Source of the DNA: Chondrosia reniformis
Lineage: Eukaryota > Porifera > Demospongiae > Chondrillida > Chondrillidae
Assembly (NCBI GenBank): GCA_947172415.1
Contig: OX359199.1
Location: 5,949,384 to 6,013,383 of the forward strand
Length of the DNA: 64,000 nucleotides
Reading direction: 5' to 3'
Positions 1 through 64,000 of the stretch are shown here, piece by piece. How positions within the stretch are numbered: position 1 is the stretch's first letter; each line of letters starts with the position of its first letter. The notes under the pieces are model-generated. The model had not been told where the DNA came from. It made no database searches and saw nothing but the letters and a program-made list of their open reading frames with translations. The translations under genes and the position numbers were made by a program.

Positions 1-3000
1 TTTCCCAACTTTTCCGAGGGAGACATAATGAGACTCATGTTGCTCTCCTCTGTCTGGAGAGGTCTTTGTTGGATCACTTATGTACGGGTTGTGCGGTTGT
101 GATGGATTTTCTTCATTCACTATATACTGTGCCTCACTTTCCTTTAACATTTCCTCTGATTCAGTGCTTTCATTTTTCTGATGAAAATGCATATATATGT
201 ACATACAGCTTTAAAGTTTAGCAACAATAAATAGGCTATGTACATACAGACATACCTCTTCCTTCCAGAATCTCAGCCAGTCTCTCAAGTTTCCAAATGG
301 TACATATTCCAACAGAAGTGACACAGGGGCTGACAGCGTGACACAGCCAACCATCCTAACAACATGGGCATTGCATTCGGAAGATATCTTCTTCAGCAAT
401 TTAATCTCGGACAGAAAGTTTTCTACATCTTTCAATGAAAGACCATTTCCTGTACAGATTAACATTCAAACATGTTACTCAACAAAATAGACACAAACAC
501 TTTATATGTACATATATAGTTTGTTAGTTAACCAATTTTGTAGTATGTACATATATATAACTGTATATATACATCTGTTCATCTTACAGCAAGTTCTTCT
601 ATATGTATATATATGTACATGTTTATATCAGTTTGCATACCAAATGTATGTATGTACTCATGTATATTGTATATGATGCACAAAAGATCAAGATAAAGAA
701 AAAGACAATGATTCCCAGGGTCACTGATGAAAAGTAGAATTCCCAGAAACAGCCCTCTGCAGGTTTAGTTCCCTTTATATAGGCTTTTAAATTTATTACA
801 GAGCAGGCATAGCATGTAGGAAAATGATTATTTAAACATAGCACATGCATCACTAACCTCTTAACACTTTGACTGCTACTGTATATGGACATTTGCCCTC
901 TGCTACAGCTACCATAGTGTGCTTCTTCACTTTAGCAGATTTAATCTTGAAGGAAAGCAATCCTTTGTAGACACATCCAAAGTTACCATCTCCCAGCTTC
1001 TCATTAAGTTTAAAGTTATCGTGAGTCAACTCCCAATCATCATTCTCAAATTCTTGAGGTATCATATTTAGCCAAGCATCCTATGAAGGCATATATATTT
1101 ACATATATGGGTATATAATATATAATATATGTATATCTCACAATGATATCCTTATCTGTTAGTAATTCACTAGTATTATATCTACATTGGATAAAGATTA
1201 TATATAGGCATGTGCACATGTATACAGGCATGACCATGGATAGCTGAAGTATGGATGGTGAACCCAAACACAGAAATGATCCATGTGTATGGATATACGT
1301 ATAAGTAACTTAAACTTCAGTATGCCACCTGTTATGTGTTATACATTGTTGCAACATTGGTCATCCCTATTTCTAACTTCATTTTAACTACTATAGATAT
1401 ATAGATATGTATATATATCTACATTAAGGTATTGAGTTATTATATTATGCCAATCTAGTCAAGTGACCACAGTCTAATCTTGGATGGGTGACCGAAGTCC
1501 TATTAAATTGTCACTTGGCTGACTTGGCATAATATGTTCCAGTGATAATTAATAACTCTTTAATTAGTTATATGTATGACTTAAACAAAGCAAACTGGAA
1601 TAACATGAACAAAACTATTCTGGCTTGCTTAGACAAAACCAATTTTCCAAATCTTGTAGATCTGTTGTTATTTGTCAAGGATTTCAAACCTCTGTCTCTT
1701 TGACTTTCTCCATAGAATCAATATAATGATCACAGCAAGCGTGCTGATCACTGCTAAAAACACTGAGACAGCTACTAGTATGACTCCTTCAGTACTTAAA
1801 CTATCTGTGTATATGTATGACAAATACAGAGTATTTATAACAGCAAATGTATATGTGTTTGCCTATATGTATGTACGTATATGCCAATATATTACTGACT
1901 GTATCATATAAGCAGGCCTATGTGACAGGTTCACAAAGCAAGACAGATGCATGAATCATGTAAAACAGAGAGAAATACTAACCAGTGGATATGAGCTCAA
2001 TATAGCACTCTCTTGCATTCAAGTTACCATAGTTGCTATTTCTGAATGCATTTACTTTCTCAAAATTTGTGATGATGTCATCCACTAGAGAGTCATAACA
2101 CAACTATACATGCATGCAATAGATGTTTGTATCCATATATATATTGAATAATTGTAAGTATATATACACATTGGCTAAAAGTGTAATACTGTACCAGTAC
2201 TCCTCAAAAATCTTACAGCCAATTCCAGTGACATTCAGAGTGGCTTCAAAACACTCGTTTCCCTTGACTTCAGTAGACTGGATGTCAGAAACAATTACAT
2301 GTCCCAAAGGAACGTCTGCTTCTACAGCTATAGTATTGGCCAACTCAAACCTTCCATAAGAACGATATCAATATTTCATACTCCAAACATGCTCTACTAT
2401 AAACTATAAACAATGTGTTTTTAAACAGTACCTAAATTACCTATCAATGTTGTTCAATATTCTTCTATTCCTCAGGAAGGCAAGAGTCACCGTATTCTTG
2501 GCTTGAAGAGTTGGAGTAATGACGGCACATGACAAGGGCTCACCATCAGTCGTAGCTAAGACCAAAGTCCTTCCCAACACTAAACCAAACAAGGAATTCC
2601 ATTCAACAGTTTTTTGTGTGAGTACATAAACTGACCTCACCAGAGTTTGGTCCTGTTAGATACAACAAGTCATCAAAGAATGTGTATGTCTTCACTTTAG
2701 CGCCAGTTCCAGACTCCACTGTCAGTTGTCCAAGCTTTCCAGTTAAGTCTCCCATGGCACATCTCAATTGACTCTCTACTGTACAGTCACTTGTATAGTT
2801 ACCAGTCATGGATACATTAAATGGATTGTATGTTGAATAGGAGCTGTTACAAGATTCATTAAGCATGGTTGTTGAAATATACCAGTTCAATTTCATGTCC
2901 TCCTGTGAGCATAATATATATACATCTAAACATGCTAAATTACACATTTGTATAAACAAGGCATGCAGTCAATGATTTTTACCGCATCATTATTAGAAAT

Positions 3001-5988
3001 GTTCACAGCAATAAATGTTGGTCCTAGAGTCCAGCTGGTGTGTCGTATAATCTGTTCCTAATCAGGGTATATAGTTATATTCATAAATGTATATACATAA
3101 GTAAATTGTGATATACATAGAGCCAAGGATTCAGAAAGATAAAAAAGACAAAGATACCTAGGGTCACATGCAATATTATCAATATTATATAGCTTCGTAT
3201 GTAGTTAGAGTAAAGTGTGACTCCTAGCTCTGTTTATACATACGTATATATAATACTCTTCATTCAAGTTAGCTTTTTCCTACATGAAAATGTGAAGTCC
3301 ATGTTTACCGTTGCTATATGGTTACCTAATTAGTAGTATGGCTTCTGCATACCTACTAACAACAATAACAAACATATGTACAATAATTATAATGTTAATG
3401 CTTCAGCATATACAGTATGTACTGTAGGAACGTATATATTAGTAAAACGGGGATATATACTAACACCAGAAATCAAAATACAACCTTAACCTAAAATTTA
3501 AATTTACAATGGATAAATAATAATATTACCTTAACATAACATTTAATAATTATTGTATCACTAGTACATATGTGTGTTATTGTTATTGTTAGGTAGGTAT
3601 GCTAAAGCCATACGTTTACGTATAGGTAAATGTATGCAGTGTATAACAATTCATTATTATCATTATTATTATTATTATAATTATTATTATTATTATTATT
3701 AATTTGCCACATGCTCACCAGCACTAGGGTCAAAGTGCCCTACGAGGCACAAAACAATACCAATAACAAATATATATGTACTAGTGATACAATAATTATT
3801 AAATGTTATGTTAAGGTAATATTACATACTTAACTCAATATAGTCAGTTCAGCAACGACAAAAAAGGAGGCAATTACTTCATTACTAAAACCGAGCAGTC
3901 CACATCTTCATAATACTCTTCAGTATTGACAAATATATATATGTACGTATGTACATAGGTAAATGTATACAGTGTATATATATACAGACTGACCATAGTT
4001 ATAAACCCATACAGAATTGGCCCTTTAAATGTAGCAAGAGATGTTGATAAGTAGCCAATGTTTTCAAAATGTGGGGCAACATAATTACAGTCAGCATCAT
4101 TAACCTGTACAGGGACAAGGTAATTAGAGGTATAAATCTATAACAGAAAGTTCCTTTGGGTAGCATAGCTTATACCCAAAGCTCTTACCGCATGTCCTAT
4201 GATTGAAGCTGGGCCTAGCAGTGGAACTTCCATAACAATCCACACATTAATCACCTCAATATTAGGTAAGTCACCGACTGCTATAACATCTTGAGTAGTT
4301 ACACCTTCTATAGTAGCATTCCTCCATGGATCAAATATTGCACTTCGATCAGTACAGCTAATGTTTTTACCACCAATTTGGTCCAAAATTTCATATGCTA
4401 GCAATTCACTCTCAGAAGGAGAGGAGAGGAAAGTGTGAAAATACTTTACAAATTGTCGCAAGGTTGGTTTTTCTTTGTAAGATGCACCCAACTGTAATGC
4501 AGATGATATACGAGCACATGCTAATATTTCTCCACTCTTCTTGTTACGGATACTTATTCCATGATTGTAATATCTGGCTATCTTCACATTGCTTGAATGA
4601 TGAGTTATCATAGATTGAGCTTGTGGAAGTGGAGATGGTTCAATGGTAGCATTGACTAACAAGATGTCATCTTCTGAAACAGTACTGGCACAATCTTCTG
4701 GTCTTACTGAGAAGGGTAACTGAATAAGAAGACCTTCTAGTTACCGGTATGTAAGTTCCTCATGTTTTACATAAAATCTATTTTAATGACTTACCAGCAT
4801 CTTAGCTTGAAGATAAATTTGAACAGTAAAATTCTCACTTTGTGGTGTTGTTGCAAACAATTTTGTCACTGTGTACAAGTCTATGTACATGCATATATAG
4901 AATATACAAGAATGTATGAAAGGAAGATATAATCAAACCACAAGTCCATCAATTAAGAGGGAAACATAAAAGAAGCAATTACTGGGAATTGAACCCAAGC
5001 CACCAGGATACACAGGGTTGGAGCCACAACATTTTAAGTGGTCAGCTGCAATAAAGGGATCTAAATATGTACGTATGTATATCTGTCAGGACTAGAATGT
5101 AGTTTTTTTTGGTGGGGGGAGATGTGTTGGGGTAAAGTGTGAGGGCTAGGGGTTCTGGGGAAACCCAACCAACCTGACCAGTGGCACCGGCCCTGTTATG
5201 ACCACCAGTGCTCTGCCACTAAGCTACAATTGCCACATGCAGCAATGTGTTTCCCTCTTATACTAATTTCATTTACTAATTGCTATAATTTATGGACATT
5301 TAAAGCATTCATACTGTACATAATATATTTTTGATTCACTGTATAATCATATCAATCAATATTATATCCAGAGCAGTCCATTACACTCACATCTGTATTG
5401 TACCATGTATATCCTTCCACCAATACCATTCACAAAGTCAGCATAGGCACCAGCTGAGGGTAACTCAAAAGTCGCTATTATTCCACACAAAACTGGCTTC
5501 TGGTTAACATACAGGACTAGAGATCGAAGCATAATGTCATCCATTGATAGTCCTCCTTTACTTATAGGGTTGTTAAAGTTAATTGGAAACTTCAGCAATT
5601 CTTTTCCCAGATAATCCTTTGTACATCTCTTGTTTGGTGGTAAAGTATAGTCTGTAGGCAGCTCATGAATGGTAAAACTGTAACTTGACTGTTTGGGTTC
5701 CAAATCATTAACATAAGCGTTAAGTCTCTTTCCTTGTGAATAGTATTGAAATGACAAAAAAAGTCGAATTCCATTCATTTGGCTTTCAACAAATCCTTCG
5801 ACAGCAGTAGAAAGTTAGTGAAATATATTATTATTACGTATAACTGGGAAGAGCCCCTCATACTTATATCCACACACCCTAGGTTTGCACAAAGTTAGCT
5901 TACCATTATCGAATGGATTTGTTTGAGCACTTCCCTGACAGTATAGCCCAACCAGTTTGAGCAGAAAGATGATACATATCGTATCCAT
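1..5988 (-). CDS. Receptor tyrosine kinase with SOD-like ectodomain, partial (C-terminus beyond left edge)
   Basis: Spliced minus-strand gene. The start ATG (5986-5988) opens a signal peptide exon (MDTICIIFLLKLVGLYC, exon 5904-5988). Ectodomain exons follow at about 5385-5800, 4190-4735, 4030-4105, 2640-2905, 2440-2580, 2200-2355 and 1981-2085. They carry repeated copper/zinc-SOD-like signatures: FTIHELPTDY and VLCGII; YNPF, MGDLTGKLG and LTGPNSG; GRTLVL and LSCAVI. One hydrophobic helix rich in V, L and I (about 1700-1795) is followed by WRKSKRQR, a stop-transfer signal. The kinase begins at 858-1080 with the glycine loop GDGNFGCVYKG and the lysine in VAVKVL. It continues at 256-449 (LLEYVPFGNLRDWL, hinge region) and 1-183, which looks like an acidic/serine-rich kinase insert. 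The catalytic loop is off the window. Kinase and membrane topology are clear; the SOD-like reading comes from motif comparison only. Ligand unknown. Confidence 0.82.
1255..1395. repeat. Partial MITE, family A (ends in ATCCCTATTTCTA)
   Basis: The stretch with CTTAAACTTCAGTATGCCAC and, at the end, CATCCCTATTTCTAACTTCA matches the right half of the complete family A element at 24173-24485. It also resembles the arms that bound the satellite block at 35643-40770. It lies in an intron of the receptor kinase gene. The left half is degenerate. Confidence 0.6.
1440..1545. repeat. Small palindromic element with a 5S-rRNA-like core
   Basis: Inverted ends TATTATGCCAA (from about 1443) and TTGGCATAATA (about 1525-1535) enclose a second inverted pair, TCAAGTGAC and GTCACTTGG. 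The centre reads CTTGGATGGGTGACCG, matching the box C region of metazoan 5S rRNA. The rest of 5S is absent, so this is a derived mobile repeat, not a 5S gene. Intronic in the receptor kinase gene. Confidence 0.6.
3345..3826. repeat. Nested inverted repeats (MITE-like)
   Basis: The stretch from 3522 to about 3575 (ATATTACCTTAACATAACAT onward) recurs almost perfectly inverted at 3771-3823. A second, weaker pair links 3348-3395 (GCATACCTACTAACAACAAT) with 3570-3612 in inverse orientation. An ATT microsatellite lies inside. It sits in a receptor kinase intron and has no coding content. Confidence 0.65.
3655..3702. repeat. ATT/TTA trinucleotide microsatellite
   Basis: Near-pure run of TTA/ATT triplets inside the inverted-repeat element described at 3345-3826. 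Confidence 0.85.
4956..5264 (-). repeat. tRNA-like SINE/MITE hybrid with inverted ends
   Basis: On the minus strand the element starts with GAGGGAAACA and ends with the inverse TGTTTCCCTC. Near its start is TAGCTTAGTGGCAGAGCAC, which fits a tRNA A box and D-arm. About 220 bases further is GGTTCAATTCCCAGT, which fits a B box and T-arm. The spacing is far too long for a real tRNA, so this looks like a tRNA-derived repeat. Fragments with related B-box or A-box segments occur near 19950 and 51090. Confidence 0.55.
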
Positions 5989-7093
5989 TATCCATTTATC
6001 ACGTAGGTGGACGCTGACAGCTATAAATAATAATTTAAAAGCGAAAATTAGTCTTAAGGAATTATATCCTACTTAGAAATTGTTATTTCAATAATAATTA
6101 TGGGGTTTGATTATGAGTTACACGCGAGCGGGAGGCCCGAAAAACATGGCCGCACAACCTAAACACAACTGCTGAGTAAAGCCTAAACATAGAAGTAATG
6201 TGTATTAAGTGTATGTAAAGTATTTTCATAAAATTAGTTATATACCTTTATTTAATGTCGTTAGACTATACATCATGCACGATGCAGAAAATAATTTTTG
6301 ATGCACATTTCAACTGTTTTACACTCTTAGGGACAATACAGACCAGCTGCTAATAATTGTTACAGTAACTTAATTACAATCCACTGCATAATAATAATGG
6401 TATATAGGTCAATGTTAAAGATATATGTCTGGGGGTTAAAGAAAACCTTGAAGGCCTTTAATAAGAATTAAAGCTTCCATGACTGTAAATAAAACCAGGA
6501 TGTAAATGTACATTTAAATTCCATAGCATACAGCTTCATGTAGAGAGATAGGGCAAATATTTTCATACAACACTGATTATATTTTCTGAAACTCATTACC
6601 TGACAAATAAATCCTTTTCCATCACTCCTCACTTGAGATTTGTACGTGTAGTCAGCACAAAAGGTCTCTAATGTTAGCCCCTTGTTAATGAGACTTCTTC
6701 ATTTAATAAAGGTTTTCTAAATATTACAATAAATCCTTTATACATTCATCAACCTATATGTAAAGATTTTCTTAATACATGTTTTTTTGAAATTATGCCC
6801 AAATCAAAGTGAAATGCATGCTAACTGGTGACATCTAAAATATATGATGTAAATGCAATGAAGCACTACTAGTACTAGTAGACACTACATGATGTTATCA
6901 ATAATATAAAATGTCAATGTTATTTTAATTAAAGAAATACAAGCCCCTTATTAGCCTTATTAGAATTAACAATTATGAATATGTAGTTACTGTAATATTC
7001 AATGCATGTTGTTAATTTTCAGACAACCTGTTGAGCATTACTACATCATATAACAGTCCAATAAAGAGTCTTTGTGTGAAAGATGTATCTGTT
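5989..7093. other. Intergenic: receptor kinase promoter side and alpha-galactosidase A downstream flank
   Basis: AT-rich sequence between the kinase start and the stop of the first galactosidase gene. Near 6140 is a CATGGCCGC motif that opens only a nine-codon ORF. I see no other gene or RNA. Confidence 0.5.
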
Positions 7094-9722
7094 TCAAGCT
7101 GGAGTCAGTTTGTACATCTTTACTCCATGAGATTCAACTTTTCCCATTATGCTATTCTCAAAGACACCCAAATCCTTGTGCAGCCAGAGATCTCTCACTT
7201 GAGCCTTTGATGACTTTATACCAATATCAGAAAACTGAGCTTCAAATGTTGCCCACTCATCTCCTCTATTGAGCAAAATAGCTGCAAAGGCTCCTCCTTC
7301 TAATGGACCTGCATACACTTGCTCGTTGCCACTAGTACTGTTCCATACATTGTGGCCCTGGACACCTATAACACAGCAACACATTCTGTACATCTCACAG
7401 CACTCAGGAACCTTATAAAACAGACACCACTGAAATGCATCTACTTTGATGATGATGAGAACACTACCAACAATTTTACTGCAGTTGTTCTAGCATGGTT
7501 GGTATCATTCACAGTCATTTTATATGTATTGATATAGATTAAACATGAATTACAATTTTATGCCGCAAAAGGATCAAGAAAGGAGTATATTAAATATCTA
7601 AATAAGGAGATAAATTGTTGCAGCTATAACACAACCAGAAATATGGCCTTATCAAGAGAAATAGTGTATATAGAGCCTTGGTAATTTTGTAATATAGGAA
7701 CACAGTCTTTACATTTCAAAGTAGAGTGGAGCTTCATCTCAAGGAACAATGCACTAGAGTAATTATTGATTTGTTAAAGCTATAAATGTACATGAGCATC
7801 ACTTTGACTATCCTCTAGTAAAACCTCTCACCTAATTTATCTTGATTGACAGCAATGACTTCAGTATTAGACAAAATCTCCATGGTATCCTTATCAATGT
7901 TGCGTACATCACAGCCAATCAGAAGTGGAGCTTTAGCAATGGCCCACAGGCTGAAGTGAGTGGTATACTCAGTTTGTGTCATACCACCATTGCCTATTTC
8001 CAACATATCTGGATCATTCCAGCCTCCTGGAGCTGCATATTTCCACCACACGTTATTTTGATCCATTCGTGCTAAATTTGAGATAGACAAAGGAACCGAT
8101 TATATATGAAATACACTATAACATATATCATAAACAACTTATAGGGTCTCTGTAAGGTCCTAGGAACTGATTAAAACCAATCAAAGGAGACACACAGTTT
8201 AGGGATAATAACTCACATATCATGCTACTCCAGATGTCCGAAATGTCTCCAGTTGTCCTCCAGCTATTACCAACAGTGGGAGCCCATGTAGCCGGGTTCT
8301 CTACACCCCATTCACAGAGGGAAAAGAAGATGGACCTTCCTGTCTTATTGAGAGCATCCCTCATTTTTGGATAACGTATCTTGGGATCAATACCTTATAA
8401 GGAAGTCATAGAATGTCAGGTAGGAAATACAAATCTCATTCACATATTCTTAAATTATAAAAATCCATCAGTATTAAGGAAATGATCCTTTAAATGGTTC
8501 ATCTTTAGACATTTTGAGCACCTAAGGATGCAGTTGGTTTAATATTTTAGGTTTTAATGTTTGGACCCTCGGGGTCTTCTTTAGAGATTGATACTGGTCA
8601 GTAGGTGTGTCCTATTAGAGGCACTTGTTCCCTTCCTGTCTCTGGAGCCACTACAACTGGCTATTAAACCAGTTTCAGGACAAAACCAACCAACAGTAGC
8701 CAGAGGTTCATACAGAACCCTGGAAACCCTGCATGGGATTTCCCCCTAGAGTTGTTTCCCGCCCTTAAATCCCCCCTCCCAGAAAGATTAATTGACGTTC
8801 ATCCTCACCCAAAATTAGCACATAATTTTAATTTCAATTTCATTATAAATGATAAATAGATGTCGTGTCAGTTGTACATCGTGGCTTACCCTCATTATTA
8901 CAGTTGTCATACTTGAGATAGTCCACTCCCCAGGAGGCATACGTATTGGCATCATTAACCTCATAATCTAGGGATCCTGGTCGACCTGCAGTAAAAAGGT
9001 TTTTGGCACAATAACAATTCACTGCTAGCAAGCCACGCACATGATTCAATCCTCTAATATTCATAGGTGATTAGGATTTGTTGAATAGACTCACCAGCAC
9101 AAGTTTTGCTTCCAGCATCACTGTACAACCCAAACTTCAATCCTTTAGAATGGATGTACTTTGCTAGGCCTGCCATGTCTGGGAATGCCTTAGGGTCTGG
9201 CTGAACAGTACCCTCTGAACTCCTATTTAGGGCCCAACAGTCGTCAATATTAACATACTCGTATCCAAGTTTAGCTAGACCAGTGGAAACCTGGGAGAGA
9301 GGAGGAGACACAATCCCGATCAGCAAGCCATGTAACACAAATGAACGAACAACTATTCTTTAAACCCAAAATACTGTACTGAAGTGTGTAAAGCATATCG
9401 CTAAATGTGGCTGTGATATGTTTAGGCGATAAAAAGGCCTTTCTCAATTTGTCTTTTTAAGGAGTTGTACTTTTGATTCCAGACAATTCTGCCATTTGCA
9501 ATACACGCATGCGTAAAGCTGGGGACGAGACTGGCAGGCACGGGCAGGACTAACCATAGCATCAGCAGTCGCCTGGATTACGGAAGCATTGATTCCGCAG
9601 TGGAAATGGTTCCACGAATTCCATCCCATTTGGGGAACACGACCCAGACCATTATTCAACGCTAGAGCTCCACAACAAAGGAAGGACAAAAGGAACACAT
9701 TGGATAGCTCAACCACCTTCAT
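7094..9722 (-). CDS. GH27 alpha-galactosidase, copy A
   Basis: Six-exon gene: 9555-9722, 9095-9290, 8890-8985, 8217-8393, 7832-8071 and 7094-7365, all with GT-AG borders that keep the frame. The product begins with a signal peptide ([21 protein letters not shown]) and then shows the family hallmarks: [30 protein letters not shown] with the nucleophile Asp, SWRTTGDI with the acid/base Asp, [12 protein letters not shown] and a C-terminal beta domain ending KMYKLTPA. It is expected to release terminal alpha-linked galactose in lysosome or secretion. The first two-thirds reads like plant or protist GH27 enzymes (LCEWG..DPATWA, NQDKLG) more than human GLA. The intron near 8520-8825 contains SINE-like debris. 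The tandem neighbour upstream is copy B. Confidence 0.93.
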
Positions 9723-9968
9723 CGTGCAAAGGTCATATGACAGGAAGTGAAGTTGTGCAATTAAGTAGGGAAAATAAAGGGCAAAGACAACCATTTATAT
9801 TCAGTTTCCTAATAAAGTACTGTAGTGTGATAAAAGTGTCTTGTATATATTTCTTTTGACTTGTATGGCTGTGAAGTTTGATATATTCATCGAATTAAAA
9901 CACATTTACAAGATGTCCATATTTAAATTGAATACTAAAGAGTTTTTGTGTCAAAGATATGTATCTAT

Positions 9969-11799
9969 TCAAGCTGGAGTCAGTTTGTACATCTTTACTC
10001 CATGAGATTCAACTTTTCCCATTATGCTATTCTCAAAGACACCCAAATCCTTGTGCAGCCAGAGATCTCTCACTTGAGCCTTTGATGACTTTATACCAAT
10101 ATCAGAAAACTGAGCTTCAAATGTTGCCAAATCATCTCCCATGTTGAGCAAAATAACTGCAAAGGCTCCTCCTTCTAATGGACCTGCCCACACCTCCTCC
10201 TTTCCACTATCACTGGTCCATACCACATGACCCTGGACACCTACAAATACGATCATAATCAGTAATACAAATTTACCCATCCTCTAGTAAACCCTCTCAC
10301 CTAATTTATCTTGATTGACAGCAATGACTTCAGTATTAGACAAAATCTCCATGGTATCCTTATCAATGTTGCGTACATCACAGCCAATCAGAAGTGGAGC
10401 TTTAGCAATGGCCCACAGGCTGAAGTGAGTGTTATACTCAGTCTGTGTCATATTGCCATTTCCTATTTCCAACATATCTGGATCATTCCAGCCTCCTGGA
10501 GCTGCATACTTCCACCATTTATCATTTAAATGAATACCATCTGAAAATATTGAATGACTTTTGTAAAATGAAATTCATTTCAAATATAAGAAATATAGTT
10601 ATTCAAATTTTACCTATCATTTTAGACCAGTAGTCTTTGATGTCACGCGTTGTTCTCCAACTGTTACCCACAGGAGAAGCCCAAGTGGCAGGGTCTTCTT
10701 GTCCCCATTCACACAATGAATAGAAGATGGGCCTACCAGTCATGTTAAGGGCATCTCGCATTAGTGGATAGCGAACCTTTGGAGACAGCCCTACCAAAAT
10801 ATATTTGTCACACATTTTAATTTTCTTTTATGCCACCTGTCAAGTAATATTGAGGGCATTCCATATTTACCTTCATTATAGCAGTTGTCATACTTGAGAT
10901 AGTCCACTCCCCAGGAGGCATACGTATTGGCATCAAAAGCCTCATACCCTAGGGATCCTGGTCGACCTGCAGTAAATAGATAACAAGAGACATAGTCCAA
11001 GATATAGGCCTCACATTCAATGAGAGATACTGTATACATTAAAAACAAATCTCTTTTTACTTAAATGAGTACCAGTAGAGCTTCCTCCCAAAATACTATA
11101 AAAACAATTATTTTCCAAAACCTGGCAACTGAAAGAGCTATCTAGCATATTAATGAAATATGGTATACAAATATATACAACATATAGTTGACTTAATACA
11201 CATGGAAAACTCATTATTCACAACATGATACAAAACTTCTTGAACTAGCTCAAGATAATGCAAGATAGAATACTACGCGATGGGCATACGTTGGCATGTT
11301 GTGATTCCAGCAGAACTGTACAATCCAAACTTCAATCCTTTAGAATGGATGTACTTTGCTAGGCCTGCCATGTCTGGGAATGTCTTAGGGTCTGGCTGAA
11401 CAGTACCATCTGAACTCCTATTTAGGGCCCAACAGTCGTCAATATTAACATACTCGTATCCAAGTTTAGCTAGACCAGTGGAAACCTGGGAGAAAGGAGG
11501 AGACACAATCCCGATCAGCAAGCACATATAAACGGATAAGGTTTCTCAGATCATATTACTAATCTAATAATTGATCTGTATACTGTACAGTATAAGAACA
11601 GCGCTTGAATGCGGTCCGTAATGCAGAATCTCACAATGGCGTCTGCTACTTCCCTGACGGTAGTATCATTAATGACACAGCGAAAGAAGTTCCAAGAATT
11701 CCATCCCATCTGTGGAGTGAGTCCTAAATTATTGTTTAAAGCTAGAGCAGTCGACAAATACAGAGCCAAAGTGACGGTACAGGACAAACAACTAGGCAT
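9969..11799 (-). CDS. GH27 alpha-galactosidase, copy B
   Basis: Tandem paralogue with the same six-exon plan: 11635-11799, 11290-11485, 10871-10966, 10614-10790, 10301-10540 and 9969-10240. Signal peptide [20 protein letters not shown], then [25 protein letters not shown] (nucleophile Asp), SWRTTRDI (acid/base Asp kept, preceding Gly replaced by Arg) and [12 protein letters not shown]. The last exon and much of the last-but-one are nearly identical to copy A, while the first exon and introns have diverged. The exon 2 donor reads AAC|GTATGC and gives TCQRRPGS at the junction, where copy A has TCAGRPGS. Only about 250 bases separate the two coding regions, so the promoter of A lies in that gap or inside B. 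Confidence 0.9.
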
Positions 11800-12206
11800 C
11801 TTCCAATGGTGAGGTCCAGGTGTCGAAAATTAAGCCTGCGGGGACCCAAAAATTAGACCCCGATAAAATTAGGCGGCGCACACGGGATCGATAACTTATT
11901 TTTTATTAACGATCATCGATAGGCATAGCATCGATTGAGCTCGTCTTAACGAACAGAAGTGATGACAACCATACAAATTGACTGGTAATGATGTGAAGTA
12001 TATAATAGTAAATTTGAGCTGGGGTCCTGTTGCTAGTAAATTATTACTCTAAACAGTAAAATCTCCACTGAACAACTTCAGTGGAGATTTGCAAGTCCAT
12101 AATTATATTCATATTTACATAAATACACACATACAGCATAAACTGAACTTCATTAAATGTGGAAGTTAAAAAGTGTCTGTTTGTGGCAGTCAGTAAAAAC
12201 ATCCAA
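11800..12206. other. Intergenic with a perfect 14-bp hairpin
   Basis: This gap holds the promoter side of galactosidase B and the 3' flank of the unknown gene at 12207. At 12059-12090, AAATCTCCACTGAA and its exact inverse flank a CAAC loop. Nothing else is recognisable. Confidence 0.6.
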
Positions 12207-13376
12207 TCATGCTGCAGAGAGTAGTGTAAGATATGACATGTAAAACCAACAGGTTGGATCAGAAAGTTGCATCACCAGTTGTGCATCCTCTGAAAGGTGC
12301 TCAGTCAATCTCCCTAAAGCAGTTCCTAAAGCTCTCTTAAAGGAAACTGCCTGTGATTCAGTTTTCTCCATGTTCATTCCATCAGCCTGCAGCTCCACTA
12401 TATAGCATAAAAGCATGACAAAGTAGTTGCAGGTTGACTTGATTGCCAAGGCTGCATTGTGTGACTTATAATGTGGAATACGGTTAAAGTGAACATTCAG
12501 TGTGTATTCCAATGACAGTTCAACTGGTTGACTTTCTTCTCCAATCATGTCAAACTGGCATAGGACCTGGTGTATTACCTCCTTACAGACCATGGGACAG
12601 GACATGAGGTGCAATATAAATGCTCGCTGAGATGTAAAATTTGTAAGTTGGCCAATAACTCTCATGACTGCTATAGTTATTTCTTCATTAAGAGTTGTCA
12701 GTTTTGTTAAGAAGGTAATCAGTTTGACTACACTAGAACATATGCTGGTAATGTCAGTCGGTTCATCAAATGGTTGTCCTTCTGATTCCAACTTCACCAA
12801 TATCAACATCAGTTCCAGCCCATCCTGTAGTATCTTCCTGCAGACACTGTGTGACTTGCAGCTGTCACTCCATTTGACACACAGTTCCAACCATTTTATG
12901 CAATGCACTAGAAGCCAGTGGCTACCAAACGGCCACTTACTGGAACCACTACACTGGACATGCTGCAAAAGTAAGGTCAGACATGCATCAACATAATTCC
13001 ACCAGTAGCATGGAAGTGTACTAAACCTGGCAGCACTCAATTCATCTATTTCACACTCAGAGCAGCTTAATCGCTGGAAATGAAGCTCATAGTTCTGTTC
13101 AAGAATACTACCATAACTACATACAACCTTCCTATCTCGTTCACTTAAAATGGCCTCAAAGAGAAGATCCACAATTTCCTGGTCCAATAGATGTCCATCA
13201 CTGATTTGATACAGGAGCACATCGTGAGGAATTCTGAGGTGCATGGCCAACTTGTACTTAGATTGCATGTACATGAAAACTGATGACTTGCAAGATTGGC
13301 TTAGGAAGGTATGACCCCCGCACGTCTGATATCTTATTTTCTTTGCACTAGGAACTCCATCTTCGTTACTTGTCAT
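12207..13376 (-). CDS. Uncharacterised intronless protein, 389 aa
   Basis: One uninterrupted ORF from ATG (13374-13376) to the stop at 12207. The product has no signal peptide or membrane helix. It has a short basic N-terminus (SAKKIRY), is rich in Leu, Cys and His, and appears mostly alpha-helical (for example LFEAILSERDRKVV and TALGRLTEHLSEDAQL), like an ARM/HEAT-type scaffold. I could not place it in a family; a distant Lines-like relation crossed my mind but no motif supports it. Its length, lack of stops and protein-like composition favour a real gene. The start lies head-to-head with the adhesion GPCR about 530 bases away. Confidence 0.72.
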   Translation of the reverse strand: MTSNEDGVPSAKKIRYQTCGGHTFLSQSCKSSVFMYMQSKYKLAMHLRIPHDVLLYQISDGHLLDQEIVDLLFEAILSERDRKVVCSYGSILEQNYELHFQRLSCSECEIDELSAARFSTLPCYWWNYVDACLTLLLQHVQCSGSSKWPFGSHWLLVHCIKWLELCVKWSDSCKSHSVCRKILQDGLELMLILVKLESEGQPFDEPTDITSICSSVVKLITFLTKLTTLNEEITIAVMRVIGQLTNFTSQRAFILHLMSCPMVCKEVIHQVLCQFDMIGEESQPVELSLEYTLNVHFNRIPHYKSHNAALAIKSTCNYFVMLLCYIVELQADGMNMEKTESQAVSFKRALGTALGRLTEHLSEDAQLVMQLSDPTCWFYMSYLTLLSAA

Positions 13377-13903
13377 CTACGGTAAAGGTCAGTGTCAGCC
13401 AATATTATAATCTTTATAATCTTTATAATATAAACACTTAATATATAGTACAAACTGAAAGAATGGTATCACCTAAATATAAACGAGAATATTGTTTTTT
13501 CTGACCTCTAATCATGTAGACTACATATATCGTGGTTAATACAAAGTTAATTGCGCCATTTTTGAGATATCATTTCTCACAGATCCAGACCCTTTATAAA
13601 ATGACAGACTCTAAACGCTAAAAATAAGCTACTCTTTGTTTCAGATAAATGCGTCGAGCGTTCTAGCACAATGCTTTTCAACTCTTGAGTCGTAACGGTG
13701 AATAAAACACACTACTTGCAGTGGATGTCCGGCAGAGGATTCTTGGAATTTCTGCAATGTAAACTTGGAAAGAAGGAAAACAACCCTATGCAATGAATAC
13801 TATTACCAACCTCGCCTCTGCATACCAGGTGTTGACAAACAGTCATGAATATTCTTATAAAGCTAATAATACTATAGTACTATAGTAAGGAAGCAATAAG
13901 AAA
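13377..13903. promoter_or_regulatory. Divergent intergenic region (unknown gene / adhesion GPCR)
   Basis: 527 bases between two divergently oriented starts, so it probably holds both promoters. AT-rich, with CTTTATAAT repeats near 13410-13430. No clear motif or further ORF is seen. Confidence 0.45.
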
Positions 13904-14518
13904 ATGAAGAACTTCGTCTTCCTCGAGCTCTTGGTACTTATCATATTCTGCCCAAGAGGTATAATAGCATTCTCTTAATCAAATACAAGCACTTCCATTG
14001 CATGTTCACCTTAGCACAGTCACTATATTACGATTAGAAGCTTATTACTTTGTTTCTCTGTATCTTATATTCCTATCAGCATGTGGGGCTATAGAAAAGC
14101 TGCCCAAAGTCCTAAACGTGACTCTTACTTCCTCTGAAGCAGATGGATCAATTGTACTAACTGTTACTTGGAACAGCATAGAATATAGTGGTATTTACTA
14201 TTCAGTGTGGGTATCAACAGACCCTGGTTCTCAGACCACTCCCCCTAGCAGCTCCTTCTATAAAGAAGTGACAACTAATTTCATCACCATCACTAACCGT
14301 GCACCGAATACCACTCATTATGTTTGGGTTGCTGTAACTATTCCTACATTACAAGGTCCTTTTAGCAACAGAGGTAAACTGATTAGTTATTATATATTTC
14401 TCAGTAATAAATTTGGTACATAGGTCTTTACATATATATAGGTATAGCCCTGTGCCCCTTAACCAGAACTGGTTGGCATTTTTATCTACACCTTAATGTA
14501 TGTACATGCATGGGTACT

Positions 14519-14582
<64 letters not shown>

Positions 14583-14719
14583 CAACAAACAATACTTTCA
14601 ATAATAACAACAGCAACTCATGGTCAAAAAAAACAGTCATCATTACGTAGCCTTGCGGATGGGGTAAGGGAGCCCTGGACTGAAATTGCATTTCCTGTCT
14701 GGTGTGCCACCAGCTGGGG

Positions 14720-14753
<34 letters not shown>

Positions 14754-17700
14754 TATATAGCATTGGAGCCTTCTATATATAGCTGTGCATTATCACTCTC
14801 CACTTAGTCCCTCCACTGGATTTTGATGTCAGGCTGGCAATTGATGACCAGTTCACAGACACAAAGGGAAGAGTGGAAGTATTTTACAACAGTATTTGGG
14901 GAACTGTATGTGATGATCTGTGGAGTCTGAGGGATGCCACAGTGGTGTGCCACCAGCTGGGGTACCCTGGAGTGGCTCTAAATGCACCGGGCTCTAGCCA
15001 GTTTGGAAGTGGAAACGAGCAAGGACTGAACTACCTGCTGGATAATGTGATGTGCAATGGAAATGAAGCTAATCTGAATGAATGTGCCCATGATGGTCTA
15101 AATGTACATAACTGTGCTGTTAATGAGGATGCAGGAGTAGTCTGTTCTGGTATGTCACAAAGTCTTTCTCTGAACATGCTCATTTACGTAACACCATTGA
15201 CATGACATATGTATAATACTGGTGCAGATACACAGTTGGTTGTACCACTAAGACTTGTTGGGGGTGCTGCTGCATATGAAGGTCGTGTTGAAGTCTTTTA
15301 TAGTGAAATCTGGGGCACGGTTTGTGATGACTTGTGGAATCTTGCATCAGCCACAGTTGTGTGTCGTCAACTGGGCTATGTTGGAGTTATGGAGTTCTTT
15401 GGTAGGCCAGCCACCACCTATTTTGGAGAAGGAAGTGGTACCATTTGGTTGGATAACCTGGAGTGTACCGGAGAAGAGAAGAACATTGCTGAGTGTTTTC
15501 ACAATGGGTGGGGTATTGGGAATTGTGGTCATTCTGAGGATGCTTCACTGAGATGTATTCGTGAGTGTACACTGTGTTTTTGAATTTTTGTTCTATATAG
15601 AACTAAAATATATATGAAGTTGAAAAACAAGTCTACATATATAGTTATAAACAGTTGCATTCTATATTAATATTCGGTGTATAAATCTATACAAATTTAG
15701 TAAGCAACCTAATACTTTCTATTTTGAGTGGAAAACTCAAATTAGAAGAATATATATCTACGTACGTATATATTCATTTCTGTTTCAATATGTACAGCCC
15801 CTGAAACTTGTGAAGTTGCTCCATTTCGTGCTAGCTCAAGTATTGGAAATCCCTTACTAACTCTTTGTTCTCTAATTCATACTGAATTAATTGGGAATGT
15901 AAAATGGACTTGTGATAACGGGGGCAGATGGTCTGGTGACTTTTCAGAATGTGCTTTTAAGTTGGAAGAAGGAGACAAGAACATTATCATTAGTGTTTTT
16001 GGCTTTGCTTTAAATTCAACTAAAGATAAAGTGGAGGAATCAAAGGGAATGATTTTAGATGATTTTATAATGGTTTGTATCCAAATATAATCTATAATAA
16101 TAGAGTCATTATTGAGTATTTTGGCATGCAGTAAACACATACACACACATTTTATATATGTCTATTGCTACATATGTCTATACGTATGTCTATATGTATG
16201 TCTACGTATGTCTACGTATGTCTATATGTATGTCTACGTATGTCTATACGTATGTCTACGTATGTCTACGTATGTCTATATGTATGTCTACGTATGTCTA
16301 TACGTATGTCTATACGTATGTCTAGGTATGTCTACGTATGTCTACGTATGTCTATACGTATGTCTACGTATGTCCACGTATACCTACGTATGTCTATTCG
16401 TATGTCTACATATGTCTATACGTATATATGTCTTCGTATGTCTACGTATGTCTACGTATGTCTACGTATGTCTATGTATGTCTATACGTTTATATGTCAC
16501 ATATGTCTACGTATATATGTCTACATATGTCTATACATATGTCTATACGTATGTCTACGTATGTCTACATATATAGTGCCCAAAATGTACCTAAGTTATG
16601 CATATATATTGTTTATTATGTATAGCAATGTATATATACGTATATGTATATGTACGTATAGTTGCTGCAGGATAGCTTCCTAGCTGGTGGAGATGTCAAT
16701 CTTTCTTATGTAGCAGAAAGAGTCAATGATAATCAAACACTTGTTTCATTTACTGTTAAATTTAATGCTGATGCTGGCACTGTAGATGATGCATTTGTTG
16801 ATATTTCCAGTGTTGTTAGGAGTGTCTCCCTCTCTCTTGGTGGAATTAGTGCTAGTCCTACTGATATAGCCTCTCCCTCCTTTATTTCTACTGGTAAGTT
16901 ATTCTGTATGTGTTCCTCTAGTTGACATATAACATATCTATTGAATATTCCTCTTATAAGATACCTGCAAATGTCCCTTGAAAGTGAACTTTTCAGCTGA
17001 GTCTCCTAACACCTCACCAGTGATGGTACAGCTATGTTCAATTCCAGAATATGTATCAAATCTACCGTGTACATGCAGCAGTATGCAAAATTTAACTTGT
17101 GATGTAAGCTAAATATAAAATAGTATATACATAAATACATACAAAGTATGAAGTTATGTACTAATATAATATGAATTTGATGCAATACTGATGTATTGTG
17201 TATTAATTGTTTGCTTTCTATAATGTATATTGAAGTGCTCAGGGACACTCCTTTATACCAGTGCTGTTGATATTGATGATAACCGCATTTGCGAAAAAAG
17301 CAGTGTTAGTGTAATATGCTATACACATATGCATATACTGTATTTGCTATATTTTAACAAAAATTCATTTTTTGATATTTGCATGTAAATGTTTATCACA
17401 TGATGTGTACAGCAAAGGCACTGGCCTATATACAGTATGCAGATTACCAGCGCTGCAATTACAAATGAATATTAATCAACACTGAGAAAGGATTATATGC
17501 TTTTTGATCTCAAAGTACTGTGCATTTTCTGTAGTTGAGCAACTATTTTTGTGATCATGATAAACCATTTACTACATACATGTTCTCAATGACCTATTAT
17601 GCATTCTACTGCACTTGCCTTTGAGAACATGTAATATATAACTACAGTACATATATGTATAATGCCCTGTGTTGCATTATATAGGACTGTAAATCTGAAC

Positions 17701-20700
17701 AGTTGAATGGTCTTCTATGGCCAACTACAGCTCGCAACTTGGAACACAGGATTTCTTGCTCTCAGTTGGACAGTCTCTTTAACAGTGGTTCTTATGTGAC
17801 CAGACGGTGTAGTAGCAGTGGAGAATGGATGGATGTAGACACCAGTGGTTGTTCATTTCCCCCTGGCACGGAATCCACTATAGTTGTAGTGGTGGTCACA
17901 TTTAGTGACAAGAAGGACCAACTCACAATAAATGAAAACAATCTTACTAAGGAGGTACAAAATTACGTACTGAAATTGTCCACTGTCCTCTCCCCAGACA
18001 CTTTTGATCTGCATGACCTTAACGAATCCGGTCTTTGTATCTTATATTAATGCTATCTTTTGCATATGTCACACTTTCATGCATGCAGATCAGTTAGGCT
18101 AGTCTAGATTAGGCTTACAGTTTTGGAAGCTACAGATTGCTGCTCTCATGTACTATATACACCAGTTCTATAATATACACTGTATATACTGATGGGGCAT
18201 GCTTACCTTTCATAATTTTCTTTCAAGCAAGTAGTACAACCAATCCAAATCAACAGTATCATTCCACAATTGCAAGTCTTGTACTGGTTGTGTATAATAC
18301 TTGTTTGTAGCTGTAGGATTGTATTTGATTTTATTAATCCACTGTGGATACTTCCTTTAATTTATATAGATAAGTTGTCTGTTCTCAAACTGTGGCGCAG
18401 GGAGTAATGTACCAACTAGTATTAATACTTCAGTCTCCTCCTATCAAAACCTCAGCAGTGGAACTGGTACTGTAGTGCGTTTTGCAGTAGAGATTCCTGT
18501 AAATGTCTACAGTGATGAAGAGATATCAAATGCACTCAGCAACATAACTGTTGGATCAAATATTAGCGTCTTTACAGTTATTGAAGAGCCAGTTACCTAT
18601 GGATTTCAGCCTTCAAGTGAGGTTTTGAAGTAATAAGGGGTACTTGTTGACCTACAGGTCGAAATGTCCTAATACTTTGATTAATAATAAGTGTTGCTGA
18701 TGCTCAAATTGTAACCAATTCAAGTGAGGTTTTGTATGTTTTTACTGTGTCCACTATACGTACATACAGTATCTCTAATAATCCACTGCTATAGATGAAT
18801 GTCTGTGTACCTCTTCAATGGAGAAATCAACAGTGGCCTCCACTTGTGTGGGTGTCTCCCTGCCTCCATGTTCCTGTGCTGGCAATTGTGAGGTGGGTCT
18901 TGGGTAATAAGTTTGTGATGTTTACATACAATGGTATACACTAACAATAATTGTAATACCAAACCTACTTTTGCTTAATATATTATATAGTGTCTGGATC
19001 CATATATCAGAACCAACACTACGACATCAGGGATATTGTGCTCCCTGGACACTGATGGCGATGGAATTCCTGATTATACAGTAAATCACATGAAGCATTT
19101 CAGCAGTTTTATATACACTATTAATGGCAGATTTTAAAATCACTTTTTAACCATCTCTAGGATCAAAGACCTAGCATTTATGATCCAAGGAACATATCAA
19201 ATACCACAGATTGTCAAAGTACACATACATATATAAGCTCTCATGATCAATGTATACAATTGTAGCCTATAACTATATCATGTTTGGGTTTTATATATGT
19301 ATGAATCACTCTATGTAGAATTAATATATTTGAAATTTCTTAGGAAAGCAAAGTTCAACATATTGTCCACTATCTAACACAAGTAACCCCTCAATAACAT
19401 GGAACTACACAGATCCTTGCACTACTGCAATTACAAGATGCTCCAACAACATTACTGCTATCACTGGTACGTACGTATATATATTAGCAAGATATTAGTC
19501 CAGTTTTTATCAATAATTACTATAATACTAATTTGTTCATGGAAAGGTTTAGCCCATCGAATTTGTGATGCTGCTGGCCATTGGGAGAATCCTAATGTAG
19601 AAGAGTGTCAGTCTAGAGTTGTACAAGATGCCTTATCACAGGTTAGTGTGCATTAGATGCAGTAAATGTTGTTTACATTAGTTTACATGGTTATAATTAG
19701 GTAAATCAAGTGCTTTCAAATTTGAATACATCTCTGGTCTCTGGTGAAATGGCAGAACTTGCATCTTCTGTGGTGGACGTTATTACTGATGTAACAGGTG
19801 CATTACTAGCAGTCACTTCTGAAGAAGATATCTTTCCTTCTGATTTGAATACAACTCTTGCTATTATTTCAGATATAACTGAGTAAGTTTAATAATTTAT
19901 TATATAACATTCCTTGTAAGTTTGTAATCTCAAGAGGAAGAAACTTTGAAAGGAACCATTACTGCAGCAGGAAATTGAACCTGGAGCCACTGACATTCTC
20001 CACCAGTACTTTGCATGACTCCATGTGGTTATTGAGCCTTTATTACATGTTAACATACTAAAAGTGTTGCATGAATAATCATTTTTCTTACATGCTATAT
20101 ACTTTAGAATAAAAGGCCTATGGGGAACTACACCTATGAGAGCATTGGATGTTGGATGAATGATTTCTCCTTTTACTTTTCTTCTTCTCCACTGGGCCAG
20201 ACAACTGTTTCTACGAATTCCACCCTTCATCAGGGACCTTGGGGAATCTTTGTTTTCTTCTCGATCTCAGGAATACCTTTGTCTTCTTCTTGATCTTCTG
20301 TGAGTCCTTGGCTCTCTGTACTGAATGTAGGGGTCTTATATACACAATTTTTCATGCATGCATATCCATTGTACACAATGTTATCCAATTATTTTATTTT
20401 GTATGTAGTATTGCACAAACAAGTAATCTCATTGGCTCAAGCGAATACAATTCTACTGTAAGAGGCCAAGTTAAATTCAAACTTTTAGAAGCGAAGAAAT
20501 ATCAATAAACAGGGAGATATGTGTAAATAACTGTCAGTGATTTTTATTTATTTATTTAGCAACTCTTTTCAGTCATCGGTTCAGTCTTGGAAGAAAGACA
20601 TGAAGACACTTGGGATAGCTTTGGAAATGTAATACCATAACCTGCAATCTATCAATGCTTATTTATTCATATATATATGAAGATGTTTATATGCGTACAT

Positions 20701-23700
20701 ATTGTAAGACAAACTATCATTTTAAGTGTCACATTTTACTGTCATCTGTGCTTACTATATTGTATATAGATGACTGGTTCTATTGCTGGTAACCTCCTAA
20801 CTAATGTGGAAAGCTTAGCTTTGAGAGTGGGTGAGACCGTACAAAATCAGACTACTACAATTGCCTATGGAAACATCGGTGAGTCGCAGGTCTATGTGGC
20901 ACTACTGTAGATAATATTTAGTATTTCTCCCATTTTGGACATGTTTCTGTTATTATATGTCTGATACCTCTTAATTTGTAGATATTACATCTAAGGTTAT
21001 TCAAACCAGTAAAAATGCAACCTTGGAAACTTCAAATGTTAACATTAGCTTGCCTAGTGGTCTGTTCTCAGGCAGTGGAGGTTAGGTGAAGCTATTTATG
21101 TTTGAACTATGAATGGTTAAAGATAATATACTTGGATATGTGATCTCATCAATAAATGTGTACTTGCCTAGTTTTTCTTGACATTAAAGGTAACACTTAA
21201 CAATTCTGTAGTTTTACTTTTTTGTAGAGATCTCTGTTATAGCAGTAGAAATACCAAGACTCTACATGTATTTGCCAAAGCAGTATGATGATGGAATGTT
21301 AGTGTATTCATTGAATTAATGATTTTGGTTGTATGTACATGCATTTTGTGGTAAATGTATTCTCATACAATATACAAAATACCTATTAAGTAAGTACGTA
21401 GATACAAGTTGTAAATTATCAAATGTATATATGTTTATGTAATTTATGTTTGTACATTATTTATATGATGGTCAACTGCTATATAAATATACTAAAGCTT
21501 ATTCACGGACAGAAATTAAAACAGCTACCAATTATGAGCTTCAAAAAGCATCTTTGAGATGGTGTATGAATATCATCTCTTTTATCTTTTGAAAGGATCA
21601 TCTTTCGACTTTAGAGCATCTAAAGATGCTGAAAAGTCGAAAGATGATCCTTTCAAAAGATAAGTTCGATGCAGTTAGAAGGAATCCTTACTCTATTACT
21701 CATCTCTCTTATAATGTGTGTTATACATGTGTATATGCACTGTATGTAGGAAACTTCCAAAAGGAACAAATGTAACTTCATTTATATCCGTTCAAGTTGG
21801 TGAACAGTCTGACCAGATCTACAACAAGCTACTCTCCGGGGAAATTACGTTTAGCCATACGGTAATGCTAACCAGTGTATATTACATAGATAGATGTATT
21901 AAGAGGAACAGTTGGTGAGCGAAAGGCTCTTATTTCATTGTATATGTATATAAAACTATCATGTCAAAATTTTCAACTGTGAAACTGCATAGATATTGAC
22001 AGATAATAATGAAGTTACTGTTGACTGTGTCTTCTGGAATGAAAGGTACATTACTTACTTGTAATTACTTACATAATACATGTTACTTATATTGTATCAA
22101 TGAACTTACAAGTACTATGCGTAGTACATGCACTGCATGATTTGTGTGGTTTGCATTACATTTGTTAGTGTTTTAGGATGGTCAAATAAGGGGATCAAAA
22201 CAATAGTTAAAGATGATGGGACTGTAGACTGCCTAAGTAATCATTTGACAAGCTTTGCTGTTTTGGTATCATTATCAGTACAGGTATTCAAATTTGTATA
22301 TTTCCTACTAAATATGTATAATGTTGGTATTTATCATACATATAGTTCCAGAAAGGTCCCAATTCAGTCTTAAATATAGTGTCATACATTGGCTGTGCAA
22401 TTTCGTTTATCTGTCTTCTACTGACAATTGCTTTTCTTTTATATCTAAGGTATGGATTTTTGTGAGAGTGTATTGTATGTACGTATATGTGTTTTAAAGA
22501 AGTATTTAAAGGTACATATTTGCATGTACATGTGTGCACATGCATAAATATTCAAGAAGTTGCAATAGTTTTTTACTTTGATTGATCATGTAAATTTGAT
22601 ATACATACGTAGCTATAATATTGAAAATATACTTTTTAGAAAGGAATTGTTCAAGAAGTTGAACACTTTTGTTCACCTGAACTTGTGCATTGCTCTATCC
22701 TGTGGTCTCTTGATATTCATGGCAGGTATAGAGGGAGGCAAGCAAACAGAGGTATGGAAGGGATTTATATATATGTAGAAGCTATATTATTTCAAAATCT
22801 CTATTTTATACATACATATGTAATCCTAGACGATAATTTAATGACTGTACATTTTTAATGTTTGTAGATTGGTTGCAAAATTGTTGCATTCTTGCTTCAA
22901 TATTTCTTTTTGGCTGCATTCTTTTGGATGTTGTGTGAGGCTGTTGTTATGTACAACCTTCTTGTTAGAGTGTTCTTTGCAAATGAAAGAAAATGGATAT
23001 TTATTTATTCAGCTCTTGGTTGGTGTAAGTATACTAATGCATATAATATTACATGTAACACTTTACATATAATCAAGAAGGTTATACATGTGTATATTAT
23101 GGTTATTTGATTATTGCAGTGCCACCCTTAGCAATTACTACTGTATCAGTGGCTATTCGCCATAAATATTATCTCATCAAAGATGCCGACAATACAGTGG
23201 CGTGAGTATATTATGAACCAAAACCGAACAACAAAGTCATTGAGCCTGTTTATTTATTTGAAAATACAGTTGCTGGTTGGCTAAGGATTACGGAACAATT
23301 GCAGCCTTCATTGCACCTATGCTATTAGTTATGATGGTAAAAATAGGTTTAACTTCATTTTGCCTACGTATGTATAGGCATATTATATATGCTTTCTACA
23401 TAGATAAACCTTGTTCTGATTGTGTTTGTGATGAGAAGCCTCTACAAGTTCCACAAAAGCTATGGAGAACAACATCAAATGTCTCATGGTGAAGATAAAA
23501 AATCAAAAAATGTTAAGCTTGCAAAGTATGCCTTTATCTAATGGCTGCTGCAGTGTATTATATATACGTATTTTTACAGTATACAGTACTACTAAACTTT
23601 ATTTATACTTCAACAGAGAACTGCTGAAGGCTTTTATTATTCTGCTTCCCCTTCTGGGGTTCACTTGGATCATTGGACTGTTTGCAGTCAATGAGAACAC

Positions 23701-24969
23701 TCAAGTGTTTGCGTGGCTATTTGTCATCTTGAACTCTTTCCAGGTAGGTGCACACATACATATACGATGTATGTGATTAAGCTGATTTTATAGCAATACT
23801 TGTACAAATTATGCATGGATTCACTAGCTGGATAAGACATATGTATATAGTCAGTATATACCAGATGTGCTGTATTGTTATAAAGCTCTCATGAAATTTG
23901 TTATTATAAATGTGTACTTTTGCTTGCCGTATAGGGAGTTTTCATATTTTCATTTCACGTACTGAGGCATGAAAAAGTGAGGCCTAGAGTATCAAAAGTG
24001 AGCAAACAAATCTTTTGCGCAGTTTGCCACAAGAGGAAACAGCTTTCTTACGGAATTAAACCTAGTGACACTGGTACTGGATTATCAATTAATACAGTGA
24101 GTACATTTATTATATATTTAAGAAAGTACATAATAAACATTTATGTCACATATATAAGATAAATAAAATTCGAAATAGGGATGGCAGTGCTTCCAACAGT
24201 CAATAGCACACAGTAACAAAACAAGAAAGGAATCGTGTGACAAGGATAACCACACAGAAGTGGCATATACTGACATTTAAGTGACTTAACCCATACACAT
24301 CACTTCCATATTTGGGCACACCATCCCTACTTCAGCTATACCAATGCACCCAACATGGAAGTGATGTGTATGCTTAAATTTCAGTATATATGCCACTTCT
24401 GTAGTCACATGATCCCTTTCTTGTTTGTGTTACTTTTTCCAGATGTGCTAAAACACTGCCATCCCTACTTCTAATTTCATTTTTAAATGTTTTAATTATA
24501 TTTTATCTGTAGGGAATCAACACTAATGTTCACCTAAGTGCATTGGGTAAGACATGTAAGACTTAATTACATGGAAATATTTCTTAATACATTTTTCCTC
24601 CTTATAAAGATCCAACTTAAATGGAGTATTATTCTATTGCCTGTTAAGCTTAAAACTATGTGTTTATTCTTTTTATTATTGAATTTGGTGTATAGAATCT
24701 TCTCATGGGAAACTAAATGAGAAGTCAAGCATGGAAAATTCAGTTGTGGAATATGATGGTACAGCTATTTATCATATCAAGCAATAGTTATGAATTGTGT
24801 AATTATAATATCTATAGATAACTTTGATGTGGAAGAAGTACAAGTTGTATTCACTGAGCATTCTGCTCCAAGGACAAAGAAAGTTTCCATTGCTGGCTCA
24901 ATTGCCTCCTACAAACTCATAGAGGAGGAGTATCAGAGTAGTGTCACCATACAAGTTAACCAAGACTAG
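13904..24969 (+). CDS. Adhesion GPCR with FN3 and two SRCR domains
   Basis: Multi-exon gene starting at ATG 13904 (signal peptide MKNFVFLELLVLIIFC). Domains in order: FN3 (14079-14372); SRCR 1 (14806-15149) and SRCR 2 (15228-15558), both with GRVEVFY, WGTVCDDLW and CxQLGY; cysteine-rich CCP/HRM-like modules (15796-19656, last with RICDAAGHWENP); a GAIN region (19690-21900); GPS at 22020-22284 with CVFWN and NHLTSFAVL; and seven membrane helices (about 22345-24000). The helices include ELLKAFIILLPLLGFTWIIG and a TM5 joined across a 66-base intron (23336-23401). Stop at 24967-24969, C-terminus VTIQVNQD. GAIN autoproteolysis is expected at HL|T. The architecture suggests a surface recognition or adhesion receptor; the ligand is unknown. 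Introns contain several repeats. Confidence 0.9.
14521..14752. repeat. Two AAT microsatellites around a copied SRCR-exon fragment
   Basis: AAT runs at 14521-14579 and 14721-14752 lie in the intron before the first SRCR exon. Between them, near 14701-14721, GGTGTGCCACCAGCTGGGGT repeats a stretch of the SRCR exon found at about 14945-14964. Confidence 0.75.
16160..16575. repeat. TATGTCTACG minisatellite (10/12-bp period)
   Basis: About 35 tandem units alternating TATGTCTACG and TATGTCTATACG in an intron of the adhesion GPCR gene. All frames stay open because of the repeat, so the long ORFs here are spurious. Confidence 0.9.
20035..20260 (+). repeat. Dispersed repeat family B, copy 1
   Basis: It contains AATCATTTTTCTTACATGCTAT, then GGGAACTACACC, GGATGAATGATTTCTCC and GGGCCAGACAACTGTTTCTA. 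The same ordered blocks recur near 750-830, 32503-32616, 33775-33900 and 52850-52936, in both orientations. Located in a GAIN-region intron of the GPCR gene. Confidence 0.55.
21582..21663. repeat. 82-bp near-perfect hairpin
   Basis: Two 31-base arms, beginning TTATCTTTTGAAAGGATCAT and inversely ending ATGATCCTTTCAAAAGATAA, pair without mismatch. Inside them a second 7-bp stem (AGCATCT/AGATGCT) is separated by an AG/GA mismatch. The hairpin sits in a GPCR intron on the transcribed strand. It could be a small-RNA precursor or the remains of a palindromic transposon. Confidence 0.8.
24173..24485. mobile_element. Complete MITE, family A
   Basis: About 310 bases with long inverted arms. The left end reads GAAATAGGGATGGCAGTG and the right end the inverse, CACTGCCATCCCTACTTC. 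Internal paired blocks include AGAAGTGGCATATA and its inverse. No coding capacity. It lies in an intron near the 3' end of the GPCR gene and is the reference copy for the arms found at 1255 and at 35643/40770. Confidence 0.75.
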
Positions 24970-25189
24970 CTCAGTCATATAAAACTTAAGTCTGCATAGT
25001 GTGACGCTTATCTTAGAACTATATGTGTAATCTTTAGCTTTTGAGATTTTTTCATGCAAGTGCTAGTAAGACTGTCTCAGCAAAACGTATTTATTTGCAT
25101 CAAATTGCATCAATAGTTGTGTTTACACTGAGCATGCACTGAAACAATTTAATGAAAACTAGCTAGTTCCATTGCATTTGTGGATACAT

Positions 25190-25512
25190 AATTTTCCGAA
25201 TAAAATCGAGAGGCCTCTATTGACCTTTAGCCACTCCAAATTCACAACCTTACATTGACCGAATCAAGTCGAGAAGCCTCGACTAATATTCAGTCGAACC
25301 AAATTCACAAGCCGAGTTTGACCTAATGTTGTCGAAAAGCCTCGACTGACATTTAGGCACTCCAAATTCACAATCCTACATTTTTGACCGAATCAAGTCG
25401 AGAAGCCTCGACTGACATTTGGTCACTCCAAATTCACAACCTGACTCTCTTACTGGATGTAGTCAAAAATGCTTCGATCCATCACTGAGTCACTCCAAAT
25501 TTCCATGTCGAC
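25190..25512. repeat. Diverged 60-65 bp minisatellite with internal hairpins
   Basis: Five imperfect units, each ending with a form of CACTCCAAATTCACAA. Most carry GTCGAGAAGCCTCGAC or a close variant, which pairs as a 6-bp stem with an AAGC loop. It lies about 190-500 bases upstream of the first reductase gene and is absent from the corresponding position upstream of the second copy. Confidence 0.75.
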
Positions 25513-25698
25513 AACGGCTCGTTCACCTCTGAGGCCTTATCCTGACAGCCATATGCTATTCCTAACGTGTGAGATTCTAGCCGTCTCTCCTAATTCGTTA
25601 ATCGCGTGGTGAATTTGGTTCGTCTGAATGAACTCATCTAATATCTTGCTCATCACTTCTTGCTTTATGAATATCATTAAAACAACGCCGAGACAAAA

Positions 25699-26688
25699 AT
25701 GGCTGCCTCTAGTAAGAAACCCATTATTTGTCTTTATATGAAGTCCGATATACCGTCTGAACAAATGCAGTTACTTGAAGAGCATTTTATAGTCATTACC
25801 GAACAAGATAAAAATCTCTGTTCGAAGTACAAGAATGACGTAATCGCAATTGTACCATTTGCAGGATCTCTTGTTTCGGATGAAATTCTAGAGAAGTATC
25901 CAAATCTTCGTATCATTAGCAACAATTCAGTAGGTTATGACCATATTGATCTTCACGCTGCGGCTAAGAGAGGCATTCGAGTAGGGAATACACCTTTGGT
26001 TCTCAACGAAGCTACTGCTGAAATTGCAATCTCTTTAATATTGAGTACTGCTAGAAGAATAGTTGAAGGCGATAGGATTTGTAGATTGAATGATACTAAT
26101 CAGTTCTCACTAAACACGTTTCTAGGCACTGGAGTGAGCGGACAAACTTTAGGAATAGTCGGTATGGGAGGAATAGGTAGAGTACTGGCTAGAATGGCAC
26201 ATTGTGGATTCAATATGAAGATCCTGTATCACAATCGACATAGAGCAGCTGGAGATATTGAGCAATCCATTGGTGGAGCCGAGTACTACAAAGATGTCTA
26301 CGAAATGCTGCCTGTATGTGATTTTGTGGTACTGCTAGCTCCTTCTACTCCTGAGACATACAAAATGTTTGGAAAGAAGGAATTCTCTAGAATGAAACAA
26401 TCTGCTATTTTTGTGAACATATCACGTGGTACTCTGGTAGATCATGATGCATTAGTCAGTGCTCTGGAGGAAGGTGTCATCAAAGGTGCAGGATTAGATG
26501 TGACTGACCCAGAGCCACTTCCAAGGGACCACAAACTCCTTACTTTCCCAAATGTGGTACTCACACCCCATATTGGAAGTGCTACTGCACAGACTCGTTT
26601 AAAGATGATGCAAGTTGTTGTGGACAACATTGAAGCAGTTCTAAATGACAAACCAATGATGGCTGAAGTACAATTGCCAAAAGTATGA
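25699..26688 (+). CDS. GRHPR: Glyoxylate/hydroxypyruvate reductase-like 2-hydroxyacid dehydrogenase, copy 1
   Basis: Intronless 329-residue protein, the usual length of GRHPR. The NAD(P)-binding loop GMGGIG is at residues 155-160. The catalytic trio is intact: Arg243 in ISRGTLVD, Glu272 in DVTDPEPLP and His291 in TPHIGSAT. NNSVGYDHIDL and TTAE/ATAE substrate-side motifs are in place. The enzyme should reduce glyoxylate or hydroxypyruvate in cytosol, mitochondrion or peroxisome; substrate choice between GRHPR and a related D-2-hydroxyacid dehydrogenase is not certain. The start in AAAAATGGCTGCC is the same Met as in the near-identical copy at 41095. Convergent with IAH1. Confidence 0.93.
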   Translation: MAASSKKPIICLYMKSDIPSEQMQLLEEHFIVITEQDKNLCSKYKNDVIAIVPFAGSLVSDEILEKYPNLRIISNNSVGYDHIDLHAAAKRGIRVGNTPLVLNEATAEIAISLILSTARRIVEGDRICRLNDTNQFSLNTFLGTGVSGQTLGIVGMGGIGRVLARMAHCGFNMKILYHNRHRAAGDIEQSIGGAEYYKDVYEMLPVCDFVVLLAPSTPETYKMFGKKEFSRMKQSAIFVNISRGTLVDHDALVSALEEGVIKGAGLDVTDPEPLPRDHKLLTFPNVVLTPHIGSATAQTRLKMMQVVVDNIEAVLNDKPMMAEVQLPKV

Positions 26689-27386
26689 AAATTATATATT
26701 AGTCACCTTAACCTGGACAATCCCTCTTATTCACCATTTAATTTAATGTAACCACCTCCACTAACTTTTTTGACTAATAAGCCAATTTGTCAATTAATTG
26801 TGGTTAAACATTCATTATATAATTAATATAAGTCTACCAAATTAAAAGATCCTTTTGGGTTTTTCTCATCAAATGTCTTCCGATTCTGCATCATTTATGG
26901 AAAGGAACCAAATGTGTCATTTAGATGTGGTAACCAGCTATACACAATTTGCATTGTCCAGTACTTATTCAGATCAAAGCTGATTGAATGATATAGATTA
27001 TATATATGAAACTGAAATTGAATGATATACATATATGAAACTGAAATGTGACAACACAGGGGTTTCTATACTTGGTTTGTAGGCACACTCTCTTATTGTA
27101 CCCAAGACATGCAAAAAGCAAAATAAAGATGCCAACCCAGTTAAGGGTATGTACAGGGGTGCATGTATAACTTATGCTATCACCACTTGCAAGATTAATG
27201 CAGCTTATGTGCCTTAATAATTATGAATTATATCAAGTCACTTGTTCTTGGATCCTTTGTTCTATATCTTGTAATATTTTACCCTATATCATCACAATAT
27301 CATCTTGATTGATGTTAAGGATTACATTCATGAAAATGTTTACATAACTTGTCTAATATTGACTATAGTTAATTAATATAAGTCTA
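26689..27386. other. Intergenic between convergent reductase and IAH1
   Basis: Contains 3' flanks of both genes, shared in part with the downstream flank of the second reductase copy (CAATCCCTCTTATTCACCAT). It also holds the degenerate IAH1 fragment listed separately. No other gene is seen. Confidence 0.6.
26818..26940 (-). pseudogene. Degenerate copy of the IAH1 3' end
   Basis: About 115 bases match 27365-27485, the last codons and 3' flank of IAH1, with roughly one change in six and small indels. Shared blocks include AATTAATATAAGTCTA, AAAAGATCCTTTT and GAACCAAATATGTCATT-like sequence. The fragment is too short to code and lies about 450 bases downstream of the real stop, in the same orientation. 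Confidence 0.75.
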
Positions 27387-28103
27387 TCACTTTAAAAGAT
27401 CCTTTTCAGGGTTCTTCTCATCAATGTTCTTCCAATCCGGCATCATTTGCGGGAGGGAACCAAATATGTCATTCAGATGTGGTAATAAGGCCTCTGCTAG
27501 GATGCTGTTGCCCTTTTCTGACAGGTGAAGACCATCCACGAAGAGAGATTCATTCTTCTGCATTTTAAATGTTAACGAAAAAAGGTCAACATGTTTCAAA
27601 TTGAGTGAACTTGCTATAGAAAGTACAACCTCAGCGTACTGTTTCGTCACCTCATTACTCCTGTCGATTGCCCTATCTTTTGATGAACAAAAGATTGCAT
27701 AATTTTCCTCGTGAAGTGACGGTGGTGATATCAGAATAATATTTTCTTTCTTAATTCCTCCACTTAGAAGAAATCTGCAAATAAAGGACATATTTTCTTT
27801 GAACAACTTCAATGGTACATGCTGCCTAGAATTAACGTCCGGTAAGGACGCGTCATTTGTTCCTATTAGAACAACCACTGCATCGAAACTGCTTATGTCA
27901 ATCGGTTCGAAGATATTCTTTAGAACAATCTTTAGCCACAAGGAATTGTAACCTGAAAAACCTCTGTTAATTACGTCAACCTTTTGCTGAAATGCATCAG
28001 CAATCAAAGAACCCCATCCTCCTACGCTGAACGAGTACTGAGTCAATGAATCACCAAATAATATCAATCGTGGATTTACATAACTAGAACGAATAGCAGC
28101 CAT
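27387..28103 (-). CDS. IAH1: Isoamyl acetate-hydrolysing esterase 1 homologue (SGNH/GDSL hydrolase)
   Basis: Intronless 238-residue protein, close to the usual IAH1 length. Block I is LILFGDSLTQ, with the nucleophile Ser in GDS; block II contains NRGFSGYNS; block III is IGTND; block V is DGLHLSEKGN, supplying the Asp and His. The family hydrolyses short-chain esters and is soluble; there is no signal peptide. The start ATG lies in AAAAATGGCTGC. It is convergent with reductase copy 1 and divergent from the LMLN gene. Lack of introns, like its neighbour, is unusual for this window. Confidence 0.93.
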   Translation of the reverse strand: MAAIRSSYVNPRLILFGDSLTQYSFSVGGWGSLIADAFQQKVDVINRGFSGYNSLWLKIVLKNIFEPIDISSFDAVVVLIGTNDASLPDVNSRQHVPLKLFKENMSFICRFLLSGGIKKENIILISPPSLHEENYAIFCSSKDRAIDRSNEVTKQYAEVVLSIASSLNLKHVDLFSLTFKMQKNESLFVDGLHLSEKGNSILAEALLPHLNDIFGSLPQMMPDWKNIDEKNPEKDLLK

Positions 28104-28262
28104 TTTTATTTCACTATAGCAATTATGTTAACTACAGGACTTTACAGTTTACAACATGCACCAACGAATGACTTTTTTCAGCTACATTTAAAAAATTAGA
28201 TATTGCAACGTTTTTGAATGAAATTGTGTTGTAAGGATATTGGCCAATATTATTAATCTTAG

Positions 28263-28534
28263 TTATAAAAACACTGTTAGTCGCTTTTTTAATGTCTTAG
28301 AGTTTCTCCTCTCTAAAGGCTTAATATTGCGTGTCTGCAACATCCAGTAATTAGCCTCTTCCTGCAACTGAAGCATTCTGCGTCCATACTGGGGAATTAT
28401 GTAAGATAAATCTCCTTCTGATGAATTTAATAGGCTCTTCTCGATCGTCTCATCTCAGATAAAATATCGATGACAAAATTTGCAATCACTTCCAGTGACA
28501 CTTCATGCCCCGTTATTCCTGACTCATTTTCCTC
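28263..28534 (-). pseudogene. Probable terminal exon of an unrecognised gene, frameshifted
   Basis: A T-rich tract and TTAG acceptor at 28535 precede an open stretch starting EENESGITGHEVSLEVIANF. The frame breaks at a 5-bp tandem duplication (TCTCA twice, 28448-28457). After it the other frame stays open to a stop at 28263, with text such as YGRRMLQLQEEANYWMLQ. Removing one TCTCA unit would join the frames. A further open stretch lies on the same strand near 28707-28830 (RWYAALAENRLPIPDD), so more of the gene may survive there. Family not recognised. Confidence 0.45.
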
Positions 28535-28826
28535 CTAATTTGTATATCAAAAAAAAAAATTATCATCAGTACGTAGATACATAGGCAGACAGACAGATAG
28601 ATAATGAAAATAGAGACACCTTTAGCTTGAAATTATGCAGAAACAGACAGACTTAATTACAATCACAATTAGGATTACAAGTATGCAGCTACAGTTATGT
28701 GATGTCATCAGGTATAGGTAATCGGTTTTCCGCTAATGCCGCGTACCACCTGAGCATCGCACGACCCGACAAGGCGAATATTAAATCATCATTCTTTAGT
28801 AGCTGTAGCTTTGGATTCACGTAAGC

Positions 28827-31800
28827 ATGTCCACTCTTGTACTACGTGGCTTATTGCTAGTCGTCTTAGTGGGGAGACCGTCTGAATGCCGCCGCGTTTG
28901 TAGTCACCATTATTCTCTTCCGGAAGAGGTATATAGAACAGCTATCCGTGTGTATACAAATTTAAAGTTTTAAATATTAGTAGACAATGTTTTGACTATG
29001 TTGTTGTATACAGTAAAAATAACACAGGGTTTACTATACATTATATCATATTGATGTATGCATATATATTCTATAGCTACATGCAGTGGTGAATACAATT
29101 CTAATTTACTATATATATATATATATATTATGTAGCTGAGATATACAAATGTAGGAAGAATTAGTTATACTTCTGGAAAACGTAGCCTATCAGAAAAGGA
29201 ACCTTTAAGATTGACTCCATTCTATGATCAAACAGTACTCGAGTAAGGGTTTTATATGGCTGACGTGCATGTGTACATATATACATGTTTTCTAATGTTT
29301 ATACTTATTAGACGGAGTAAAAAGGAACAGCAAGCCATATATGTGAGTCTCAATCTCATAATTGTATTGTCAAATGTGTTGTGTGCATATTATTTAGCTT
29401 GATATATATAAATTTCCAAGAAAGAACTATAATTATGTTATATAGGACTTGATAGGATATGCTGTTAACTATTTCAGCCAAACCCTCAATGTGCAACCTG
29501 TTCAGAAACCATTTCTTCTAACAAGGTGAATATATATATACACTCGCAAATATATATCACTTCAAATTTTATAGGCCATATATATATACACATTCTATCA
29601 TTGCTAATGGTTAGTATTATATAGACACATGTACAGTGACATGCCATACAAAAAGTAAGATTAATAAGGATGGCCCAACCAGTTTAGGTTTATAAGTCAC
29701 ATTACAAAAGAAAGTCTCTTGGGAAGTTCATTGCTCTTCTGGAATTGACAGATATAGGTATATATATAGGGTGGGGTGGGTGAGAGGTGGGGATGTGTGT
29801 GCCCTATATATAAAAATCCATGGTAAATAATTAGCTAAGGGATTTTTGCTTTCAAATAAGATTGGTGATTTGTTTATCAGGATATGATCGAGTAAAAAGA
29901 AAAAAGAAAAAAAGAAATATTTTAGATATACAAGGTTACCTTAGGCGCCTGCAATTTGTCTTTTATATATAGATCTTGCATTCATCCTGAAAAAGGAAGT
30001 GAGGAAGAGCTTATTACTGGTGACTTTTGCTTAAAAACACAAGGTTGTACAGAACTATCTTTTTGTGGCAATATTGCTATCCCAGAAGAGCATTTATCTG
30101 TAAGAAACTTAGATGCATGATGTTATTGTTTTTGTGCACGTGCTTAATTAAAGTTTAGCCAAGACAGATCTAAAAGTCTAAGATTGAAGCTATGCTTGGT
30201 GTCAGCATTCACAGACTTACAGGGTTTTGACATTTGGATGATAAGAAATAAATGCCCTATCTCTCACACCTTTTCCATCAATATATAGTTTACTATCTGG
30301 GATTGCATATATTATATAGGCATGTAAAATGTGCGATGAGGATGGCAGGCATTGTATAACATCAGGTAGAAATGGTTCTGGGATTGCTAATTCTGACTTT
30401 GTGCTGTATGTCTCAGCAAATGACTCAAACTGTGATCCATCATTAATAGCTGCTTCTTCACATTGTCAACAAATTTCAGAAACTGACAGGTAACATACAC
30501 ATGCATGTATGCTTATACGTACTTCTTAAATGCATAAGTGACACAGTGTGTACTTAAATACATTGGATCTGTTTTAATGCCTATATATATTGATGCTGCA
30601 CAGATTATATATATATAGTATAGTATTAGTATAGTATAGTCTAGTATAGTATTATATATATATAGTATGGATAGATGTTTATATACACCATACAGCATGA
30701 TTTTTTACAATTCAGGCCAATTGCGGGTGAAACTAATCTTTGTTTTGAGGCATTGAAAGAGTTGCCAATTTATAGCGCCAGACAAACAGTTGTACATGAA
30801 ATTATTCATTCCTTGGTATGTAACATTTCATGTATCATATACATATGTATATATTATACAGACTTGCGTATATATGTAGGTATACTTTGACTCTACCTTT
30901 ACCTTATAATTAAATTGCCAATGAACATGGTCTAGATCTATAGATCTGTTTTATATCTTCAGTACAATAATTAACTTCATAATAGGGATTTTCTCCCGCA
31001 CTGTATGCCTTTTATCGTGATGAAGATGGAAACCCACGAACAAAGCGAGACAAATTTGGATTGCCACCGATCTCAACTATATTTGGAACGTAATGTTATA
31101 TATATAAAATTATTACATATTATGAATGTGATATAGTATTGCAAATATACCTTTTTCCCATGTTTATGATCAAAGCCGTCTTTTTGAAGCTGACAAGAAC
31201 ACAATAGTTTCCAAGAACATGACACAAATGTCCATCAAGGGCAATTTTACAGTTGAGCAAATCTTTGTAACGTTGCCTAATGTAAAAGTAAGCATTCATT
31301 TGTATCTTAATTAATATTCAATGCACTTCTGGATCTACAACAACATTTTTATCATGTACCTGTAGCCCATCATCTACTTATAATAAACACATGTTTATTC
31401 CTCCCCTCCCTATTGTTTTGCTGATGAATGACCCTTTGAGTTGAAGCATTCATATCTAAAGAATTAATTGTTGCTGAAGTTCAATATATTATATAATTTA
31501 TGTTGCACTATATAATGTTTTAAGAAAGAAGCTAGAAAATACTATGGCTGTCCTACTATGATTGGAATGGAGTTAGAAAATGAAGGTGGCAGAGGAACAA
31601 AATATGCTCACTGGAAACAGCGAATTATAGAAGTATAGCATATGTGTTGTGTTGTACGTATATTACAAGGATGCACAGAAAGTAAATTAAATGATATGCA
31701 CAAATCAATTAAGAAACATTAACTATTATATATGCATGTATGTATATGTATACAGTTTAATTAGATTGAGGACTGTTAAAATTTCTTATAAATATAATAG

Positions 31801-33653
31801 AATGAGCTCATGACTGGAGTTGAAACAGGCAGACGATTGGCCACTTCAAGGTTCACTCTTGCTCTGTTACGGGATACAGGGTCAGTATGTATGTATATGA
31901 TGGTCACATGCACTGTATACAGTCCCTATATAACTCTCTTGGGAGTTTGTTTTTGACCTCTTTGTGAAATTTAGAACTATTATTTTATGAGATAACTTCA
32001 CCAGGTTTTTATTCATGTCCACTTGTAATTATATTATTATATTAAATTCTAAAATGTATATATAGATGTACTAAATTATAATACTTTAGATGGTACCAAG
32101 TTAATTATTCTATGGCTGATCCAATAAAGTTTGGAAGGTGCTTGGGATGTGATTTTGTTGAAACCTCTTGCTTTGAGTATGGGTGAGTGAATCTGGCAGG
32201 ATATACGTATATATACATATAATATGTGTGTATGAGGAGGACATATTCCTGTAATCATATACAATTTACTATTTTTAACTTGTTAGTTTGCATAAGGATC
32301 CACATTGCACGCTGAGTGACTTATATCTTTATAGAGAAGAAGCAATATCCACCTTAAATACTGGTTGCACTTTTGACAGATTATCAACAGCATTTTGTAA
32401 CATGGTTGGATATGATTCAGATATTCCCGAGAAGTACCAAGTATGTGTAGATAACTATAAAGAATTCATTAGCTTTGTATTACATGTATACGCATGACCC
32501 AGTGGAGCAAAAGAAGACTCCTGTATCCTCATCTAAAAAACTTTCACCAGGTTTAGTTCCCTACAGTCATTTTGATTTATTACAGAGTAGGCATAGCATG
32601 TAGGGATTATTTATATACACATGTGTGTGTCTTAAATATAGGCATATTTTGGAGATGTAATGTAATGTATAATAACACACCATGTCATATTTATTGCATA
32701 ATATAGAGTATGTATGAATGGGTGTATATATTAAGACCAATAGAGTACAATTTAGAATGGATCTATACAGTACTTTAGATATCCAAATGTTGGAGGTCGG
32801 ATAAGGATTACAGATTTCTGTCCCTATATGGAAGTAAGTAGTATACAAAATTATATATTATACATTGGTGGACATATATATAATGTAATACATACGTATG
32901 TAATATTTTAGGGTCTAAATAGTTGTCAGTATTTTTCAGATAACACTGAATCAGGTATGACTACATAAAGCAGTACTGAAGTGTGTTAGTCTAATGATTT
33001 CACTATATATGTATGTAATGTGTATATGTACATTTTGAGTAGATATGGATATGGAAGTGCAGCTTTTAGCTGAGGAATATGGACCTTCCTCAAAATGCCT
33101 TAATATTGAAGTAGAAACAATTTTAAGTGTCTCAGGAGAAATGATAGAAGTGGAGAAGACAACAATTACAGGAGCTTGCTATGAGGTATGCACTGCATGT
33201 GCCTTGTCCATCTGTTTAACATTGTTTATGCCGATAGTATGTGTGTTGTTATACATGCATGTATATATATATATTGGTATAGCTTGCCATGATAATACGT
33301 TTTTATATATATGGTTGATGTATGTATTAGTATTATATATATGTATACAGGTAGCTTGCTATGATAATAAAGTATCCATAACTATACAAGGAAAGACCCA
33401 CACTTGTGATAACAGTGAAAATGAAGATAAGAGAAGAGTTAGACATTCACACAAACGGAGAAGCATTCAAAAGGTTCATCTTTATTGAACATGAAAATGA
33501 GTGCAGTCTCTTTATGAATGAATATGCTTAATTCCATTTCTTATCTTCGATCAGGTACCAATTTTCTCTGGAGAGTATCATGTTAATGTTACTGTACACT
33601 GTCCTGAATATGATGAAGTCTGTTGGGTGAGGCATGAGTACTTGTGTATATAA
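28827..33653 (+). CDS. LMLN: Leishmanolysin-like metalloprotease (M8 family)
   Basis: Intron-rich gene. ATG 28827 opens a signal peptide (MSTLVLRGLLLVVLVG). Exons follow near 29134-29243, 29445-29526, 29974-30100, 30320-30490, 30716-30814, 30987-31089, 31175-31290, 31525-31636, 31800-31879, 32090-32182, 32286-32440, 32775-32830, 33043-33186, 33353-33473 and 33556-33653. The zinc motif HEIIHSLGF is split between two exons at 30814/30987. The third ligand is the His of YAHWKQRI. GMELENEGG, ELMTG, TLALLRDTGWY and the many cysteines of the C-terminal domain match animal LMLN. The reading ends at TAA 33651-33653 unless another small exon follows. Role expected in cell migration or surface proteolysis; this product looks secreted or membrane-associated. 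Confidence 0.9.
30178..30262 (+). repeat. Lone diverged fragment of the 169-bp satellite monomer
   Basis: GTGTCAGCATTCACAGAC and TGCCCTATCTCTCACA match the satellite unit in the block at 35.7-40.6 kb, in the same order and orientation, with loss and change between. It lies in an LMLN intron. Confidence 0.7.
32503..32616 (-). repeat. Dispersed repeat family B, copy 2
   Basis: In plus-strand order: AAAAGAAGACTCCTGTATCC, then GGTTTAGTTCCCT, then TTTATTACAGAGTAGGCATA followed by GCATGTAGG. This is the inverse of the copies at 20035 and 33775, and close to those at 750 and 52850. In an LMLN intron. Confidence 0.6.
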
Positions 33654-34015
33654 ACACCATATGTACAGCACATTGCCAGTATTATATATATAGCTAGTCT
33701 TCAGAGTCTATATTACTAATACAAATAGAGTATGTATACCGTTTTCTACATATTACAGTAAATCTATTCTACAGTAACAGTCCTATAGGAATTAAAGAGA
33801 GCGGTTAGATGAGGATGCAAGAGTCTTCTCTTTATTGTTATTCTGCTCCCCTGGGCCAGACAGCTGTTTTTGGGAATACCATTTTTCCTTGTGATCCTGG
33901 AAGTCTTTCTGTAAATTTCCATTGATATTCTTAGTGCTCTTAATTTTGGGATAGATAAACATGTAGCAGATAACGATTGATACACAAATTTTATCTTGTA
34001 ACATGTACGTATATA

Positions 34016-34055
34016 CAGTAGGAAGTCAATTATCCGAACTTCAATTATCCGAACA
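34016..34055. repeat. Solo pogo/Tigger-like terminal sequence
   Basis: CAGTAGGAAGTCAATTATCC, then a second ATTATCCGAAC repeat, preceded by TA. This is the typical CAGT...ATTATCCGAA end of pogo-superfamily elements. I found no matching inverse end nearby. Confidence 0.5.
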
Positions 34056-34307
34056 TGTCAATATTCCCTCAATTAATGTATACCTCCATCCTATACATGT
34101 CATGATCAGGTAATAGTATGTATACATGTACACCTTCTTTACATTAAATTTACATATATACTTAGGACAATTCGGAGGACTTTGAATGCAGTACTAGTAA
34201 CACTGACAAGTGATAGAGAACCCATATTTAACTGAAATTAAGTAAAGGTTATACTGTATACATTTTATTTATATAGTATTAACCAAGTTATAACTCTATA
34301 ATCTAAC

Positions 34308-34548
34308 ACAGGATCAAATTACAGGTTTCATATGGTGTGAAATCTATTTGAAACTTCTTGAACAGCCAGGTTTCAAAGGGTGCTCAAGAATGTGCTAACA
34401 GAATAATTTCATGGGTTTCAAGTTTTAACAGCCCCCTTTCCGAGTTTTATACATACTTACATACCTTTTGAAACCTGGCTGTTCAAAGAGTTTCAAATAG
34501 GTTTCATGCCTTCTGAAACCTGATATTTGATTCTGTGTAACATATACG
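34308..34548. mobile_element. MITE with 75-bp inverted arms
   Basis: The left arm starts ACACAGGATCAAATTACAGG and includes TTGAACAGCCAGGTTTCAAA. The right arm is its inverse, ending CTGATATTTGATTCTGTGT. About 85% of arm positions pair by eye. No coding capacity. Target duplication not clear. Confidence 0.75.
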
Positions 34549-34601
34549 TAGCTATATATTTATCTTAGAATATTAGACAAACTAAAAGCTGCATCATATA
34601 T

Positions 34602-35635
34602 ATGTGAAACATTTAGACGGATTATTATTCAACTTTTCGAGCATCTAGAAATATAGTTCAGTAATTCTTTTGTAGTCAGTTGATTCAACTAAGTGAGGTT
34701 TCTTCTTCCATGCAGTTAGAATAGCGTTTGCATAGCTGAAACAGATAAGCCTGTATATTATAAATCAGTGCCTAAGGACTTGTCAGTAAAATATGGCTGC
34801 AAAGTTTAAATGTCTCATTGTTCAAGTAATTTAAGATCTAGCTGGTCCCTTTCCACGTCCCCTTCCTCGACCTGCTCCACCTCCTCTTCGTTTTGGGGCA
34901 GGCTTGCCTGGCTTTGTGTCTGTCTTTGTTGATTTACCTAAAAATAATTGTACTTAGCTAGCAGTGCCAAATAGCACTAGCTCAACAGGGAGTAAAATTA
35001 CTGATTATCGGGAACAAAGTCTAAACTTTCTGAAAATACTAGAAATAAACTAACTTGTCTTCTCCCAGACAATAATAGTTCAATCTTCTTTTGCTTGGTA
35101 TTGCCTAGAGAGTATGTGAAACAATTATGAAAGACTAAGTTAATAAAGTTCAAACATGGGTACATCTCACTATCACAAATGTAGTCTTATACACACATAC
35201 GTATATACGTATGTACATACATACCTCCACTACTTTTCTTGATGGACCAGTAACAAATGAGAAGGGCAATCTAGCTATTGTGTAAGAGGGTACATCAGAG
35301 ATGACAGGATGCCAGCTACACTCACTCAGTTCTCTTACTGCTGAAGGGTAAGGAGGAAGAACCTACACCTTGATCACTTGTAGCAGTGTCCTTCTTGTCA
35401 CTTGCTGGAAGGTCTTCTGGCAGCTCTCCTTCTTCATGTTCTTCTTCAGGCAGTTCACCAATGGACAGCTCCTCCTTCTTAAGACCAGCCTCACTAAAAT
35501 CAACAGGTGCTTCTCCTATTGAGGGCAGCAGACCTACATATTTATGCAAGAAGACGTTAGATTCCATACATGGACAGACTAAGCAATAACCTGATTGGTA
35601 ACTCCTTTAAGTTACGTAGCTAATGGAGATGACAG
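34602..35635 (-). pseudogene. Truncated duplicate of the TPR 3' end
   Basis: Matches 42447-44080 of the intact TPR gene, including the last exon with the RG-rich tail and stop (34830-34832) and the acidic exon at 35322-35567 (KKEELSIGELPEEE). Compared with TPR it lacks the 488-bp insertion at 43007. A segment of roughly 80 bases between GACCAG and TAACAAATG, where TPR has a small exon, is also deleted. There is no start or upstream coding sequence: similarity stops where the MITE arm begins at about 35643. The exons themselves stay open, so the duplication is fairly recent. Confidence 0.85.
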
Positions 35636-35753
35636 TAGTAGACAGTAGAAATAGGAATGGCAGTGTTCACCAGTGACTAGAACATCTGCAAAAAGTAATG
35701 AAACAAGATAGTGATTATGTGATAAGGCTAATCATACAGAAGTTGCATACGTA

Positions 35754-36935
35754 CATTAACTTTGTATTATAGATTTTAATGTACATTAAGGGTCGTAACT
35801 CCATCAAACACCAAGATGTGAAGCTAATACTTTATGTCAGCATTCACAGACATGTATGAATCATTACCAAAGAGTTTTAGAACTTTCAATTTATGTTCAT
35901 ATTTGCCCTATCTCTCACCATACATTAACTTTGTATTGTAGATTTTAATGTACATTAAGGGTCGTAACTCCATCAAACACCAAGATGTGAAGCTAATACT
36001 TTATGTCAGCATTCACAGACATGTATGAATCATTACCAAAGAGTTTTAGAACTTTCAATTTTTGTTCATATTTGCCCTATCTCTCACCATACATTAACTT
36101 TGTATTGTAGATTTTAATGTACATTAAGGGTCGTAACTCCATCAAACACCAAGATGTGAAGCTAATACTTTATGTCAGCATTCACAGACATGTATGAATA
36201 ATTTCCAAAGAGTTTTAGAAGTTTCAATTTTTGTTCATATTTGCCCTATCTCTCACCATATATTAACTTTGTATTACAGATTTTAATATACATTAAGGGT
36301 CGTAACTCCATCAAACACCAAGATGTGAAGCTAATACTTTATGTCAGCATTCACAGACATGTATGAATCATTTCCAAAGAGTTTTAGAACTTTCAATTTT
36401 TGTTCATATTTGCCCTATCTCTCACCATACATTAACTTTGTATTGTAGATTTTAATGTACATTAAGGGTCGTAACTCCATCAAACACCAAGATGTGAAGC
36501 TAATACTTTATGTCAGCATTCACAGACATGTATGAATCATTTCCAAAGAGTTTTAGAAGTTTCAATTTTTGTTCATATTTGCCCTATCTCTCACCATACA
36601 TTAATTCTTGATGGGAGATTTTAATGTCTATTTAGTGCTGTAACTCCATCAAATAGAAACATATGGAGCTAATACTTTGTCAGCATTCACAGACATGTAT
36701 GAATCATTTCCAAAGAGTTTCAGGAGTTTCAATTTTTGTTCATATTTGCCCTATCTCTCACCATACATTAACTTTGTATTGTAGATTTTAATGTACATTA
36801 AGGGTCGTAACTCCATCAAACACCAAGATGTGAAGCTAATACTTTATGTCAGCATTCACAGACATGTATGAATCATTTCCAAAGAGTTTTAGAAGTTTTA
36901 ATTTTTGTTCATATTTACCCTATCTCTCACCTTAC
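35754..36935 (+). repeat. 169-bp satellite, left array (7 monomers)
   Basis: Monomers begin with CATTAACTTTGTATTGTAG at 35754, 35923, 36092, 36261 and so on, an exact 169-base step. One monomer near 36599 is the variant with GTGCTGTAACTCCATCAAAT. There is no ORF of note. Confidence 0.95.
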
Positions 36936-38095
36936 ATATGAGTACGTATATCCTACAATATATAATGGAGCTACAGTTGCTTTCAAAACATTCTTTAGCC
37001 TAGTAATTAGAATCTATTTTAATCGGTACAGCACTCTCTTAATTCTAAAATTTAAGTTAGGAATTGAGTAATTCATACAGCCGGCCTAAGTTGTAATATC
37101 GATCATAGACATTAATATCGTAGAGGCGATAAATATCAGTCCTCGCAATATTTCTAATTTTCGGCATCAAGAAAAGTCGCTGTCCTCCCTCCATCAAGAT
37201 ACATACTGGCTTAAATCCATTTGCCACAGTTTTGAGATGTATTGGAAATATTGCGTATGTGTGTAAAATTGCTTGTAACGATTCACTGGTCTGGAATTAA
37301 AGTTGAATAATTTGACGATTTCTCGAAAATAATCGGGATCAGAAAAGTCGTTTTCCTCGGCCCATCAAGACACTTACTGGATTTTTTTCGCCTTCCCCAG
37401 TTTTCAGATGAAGCACTAATACTGCCTATCTATTTAAACTTGCTTGGAACAATTCACTGATCTGGAAATAACTAGAAATACATAAAAAAAGCCCCAACCA
37501 CAACCGTTTTCTTTGGACAAAACTTCATATAAATAGAAGCGAAAAACCTTATATAGTAGGCCTACCTGGACACATCTCTATGGTGGTTGCGGTTCCCATA
37601 GAGGTTGGTAGCGCTTAGACTCTGAAGCTGTCTCCTAATCGGTTGGTGCCATAGAGACGTGCTCACCAATAATCCGGATTTCGGGGGGGTTCCACGTAAT
37701 GTGGGATTGGCATCTGATATCTTAGGATTCATATGAGTCGGCCATATCGAGAAGAACTGGTTCTTCTCACGCAAGTGACACCCAAAGCTCAACTCGGCAG
37801 AGCGTTACCACCGATCCCGGCCTCTGAGCGTCGTGGATGGTAGCGTTCGGTATGGTCCAACTTTTTTTCTTTGGAGTTTCGTTGGCCGTCGATCGGCAAA
37901 ATTTCACTTTAACGACATCCATATACATATATATGGACATGTACTACTTCAACAACAATCAAATACTACACAGTGGATATCCATGTGTATAAAAAATCTT
38001 TGATAGCGTTCTAGTTTCCCGAATATACATACATTATAGTAACACATTTGCCCACATTTGATATCTTCTCACGGTCGGCCATTTAAAGCCGTTGT
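36936..38095. other. Unrelated 1.16-kb insertion within the satellite
   Basis: Sequence unlike the satellite, with a more GC-rich part at 37560-37910. It contains a diverged direct repeat of about 171 bp (GAAAAGTCG at 37171 and 37342). It also has small palindromes, such as GAGAAGAACTGGTTCTTCTC near 37750 and CTCTATGG...CCATAGAG near 37576-37601. No convincing ORF and no tRNA or rRNA recognised. Confidence 0.6.
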
Positions 38096-40640
38096 AAAAT
38101 TATCGTATAAATTTAATGTACATTTATTGCTGTACCCCTTTCAAACACCAAGATGTGAAGCTAATACATTATGTCAGCATTTACAGACATATATGAATCA
38201 TTTCCAAAGAGTTATAGAAGTTTCAATTTTTGTTCATATTTGCCCTATCTCTCACCATACATTAACTTTGTATTGTAGATTTTAATGTACATTAAGGGTC
38301 GTAACTCCATCAAACACCAAGATGTGAAGCTAATACTTTATGTCAGCATTCACAGACATGTATGAATCATTTCCAAAGAGTTTCAGGAGTTTCAATATTT
38401 GTTCATATTTGCCCTATCTCTCACCATACATTAACTTTGTATTGTAGATTTTAATGTACATTAAGGGTCGTAACTCCATCAAACACCAAGATGTGAAGCT
38501 AATACTTTATGTCAGCATTCACAGACATGTATGAATCATTTCCAAAGAGTTTCAGGAGTTTCAATATTTGTTCATATTTGCCCTATCTCTCACCATACAT
38601 TAACTTTGTATTGTAGATTTTAATGTACATTAAGGGTCGTAACTCCATCAAACACCAAGATGTGAAGCTAATACTTTATGTCAGCATTCACAGACATGTA
38701 TGAATAATTTCCAAAGAGTTTTAGAAGTTTCAATTTTTGTTCATATTTGCCCTATCTCTCACCATACGTACATTATTTGTATTTTAGATTTTAATGTCTA
38801 TTTAGTGCTGTAACTCCATCAAACACAAAGATGTGAAGCTAATACTTTATGTCAGCATTCACAGACATGTATGAATCATTTCCAAAGAGTTTTAGAAGTT
38901 TCAATTTTTGTTCATATTTGCCCTATCTCTCACCATACATTAATTCTTTATGGGAGATTTTAATGTCTATTTAGTGCTGTAACTCCATCAAATAGAAACA
39001 TATGGAGCTAATACTTTGTCAGCATTCACAGACATGTATGAATCATTACCAAAGAGTTTTAGAACTTTCAATTTTTGTTCATATTTGCCTTATCTCTCAC
39101 CATACATTAACTTTGTATTGTAGATTTTAATGTACATTAAGGGTCGTAACTCCATCAAACACCAAGATGTGAAGCTAATACTTTATGTCAGCATTCACAG
39201 ACATGTATGAATCATTTCCAAAGAGTTTCAGGAGTTTCAATTTTTGTTCATATTTGCCCTATCTCTCACCATACATTAACTTTGTATTGTAGATTTTAAT
39301 GTCTATTTAGTGCTGTAACTCCATCAAATAGAAACATATGGAGCTAATACTTTATGTCAGCATTCATAGACATGTATGAATCATTTCCAAAGAGTTTTAG
39401 AACTTTCAATTTTTGTTCATATTTGCCCTATCTCTCACCATACATTAACTTTGTATTGTAGATTTTAATGTACATTAAGGGTCGTAACTCCATCAAACAC
39501 CAAGATGTGAAGCTAATACTTTATGTCAGCATTCACAGACATGTATGAATCATTTCCAAAGAGTTTCAGGAGTTTCAATTTTTGTTCATATTTGCCCTAT
39601 CTCTCACCATACATTAACTTTGTATTGTAGATTTTAATGTACATTAAGGGTCGTAACTCCATCAAACACCAAGATGTGAAGCTAATACTTTGTCAGCATT
39701 CACAGACATGTATGAATCATTTCCAAAGAGTTTCAGGAGTTTCAATTTTTGTTCATATTTGCCCTATCTCTCACCATACGTATATTAACTTTGTATTGTA
39801 GATTTTAATGTACATTAAGGGTCGTAACTCCATCAAACACCAAGATGTGAAGCTAATACTTTATGTCAGCATTCACAGACATGTATGAATCATTTCCAAA
39901 GAGTTTCAGGAATTTCAATTTTTGTTCATATTTGCCCTATCTCTCACCATACATTAACTTTGTATTGTAGATTTTAATGTCTATTTAGTGCTGTAACTCC
40001 ATCAAATAGAAACATATGGAGCTAATACTTTATGTCAGCATTCACAGACATGTATGAATCATTTCCAAAGAGTTTTAGAACTTTCAATTTTTGTTCATAT
40101 TTGCCCTATCTCTCACCATACGTATATTAACTTTGTATTGTAGATTTTAATGTACATTAAGGGTCGTAACTCCATCAAACACCAAGATGTGAAGCTAATA
40201 CTTTATGTCAGCATTCACAGACATGTATGAATCATTTCCAAAGAGTTTCAGGAATTTCAATTTTTGTTCATATTTGCCCTATCTCTCACCATACATTAAC
40301 TTTGTATTGTAGATTTTAATGTCTATTTAGTGCTGTAACTCCATCAAATAGAAACATATGGAGCTAATACTTTATGTCAGCATTCACAGACATGTATGAA
40401 TCATTTCCAAAGAGTTTTAGAACTTTCAATTTTTGTTCATATTTGCCCTATCTCTCACCATACGTATATTAACTTTGTATTGTAGATTTTAATGTACATT
40501 AAGGGTCGTAACTCCATCAAACACCAAGATGTGAAGCTAATACTTTATGTCAGCATTCACAGACATGTATGAATCATTTCCAAAGAGTTTCAGGAGTTTC
40601 AATTTTTGTTCATATTTGCCCTATCTCTCACCATACGTAT
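38096..40640 (+). repeat. 169-bp satellite, right array (about 15 monomers) with dimer order
   Basis: The same monomer continues. Two types occur: type 1 with ACATTAAGGGTCGTAACTCC and type 2 with CTATTTAGTGCTGTAACTCC. From about 39778 they alternate (1-2-1-2-1), and each type 1 follows ACCATACGTATATTAAC, giving a near-identical repeat of about 340 bp. Confidence 0.93.
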
Positions 40641-40770
40641 ATACTGAAAGTTAATAAAGTTACTTAAATTTCAGTATACATGCAACTTCTGATTAAACTT
40701 ATCACATAATCACTGTCTTGTTTTGTTACTTTTTACAGATGTACTAGTCATTACTTCTAATTGTTTTTTT

Positions 40771-41094
40771 TTATTTTCCTTGTATTCCCCCTAGGCCTTT
40801 TGTTAAAATTACTTGGTTTGGCGAAAATCGACCTCAGACTAAGAACCATGTTCTCTTGAATACCACAATGTTTGTTATTCACAATGAACATGCTTCGTGT
40901 GGAGCGCATTCGGACTTAGGGCTAACTAATTCCTAGTTCGGAAACATTTATGACGATTTTTAACTTGTACGTGTCCGCATAAGTTCCCATGTTAGTCCAT
41001 TGAGGTGTTGATTGATAATATGTACGTGATAAGGCGACCAGATGCCATTCTCCTACTTAGAGAGCGCTTCCGTAGTGACGGTACCAAGACGAGA
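40771..41094. other. Upstream region of reductase copy 2
   Basis: 324 bases between the MITE arm and the reductase ATG. The reductase frame is open upstream to an in-frame ATG at 41020. The homologous Met (41095) is preferred because similarity to copy 1 begins only there. Confidence 0.5.
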
Positions 41095-42084
41095 ATGGCT
41101 GCCTCTAGTAAGAAACCCGTAGTTTGCCTTTATATGAAGCCCGATATACCGTCTGAACAAATGCAGTTACTTGAAGAGCATTATATAGTCATTACCGAAC
41201 AAGATAAAAATCTCTGTTCGAAGTACAAGAATGACGTAATCGCAATTGTACCATTTGCAGGATCTCTTGTTTCGGATGAAATTCTAGAGAAGTATCCAAA
41301 TCTTCGTATCATTAGCAACAATTCAGTAGGTTATGACCATATTGATCTTCACGCTGCGGCTAAGAGAGGCATTCGAGTAGGGAATACACCTTTGGTTTCC
41401 AACGAAACTACTGCTGAAATTGCAATCTCTTTAATATTGAGCACTGCTAGAAGAATAGTTGAAGGCGATAGGATTTGTAGATTGAATGATACTAATCAAT
41501 TCTCACTAAACACGTTTCTAGGTACTGGAGTGAGCGGCCAAACTTTAGGAATAGTCGGTATGGGAGGAATAGGTAGAGTGCTGGCTAGAATGGCACATTG
41601 TGGATTCAATATGAAGATCCTGTATCACAATCGACATAGAGTAGCTGAAGATATTGAGCAATCCATTGGTGGAGCTGAGTACTACAAAAATGTCTACGAA
41701 ATGCTGCCTATATGTGATTTTGTGGTACTGCTAGCTCCTTCTACTCCTGAGACATACAAAATGTTTGGAAAGAAAGAGTTCTCTAAAATGAAGCAATCTG
41801 CTATTTTTGTGAACGTATCACGTGGTACTCTGGTAGATCATGATGCATTAGTCAGTGCTCTGGAGGAAGGTGTCATCAAAGGTGCAGGATTAGATGTTAC
41901 TGACCCAGAGCCACTCCCAAGGTACCACAAACTCCTTACCTTCCCAAATGTGGTACTCACACCCCATATTGGAAGTGCTACTGCACAGACTCGTTTAAAG
42001 ATGATGCAAGTTGTTGTGGACAACATTGAAGCAGTTCTAAATGACAAACCAATGGTGGCTGAGGTACAACTGCCAAAAGTATGA
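41095..42084 (+). CDS. GRHPR: Glyoxylate/hydroxypyruvate reductase-like dehydrogenase, copy 2
   Basis: Intronless paralogue of the gene at 25699 with about a dozen amino-acid changes over 329 residues (for example VVCLYMKPD for IICLYMKSD, and RYHKLL for RDHKLL). The nucleotide-binding GMGGIG, the catalytic Arg in VSRGTLVD, the Glu in DPEPLP and the His in TPHIGS are all kept, so it should be active. The upstream flank differs from copy 1, while the downstream flank is shared in part. An N-terminal extension from ATG 41020 (MYVIRRPDAILLL) is possible but not conserved. It is convergent with TPR, about 590 bases from its stop. Confidence 0.9.
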   Translation: MAASSKKPVVCLYMKPDIPSEQMQLLEEHYIVITEQDKNLCSKYKNDVIAIVPFAGSLVSDEILEKYPNLRIISNNSVGYDHIDLHAAAKRGIRVGNTPLVSNETTAEIAISLILSTARRIVEGDRICRLNDTNQFSLNTFLGTGVSGQTLGIVGMGGIGRVLARMAHCGFNMKILYHNRHRVAEDIEQSIGGAEYYKNVYEMLPICDFVVLLAPSTPETYKMFGKKEFSKMKQSAIFVNVSRGTLVDHDALVSALEEGVIKGAGLDVTDPEPLPRYHKLLTFPNVVLTPHIGSATAQTRLKMMQVVVDNIEAVLNDKPMVAEVQLPKV

Positions 42085-42446
42085 AAATTATATATTTACC
42101 AAAACTAGTTGGCCCATCATTTAATTTCGTTGTATGGCATGTCACAATTATATTAAAAATCTTTTATTATTATTATTATTTATTATGATAAATGGAAATA
42201 ATAAAACTAGCTCATTGTTATTGTTTATTATTATTATTATTAGTCATTTATAAACTTAACCCAGACAATCCCTCTTATTCACCATTAATTTAATGTAACC
42301 ACCTCCACTAACTTTTGTGACTAATAAGCCAATTTGGCTGGTCAGTTTACTGATTGTCAATTAATTGTGGTTAATAAACATTCATTATATCATTGTGAGT
42401 AATAGGTCTATCACTTTAAAAGGTCCTTTTCAGGGTTCTTCTCTTC
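42085..42446. other. Duplication junction downstream of reductase copy 2
   Basis: Shares CAATCCCTCTTATTCACCAT and the flank of copy 1, then a short piece of the IAH1 3' end (42412-42440, CACTTTAAAAGGTCCTTTTC). At about 42446 it switches to TPR downstream sequence. ATT-rich runs at 42165-42240. Confidence 0.65.
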
Positions 42447-42677
42447 ATATGTGAAATATTTAGATGGATTATTATTCAACTTTTCGAGCATCTAGATATG
42501 TAGTTTAGTAATTATTTTGTAGTCAGTTGATTCAACCAAGTGAGGTTTCTTCTTCCATGCAGTTAGAATAGCGTTTGCATAGCTGAAACAGATAAGCCTG
42601 TATATTATAAATCAGTGCCTAAGGACTTGTCAGTAAAATATGGCTGCAAAGTTTAAATGTCTCATTGTTCAAGTAAT

Positions 42678-45600
42678 TTAAGATCTAGCTGGTCCCTTTC
42701 CACGTCCCCTTCCTCGACCTGCTCCACCTCCTCTTCGTTTTGGGGCAGGCTTGCTTGGCTTTGTGTCTGTCTTTGTTGATTTACCTAAAAATTATTGTAC
42801 TTAGTTAGCAGTGCCAAATAGCACTAGCTCAACAGGGAGTAAAATTACTGATTATTGGGAACAAGGTCTAAACTTTCTGGAAATTCTAGAAATAAACTAA
42901 CTTGGCTTCACCGGGACCCAGACAATTGGTTCAATCTTCTTTTGCTTGGTATTGCCTATAGAGTATGTGAAACAATTATGAAAGACTAAGTAAATAAAGT
43001 TCAAACAGAGTCTGATGTAATCAGACCTTGTTGACTGCGTGATAAGGTCTGACGACTCTTGACCCGATTTCTGTTGCACTAGGGGCGGGGCTTATTCGCC
43101 CTAAATTAAACTTCCACCTTACGATGTGAAGGTGTCAATAGATATGTTCTGCAATGGCTCAGGAAGGGGGAGAAACGAAGGAGTAATCGATTTTGCACTA
43201 TTGCAACTTTGTGTTACAATAGAATTAAAGGATAAACAAAGAGAGGCTTTAGTTTTAGCTCTTCAAAGGAGGGATATCTTCCATTGCATGTTAAACGCCT
43301 ACTAGAATACAAAGCCTATGAAGTCATTAGCTCATTAGCTGACTGAGCATACCTTTCTCTAAATATGGAAGGTGATGGCCACTAATTGACCGCGGAATTT
43401 CTCCAGGAATGTCAAGAACTGCAACATCAGCTGAAGTCCTCAGACCTTTTGAAGTGGTGATTGCGCAATGAAAGGGTCTGATTTCATCAGACTAGTTCAA
43501 ACATGGGTACATCCCCACTATTACACGCTTGACTTAGGTAAACACAAATAGTAAGCTACACAATGTGTTCTTATACACACATATATACGTACATACCTCC
43601 ACTACTTTTTCCTGATGGACCAGGATCTGACTGCATCTGCAGGCTGGGTAAGGATAATAAAAAAGTTGTGAACATTCTGCACTGGTAGCTACATACCTTC
43701 ATACTCCAGTAACAAATGAGAAGGGTAATCTAACTATTGTGTAAGAGGGTACATCAGAGATGACAGGATGCCAGCTACACTCACTCAGTTCTCTTACTGC
43801 TGAAGGGTAAGGAGGAAGACCCTACACCTTGATCACTTGTAGCAGTGTCCTTCTTGTCACTTGCTGGAGGATCTTCTGGCAGCTCTCCTTCTTCTTGTTC
43901 TTCTTCAGGCAATTCATCAATGGACAGCTCCTCCTTCTTAAGACCAGCCTCACTAAAATCAACAGGTGCTTCTCCTATTGAGGGTAGCAGACCTACATAT
44001 TTATGCAAGAAGACGTTAGATTCCATACATGGACAGACTAAGCAATAACCTGATTGGTAACTCCTTAGCTAATGGAGATGACATATGACATAGTATGTGA
44101 AGTGATAGGACTTATTTGTCGCGATCATGATGAGATATGAAGTTTATTGCTGATGTTGACCTACGGGTTGAAATGTTCTATTCCAAAGATTTAATGTTAC
44201 TGTTGCTCAATAAACTTCATATCTCGACATACGTATGTAGTATGTGTATTAGCATCTATGTACATAATATATTTACAAAAGGTCTACTATATATGTACGT
44301 ATGTACTGTACAAGTACTATATATTCTACCGCCATTACTGGTATGAATGATTACCTTCTTCCTGAGAGGAATCAGCCTCAACTGCACTGGACATGCTAAC
44401 AGTTACATCAGCTGGTTGACCAAGGCTTCGGTTTTGGAATGGAGGAGATCTGTGTGGTACAACAACAAGACCATATTAGAAAACTTGCATAGCTAGCAAA
44501 AACTCTAGTTTATTAAGTCTATGACTAAAGTATACATACAAACTACAAAACTTTAGATGAGGATACAGTTTCCTTCTCTCTCTCATTCTCCTCCTCTGTT
44601 GGCCCAGTTACATTTATCATCACAGTACAACATGACACCAAATTACAGGAAATGCAGCTGCTTCAGTACTCACGGAATTTTCTGTCCCGTTGAAGGAGGT
44701 GCTCCAATGTCTGGGGTCTGTGGCACAGTGGCGTCACTGTTGTCATAGCTCTGTAGGGTCAGAGGAAAAAGATGCACTCAGTCAATAATTTTGCACTGCT
44801 TAGCTTAGAGATGAATGAGATGATCAACTCACCCCTGATCCCACAGTTGAGCCCAGTAGTAGGGTCATATTCCTTCTACTAAGACGGTGAAATAGTGAAA
44901 AGGTAACAGCTTTCAAATAATAAAACTGAAATGGTAAATTTGTAAACATACTCTTGTTCTGGTACGCTAATAATATGCGCAGATGTCCCAGTGGTGGTTC
45001 CAGTAAAAGCACTAACATCACTCATCCCATCCTGAGCATAAGAAATACAGTACTAGTGAAAGGAGTAAGGCATTGTAAACCACAAGCCACTTACTGGTTC
45101 AGGATCAATCTGTGGCCCCTGCTGAACCACAAAATCTGAGGAAGCCTCTACATCAATATCCTCTTCTTCAGACTGCAACTCCCCTTCTTCCATTTCTTCA
45201 ACTGCTTGTTCTTCTGAGAATAAGTTTTATTTAATAAACTAATCACTTTTGAATAAAGAACAATTTGCAGATTTACCTTCATTTTCCTCTTTAGTGGTGG
45301 GCTCGTCATCATCATCAATTAAGTTAATCACATTGTTATCCTCTTCCAACTCTTCCTCACCATCTTCTTCTACTTCAGAGGCTGATTGCTGCAGGTCACT
45401 TTGTCCTGGTAGCTCTGTAGCATCAATTTATATAAACTGGTACTATATGTACATATATACGTAAGTATATGTAAGTACTTAATGGATACAATTTAAGTCT
45501 TAAGACTTTAGATTAATATTGGATATAGTGTCAGATTCAGGTCAACGCACCATTTTCAGAAGGTAACTCCTGATCACTGGTTAGAGGTTGCTCTACTCCT

Positions 45601-48600
45601 TCGCTGATTCCTTGTGAGATCTGTGGTTCTACATCACTTGGTATAGACATTTCAATATCTTCCTCATTCTGCTCTTCTGAAATTCCTTCATCAACTGAAG
45701 ACTGCTGTTGATCTGTCACACTTGCAACTTGTTGGATGCCAACTTCTTCTGGCTCACCAGTATCTGAAAAGAGAAGCAGTAGTCTCCAGTAAAGTAAGAA
45801 CTGCTACATATGTATGTATATACTATATCCAAACATACATACAGGTGTACGTATGCACCTGCATTGCAAAGAGAAAAGATAAAACAAATAATCACCTAGT
45901 TAATCAAACCATGACTATTTCCTAGTTCATTCAGTACCAGAAACGTTTGGCAAAGGACCAGCTCATACAGGTTATCATAATACCTGATTCTACATCTTCT
46001 TCTTCATGTTGGCTTTCTTCCATTTCCTCTTCTCCTTCTCCTTCCTCATAGCCATAGGCCTCACTTAGTTCACCTCCTTCAGTAGCATCTCCTTCACCCT
46101 CTGGAAGGTCTTTGGTCTCAGCTTCTTCTTCTTCAGGCTCTACACTGTCAGTTGCTAGAGAAGACATGTACATTAGCTGGTATTGACTGGGGGAGTTGAT
46201 TGCACAATACTAGTGCAAAGGCTATGATATAAAATGGATATATTTGTATGGTGTTATGAACTCCAGTGATTATCCATATTACGTACGTATATTAATCTGT
46301 ACTGTACTGTTTGCCAGAGACTGATGATCAAAAGATGGCCTCACAACCATATTATGTGACCATTTATTGTCTTAGTAAGTATAATATACGCATACAGTGG
46401 AATCTCACTACGTATAATGAAGTTACAGGAAGAACAGATGTACAGTCGAGATAGAACCACTGAGTGGCTTACAGTTTACTTAATGGAACTAGTCAAAATG
46501 AGATTCAATTCCCAGTACAGGTACTTATATACGTACGTACATACATCCGTAAGTTCGTAAATCTAAAATGCTCGCAGTGTTTGCACCTGGGGTAGCTGAA
46601 GGAATGTCTTCCTGTCCAGACAGCGCTGACCTGGGCCTCTTACTAGCAGGCACGTTTTCAGGTGGTGCGTTCTCTTCACCTTCAGAAGATCTAAACACAA
46701 CATTTAACATATATACATACAGTATGCATCTTCCAAAGTGACTTTGGTTGTCAATTAGAATACTTGGAATAGGGTATGAGATAGCACAATTTTGGTACAT
46801 TCCTTATAGCCTATCCACTGCTAGTCGCTTTGTATGTATGTACACTTGTACAGATTTTCAGATTTACCTAGATACTTCTTCCAAAGGATGTGAAGGCGTG
46901 TCCTCTGGGCGAGGTCTCTTCAGTATCCTTGAGGAGCCACTGGCAAGAGGTTGCTGGTTGGAAAGTGAGCTCTGCGTAGCATTCAAACGACTGACGGAGG
47001 ATCCGGTTGCTACAGAGGACATGCCAGCATCACTACTGGCTGATGATGGATTCATTTCCATGGAGGTACTGGGAGCCACTACTTGGGAGGCAGAAGGTGT
47101 GCTGAGTGTGACTGTCTGACCTGCTAGCTGACTGGAGGTGGATGAAGCAGAGTGAGACGATACTAAGGGAGATGGGGAGACACTTCGAACTATCTTTGTA
47201 GCTGTCCCTACTGCTTGAGTAGATGTGGTCCGTGGGGAGGCAGCAACTGGCGAGATTGTCATGGTAACCCGTTGTGGTACAATACCTGTAGTAGTGGTAA
47301 CAGATACACGTTGCTGTGAAGCCATAGAAGTGGTAATAGTTGTAGCTGGGAGTCGTTGTGCTACCACCGTAGATGGAGGTACAGAAATAAGAGGTGGGGC
47401 TTGACCAATGGGTTTTCCTCTACTTGTGGGCATGGCCTTGCCCCTTACAACAGATTGAGTAGGCTTGATGGCAGCCATTGGTGTACTAGTTGGAGTATGC
47501 TCCTGATGGGATGTCCTGAGCTCATTCAGTTCAGTTTCCATACTAATAATCTTAGCTTCAAGTTGGGACTTGTTGGAATCAAGTTGTTGCTGAATTAAGG
47601 CTAATAATTGGAGATTAGAACCCAGTGAATGAATCCACTTAAATGGGGAATGGGGTATCACTAGATCTGTTGTGTTTACTAACTTTGGTTCTGTTTGCTC
47701 TCTTCGATTTGTTTAGTCAACTCTTCATTAGCTTTCTTCAGTGTTTCATTTTCAGCTAAGAAAATAACAGGCGCTCTTATAAGCATTTTCAAATTGAAGT
47801 GAGACATGCAAGCATTCAATGGATATACATATGCATAGTTATAACTTTAGGTGCTAGTGAAGCAAGAGGAGTTCTTGTACCTTTTCCCTGAGCTAGTCGT
47901 TGCTTGACTGTCCTAAAGGTCTTGATCAATTGTGCCTCTTTACCTTCTTTCTCTGCCAATGTAGCCTAAAGAGACAACACATGTCAGTGTAAAACTACGT
48001 ATAGCTTTATCAACAATCATTATACCTACGTATATACGTACGTATATCTATGTATATTTCAATAATTATATAACAATACTTATAAAATAGTCTACATATA
48101 CTTCCATATTTAATTAAGCTGACAGGCTTGAAATATGAATGTACGTAGCTGTGCCTACATGTACGTAGTTAGTGCAAGGCTACCTGTATGTAGGTATTGA
48201 CAGCTACTTACAACAGTAGTTGTATGTTTGGTCTCCAGTTCTGAATGCTCTCGCTGTAAAGCTTCAAGCTTTCCTAGTAGGTCCTCCATCTCCTTCACCT
48301 TATCAGCCATTGCCTGGTTATCAGCCTACAAGTTGATATATACATGTCTATATAGGTACACATACATAGGTACTTTTGTCGACTGTAACAATAGATTGGA
48401 ATAGCTGAACAGATTATCAGAAAATAAGGTTTATATTCTGGTCAGCGTTAGACACAAATCTCACTTGTTCTTTAGTGCTCTCCTTTCCTTTTAGCTCTTC
48501 AACCTCTTTTGTCAGCTGGTCACACTTATTCTTGTACCTTAAACCGGCTTCCCTAATCTTTCTCATCTTTTCATCTTTGCCAGAAATTGACTTTGCATTT

Positions 48601-51600
48601 TCCTCCAAATCACTTTTTAATTTTTCGATTTCCTTCCTAATATGGAGTGATTGACTATGTACATACGTAGGTGATGATAGTATTCACAAACTGACTGTTT
48701 AGCTTCTTGTTCTAACTGAACTGCCTCCAAATCATTCTTTAAGACATTCAATTCAACCACTTTACCTTCCACTTCAGCCCTAAAGATATTAATATGAGTC
48801 AAAGGGTTACTTAGCAACCCTGTTTACCAATGAATATTTTCTAAACTGATACAAATATCTGTACAAGCTTACATACGTACATTCGTATATCAGCCATAAA
48901 TAAAAGGTCTAGGATTATAGTGATGTTTATATACATGGATATACAACTTGTAGTGCATATATACGTACGTATGTATATACGTACATTATTAATACACAAA
49001 TGTTGACAGTACAACTGTATTAAGAATGCCCACATACTGTGTTGACTGTAGTTTATCCTGCATTTCACTCATTTTCTTCTCATGCTCCTCACGCTCGGAG
49101 CTACAGAGGAGACACTAAAGCATTAGCACTCATAAGAACACTGCACAGACAAGTCTTACATTAGTTTCTTGTATTCCTCGGGATCTATCTTGTTATACTG
49201 CTCAATCAAGTGGTCAGTACGTGTCTTCCAGCGAGTTACCTGAACATGACAGAACAGGTCTGCTAAATGATTTGTTGTAAGCTGTACATTTACATACATA
49301 TTATGTACACTATAAGAATAGGTTACGTACATAAGTACGTATGTATGAACTTATGTTGTGTATACAAGGAATATACATGTATGTACCTCGTGGTTCAGAG
49401 CTGTAGATTCTGCTACTAAGGAATCTTTTTGTGATAGCAACTGCTTGTTATTCTCTTTTAAGAGCAACATTTCACTTTCTGCAGTCTGTAGCTTCTTCTC
49501 CAAATTTGAAAACTATAAAATAACAGCAGAGAAGATGAATAATGAACTTGTGGAGCAAAGAAGTTCAACAGACCTTCTTCTGCATGCCTTCCTTCTCCTC
49601 TCTTAGTAGCTGGTTACTCTCTCTGAGAAGATTAAAGCTTTCCAATTTGGCTAAAACTTCAGCATGCTGTGAAGAAGTAACAGCTGCAACCTGTACAGCA
49701 AACAAGTTAGATAAAAAGTTCATGTTGTAAATATGTACTGTCTTTGATAGTGTCTGTCACATAAATGGCACAAGTACGTACTTCTATTCTTTCACGCTCC
49801 TCCTTTAAAAGGTCTTCGGTTGCTTTAAGCTGCTTCTCCAGGTGCTCACTCTTCTGCCTGTAACGAGCACATTCTGATTCAATCACCTCCTTTTGGGCTT
49901 CTGCAATGTCTTTCTCCTTTCTGACATACCTACATGTTAACACACAAAATTAACCTTTTGCCAGACAATTGTGTCCCATGCTTTACTAGCTAGCAGTAGT
50001 GTAATAGACAATGCTAACTATGTTAGTACGTATGTACGTACGTACCTGACCATTTCCCAGAGCTGTTCCTGATTGCTCTCGGTGCCAACAGAAATAACTG
50101 ACGAGACCATGGATGTGGCATCGTCAGTCACATGACTGGTCTGTTCAGTTACCAGCTGTTGACTAAGTTTCTCAGCATGATTTATCAACAGTTTATTTTG
50201 ATGGTCAAGTTCCTTTTTATCTTCCAACAGCTTTGAGCATTCACTTTCCAGATTAGTTACCCTAGTTTCGCAAGACTGTTTCACCTGATCACCTTCGCGT
50301 TCGGCAGATTTTGCTAGCAATTCAGCATTTTTAACCTTTTTATTCATTTCAAGCAGCTATTCATAAGTAAGGGAAGTCCTCTAACATAAAATTACATAAG
50401 GACCCCAGCCAGTTGTGAAACAGACACTCACTTCCTTCTTTGTATCTGTGAGAGTCTGCACAGCACTGGCATGCTTTACAAGCTCAGACTCGTACTGTTC
50501 TTGGACCTGATAAAGATAGGGCTTGTATTATGGTATCACATGACTATCATACATACATACGTATGTTAATCACATGGGTATCACATGGGTGTCACATGGG
50601 TGTGACTGGCATGTACATATACATTTATGCATATGTACATGTGTATTGATGTGACTGTAGTATTTAAAACTTACTCTCTTAACTTCATCGATAAGACCTT
50701 GTCTGTCAGACACAGCTACATTACACTGCTCTAAAGCCTGTTCTGCCTGAGCTGATAGAGAAGAACACCTTTCCTGTAGCTCGTTAACCTGCTTCCTCAG
50801 ATCAGTTAACTGGAACAGAGATGGTAAAATGAAAGCATTCCAAAATGTAATCAAAATATATATATGTATGTACCTCTTCTGTTAGCCCAGCTATCTTTTG
50901 CTGACTTTCCTGGTCCTGTTCAGAGTGCTTCTTCCTCTCTGTGTCCAATGTCTCACTCAGCTCCTCAATCTTGGCATCTGACTACAGTAATAGAATAAGG
51001 AAAGAAGAAAAAATAAATTTGACTAAAAATACATACATTACACACATAAACTATCCGTAATATCTATGTACGTATGTACGTGCTGATTGTGACCACCAGT
51101 GCTCTGTGTCTGAGGTACAATTGTGTTCCACTCATGTTTTACGCTCTTGTACTATAAAACTACAACTTAATTAGTCTTCATTCACTAATTACTAAGTATA
51201 GCTATATACAAATATACGTAAGTCCAGTCACATGAACTGTGGCAGGAGTGAGCATCTAACTTGTTTAAGTTTCTCTTCCATTTCTTCTCTGAAAGCTTTA
51301 GAGCTCTCACTCAACTCCCTCAGAGCACTCTCATGAGTTTCTCCCATCTCCTTGTAATTAGCTGCATGTTCCTCAGCCTTAATCAGCTTCTCCTCTAGAC
51401 TCTTAATAGTTGCCTAAAAACAATGAAATTAACTATCCTACTGTATGGAAGATATGTAAGGGTACATGCAAACCAGGATATGATGGCTCTGTCAGCTGAT
51501 GGAGAATTTACATATTACACATATACTGTTAGTACATACATATGTAGGTACTACTGTGACAAACAAACCTCAGAATCTGCTAGTTTCCTGTTCAGGATTC

Positions 51601-54600
51601 TGGCTTCCCTTTTAATTTCAGAATCAGGATCAGTTTGCATTTCTGAAAGTCTTACTTCAACTGTTTTGATCTGACAAAACCAACAGAGAAGCAACCTTAC
51701 ACATACATACATACACATACACATACTCACATACATACGTACGTACAATATATGTACTTCCCAACAAAAATGCTTATGCTTAATTTCAGAATCAGGATCA
51801 GTTTGTACCTTTTCTTGGGACTCGTTGAGTTCCTTCTGCAGTCTAATGGTCTCTTGCTCCTTAACTGTCACCTCGTCTCTTTCCTTTTGCAACTGCTGAG
51901 CAGTTTCCGCATGTTCGCATTTCTCTGAAGCAAGTGATTCCTCGGACTCTGCCAACTGAGCTAGTAAACATTATGCAGAAGAAAGCCATTTGACCTCTGC
52001 CCTATTATACGTAAACACTGGAAAAATAGCAAACTAACCTTTAAATGAATCAGCCAACTTCTGGTATCTCTGTTCTTCCATCTCAACCTTTCTACGCTCC
52101 AGCATTAAATCTCTTTCCAATGATTCAATTCTGGCTTCAAATTTTGTTTTGTTTTCAAAGGCTGTGTGTTCCATATTGTTCCTGATGGCCTCCAGGTTGG
52201 AAAGCAAGAGGTTTTGTTGCTTCTGGGTCCCCAGTACACTCTCATATTGCTGTCTAGCCCTCTCCTCTGCACTGGTCATGACTTCAAGCTCTCCTCTCAG
52301 ACTCTTTACAGAATACTAAGAGAGAAAAGAAAAAGAAGAAGATAAATTTTCAGTATGCTTGAACTTGTGTTCTTGAATTCTACTGGTACGCTAACCTCTG
52401 TCCTAGCCAATTCAGCTTTTGCATCCAGGAGTTCTTGTGTCAGTTTCTCAACTGTCATAGACTGCTTATCATTGAGAGCTGAGGTTTTGAGATTATTCTG
52501 TTTCAGCATTTCAATTTCTCTCTGAAGAGATTTCTTGCTATTCTCAAGCAGCTGATGGTGTTCCTTGTTGAACTCCACCTACAAACATGTGTATGTACAT
52601 CATAAGTAAGTGATGCCGCCATTACGTACGTATTTGATAAAAAAAGTCCTTTAAATCTGATTGTGTAGTTGTGAAAAAATAGCTTTGCTCAAAATATACG
52701 TATCAAGTAGCCAATAAGAAGCAATAAAATCACTTTTGCACTGAGTCTGGCATTTTCCATTCTCATCTTTGACACTTCTTCTCTGATATCTTCTAACTCC
52801 TTACGAAGTATTCTACAAAAGGTACATAGAAGAAGATGAAAGAAGGGAAAAGAAGGAAGAAAAGACTCCTGTATCTTCATCCAAAGCTCTCTAGGCTCTT
52901 TTACAGAATAGGCATAGCATGTAGGAAAATGGTATCTTAGATTTTTCATATACAGATTATCATACCTATGAAGCTAAGGAAAGATAAGGAGAATAGACTA
53001 AAACACAATTTTCTTAGATTAACGACTTAGGGCAAAGAGCTTTGGATATGAATCTTCAACAAGCATTTGTACGTATGTACATATAAGTAGTCCTTATATA
53101 GAAACTTTGTACCTCTCGTTTTCCTTTCTTTCCTTCCTGTAATCATCAAACCTGGCCTGCAGTTCCATTTTACTCTCCAAATCAGCAACAGGCGGTACAA
53201 AAGCTGGAGATTGTAGGGGTCTGGCAGGGGAAGGGGTCTTATCCTGCCAGACAACATATTGTACAACATTATGTCAGTGCTACAAACAGATCACTCTCAC
53301 ACACACCAGTTTTGCTGTGTGGTCTTACCCCGGGTACTGGAGTTCTCTGTGCCAACATTATCTTGTACATGTCTCTTTGGCCAACAATGGCCTGGAACTA
53401 AAACAGAGAAATGGCAACTAAACATTTATAAGGATAAATGTACAAAGAAGTATCTTTCAACTGCAGATATGGTTACCATGGTTTCCTGTTTTTCTCTTGC
53501 CTCCTGGAGAGATTTTAGCTCCTCAAAAGCAGAGTTCAATTTTGATTTCAGTTCAATCACTCTGCAGAGATAAAAGGAGAGATACGTATATACTGTCCTG
53601 TAATATGTATTTGCATGTTTATTATACACACTAATACATATATGAAAACCTAGTCTATTAAGGTACGTACATATGTATACAAATCTACATATCACCATTA
53701 GTTACATACGTACATACACATACACTGCAAAAGACTCAAAATTAGGAATATGGTGGTTTGAGGTACAGTATCAATCACTTTAAGAGGAGATGACTCACTT
53801 TTCACTTTTAGATTCTTCCTCAAACTTTTCATTTTGTGCACTCAACTCTCTGACAACTGCCAGTAGCTCCTCGTTCCGTTGCTGTGCCTCCTCAATTGTG
53901 CTGCAGTACAACAAGAAGACAAGGCACCCTGTGACACTAAACTGGCATGACTACTCCTAGTAGAAGAGAACACGACCAATAAGTCACAGTCTCCTCTGTA
54001 CCTGAACGTGACCAGGCGTTTTGAAATGATCTCAGCAGAGCTCGTAATGGTCCCGTCAGACTCCTCATCAGAAAGGGAGGAGGCCAACTGTGATGTGCTG
54101 ACCACTCCTCCACGAGCCTCTTCCACCTCCTTCAAAAGGTGCCTCACCTTCACACACAGTGAGATATTAGACATAACTTATACGTCTATCACGTACATAT
54201 ATGTATGTACATACGTATGCATTAGGTATACAGAGTTTATAATTCATTTGCTGCTGACCTGTTTCCCGCGGTCTTTTGCCATTTGCTTATACTTTTCAAC
54301 TTCCTGCTGCTTTCCTTTCATTTGTGCCACTGTATCATCCAGTTCTGCTCTCAGGCCCTCACACTCCGACACAAGGACATTCCTCCTCTGCTTCAGCTGC
54401 TGGATCACCTCCAAAGAGGCCTCGTAATCCTTCTTCAGTTTGTAGATCACTGGCCCTTTGGTGTCCAACTCTGTAAGCAAACAGAACAAACAGCAGCTAT
54501 AACTCACTCAAATTGTTCTATGTTTCAAGATTTTAAGCAGCTTACCCTGTCTTATTTGTTCGAGAAAGTTTTTTAGCTTATTATTCTCCTCTTTTGCAAG

Positions 54601-57235
54601 TTGAAGGTCTTCCTCACACTGCACATACTTTGCATAAGCCTGCAATATACACATTAGAGTCATCTTCAAAGAACACACTACACAGTCATGCTTCTATCAC
54701 ATGATCAACACATGCACACGTAAGGCACACACCTTTGTTACCGTCATGCCAGTAGACTGGAGCTGTGCAGCAGTTGTGGAGGCTAAGCTAATGCTGTCCT
54801 GAGTGTCTCTCTCCTTCAAGAGCTGGTTAACTGTGTTTAGTTCACCTCTTAGCCGAACAATATCTTCATCTTCATAGGCACAAGGAGATCAGAAGAAAGA
54901 GAGGAATGACATTAAATATGTATGTATATATATACCAGTGTGTATACACATGTCTGTATGTGGTATTACATACATACAAGATTTTGTATATAGTGCAATA
55001 CATGTACGTATACTCATAAGTAGGGGCTAATGTAGGTATACAATGATACGTAGATAGAAGGCCGGGCTGCCCATGATGGTTCTTACTTAACTCCTGCACT
55101 ACTGCAGCCTTCTCTTCTTGAACCTGCACCTCACTGGACAAAGCTGATTGCCTTTCCTTCTCTGACTCAGACAGCAACCTCTGCAGATCTTCAACTGCCT
55201 TCAGGAGCTGATCACTTTTATTCTCGGCTTCCTTTGAAGCAGTCTAGGAAGCACTCCCAAGTGAATGTTTTGAAGCAAACAAAGATTTAAATTTTGTACC
55301 TTGTACAATTCATTCAGTTTAGACTGTGCAGCAATTTCTTTACGAAACCTTTCTTCAAGCTCAGAACTCCCATTTCTTTGCTGCAAAAGAGTAGACAGAT
55401 CTCAATGAAACATCACCAAAATCAATGTTGTACTAATTACAGACTTCCTAACACACCTCTTGTAGCTTTAGAAGAAGTTCCTGTACTTTCTTATCAGCTA
55501 GAGTGCAACCATCTTGAGCTTTCTCTAGAGCAGAAGTGAGCGTCTTAACTTCTTCTTCGAGGGAGGATACTCTTGAAGTAGATTCTTGAAATTCTTTAGA
55601 CCTGCAAAGATTGTACACTTATATAAGATGTGCATACAGTATAACCTTATGTAGGTACATATGTACGTATATGAACAATGAATATTTCTTTCCTTAGAGT
55701 CCATACAGGGGCTACTTCACAAAAAAAAAAACAAATTTACGTAAGTACGCACCTCTCTCTCCTTTCCTTGTTCAAGTCTTCCATCTTTTCTCTCAAGTCT
55801 TTACTAAGCTGCTTATTTTGATCATCAATTAACTTCTTCTCCTGTTCAGCAAGCTGTGCCTTGAGCTGAGAATGTACATTAAGAAAAGTCTTAAGTACAC
55901 TATGGCATGTATATAACATATGTACATCACCATTCCAAATATACACTATAGGTTATGTTAAGTGTACACAATATATATAAGATGGTACCTTTGAGGATGT
56001 TGCTTGTGATGTTAGATCATCCGTTAGCAGCTGAAGTTCATACTTGGACTTAATAGTTGTGTCCAACTTCGTGTTCAAACTCTGCCATTCATCTACATAT
56101 AACAAGTAATGAAAGAGTGACCTCGTATACATACGTATGTAGGCTAAGATAGGGTTTGCTGACCTGTCAATCTTGCTATCTCCAGTTGCCTCCTGTCCAG
56201 TAACCTGAGCAACTCATACTGGTCCTTTGGCATGTCCTTCAGAGGACGACATTGATCAGATAAATCGGAATTTTCCTTCTTCAACTTCTCGACTTCATTT
56301 CTTAATGCTTCCAACTCATCTAGGAGAGACATTTGACCAAAAACTCACTTAAAGGCTTTTATACCCAAGTATGCCAGCTATTATAAACATTCTGTATCTG
56401 ATGGCGGTCTTTCCTTACACCCCCCCCCCCTGACAAGATTTATGAATAATAATTCTGAACAGTTCTCGGCCTAAATCAATAGCCAAAAGAGATATCTCAA
56501 CTAACCAGCATTTTGATTGGCCTTTCTTCTTTCTTCTGTTATTTCAGCTTCTTTGGAAGTTAAACTGGTTTTTATCTGTTCCAGCTCAATCATGCTTGTT
56601 CTATTTAACTCTACATCAAGGCAATTAATAGATGCCTAACTGATAACCTTAATGATGCAATGAAGCTAAATGTAGCATTTAAAATCAAGACTTACGATTT
56701 ACTCTGAACAACTCTTGGCCTAATTGGGCTATCTTCAGCTGGCTCCTGTCGCATTCCTCAGCTTTTTCATCTGAAGAATACAAAAACAGTCAATAGTGAA
56801 TACAGCTTTATGACTCACTGAAGCCCTAAAACCACACATAATAAACACCATGCTGGTTAACACATGCAGTGATGAGAACGTATGTACCTAGATTAGACGT
56901 CACTTCGTCTACTTGTGTTTGGATTAGTGTAAGGGCATCTTCATAAGCCTTATCTTCGGCTATCTTCCCTTGAATATAACGACGGCACTGTTCTAGAAGT
57001 TCCAGTCCTAAGAGACGCGGGAAGCATGACTAACTGCAGCAGGTATTATGTAATTCATCATAAACTGCTGCAATAAATTTTCACCTTCCTCTCTGTCTTG
57101 GAGGGCATCAATTGCTTCCGCAGTAACCTGGAGAATTTCTCCAACTTCTTCAAAACCTATTTCTTCATTTTCATCTTCATCATCATCATCATCATCTATT
57201 ATATCTAAGTTTATCTCCTCTTGTTCGTCCGCCAT
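42678..57235 (-). CDS. TPR: Nucleoprotein TPR (nuclear pore basket)
   Basis: Gene of roughly 40 small exons from ATG 57233-57235 to TAA 42678-42680. After an acidic N-terminus (MADEQEEINLDIIDDDDDDE) comes a very long heptad coiled coil with almost no prolines. Segments align with human TPR: EVIQQL and LDTKGPVIYKLKKDYE (54430); EEARGG...SSAEIISKRLVTFR (54000-54150), the human SSSSEVISQHLVSYR region; and VRYVRKEKDIAEAQ...ARYRQK (49800-50060). The C-terminal part is Ser/Thr/Pro-rich (46880-47600), then strongly acidic (43780-46160), and ends in an RG-rich tail (RRGGGAGRGRGRGKG). The protein forms nuclear basket filaments and acts in mRNA export and quality control. Introns contain a 488-bp MITE, a family B repeat and tRNA-like debris. 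Confidence 0.92.
43007..43494. mobile_element. 488-bp MITE with 8-bp target duplication
   Basis: Flanked by GTTCAAAC at 42999-43006 and 43495-43502. Its ends are inverse: AGTCTGATGTAATCAGACC on the left and GGTCTGATTTCATCAGACT on the right. The TPR fragment at 35145 carries a single GTTCAAAC and no insert, so it is the empty site. An 8-bp duplication and lack of coding capacity suggest a non-autonomous hAT-type element. Lies in the TPR intron before the last exon. Confidence 0.88.
51060..51200 (-). repeat. Fragment of the tRNA-like repeat
   Basis: On the minus strand, AGAGCACTGGTGGTCACAA matches AGAGCACTGGTGGTCATAA of the element at 4956-5264. Flanking ATTAGT...TTCACTAATTAC is also similar to that element's outer flank. 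In a TPR intron. Confidence 0.5.
52850..52936 (-). repeat. Dispersed repeat family B, copy in TPR intron
   Basis: Blocks AAAAGACTCCTGTATCTTCA and ACAGAATAGGCATAGCATGT, the same order as at 32503. A shorter related piece lies near 44560 (TAGATGAGGATACAG). Confidence 0.55.
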
Positions 57236-57594
57236 TTTACTAAAGGAGGTGTTAAAATTGTGCTGATTGTTGCATAACGCTTATGACGTCACTATTTTGA
57301 AATATGATGTATTCCTAATTTGGTATTGGACGTGGGCAGATTATAAATGGCCGTTTACACCCCCGTGTTTTTTTCACTTACCGCGCGAGTTTCTGTGCCC
57401 GACGGGTGGTCTTTTGTTTATCACCAAATTTTCTAATGAGAATTATTGTATTCCGAAAGCCCGATGAAGGTAATTAGACTGTGTTTACGTACGAATATGT
57501 CTCGTGATGAATTGTAACTTGAAAGTTTTTATAAGTCTTTACAGATTTTATTTTTCTATTCTCACAGTATTGGACCATAGATCTATGATTGGAC
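57236..57594. promoter_or_regulatory. Bidirectional promoter between TPR and the RdRP gene
   Basis: Only 359 bases separate the two start codons. A perfect TGACGTCA (CRE-type) palindrome is at 57284-57291, about 50 bases upstream of the TPR ATG. On the RdRP side, a GAAG|GTAATT donor near 57469 and a CTCACAG acceptor at about 57567 suggest one 5'-UTR intron of about 100 bases. An out-of-frame ATG at 57585 opens a seven-codon uORF that overlaps the RdRP start. Confidence 0.6.
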
Positions 57595-60500
57595 ATGCCA
57601 TCAGTTAGAATAATTCTTTGTGGTGCTAGTTCAACTGGTAAGACTACCTTAGCAGATGATTGGTGTAACAGGAACCCCAGCTACGAGCGCATTCAAGAGG
57701 TGGCTCGTGATGTCATGGGGAGACTTAAAATTACTACTGATGATATGAAAATCTCTCTGAAATCAGATCCTCAAAAGAAACTGTTTTGTAACTTACAACT
57801 GGAAATTCTAAAAGAACAAAACATCCGCGAGAAAACAATGTCATTTGGCAAGTCTTATATATCAGATCGGGGTCCAGATCCTATAGTCTACGCATGCACC
57901 TTTGTGGGGCAGCAGGAGGCAGACAACCTCATACGCAGTCAGGATGGAGAGGAATGCATACAGAGATACAGACAGAGCTTGATGGTAGTGTTAGGTCCAC
58001 TCCCAGTAATCACAAATGATGGCTTTCGCTTGCTACCAGCTGATCGCAAAGAACAAGAAGATTTCAACCATAATTTATGTGCTTTTCTTAAGAAATACGA
58101 CATACCTTATATATACCTGGCAACTACCGACCACGATAAACGTTGCTTACAGTTGAGGGATGCTGTTAGAGGAATATTTTCCTTTAAATGCAATATTGAA
58201 CACAAGGATCCTATCAATGTTCTATACATTCCACATGATCCTCCACATGATCCTCCGCATGATCCTCCGCATGATCCTCCACATGATCCTCCACATGATC
58301 CTCCACATGAGACCAACAGCCAAGCAGTACACAGACATGTGGACAGAGGGGGAATTCCCTGTGTAAGATTTGAGCAGGGCAGAATCAAAACTAGTCTAAA
58401 GACATTCACACCAAACAAGACTAACCGCATGATCAGCAGATATGGCTCTGATGCATTCATTTCTGTTGAGTTTGACCAGAAAGTATCACCTAAAGATGTT
58501 TTTAAAATTGTTTCCCAATGTTTGTTCGTAAATGGTGAGAAGTTTAGTTTTTTAGGCTGCAGCTCAAGTGGTTTGAAGAATCGTACTTGTTACATGATGA
58601 ATGGCTCACATGGCAAACCTAATCAAGTACGCAGTGAATGTGGACACTTTTCAGAAATTAATTCTACCTCAAAGCGAATGAAGAGAATAGGGCAGCTCTT
58701 CTCTGAAGCAGTGCCTACTGGTATACACATTCCTGAAGCTGACATTCTGCGAACTGGAGATATTGAGCGTGGCACTCATATATTTACTGATGGATGTGGA
58801 GGAATAAGTAAGGGACTTGCCAAGTGTATTGCAGAGAAACTAGAGATACAACACCACTATGACCAGGAGGCATACACCCCCTCTGTGTTCCAAATCCGCC
58901 TCTTAGGGTGCAAAGGTGTTGTGATGGTGGATCCTGAACTGCAGAACAAGAAGCAGTTACTCGTGAGAGAGTCCATGGAGAAATTCAAACCAGGAAGTGA
59001 GCCACTAGATGAGCTCTGGGTTTGTGAGTTTTCCCGCCCTTACACCTTTGGCCATCTGAACCAGCAGTTCATAATGCTGCTATCTGGCAGAGGTGTTCCA
59101 GATGATGTACTACTAGAAAAGCAGCAAGCCTATTTTAATCAGCTTGAGAAGATGATGGTTGATCCCAAGGTAGCAATTCAATTGTTTCTATGGAACAACC
59201 AACCAGATATGGCAACTACCATCCTAAAGTCTGAAACCAGTTTTGATACTGATGTTCACATTAGAAAAGAGCTTTCCTGTCTCCGGGGAAACCTCATTAG
59301 AAAATTGGAAAAGCTGAGGATATTCATTGAAGAATCTCGCCATGTCTTTGGGGTGTGCGACTCCAAAGGAGAGCTACAGTATGGAGAATGCTTTTTCCGG
59401 CCAATTATTAATGGGAAACCAGTTAGTATTTCAGGAAATGTACTAATTGGAAAGAATCCGTGCTACCTTTTAGGGGACATGCGAGTCCTTAGGGCAGTCA
59501 GTGACCACAAAAGATGTAAGCATCTGGAACATCTTACTGACTGCATTGTGTTCCCCACTAAAGGTGATTGTCCTCACCCTACAGAGATCGCTGGCTCAGA
59601 TCTTGATGGGGATCAGTATTTTGTTTGTTGGGATCCATCTCTCATTCCCCCCCTCCCCCCTCCCAGCTCTTCCTACGAATACCCCTCCATGAGTGTGAAG
59701 CAGAACCATCAGGTCAGCGAAAGTGACATGATTAGGTACTTTTCCCTACAAAATGAACACCTTTCAATGGGAAAGATTGACAGCTACTTCAAATTTTGGG
59801 CTGAACTGAAGGGAGTGACCTGTGAGGAGTGTGAGTACCTTGGTAAGCTCTTTTCACACAGTGTGGATGCTTCTAAAACTGGAGCTAAGGTTGATATTCA
59901 CCCACGCTTCAAACCACCCAAAGCAGGTAGCCCTGTGAAGATAAGCCAAAAGAAGAAACAAGTGTGGGTTGCAATGAAGGAAGCAGCAGAGAGCAAGAAG
60001 AAGGAACTAGTGACCGATGTTGTTCAACAGAGCTTGCATGATCAAAATAAACAGGAAGTAGATGAAGGATTCATTTGGAACCTTTTCTTAGACGAAGATC
60101 GGCAACAAACACAAACCCTCTCAGAGTTCCAGCTCTTTAGATTTGTATTGAAATGGTGCCAAAACCACATCTCGTCTAATAATGAGATACTACAGAAAAT
60201 GATGGAGTTTTCAAAATACATTCACTTTGGGGAATTTACTCTTGAAGAACAGGTAGCAGCTATAAATGTGGGGATCCCTCAAACTGTAATTACCAATGAT
60301 CTGAACAAGTCAACACTGCTTCCACCGGAATTATTGAAACATTTCCTTTTAAACGAAGCCCAATATGAATGGAAATTTCACTTCAACAGATCTTCTGCAG
60401 ATTTTGACTGGAAGTATTTGCTCCGTTCCCTCCAGTGTTATCCTGAGTCACTAGTTGTGTTGCAGTTAGCAGATGAGGTTACTGTAGCCATCCATTTCCT

Positions 60501-63500
60501 TCAGAAGTTGCAGGATGGAGAGTGTCTTCCACTGGGAAACTCGGCCATTGCCTACTTTTCCTCTCAACACTTTGGGTTTTACCTCCGCCATGTTCTTGGC
60601 ATGCAATACAGCTACAACCTCACTGAGGAGATGCTTCAGATATACCGCAATAAAGACAAACGACAGACATTCATTTGGCTGTGCAATGAGGTTCCAGTTA
60701 AGAAAGATGATGAAAGAATGTTTGATCGTATAAGTGTTGATCTTACCAGTTTTAGCAAGAGAATCTTGGAGGGTAATTATAGACACCCCAAAGTGAACAA
60801 AACTCCTGTAAATGCCATTGAAGTGTTTGTCAAGAACTATTCCAGAGGTGATATGGCTTATTTTGATGTCTACATCACTGGGGCCCAAGATACCATTCCA
60901 GTTTCTCACAAGGTCGAGGAGGACATTGACCAGTTACCAGAGGAAGAAGGCAAAGATGATCATTCTGAAGATTTGAAGCAGCTAAGTCTGTTGGATCAAT
61001 CAAACACAAAATCTATTTTGAAAGCTCTAAAGGATGCAGCTTCTGAAGGCAACCTTATGCAGTTCAGGGAGTATCTAAGTCATATTCCCCAACAGGATGT
61101 AATTAAGGAAGAGTTAAGTTTAGCATTGTTGATTTTCCTGACCAAGTTAGTTGAGAAGAAGGCACATCAGGACCCCTCGGTAGAGTGTGACCTCATTAAT
61201 AGCATTCTGATACCTGTCTTGAATTTTTTCCAGGTCCCAAAAGACTGCATCTCTCTCCTTGACTTACTTGGTAGGTTACACCTTAATGCCACTCTGGAGC
61301 AGATATTTACTGTTCTCTTTGACAACTGCCAATTATCAGATTTTGAGGACTTTCTAAAGGTCATATTAAACTGGAAACAGCTATGTTTTATTCCTGCTGT
61401 AATTCTGTGTGATGCAATAACCAACTTCTACAGCCTCAGTCAGTTGCTGATTGGTAGTCATCGTGTAACAGGTGCTACAGAAAGTGATAGCATTCAAGTC
61501 TCTCTTCATAAAAATGCCTTTGAGGAAGGTGAAGTTCGAGTTCTGAAGTACATCAGTCATTTTACATATTTGTACTTTTTACATTACTTTGCTGAAAGTC
61601 AGACCTTGAGGGAGAAGGTAGATGGAGATTTGCACAGAGACACAGAACACAGTCTTGTGAAACTAAAGGCAAGATCATTCAACCAAGAGCTCTCAGATTC
61701 ACCTGATATTGCAATAGCTCAGTCTAAGTCTATTTTTCACTTTAAGGTAATCTTTCAAAGGGATTCTCGAGGTATATCCACTTCCAGATTCACGGAGGGA
61801 TCCTATGTTTTGATCAGCCTTATGAAGCCTGGCCTACCTCCATCATCTACTCCAGTGGCACTAGGAAAGGTAGAACAGATTCTGAAGGACCCAGCTCTTG
61901 TGACTGTTGCAGTATTCCAGCCAATACCAAACTGCCTGCAGAGGTCCATTCAGGAAAAAAGAGGACATTGGCAACTGAAGCTTATTGGCAACGTAACTGT
62001 TTATGTTAGGGTGGTGGAAACATTTCTCCAAATGTACCAAAATAGATCTCATCTAAATCCCTTGTTGTCATTACTAGTTAACTCTTTTGCTGAAGGACAA
62101 GAGGTGACGCCTTCTCAGAAAGCTGTTGCCAGTGTTATGCATCCCCTACATCCACAGCAGACTAGTGAAAGTTCTAAGGAGTCCTTAGCAACGGTCAAGA
62201 TAATGTCTCACTCTAAACAAAAGAGTACTCTTCCTTCTGATTATCAAGATGGAACACTTAATGCAAGTCAAAAGGAGGCTGTGCTAGCAGCTTTGGGTCA
62301 CACTAGCCCTGTAACTCTAATCCATGGTCCTCCTGGCACAGGTAAGACCACTGTCGCCTGTGAGATCATTCGGAGACGACTGCACCAAAAAGAAGGTCAA
62401 ATCCTTGTTACTGCTGAGACCAATTTATCAGTTGATAACTTATGCTCTCGTTTGCTGGAGCTAAGTGTAAGAGTAGTCCGAGTTGGTAGTGTGGAACAAG
62501 TTTCTCCTGCTATTAGAAACATTACATTGAAGCACCAGATTGAGGCAAAGAAAATGGAAAAGGGGTTAAGGCAGAGCAGCCATTTTAAAGACCAACAGTT
62601 GGCAGAAGATATTTTGAAGTCAGCTGAGGTCGTGGCCACTACGTGTTCTGGTGCTGGGGATTCATTTCTAAGGAATATTCACTTTCCCTTTATTGTAGTT
62701 GATGAAGCAACACAAGTTGTAGAACCTGTCCTCATGATACCAGTCATCCAGCTCCAGTGTGAAAAGCTCGTCTTAATTGGTGATCCCCAGCAGCTCTCTC
62801 CGACTTTAATCACAAATAGTTACCAGAAGTCATATTCATCTATTGTTCCAGATATTTCAATGCTTTCTACAACTCTATTCCACCGGTTGCAGACTGTATG
62901 CAAACCTGTATTTCTTAATGAGCAACATCGCATGTCTGAGAAATTGGCCTCCTTCCCTTCTTGTGAGTTTTACGAAGGAAGGCTGAAGACAGCAGTGCAT
63001 GAGAACCAAACTTTCCCCAGTACCCCTCCCTGGTGGCAATCCACTGAAACTGCAGCTCCTGCAGTATTTATTGATGTCCAAGCTAATGAGCTTAGGGAGG
63101 GCACTTCATGGAAGAATATCTTAGAGGCTGAAGTAGTCGAGTGTATTATCAAGCGTCTTGTTCAAAATGAAGTTAGTCCAACTGAGATAGCTGTACTCTG
63201 CCCTTACGTTGCCCAGGTCAGCTGCATCAGAACTAGACTAGCCAACAACTGTTCGAGGGTTGATGTACATACAATTGATAGCTTTCAAGGAAGGGAAAAG
63301 GGGTTTGTCATTTTCAGCTCTGTTCGATGCAACTTAAGAAGAGATATAGGGTTTCTTGATGATCGTTTGCGCATGAATGTTTTGTTGACAAGAGCTAAAT
63401 ATGGGATTATTGGTGTGGGAAGCAGGAGAACACTCTCTGAAGGGTCACAGCTTTGGAAGAAGTGGCTAGAGCATGCTCATGTGACCAAATTGGATAGTGT

Positions 63501-63804
63501 CGATCAGTTTGAAAGATATTGCCAAAAGCCTAAACAGAAATCTAAAAGAGATGATGAATTGAGAGGTCACTCTTTTGAACACTCTAACAGTCCGGTGGGA
63601 AGAGGAGGAGGTGTGGCAAGAGGAGGAGATATGGGAAGAGGAGGAGGTGTGGCAAGAGGAGGAGGTGTGGCAAGAGGAGGTGTGGCAAGAGGCAGAGGTG
63701 TGGCAAGAGGAGGAGGTGTGGCAAGAGACAACAGAGGAAGAGGTGGGAGAGGAGAAAGAAAGAGGGAAGCTGAGGGAAAGGAGAAAGGAGCTGGAAGGAG
63801 ATGA
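57595..63804 (+). CDS. P-loop NTPase - RNA-dependent RNA polymerase - SF1 helicase fusion
   Basis: Intronless 2069-codon ORF. TGA at 57586-57588 blocks any upstream extension, so ATG 57595 is the start. Residues 1-200 are a NadR/Ttd14-like P-loop domain (GASSTGKT at 10-17, then IQEVARDVM). A His-Asp-Pro-Pro tandem tract (213-238) is followed by a cellular RdRP of the QDE-1/EGO-1/RDR family: NRMISRYGSDAF, KRMKRIGQLFSE, DGCGGIS (399) and the catalytic DLDGD at 669-673 in IAGSDLDGDQYFVCWD. A helical linker and a beta-rich segment lead to an SF1 UPF1-like helicase: GPPGTGKT 1578-1585, DEAT 1703, IGDPQQLSP, NEQHRMS, DSFQGRE and RMNVLLTRAK. The end is an RG/RGG-rich tail (about 2000-2060). All catalytic motifs are intact. 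Small-RNA amplification or dsRNA synthesis is the likely role, with unwinding by the fused helicase; this is inferred. Confidence 0.93.
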   Translation: MPSVRIILCGASSTGKTTLADDWCNRNPSYERIQEVARDVMGRLKITTDDMKISLKSDPQKKLFCNLQLEILKEQNIREKTMSFGKSYISDRGPDPIVYACTFVGQQEADNLIRSQDGEECIQRYRQSLMVVLGPLPVITNDGFRLLPADRKEQEDFNHNLCAFLKKYDIPYIYLATTDHDKRCLQLRDAVRGIFSFKCNIEHKDPINVLYIPHDPPHDPPHDPPHDPPHDPPHDPPHETNSQAVHRHVDRGGIPCVRFEQGRIKTSLKTFTPNKTNRMISRYGSDAFISVEFDQKVSPKDVFKIVSQCLFVNGEKFSFLGCSSSGLKNRTCYMMNGSHGKPNQVRSECGHFSEINSTSKRMKRIGQLFSEAVPTGIHIPEADILRTGDIERGTHIFTDGCGGISKGLAKCIAEKLEIQHHYDQEAYTPSVFQIRLLGCKGVVMVDPELQNKKQLLVRESMEKFKPGSEPLDELWVCEFSRPYTFGHLNQQFIMLLSGRGVPDDVLLEKQQAYFNQLEKMMVDPKVAIQLFLWNNQPDMATTILKSETSFDTDVHIRKELSCLRGNLIRKLEKLRIFIEESRHVFGVCDSKGELQYGECFFRPIINGKPVSISGNVLIGKNPCYLLGDMRVLRAVSDHKRCKHLEHLTDCIVFPTKGDCPHPTEIAGSDLDGDQYFVCWDPSLIPPLPPPSSSYEYPSMSVKQNHQVSESDMIRYFSLQNEHLSMGKIDSYFKFWAELKGVTCEECEYLGKLFSHSVDASKTGAKVDIHPRFKPPKAGSPVKISQKKKQVWVAMKEAAESKKKELVTDVVQQSLHDQNKQEVDEGFIWNLFLDEDRQQTQTLSEFQLFRFVLKWCQNHISSNNEILQKMMEFSKYIHFGEFTLEEQVAAINVGIPQTVITNDLNKSTLLPPELLKHFLLNEAQYEWKFHFNRSSADFDWKYLLRSLQCYPESLVVLQLADEVTVAIHFLQKLQDGECLPLGNSAIAYFSSQHFGFYLRHVLGMQYSYNLTEEMLQIYRNKDKRQTFIWLCNEVPVKKDDERMFDRISVDLTSFSKRILEGNYRHPKVNKTPVNAIEVFVKNYSRGDMAYFDVYITGAQDTIPVSHKVEEDIDQLPEEEGKDDHSEDLKQLSLLDQSNTKSILKALKDAASEGNLMQFREYLSHIPQQDVIKEELSLALLIFLTKLVEKKAHQDPSVECDLINSILIPVLNFFQVPKDCISLLDLLGRLHLNATLEQIFTVLFDNCQLSDFEDFLKVILNWKQLCFIPAVILCDAITNFYSLSQLLIGSHRVTGATESDSIQVSLHKNAFEEGEVRVLKYISHFTYLYFLHYFAESQTLREKVDGDLHRDTEHSLVKLKARSFNQELSDSPDIAIAQSKSIFHFKVIFQRDSRGISTSRFTEGSYVLISLMKPGLPPSSTPVALGKVEQILKDPALVTVAVFQPIPNCLQRSIQEKRGHWQLKLIGNVTVYVRVVETFLQMYQNRSHLNPLLSLLVNSFAEGQEVTPSQKAVASVMHPLHPQQTSESSKESLATVKIMSHSKQKSTLPSDYQDGTLNASQKEAVLAALGHTSPVTLIHGPPGTGKTTVACEIIRRRLHQKEGQILVTAETNLSVDNLCSRLLELSVRVVRVGSVEQVSPAIRNITLKHQIEAKKMEKGLRQSSHFKDQQLAEDILKSAEVVATTCSGAGDSFLRNIHFPFIVVDEATQVVEPVLMIPVIQLQCEKLVLIGDPQQLSPTLITNSYQKSYSSIVPDISMLSTTLFHRLQTVCKPVFLNEQHRMSEKLASFPSCEFYEGRLKTAVHENQTFPSTPPWWQSTETAAPAVFIDVQANELREGTSWKNILEAEVVECIIKRLVQNEVSPTEIAVLCPYVAQVSCIRTRLANNCSRVDVHTIDSFQGREKGFVIFSSVRCNLRRDIGFLDDRLRMNVLLTRAKYGIIGVGSRRTLSEGSQLWKKWLEHAHVTKLDSVDQFERYCQKPKQKSKRDDELRGHSFEHSNSPVGRGGGVARGGDMGRGGGVARGGGVARGGVARGRGVARGGGVARDNRGRGGRGERKREAEGKEKGAGRR

Positions 63805-64000
63805 AGAACATAGCTATATTGACCTTGTAGTTTCACTCTTCAATATAATATTTCTATGTATCTTTTTCTTTGAATTATAATAACCATCATAAGTGATTAT
63901 ACCAGTACAATCCATACTCATATTTACTTCATGATGTTTGAGAACAATTACTTGTGGTTTGATTCACATATATATACCCCCAGCGCTTGCTGCAGGGCGT
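63805..64000. other. Downstream flank of the RdRP gene
   Basis: AT-rich 3' flank with AATATA/AATAATA-type signals near 63843-63885 that could serve for polyadenylation. No further gene begins before the window ends. Confidence 0.4.

Follow-up and report, generated by a model that had tools for sequence, protein, structure and literature searches.

Introduction

What would a sponge gain from a single protein that carries a P-loop kinase-type domain, a cellular RdRP and a UPF1-like helicase? The locus lies in a 64,000-nucleotide stretch of the Chondrosia reniformis genome (contig OX359199.1, positions 5,949,384 to 6,013,383; hereafter the window), and it matters since the function of non-nematode animal RdRPs is an open question. 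Animal RdRPs have been called an 'evolutionary enigma', synthesis of siRNAs or siRNA precursors being the only known function of a cellular RdRP (PMC6396948). Their distribution is uneven: the sponge Amphimedon is stated to have none (PMC6211395) and bdelloid rotifers carry on average 38.9 copies (PMC7943196). We describe here the domains of the Chondrosia protein, their inheritance among relatives, and the roles that they may play.

Results

The coding part of the gene is one frame without apparent introns that encodes 2069 residues plus a stop (Table 1), within a stop-free frame spanning 57589-63804 whose first ATG is at 57595. Pfam calls AAA_28, PF05183 and AAA_11/AAA_12 in that order, so that the one-chain arrangement of a NadR-like N-terminal domain, an RdRP and a C-terminal SF1 helicase, which the original prediction had read from the sequence, is borne out; a domain search had been proposed as its test, and both PF05183 and the SF1 helicase were called. 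All four predicted motifs (GASSTGKT, DLDGD, GPPGTGKT and DEAT) were located intact, and the RG-rich tail that had been noticed comprises 12 RG and seven RGG in the 109 residues after residue 1960; an 18-bp minisatellite, 63595-63727, encodes part of it.

Table 1. Features of the gene and its product (window coordinates)
Feature	Residues	Position	Strand	Basis or remark
Candidate 5' UTR intron (GT...AG, 98 bp)		57470..57567	+	read by eye
Coding frame	2069 aa plus stop	57595..63804	+	
P-loop nucleos(t)ide-kinase-type domain (AAA_28 / NadR ribosylnicotinamide-kinase fold)	5-183	57607..58143	+	PF13521
Kinase Walker A, GASSTGKT	10	57622..57645	+	
ISDRG, contains kinase DR motif		57859..57873	+	
NDGFR, kinase lid motif		58015..58029	+	
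12-bp tandem repeat coding PHDP units		58230..58310	+	linker
Cellular RdRP domain	265-776	58387..59922	+	PF05183
DLDGD metal-binding motif	669-673	59599..59613	+	GSDLDGD from residue 667
TLDc-like fold	about 898-1081	60286..60837	+	predicted structure only
Helical region	about 1123-1290	60961..61464	+	predicted structure
Possible 1B-like beta region before RecA1	about 1380-1480	61732..62034	+	weak; bounds by eye
UPF1-like SF1 helicase core	about 1553-1960	62251..63474	+	Pfam, PDB, profile
RG-rich tail encoded by minisatellite		63595..63743	+	

The N-terminal domain belongs to AAA_28: with the whole protein as query, PF13521 matches with E 2.6e-16 and 60.7 bits against a cut-off of 27, and the profile is covered over its full length (1-164 of 164). 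The fold is nearest to that of NadR and next to those of thymidylate and deoxynucleoside kinases, the best matches being small-molecule kinases, and a PHROG 'thymidylate kinase' family matches residues 3-192 (E 3.6e-8). NadR and the phage AAA_28 kinases (phrog_2107; L030, L031) have the same Walker A, and NadR also the same fold, and the DGxR lid is common to the sponge kinase, NadR and L031; however, at the site of DT in the aligned NadR (6gye) the sponge protein reads DR, and unlike NadR it lacks the NMN adenylyltransferase part, TIGR01526 being matched only at 166-324 of 325 and below cut-off. The DR motif is a feature of thymidylate kinases, and together with the NadR-type lid it suggests that the putative kinase probably acts on a nucleoside, a nucleotide or an RNA 5' end.

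Of the 146 sequences, 62 have Walker A, DR and the lid arginine all in place, and these range from sponges to a diatom, a distribution that appears from the alignment to be new here; the signature is incomplete or absent in the remainder. The domain is missing in 44 of the 146 and Walker A is broken in 23, counts to which some truncated gene models contribute, and many lineages therefore seem able to do without the kinase; in the glass sponge Oopsacas the DR motif is missing. The signature residues are invariant in our alignment of the window protein with nine relatives (P0048 and P0108 left out) because these were chosen for an intact signature. Scans of genome contigs for prokaryotic relatives of the kinase confirmed none, whether with one Walker A pattern or, earlier, with patterns on RdRP columns, and viral contigs scanned with RdRP patterns likewise yielded none that was confirmed; of the 24 loci from a second viral-contig scan, 23 align with residues 5-40 alone.

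Plant RdRP structures match the RdRP domain best, both by sequence and by profile, and PF05183 aligns over 5-539 of 582 positions with E 5.6e-120 and 402.2 bits (cut-off 23.8). The DxDGD motif is present, and the aligned DLDGD site is filled in 144 of the 146 sequences. The best solved relatives of this domain are RNA-dependent RNA polymerase 2 and its kin (PDB 7eu0, 7roz, 7w82 and 7w84, all four of which we take to be plant proteins), although the likeness is restricted to the RdRP, the kinase and helicase being extra in the sponge protein. The linker between kinase and RdRP contains PHDPPHD, which occurs in this protein only among the 146.

At the C-terminus, AAA_11 (E 4.7e-46) and AAA_12 (E 4.3e-49, residues 1757-1944) occur together with a Walker A (GPPGTGKT, residue 1578) and a Walker B (DEAT, residue 1703), as in UPF1-like SF1 helicases, from which family movement 5' to 3' would be expected. 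By profile the helicase scores 433 bits against UPF1 and 285 against ZNFX1. UPF1 begins with a zinc-binding CH domain, and by that mark the protein is not the NMD factor itself: the 800-residue UPF1 chains align only from chain position 290-291, their N-terminal part being unmatched. PF25396 and the RZ-type zinc finger are not among the 25 families listed of the 38 that Pfam gives for the window protein, and both are carried by a separate ZNFX1 gene (L028) in the same genome. A possible 1B-like region precedes the core; SMUBP-2, matched by profile in one stretch from chain residue 76 to 618, is the single match pointing to it, since that to UPF1 begins too late in the chain, and the structural model shows strands up to its end at residue 1440.

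Residues about 776-1548, which lie before the helicase, match no Pfam family. The predicted structure of this part contains a TLDc-like fold, which the original prediction had missed. PF07534 (TLD) does not match the region alone at E up to 10, nor this gene in a genome-wide search at the same limit, a PDB sequence search of the region did not show TLDc, TLDc does not appear in the first 25 of 92 Pfam families for 25 relatives, and sequence similarity to the TLDc domains of OXR2 and NCOA7 is undetectable. The proposal of a TLDc-like stretch between RdRP and helicase, which would be new here, thus comes from the structural model, and without a PF07534 match we call the region TLDc-like and not a member of the family. 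Plant RDR structures are absent among the matches listed for the predicted middle-region model, and the helical region that follows gave no clear structural match.

All three Pfam domains are found in 76 of 145 listed relatives and the RdRP together with the SF1 helicase in 129. The original prediction had proposed looking for the same order in other sponges, cnidarians and protists; such relatives include named sponges, cnidarians (sea anemones) and a diatom, and bivalves (clams) and a rotifer besides, and P0109 and P0110, whose names mark transcript-derived ORFs, have all three domains. The arrangement is widespread and not private to this sponge. The named relatives ranking highest are sponges (Ephydatia, Dysidea and Oopsacas), which indirectly supports an animal origin of the gene, though relatives without a name score higher still, the best of them with only 49% identity across the first 800 residues. 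Relationships were drawn for 70 representatives of the 146 (FastTree, midpoint-rooted without outgroup), in a tree with weak branches. RdRP and helicase trees were compared on those 125 of the 146 sequences in which the two domains align well. RdRP splits with support of at least 0.95 recur in the helicase tree in 61 of 62 cases, and those of at least 0.9 in 68 of 75, with one strong conflict at 0.95 and four at 0.9; the sharing of 61 of 62 strong splits makes the fusion look old and inherited as a unit.

The single coding frame without apparent introns might suggest a decaying or artefactual gene, but its 2069 codons are intact with every motif, the locus is well inside a contig (6.0 Mb along its 7.6 Mb), and the three domains recur in over half of the listed relatives, so that we regard such an origin as extremely improbable. 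Pseudogene, chimeric assembly and recent private fusion were each rejected on the intact frame, the shared architecture and the congruent domain trees. The Pfam E-values and the 145 listed relatives confirm that the one-chain architecture is real and far beyond chance. The genome holds one full DNA copy of the gene, and PF05183 matches nothing else in its 117 Mb.

Discussion

The original prediction regarded this arrangement as unfamiliar, and we found no description of the kinase-RdRP-helicase order in the open-access papers searched, although the arrangement itself is common among the relatives and an animal RdRP with AAA_12 has been in print since 2019, that of amphioxus BL02069 (PMC6396948). 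AAA_12 is the C-lobe of the helicase type seen in the sponge protein; the available text of that paper mentions no kinase or TLDc-like domain in BL02069, with which we compare by description. RdRPs with a DEAD helicase do occur in Dictyostelium, as had been noted, but also in oomycetes, Hydra and Nematostella (PMC4791657). These are RdRP-helicase fusions like the sponge protein, but theirs is an N-terminal DEAD-box helicase, whereas the sponge chain begins with AAA_28, without the DEAD-box and helicase-C pair, and has its SF1 helicase at the C-terminus. Partnership of an RdRP with an SF1 helicase is also seen in the fission yeast RDRC, composed of Rdp1, the helicase Hrr1 and Cid12 (PMC2965749), and in worms, where ZNFX-1, of which Hrr1 is called the orthologue, is reported to immunoprecipitate with EGO-1 (PMC9276528). 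However, those are separate proteins and not one chain, and because the sponge helicase resembles UPF1 more than it does ZNFX1, which has its own gene in this genome, we intend the comparison as one of function and not of orthology.

At the level of sequence, it is established that the domains are present, that their catalytic motifs are intact and that, in the relatives examined, they are inherited together. On balance we favor the reading of an intact single-copy gene for a plant-RDR2-like RdRP that is joined in cis to an SF1 helicase and also bears a TLDc-like domain and, at its N-terminus, a kinase for nucleos(t)ides or RNA ends. Such a protein most likely copies RNA with its own helicase: the predicted RdRP would copy the template, the helicase would clear proteins and structure from it, or else trail the new strand and strip it off so that the template is recopied, and the RG tail may hold the RNA. 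By analogy, the fused helicase could take, within one chain, the part that Hrr1 plays alongside Rdp1, and ZNFX-1 alongside EGO-1.

How such copying is used is less clear, and there are two further models to consider. In the first, the protein amplifies RNAi: from transcripts that Argonaute has targeted it makes dsRNA or secondary small RNAs, which would feed the host Dicer and Argonaute. Dicer_dimer and RNase III exons lie together on one contig (C14) and Piwi-domain exons on three, and the sole function established for cellular RdRPs is of this kind, but the amphioxus small-RNA data gave no convincing RdRP activity and a role unrelated to RNAi was speculated for those enzymes (PMC6396948), abundant viral small RNAs were not detected in the sponge Halichondria, in which one RdRP was found (PMC6085071), and a product-stripping helicase would favor single-stranded products. 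A small-RNA or antiviral role is compatible with the published data without being demanded by them (PMC6396948, PMC6085071), and we hold this model as tentative. A second proposes RNA surveillance or repair outside RNAi, with the helicase and RdRP handling RNA that is stalled, damaged or foreign, while 5'-OH ends are repaired by the kinase. The closeness of the helicase to UPF1, the kinase fold with its intact catalytic residues and the non-RNAi role already proposed for animal RdRPs (PMC6396948) fit it, although neither the unmatched N-terminal part of UPF1 nor the small-molecule kinases that best match the N-terminal domain do, and we consider it rather doubtful.

Returning to the RdRP with its helicase in cis, the single-copy sponge gene makes RNA polymerisation, unwinding and phosphorylation testable on one protein, and the combination of its three domains is shared by other animals and a diatom. 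The modelled TLDc-like domain may offer an unexpected lead on the site of action. A bolder proposal, which we think unlikely, is that the chain, in which an RdRP is joined to a kinase, a TLDc-like dock and an SF1 helicase, represents an ancient and largely overlooked class of RNA-copying enzyme, maybe pre-animal and acting outside classical RNAi. Its TLDc-like part would anchor copying to a compartment, whether one that bears V-ATPase or another, its kinase would make ends or nucleotides ready, and its helicase would free the template for reuse. If true, it would explain, in a testable way, why RdRP genes persist in so many animals when an RNAi role is unproven for them.

Results

The large open reading frame encodes a single protein in which a P-loop kinase domain (AAA_28, PF13521), an RNA-dependent RNA polymerase (RdRP, PF05183), a middle stretch, an SF1 helicase (AAA_11 and AAA_12, PF13086 and PF13087) and an RG tail follow one another. 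The original prediction, made from the sequence alone, had described three domains with their motifs and an RG tail in one ORF, and this description is correct: Pfam calls both PF05183 and the SF1 helicase in addition to the kinase, the motifs are located at the listed positions, and 12 RG dipeptides lie within the final 109 residues, part of which is encoded by an 18-bp minisatellite. The protein also contains PHDP units derived from a 12-bp repeat; the string PHDPPHD is present in the window protein only and in none of 145 relatives, and the repeat is likely to be a recent expansion. Elsewhere in the window, two D-2-hydroxyacid dehydrogenase-like genes lie about 15 kb from each other. Their translations appear closely similar, and the pair is evidently a local duplication.

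Features of the gene, its protein and the surrounding window (nucleotide positions are those of the window; E values are from Pfam)
Feature	Position	Strand	Remarks
Stop-free frame	57589-63804	+
First ATG	57595	+	2069-aa product
12-bp repeat encoding PHDP units	58230-58310	+
Short upstream ORF	57585-57608	+	other frame, overlaps the large frame's start codon; read by eye
Candidate divergent gene start	about 57236 downwards	-	lies some 360 bp upstream, as judged by eye
D-2-hydroxyacid dehydrogenase-like gene	25681-26688	+	single frame; covered by Pfam scan
D-2-hydroxyacid dehydrogenase-like gene	40996-42084	+	single frame
AAA_28	residues 5-183		E 2.6e-16
GASSTGKT	residue 10
RdRP domain	residues 265-776		E 5.6e-120
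DLDGD	residue 669
AAA_11			E 4.7e-46
AAA_12			E 4.3e-49
GPPGTGKT	residue 1578
DEAT	residue 1703

The assembly comprises 117.4 Mb in 15 contigs, with the window at 5949384-6013383 of OX359199.1, and PF05183 has a single match in the whole of it. PF13521 likewise has a single genome match, with 30 of 62 candidates scored. The coding DNA of the large frame is present in one full copy, and the other 19 of the 20 DNA matches correspond to the RG minisatellite. AAA_12 has 53 matches genome-wide, of which the large-frame gene is the top one. A long open helicase frame on contig C12 (locus L028) combines an AAA_12 match with PF25396 (the ZNFX1 domain) and a zinc finger of the RZ type, so this genome has a separate ZNFX1 gene; a further long open ZNFX1-type helicase frame on the same contig (L026) has an RZ zinc finger within the part scanned. 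Piwi-domain exons give 10 matches spread over three contigs, and a Dicer_dimer match lies together with two of the five RNase III matches on contig C14.

The helicase is, as judged from profile comparisons, UPF1/IGHMBP2-like and not UPF1. A profile built from 53 relatives and a fragment from the middle of the window protein matches, among solved structures, UPF1 (433 bits), SEN1 (344), a protein named '5'-3' RNA helicase-like protein' (8ftm; 336), SMUBP-2 (302), ZNFX1 (285) and DNA2 (272). The top NCBIfam match is the IGHMBP2 family (E 2e-87), yet it is under the family cut-off. In profile searches, the RdRP domain finds its best solved relatives in two structures of RNA-dependent RNA polymerase 2 (7eu0 and 7roz, both at E about 2e-112), together with 7w84 and 7w82, named RNA-dependent RNA polymerase, all four of them plant proteins; QDE-1 is a far weaker match (5.6e-25).

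Three protein searches, from which the best 120 of 153, 613 and 575 matches were taken, gave 145 distinct relatives whose domain content was read from precomputed Pfam annotations. The candidates were length-limited, with shorter RdRPs outside the scope, and the counts are valid for these listed sets only. PF13521, PF05183 and PF13086 and/or PF13087 are annotated together in 76 of the 145, and RdRP with SF1 helicase in 129. The original prediction had proposed looking for the same domain order in other sponges, cnidarians and protists. Among named species, all three domains occur in the sponges Ephydatia, Dysidea and Oopsacas, the cnidarians Actinostola and Hydractinia, and the diatom Amphora coffeaeformis, as well as in the bivalves Mercenaria and Mya and the rotifer Rotaria socialis (helicase by PF13086 only). 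In three Mytilus species, Dreissena and the diatom Seminavis, RdRP and SF1 domains are annotated but AAA_28 is not called. Two relatives (P0109 and P0110) are marked by their names as transcript-derived ORFs, and one mRNA can thus hold all of the domains. At least five RG dipeptides are present in the final 150 residues of 32 of 146 sequences (the relatives plus the window protein). We note that RdRP-SF1 proteins without the kinase domain (P0067-P0090 and others) have RG-rich tails in many cases.

FastTree trees were compared for the 125 of these 146 sequences in which both RdRP and helicase are well aligned. At support of at least 0.95, 61 of 62 RdRP splits are also in the helicase tree, with one conflict, and at 0.9 the figures are 68 of 75 with four conflicts; the RdRP and middle trees have 57 of 62 splits in common at 0.95, with no conflicts. 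By the agreement of these trees, the RdRP, middle and helicase parts are inherited together, as one fusion.

Discussion

The folds of the RdRP, the helicase and the kinase are already known, and an RdRP with AAA_12 has been noted in amphioxus (PMC6396948). We found no description, in the open-access literature searched, of the full kinase-RdRP-helicase order in which the kinase is widely retained and an insert resembles TLDc in its predicted structure. On a viral contig, an AAA_28 kinase (locus L031, 4992-5510) directly adjoins a QueF (deazaguanine) gene, a neighbourhood that may represent a nucleotide-modification setting for this type of kinase.

Rdp1 with Hrr1 (PMC2965749) and EGO-1 with ZNFX-1 (PMC9276528) offer RdRP-helicase parallels, but they are separate proteins there and one chain here. 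As to RNAi, the amphioxus study reports small-RNA data with no convincing RdRP activity (PMC6396948), a sponge study detected a single RdRP but did not find viral small RNAs in abundance (PMC6085071), and Amphimedon is stated in a third paper to be without RdRP (PMC6211395).

We favor a mechanism in which the RdRP copies RNA with the helicase acting in cis. SF1 helicases of the UPF1/IGHMBP2-like group move 5' to 3'. Such a helicase would travel opposite to the polymerase on the template and in the same direction as the polymerase on the new strand. Because of this polarity relative to the polymerase, product stripping or template recycling would be as likely an outcome as dsRNA output.
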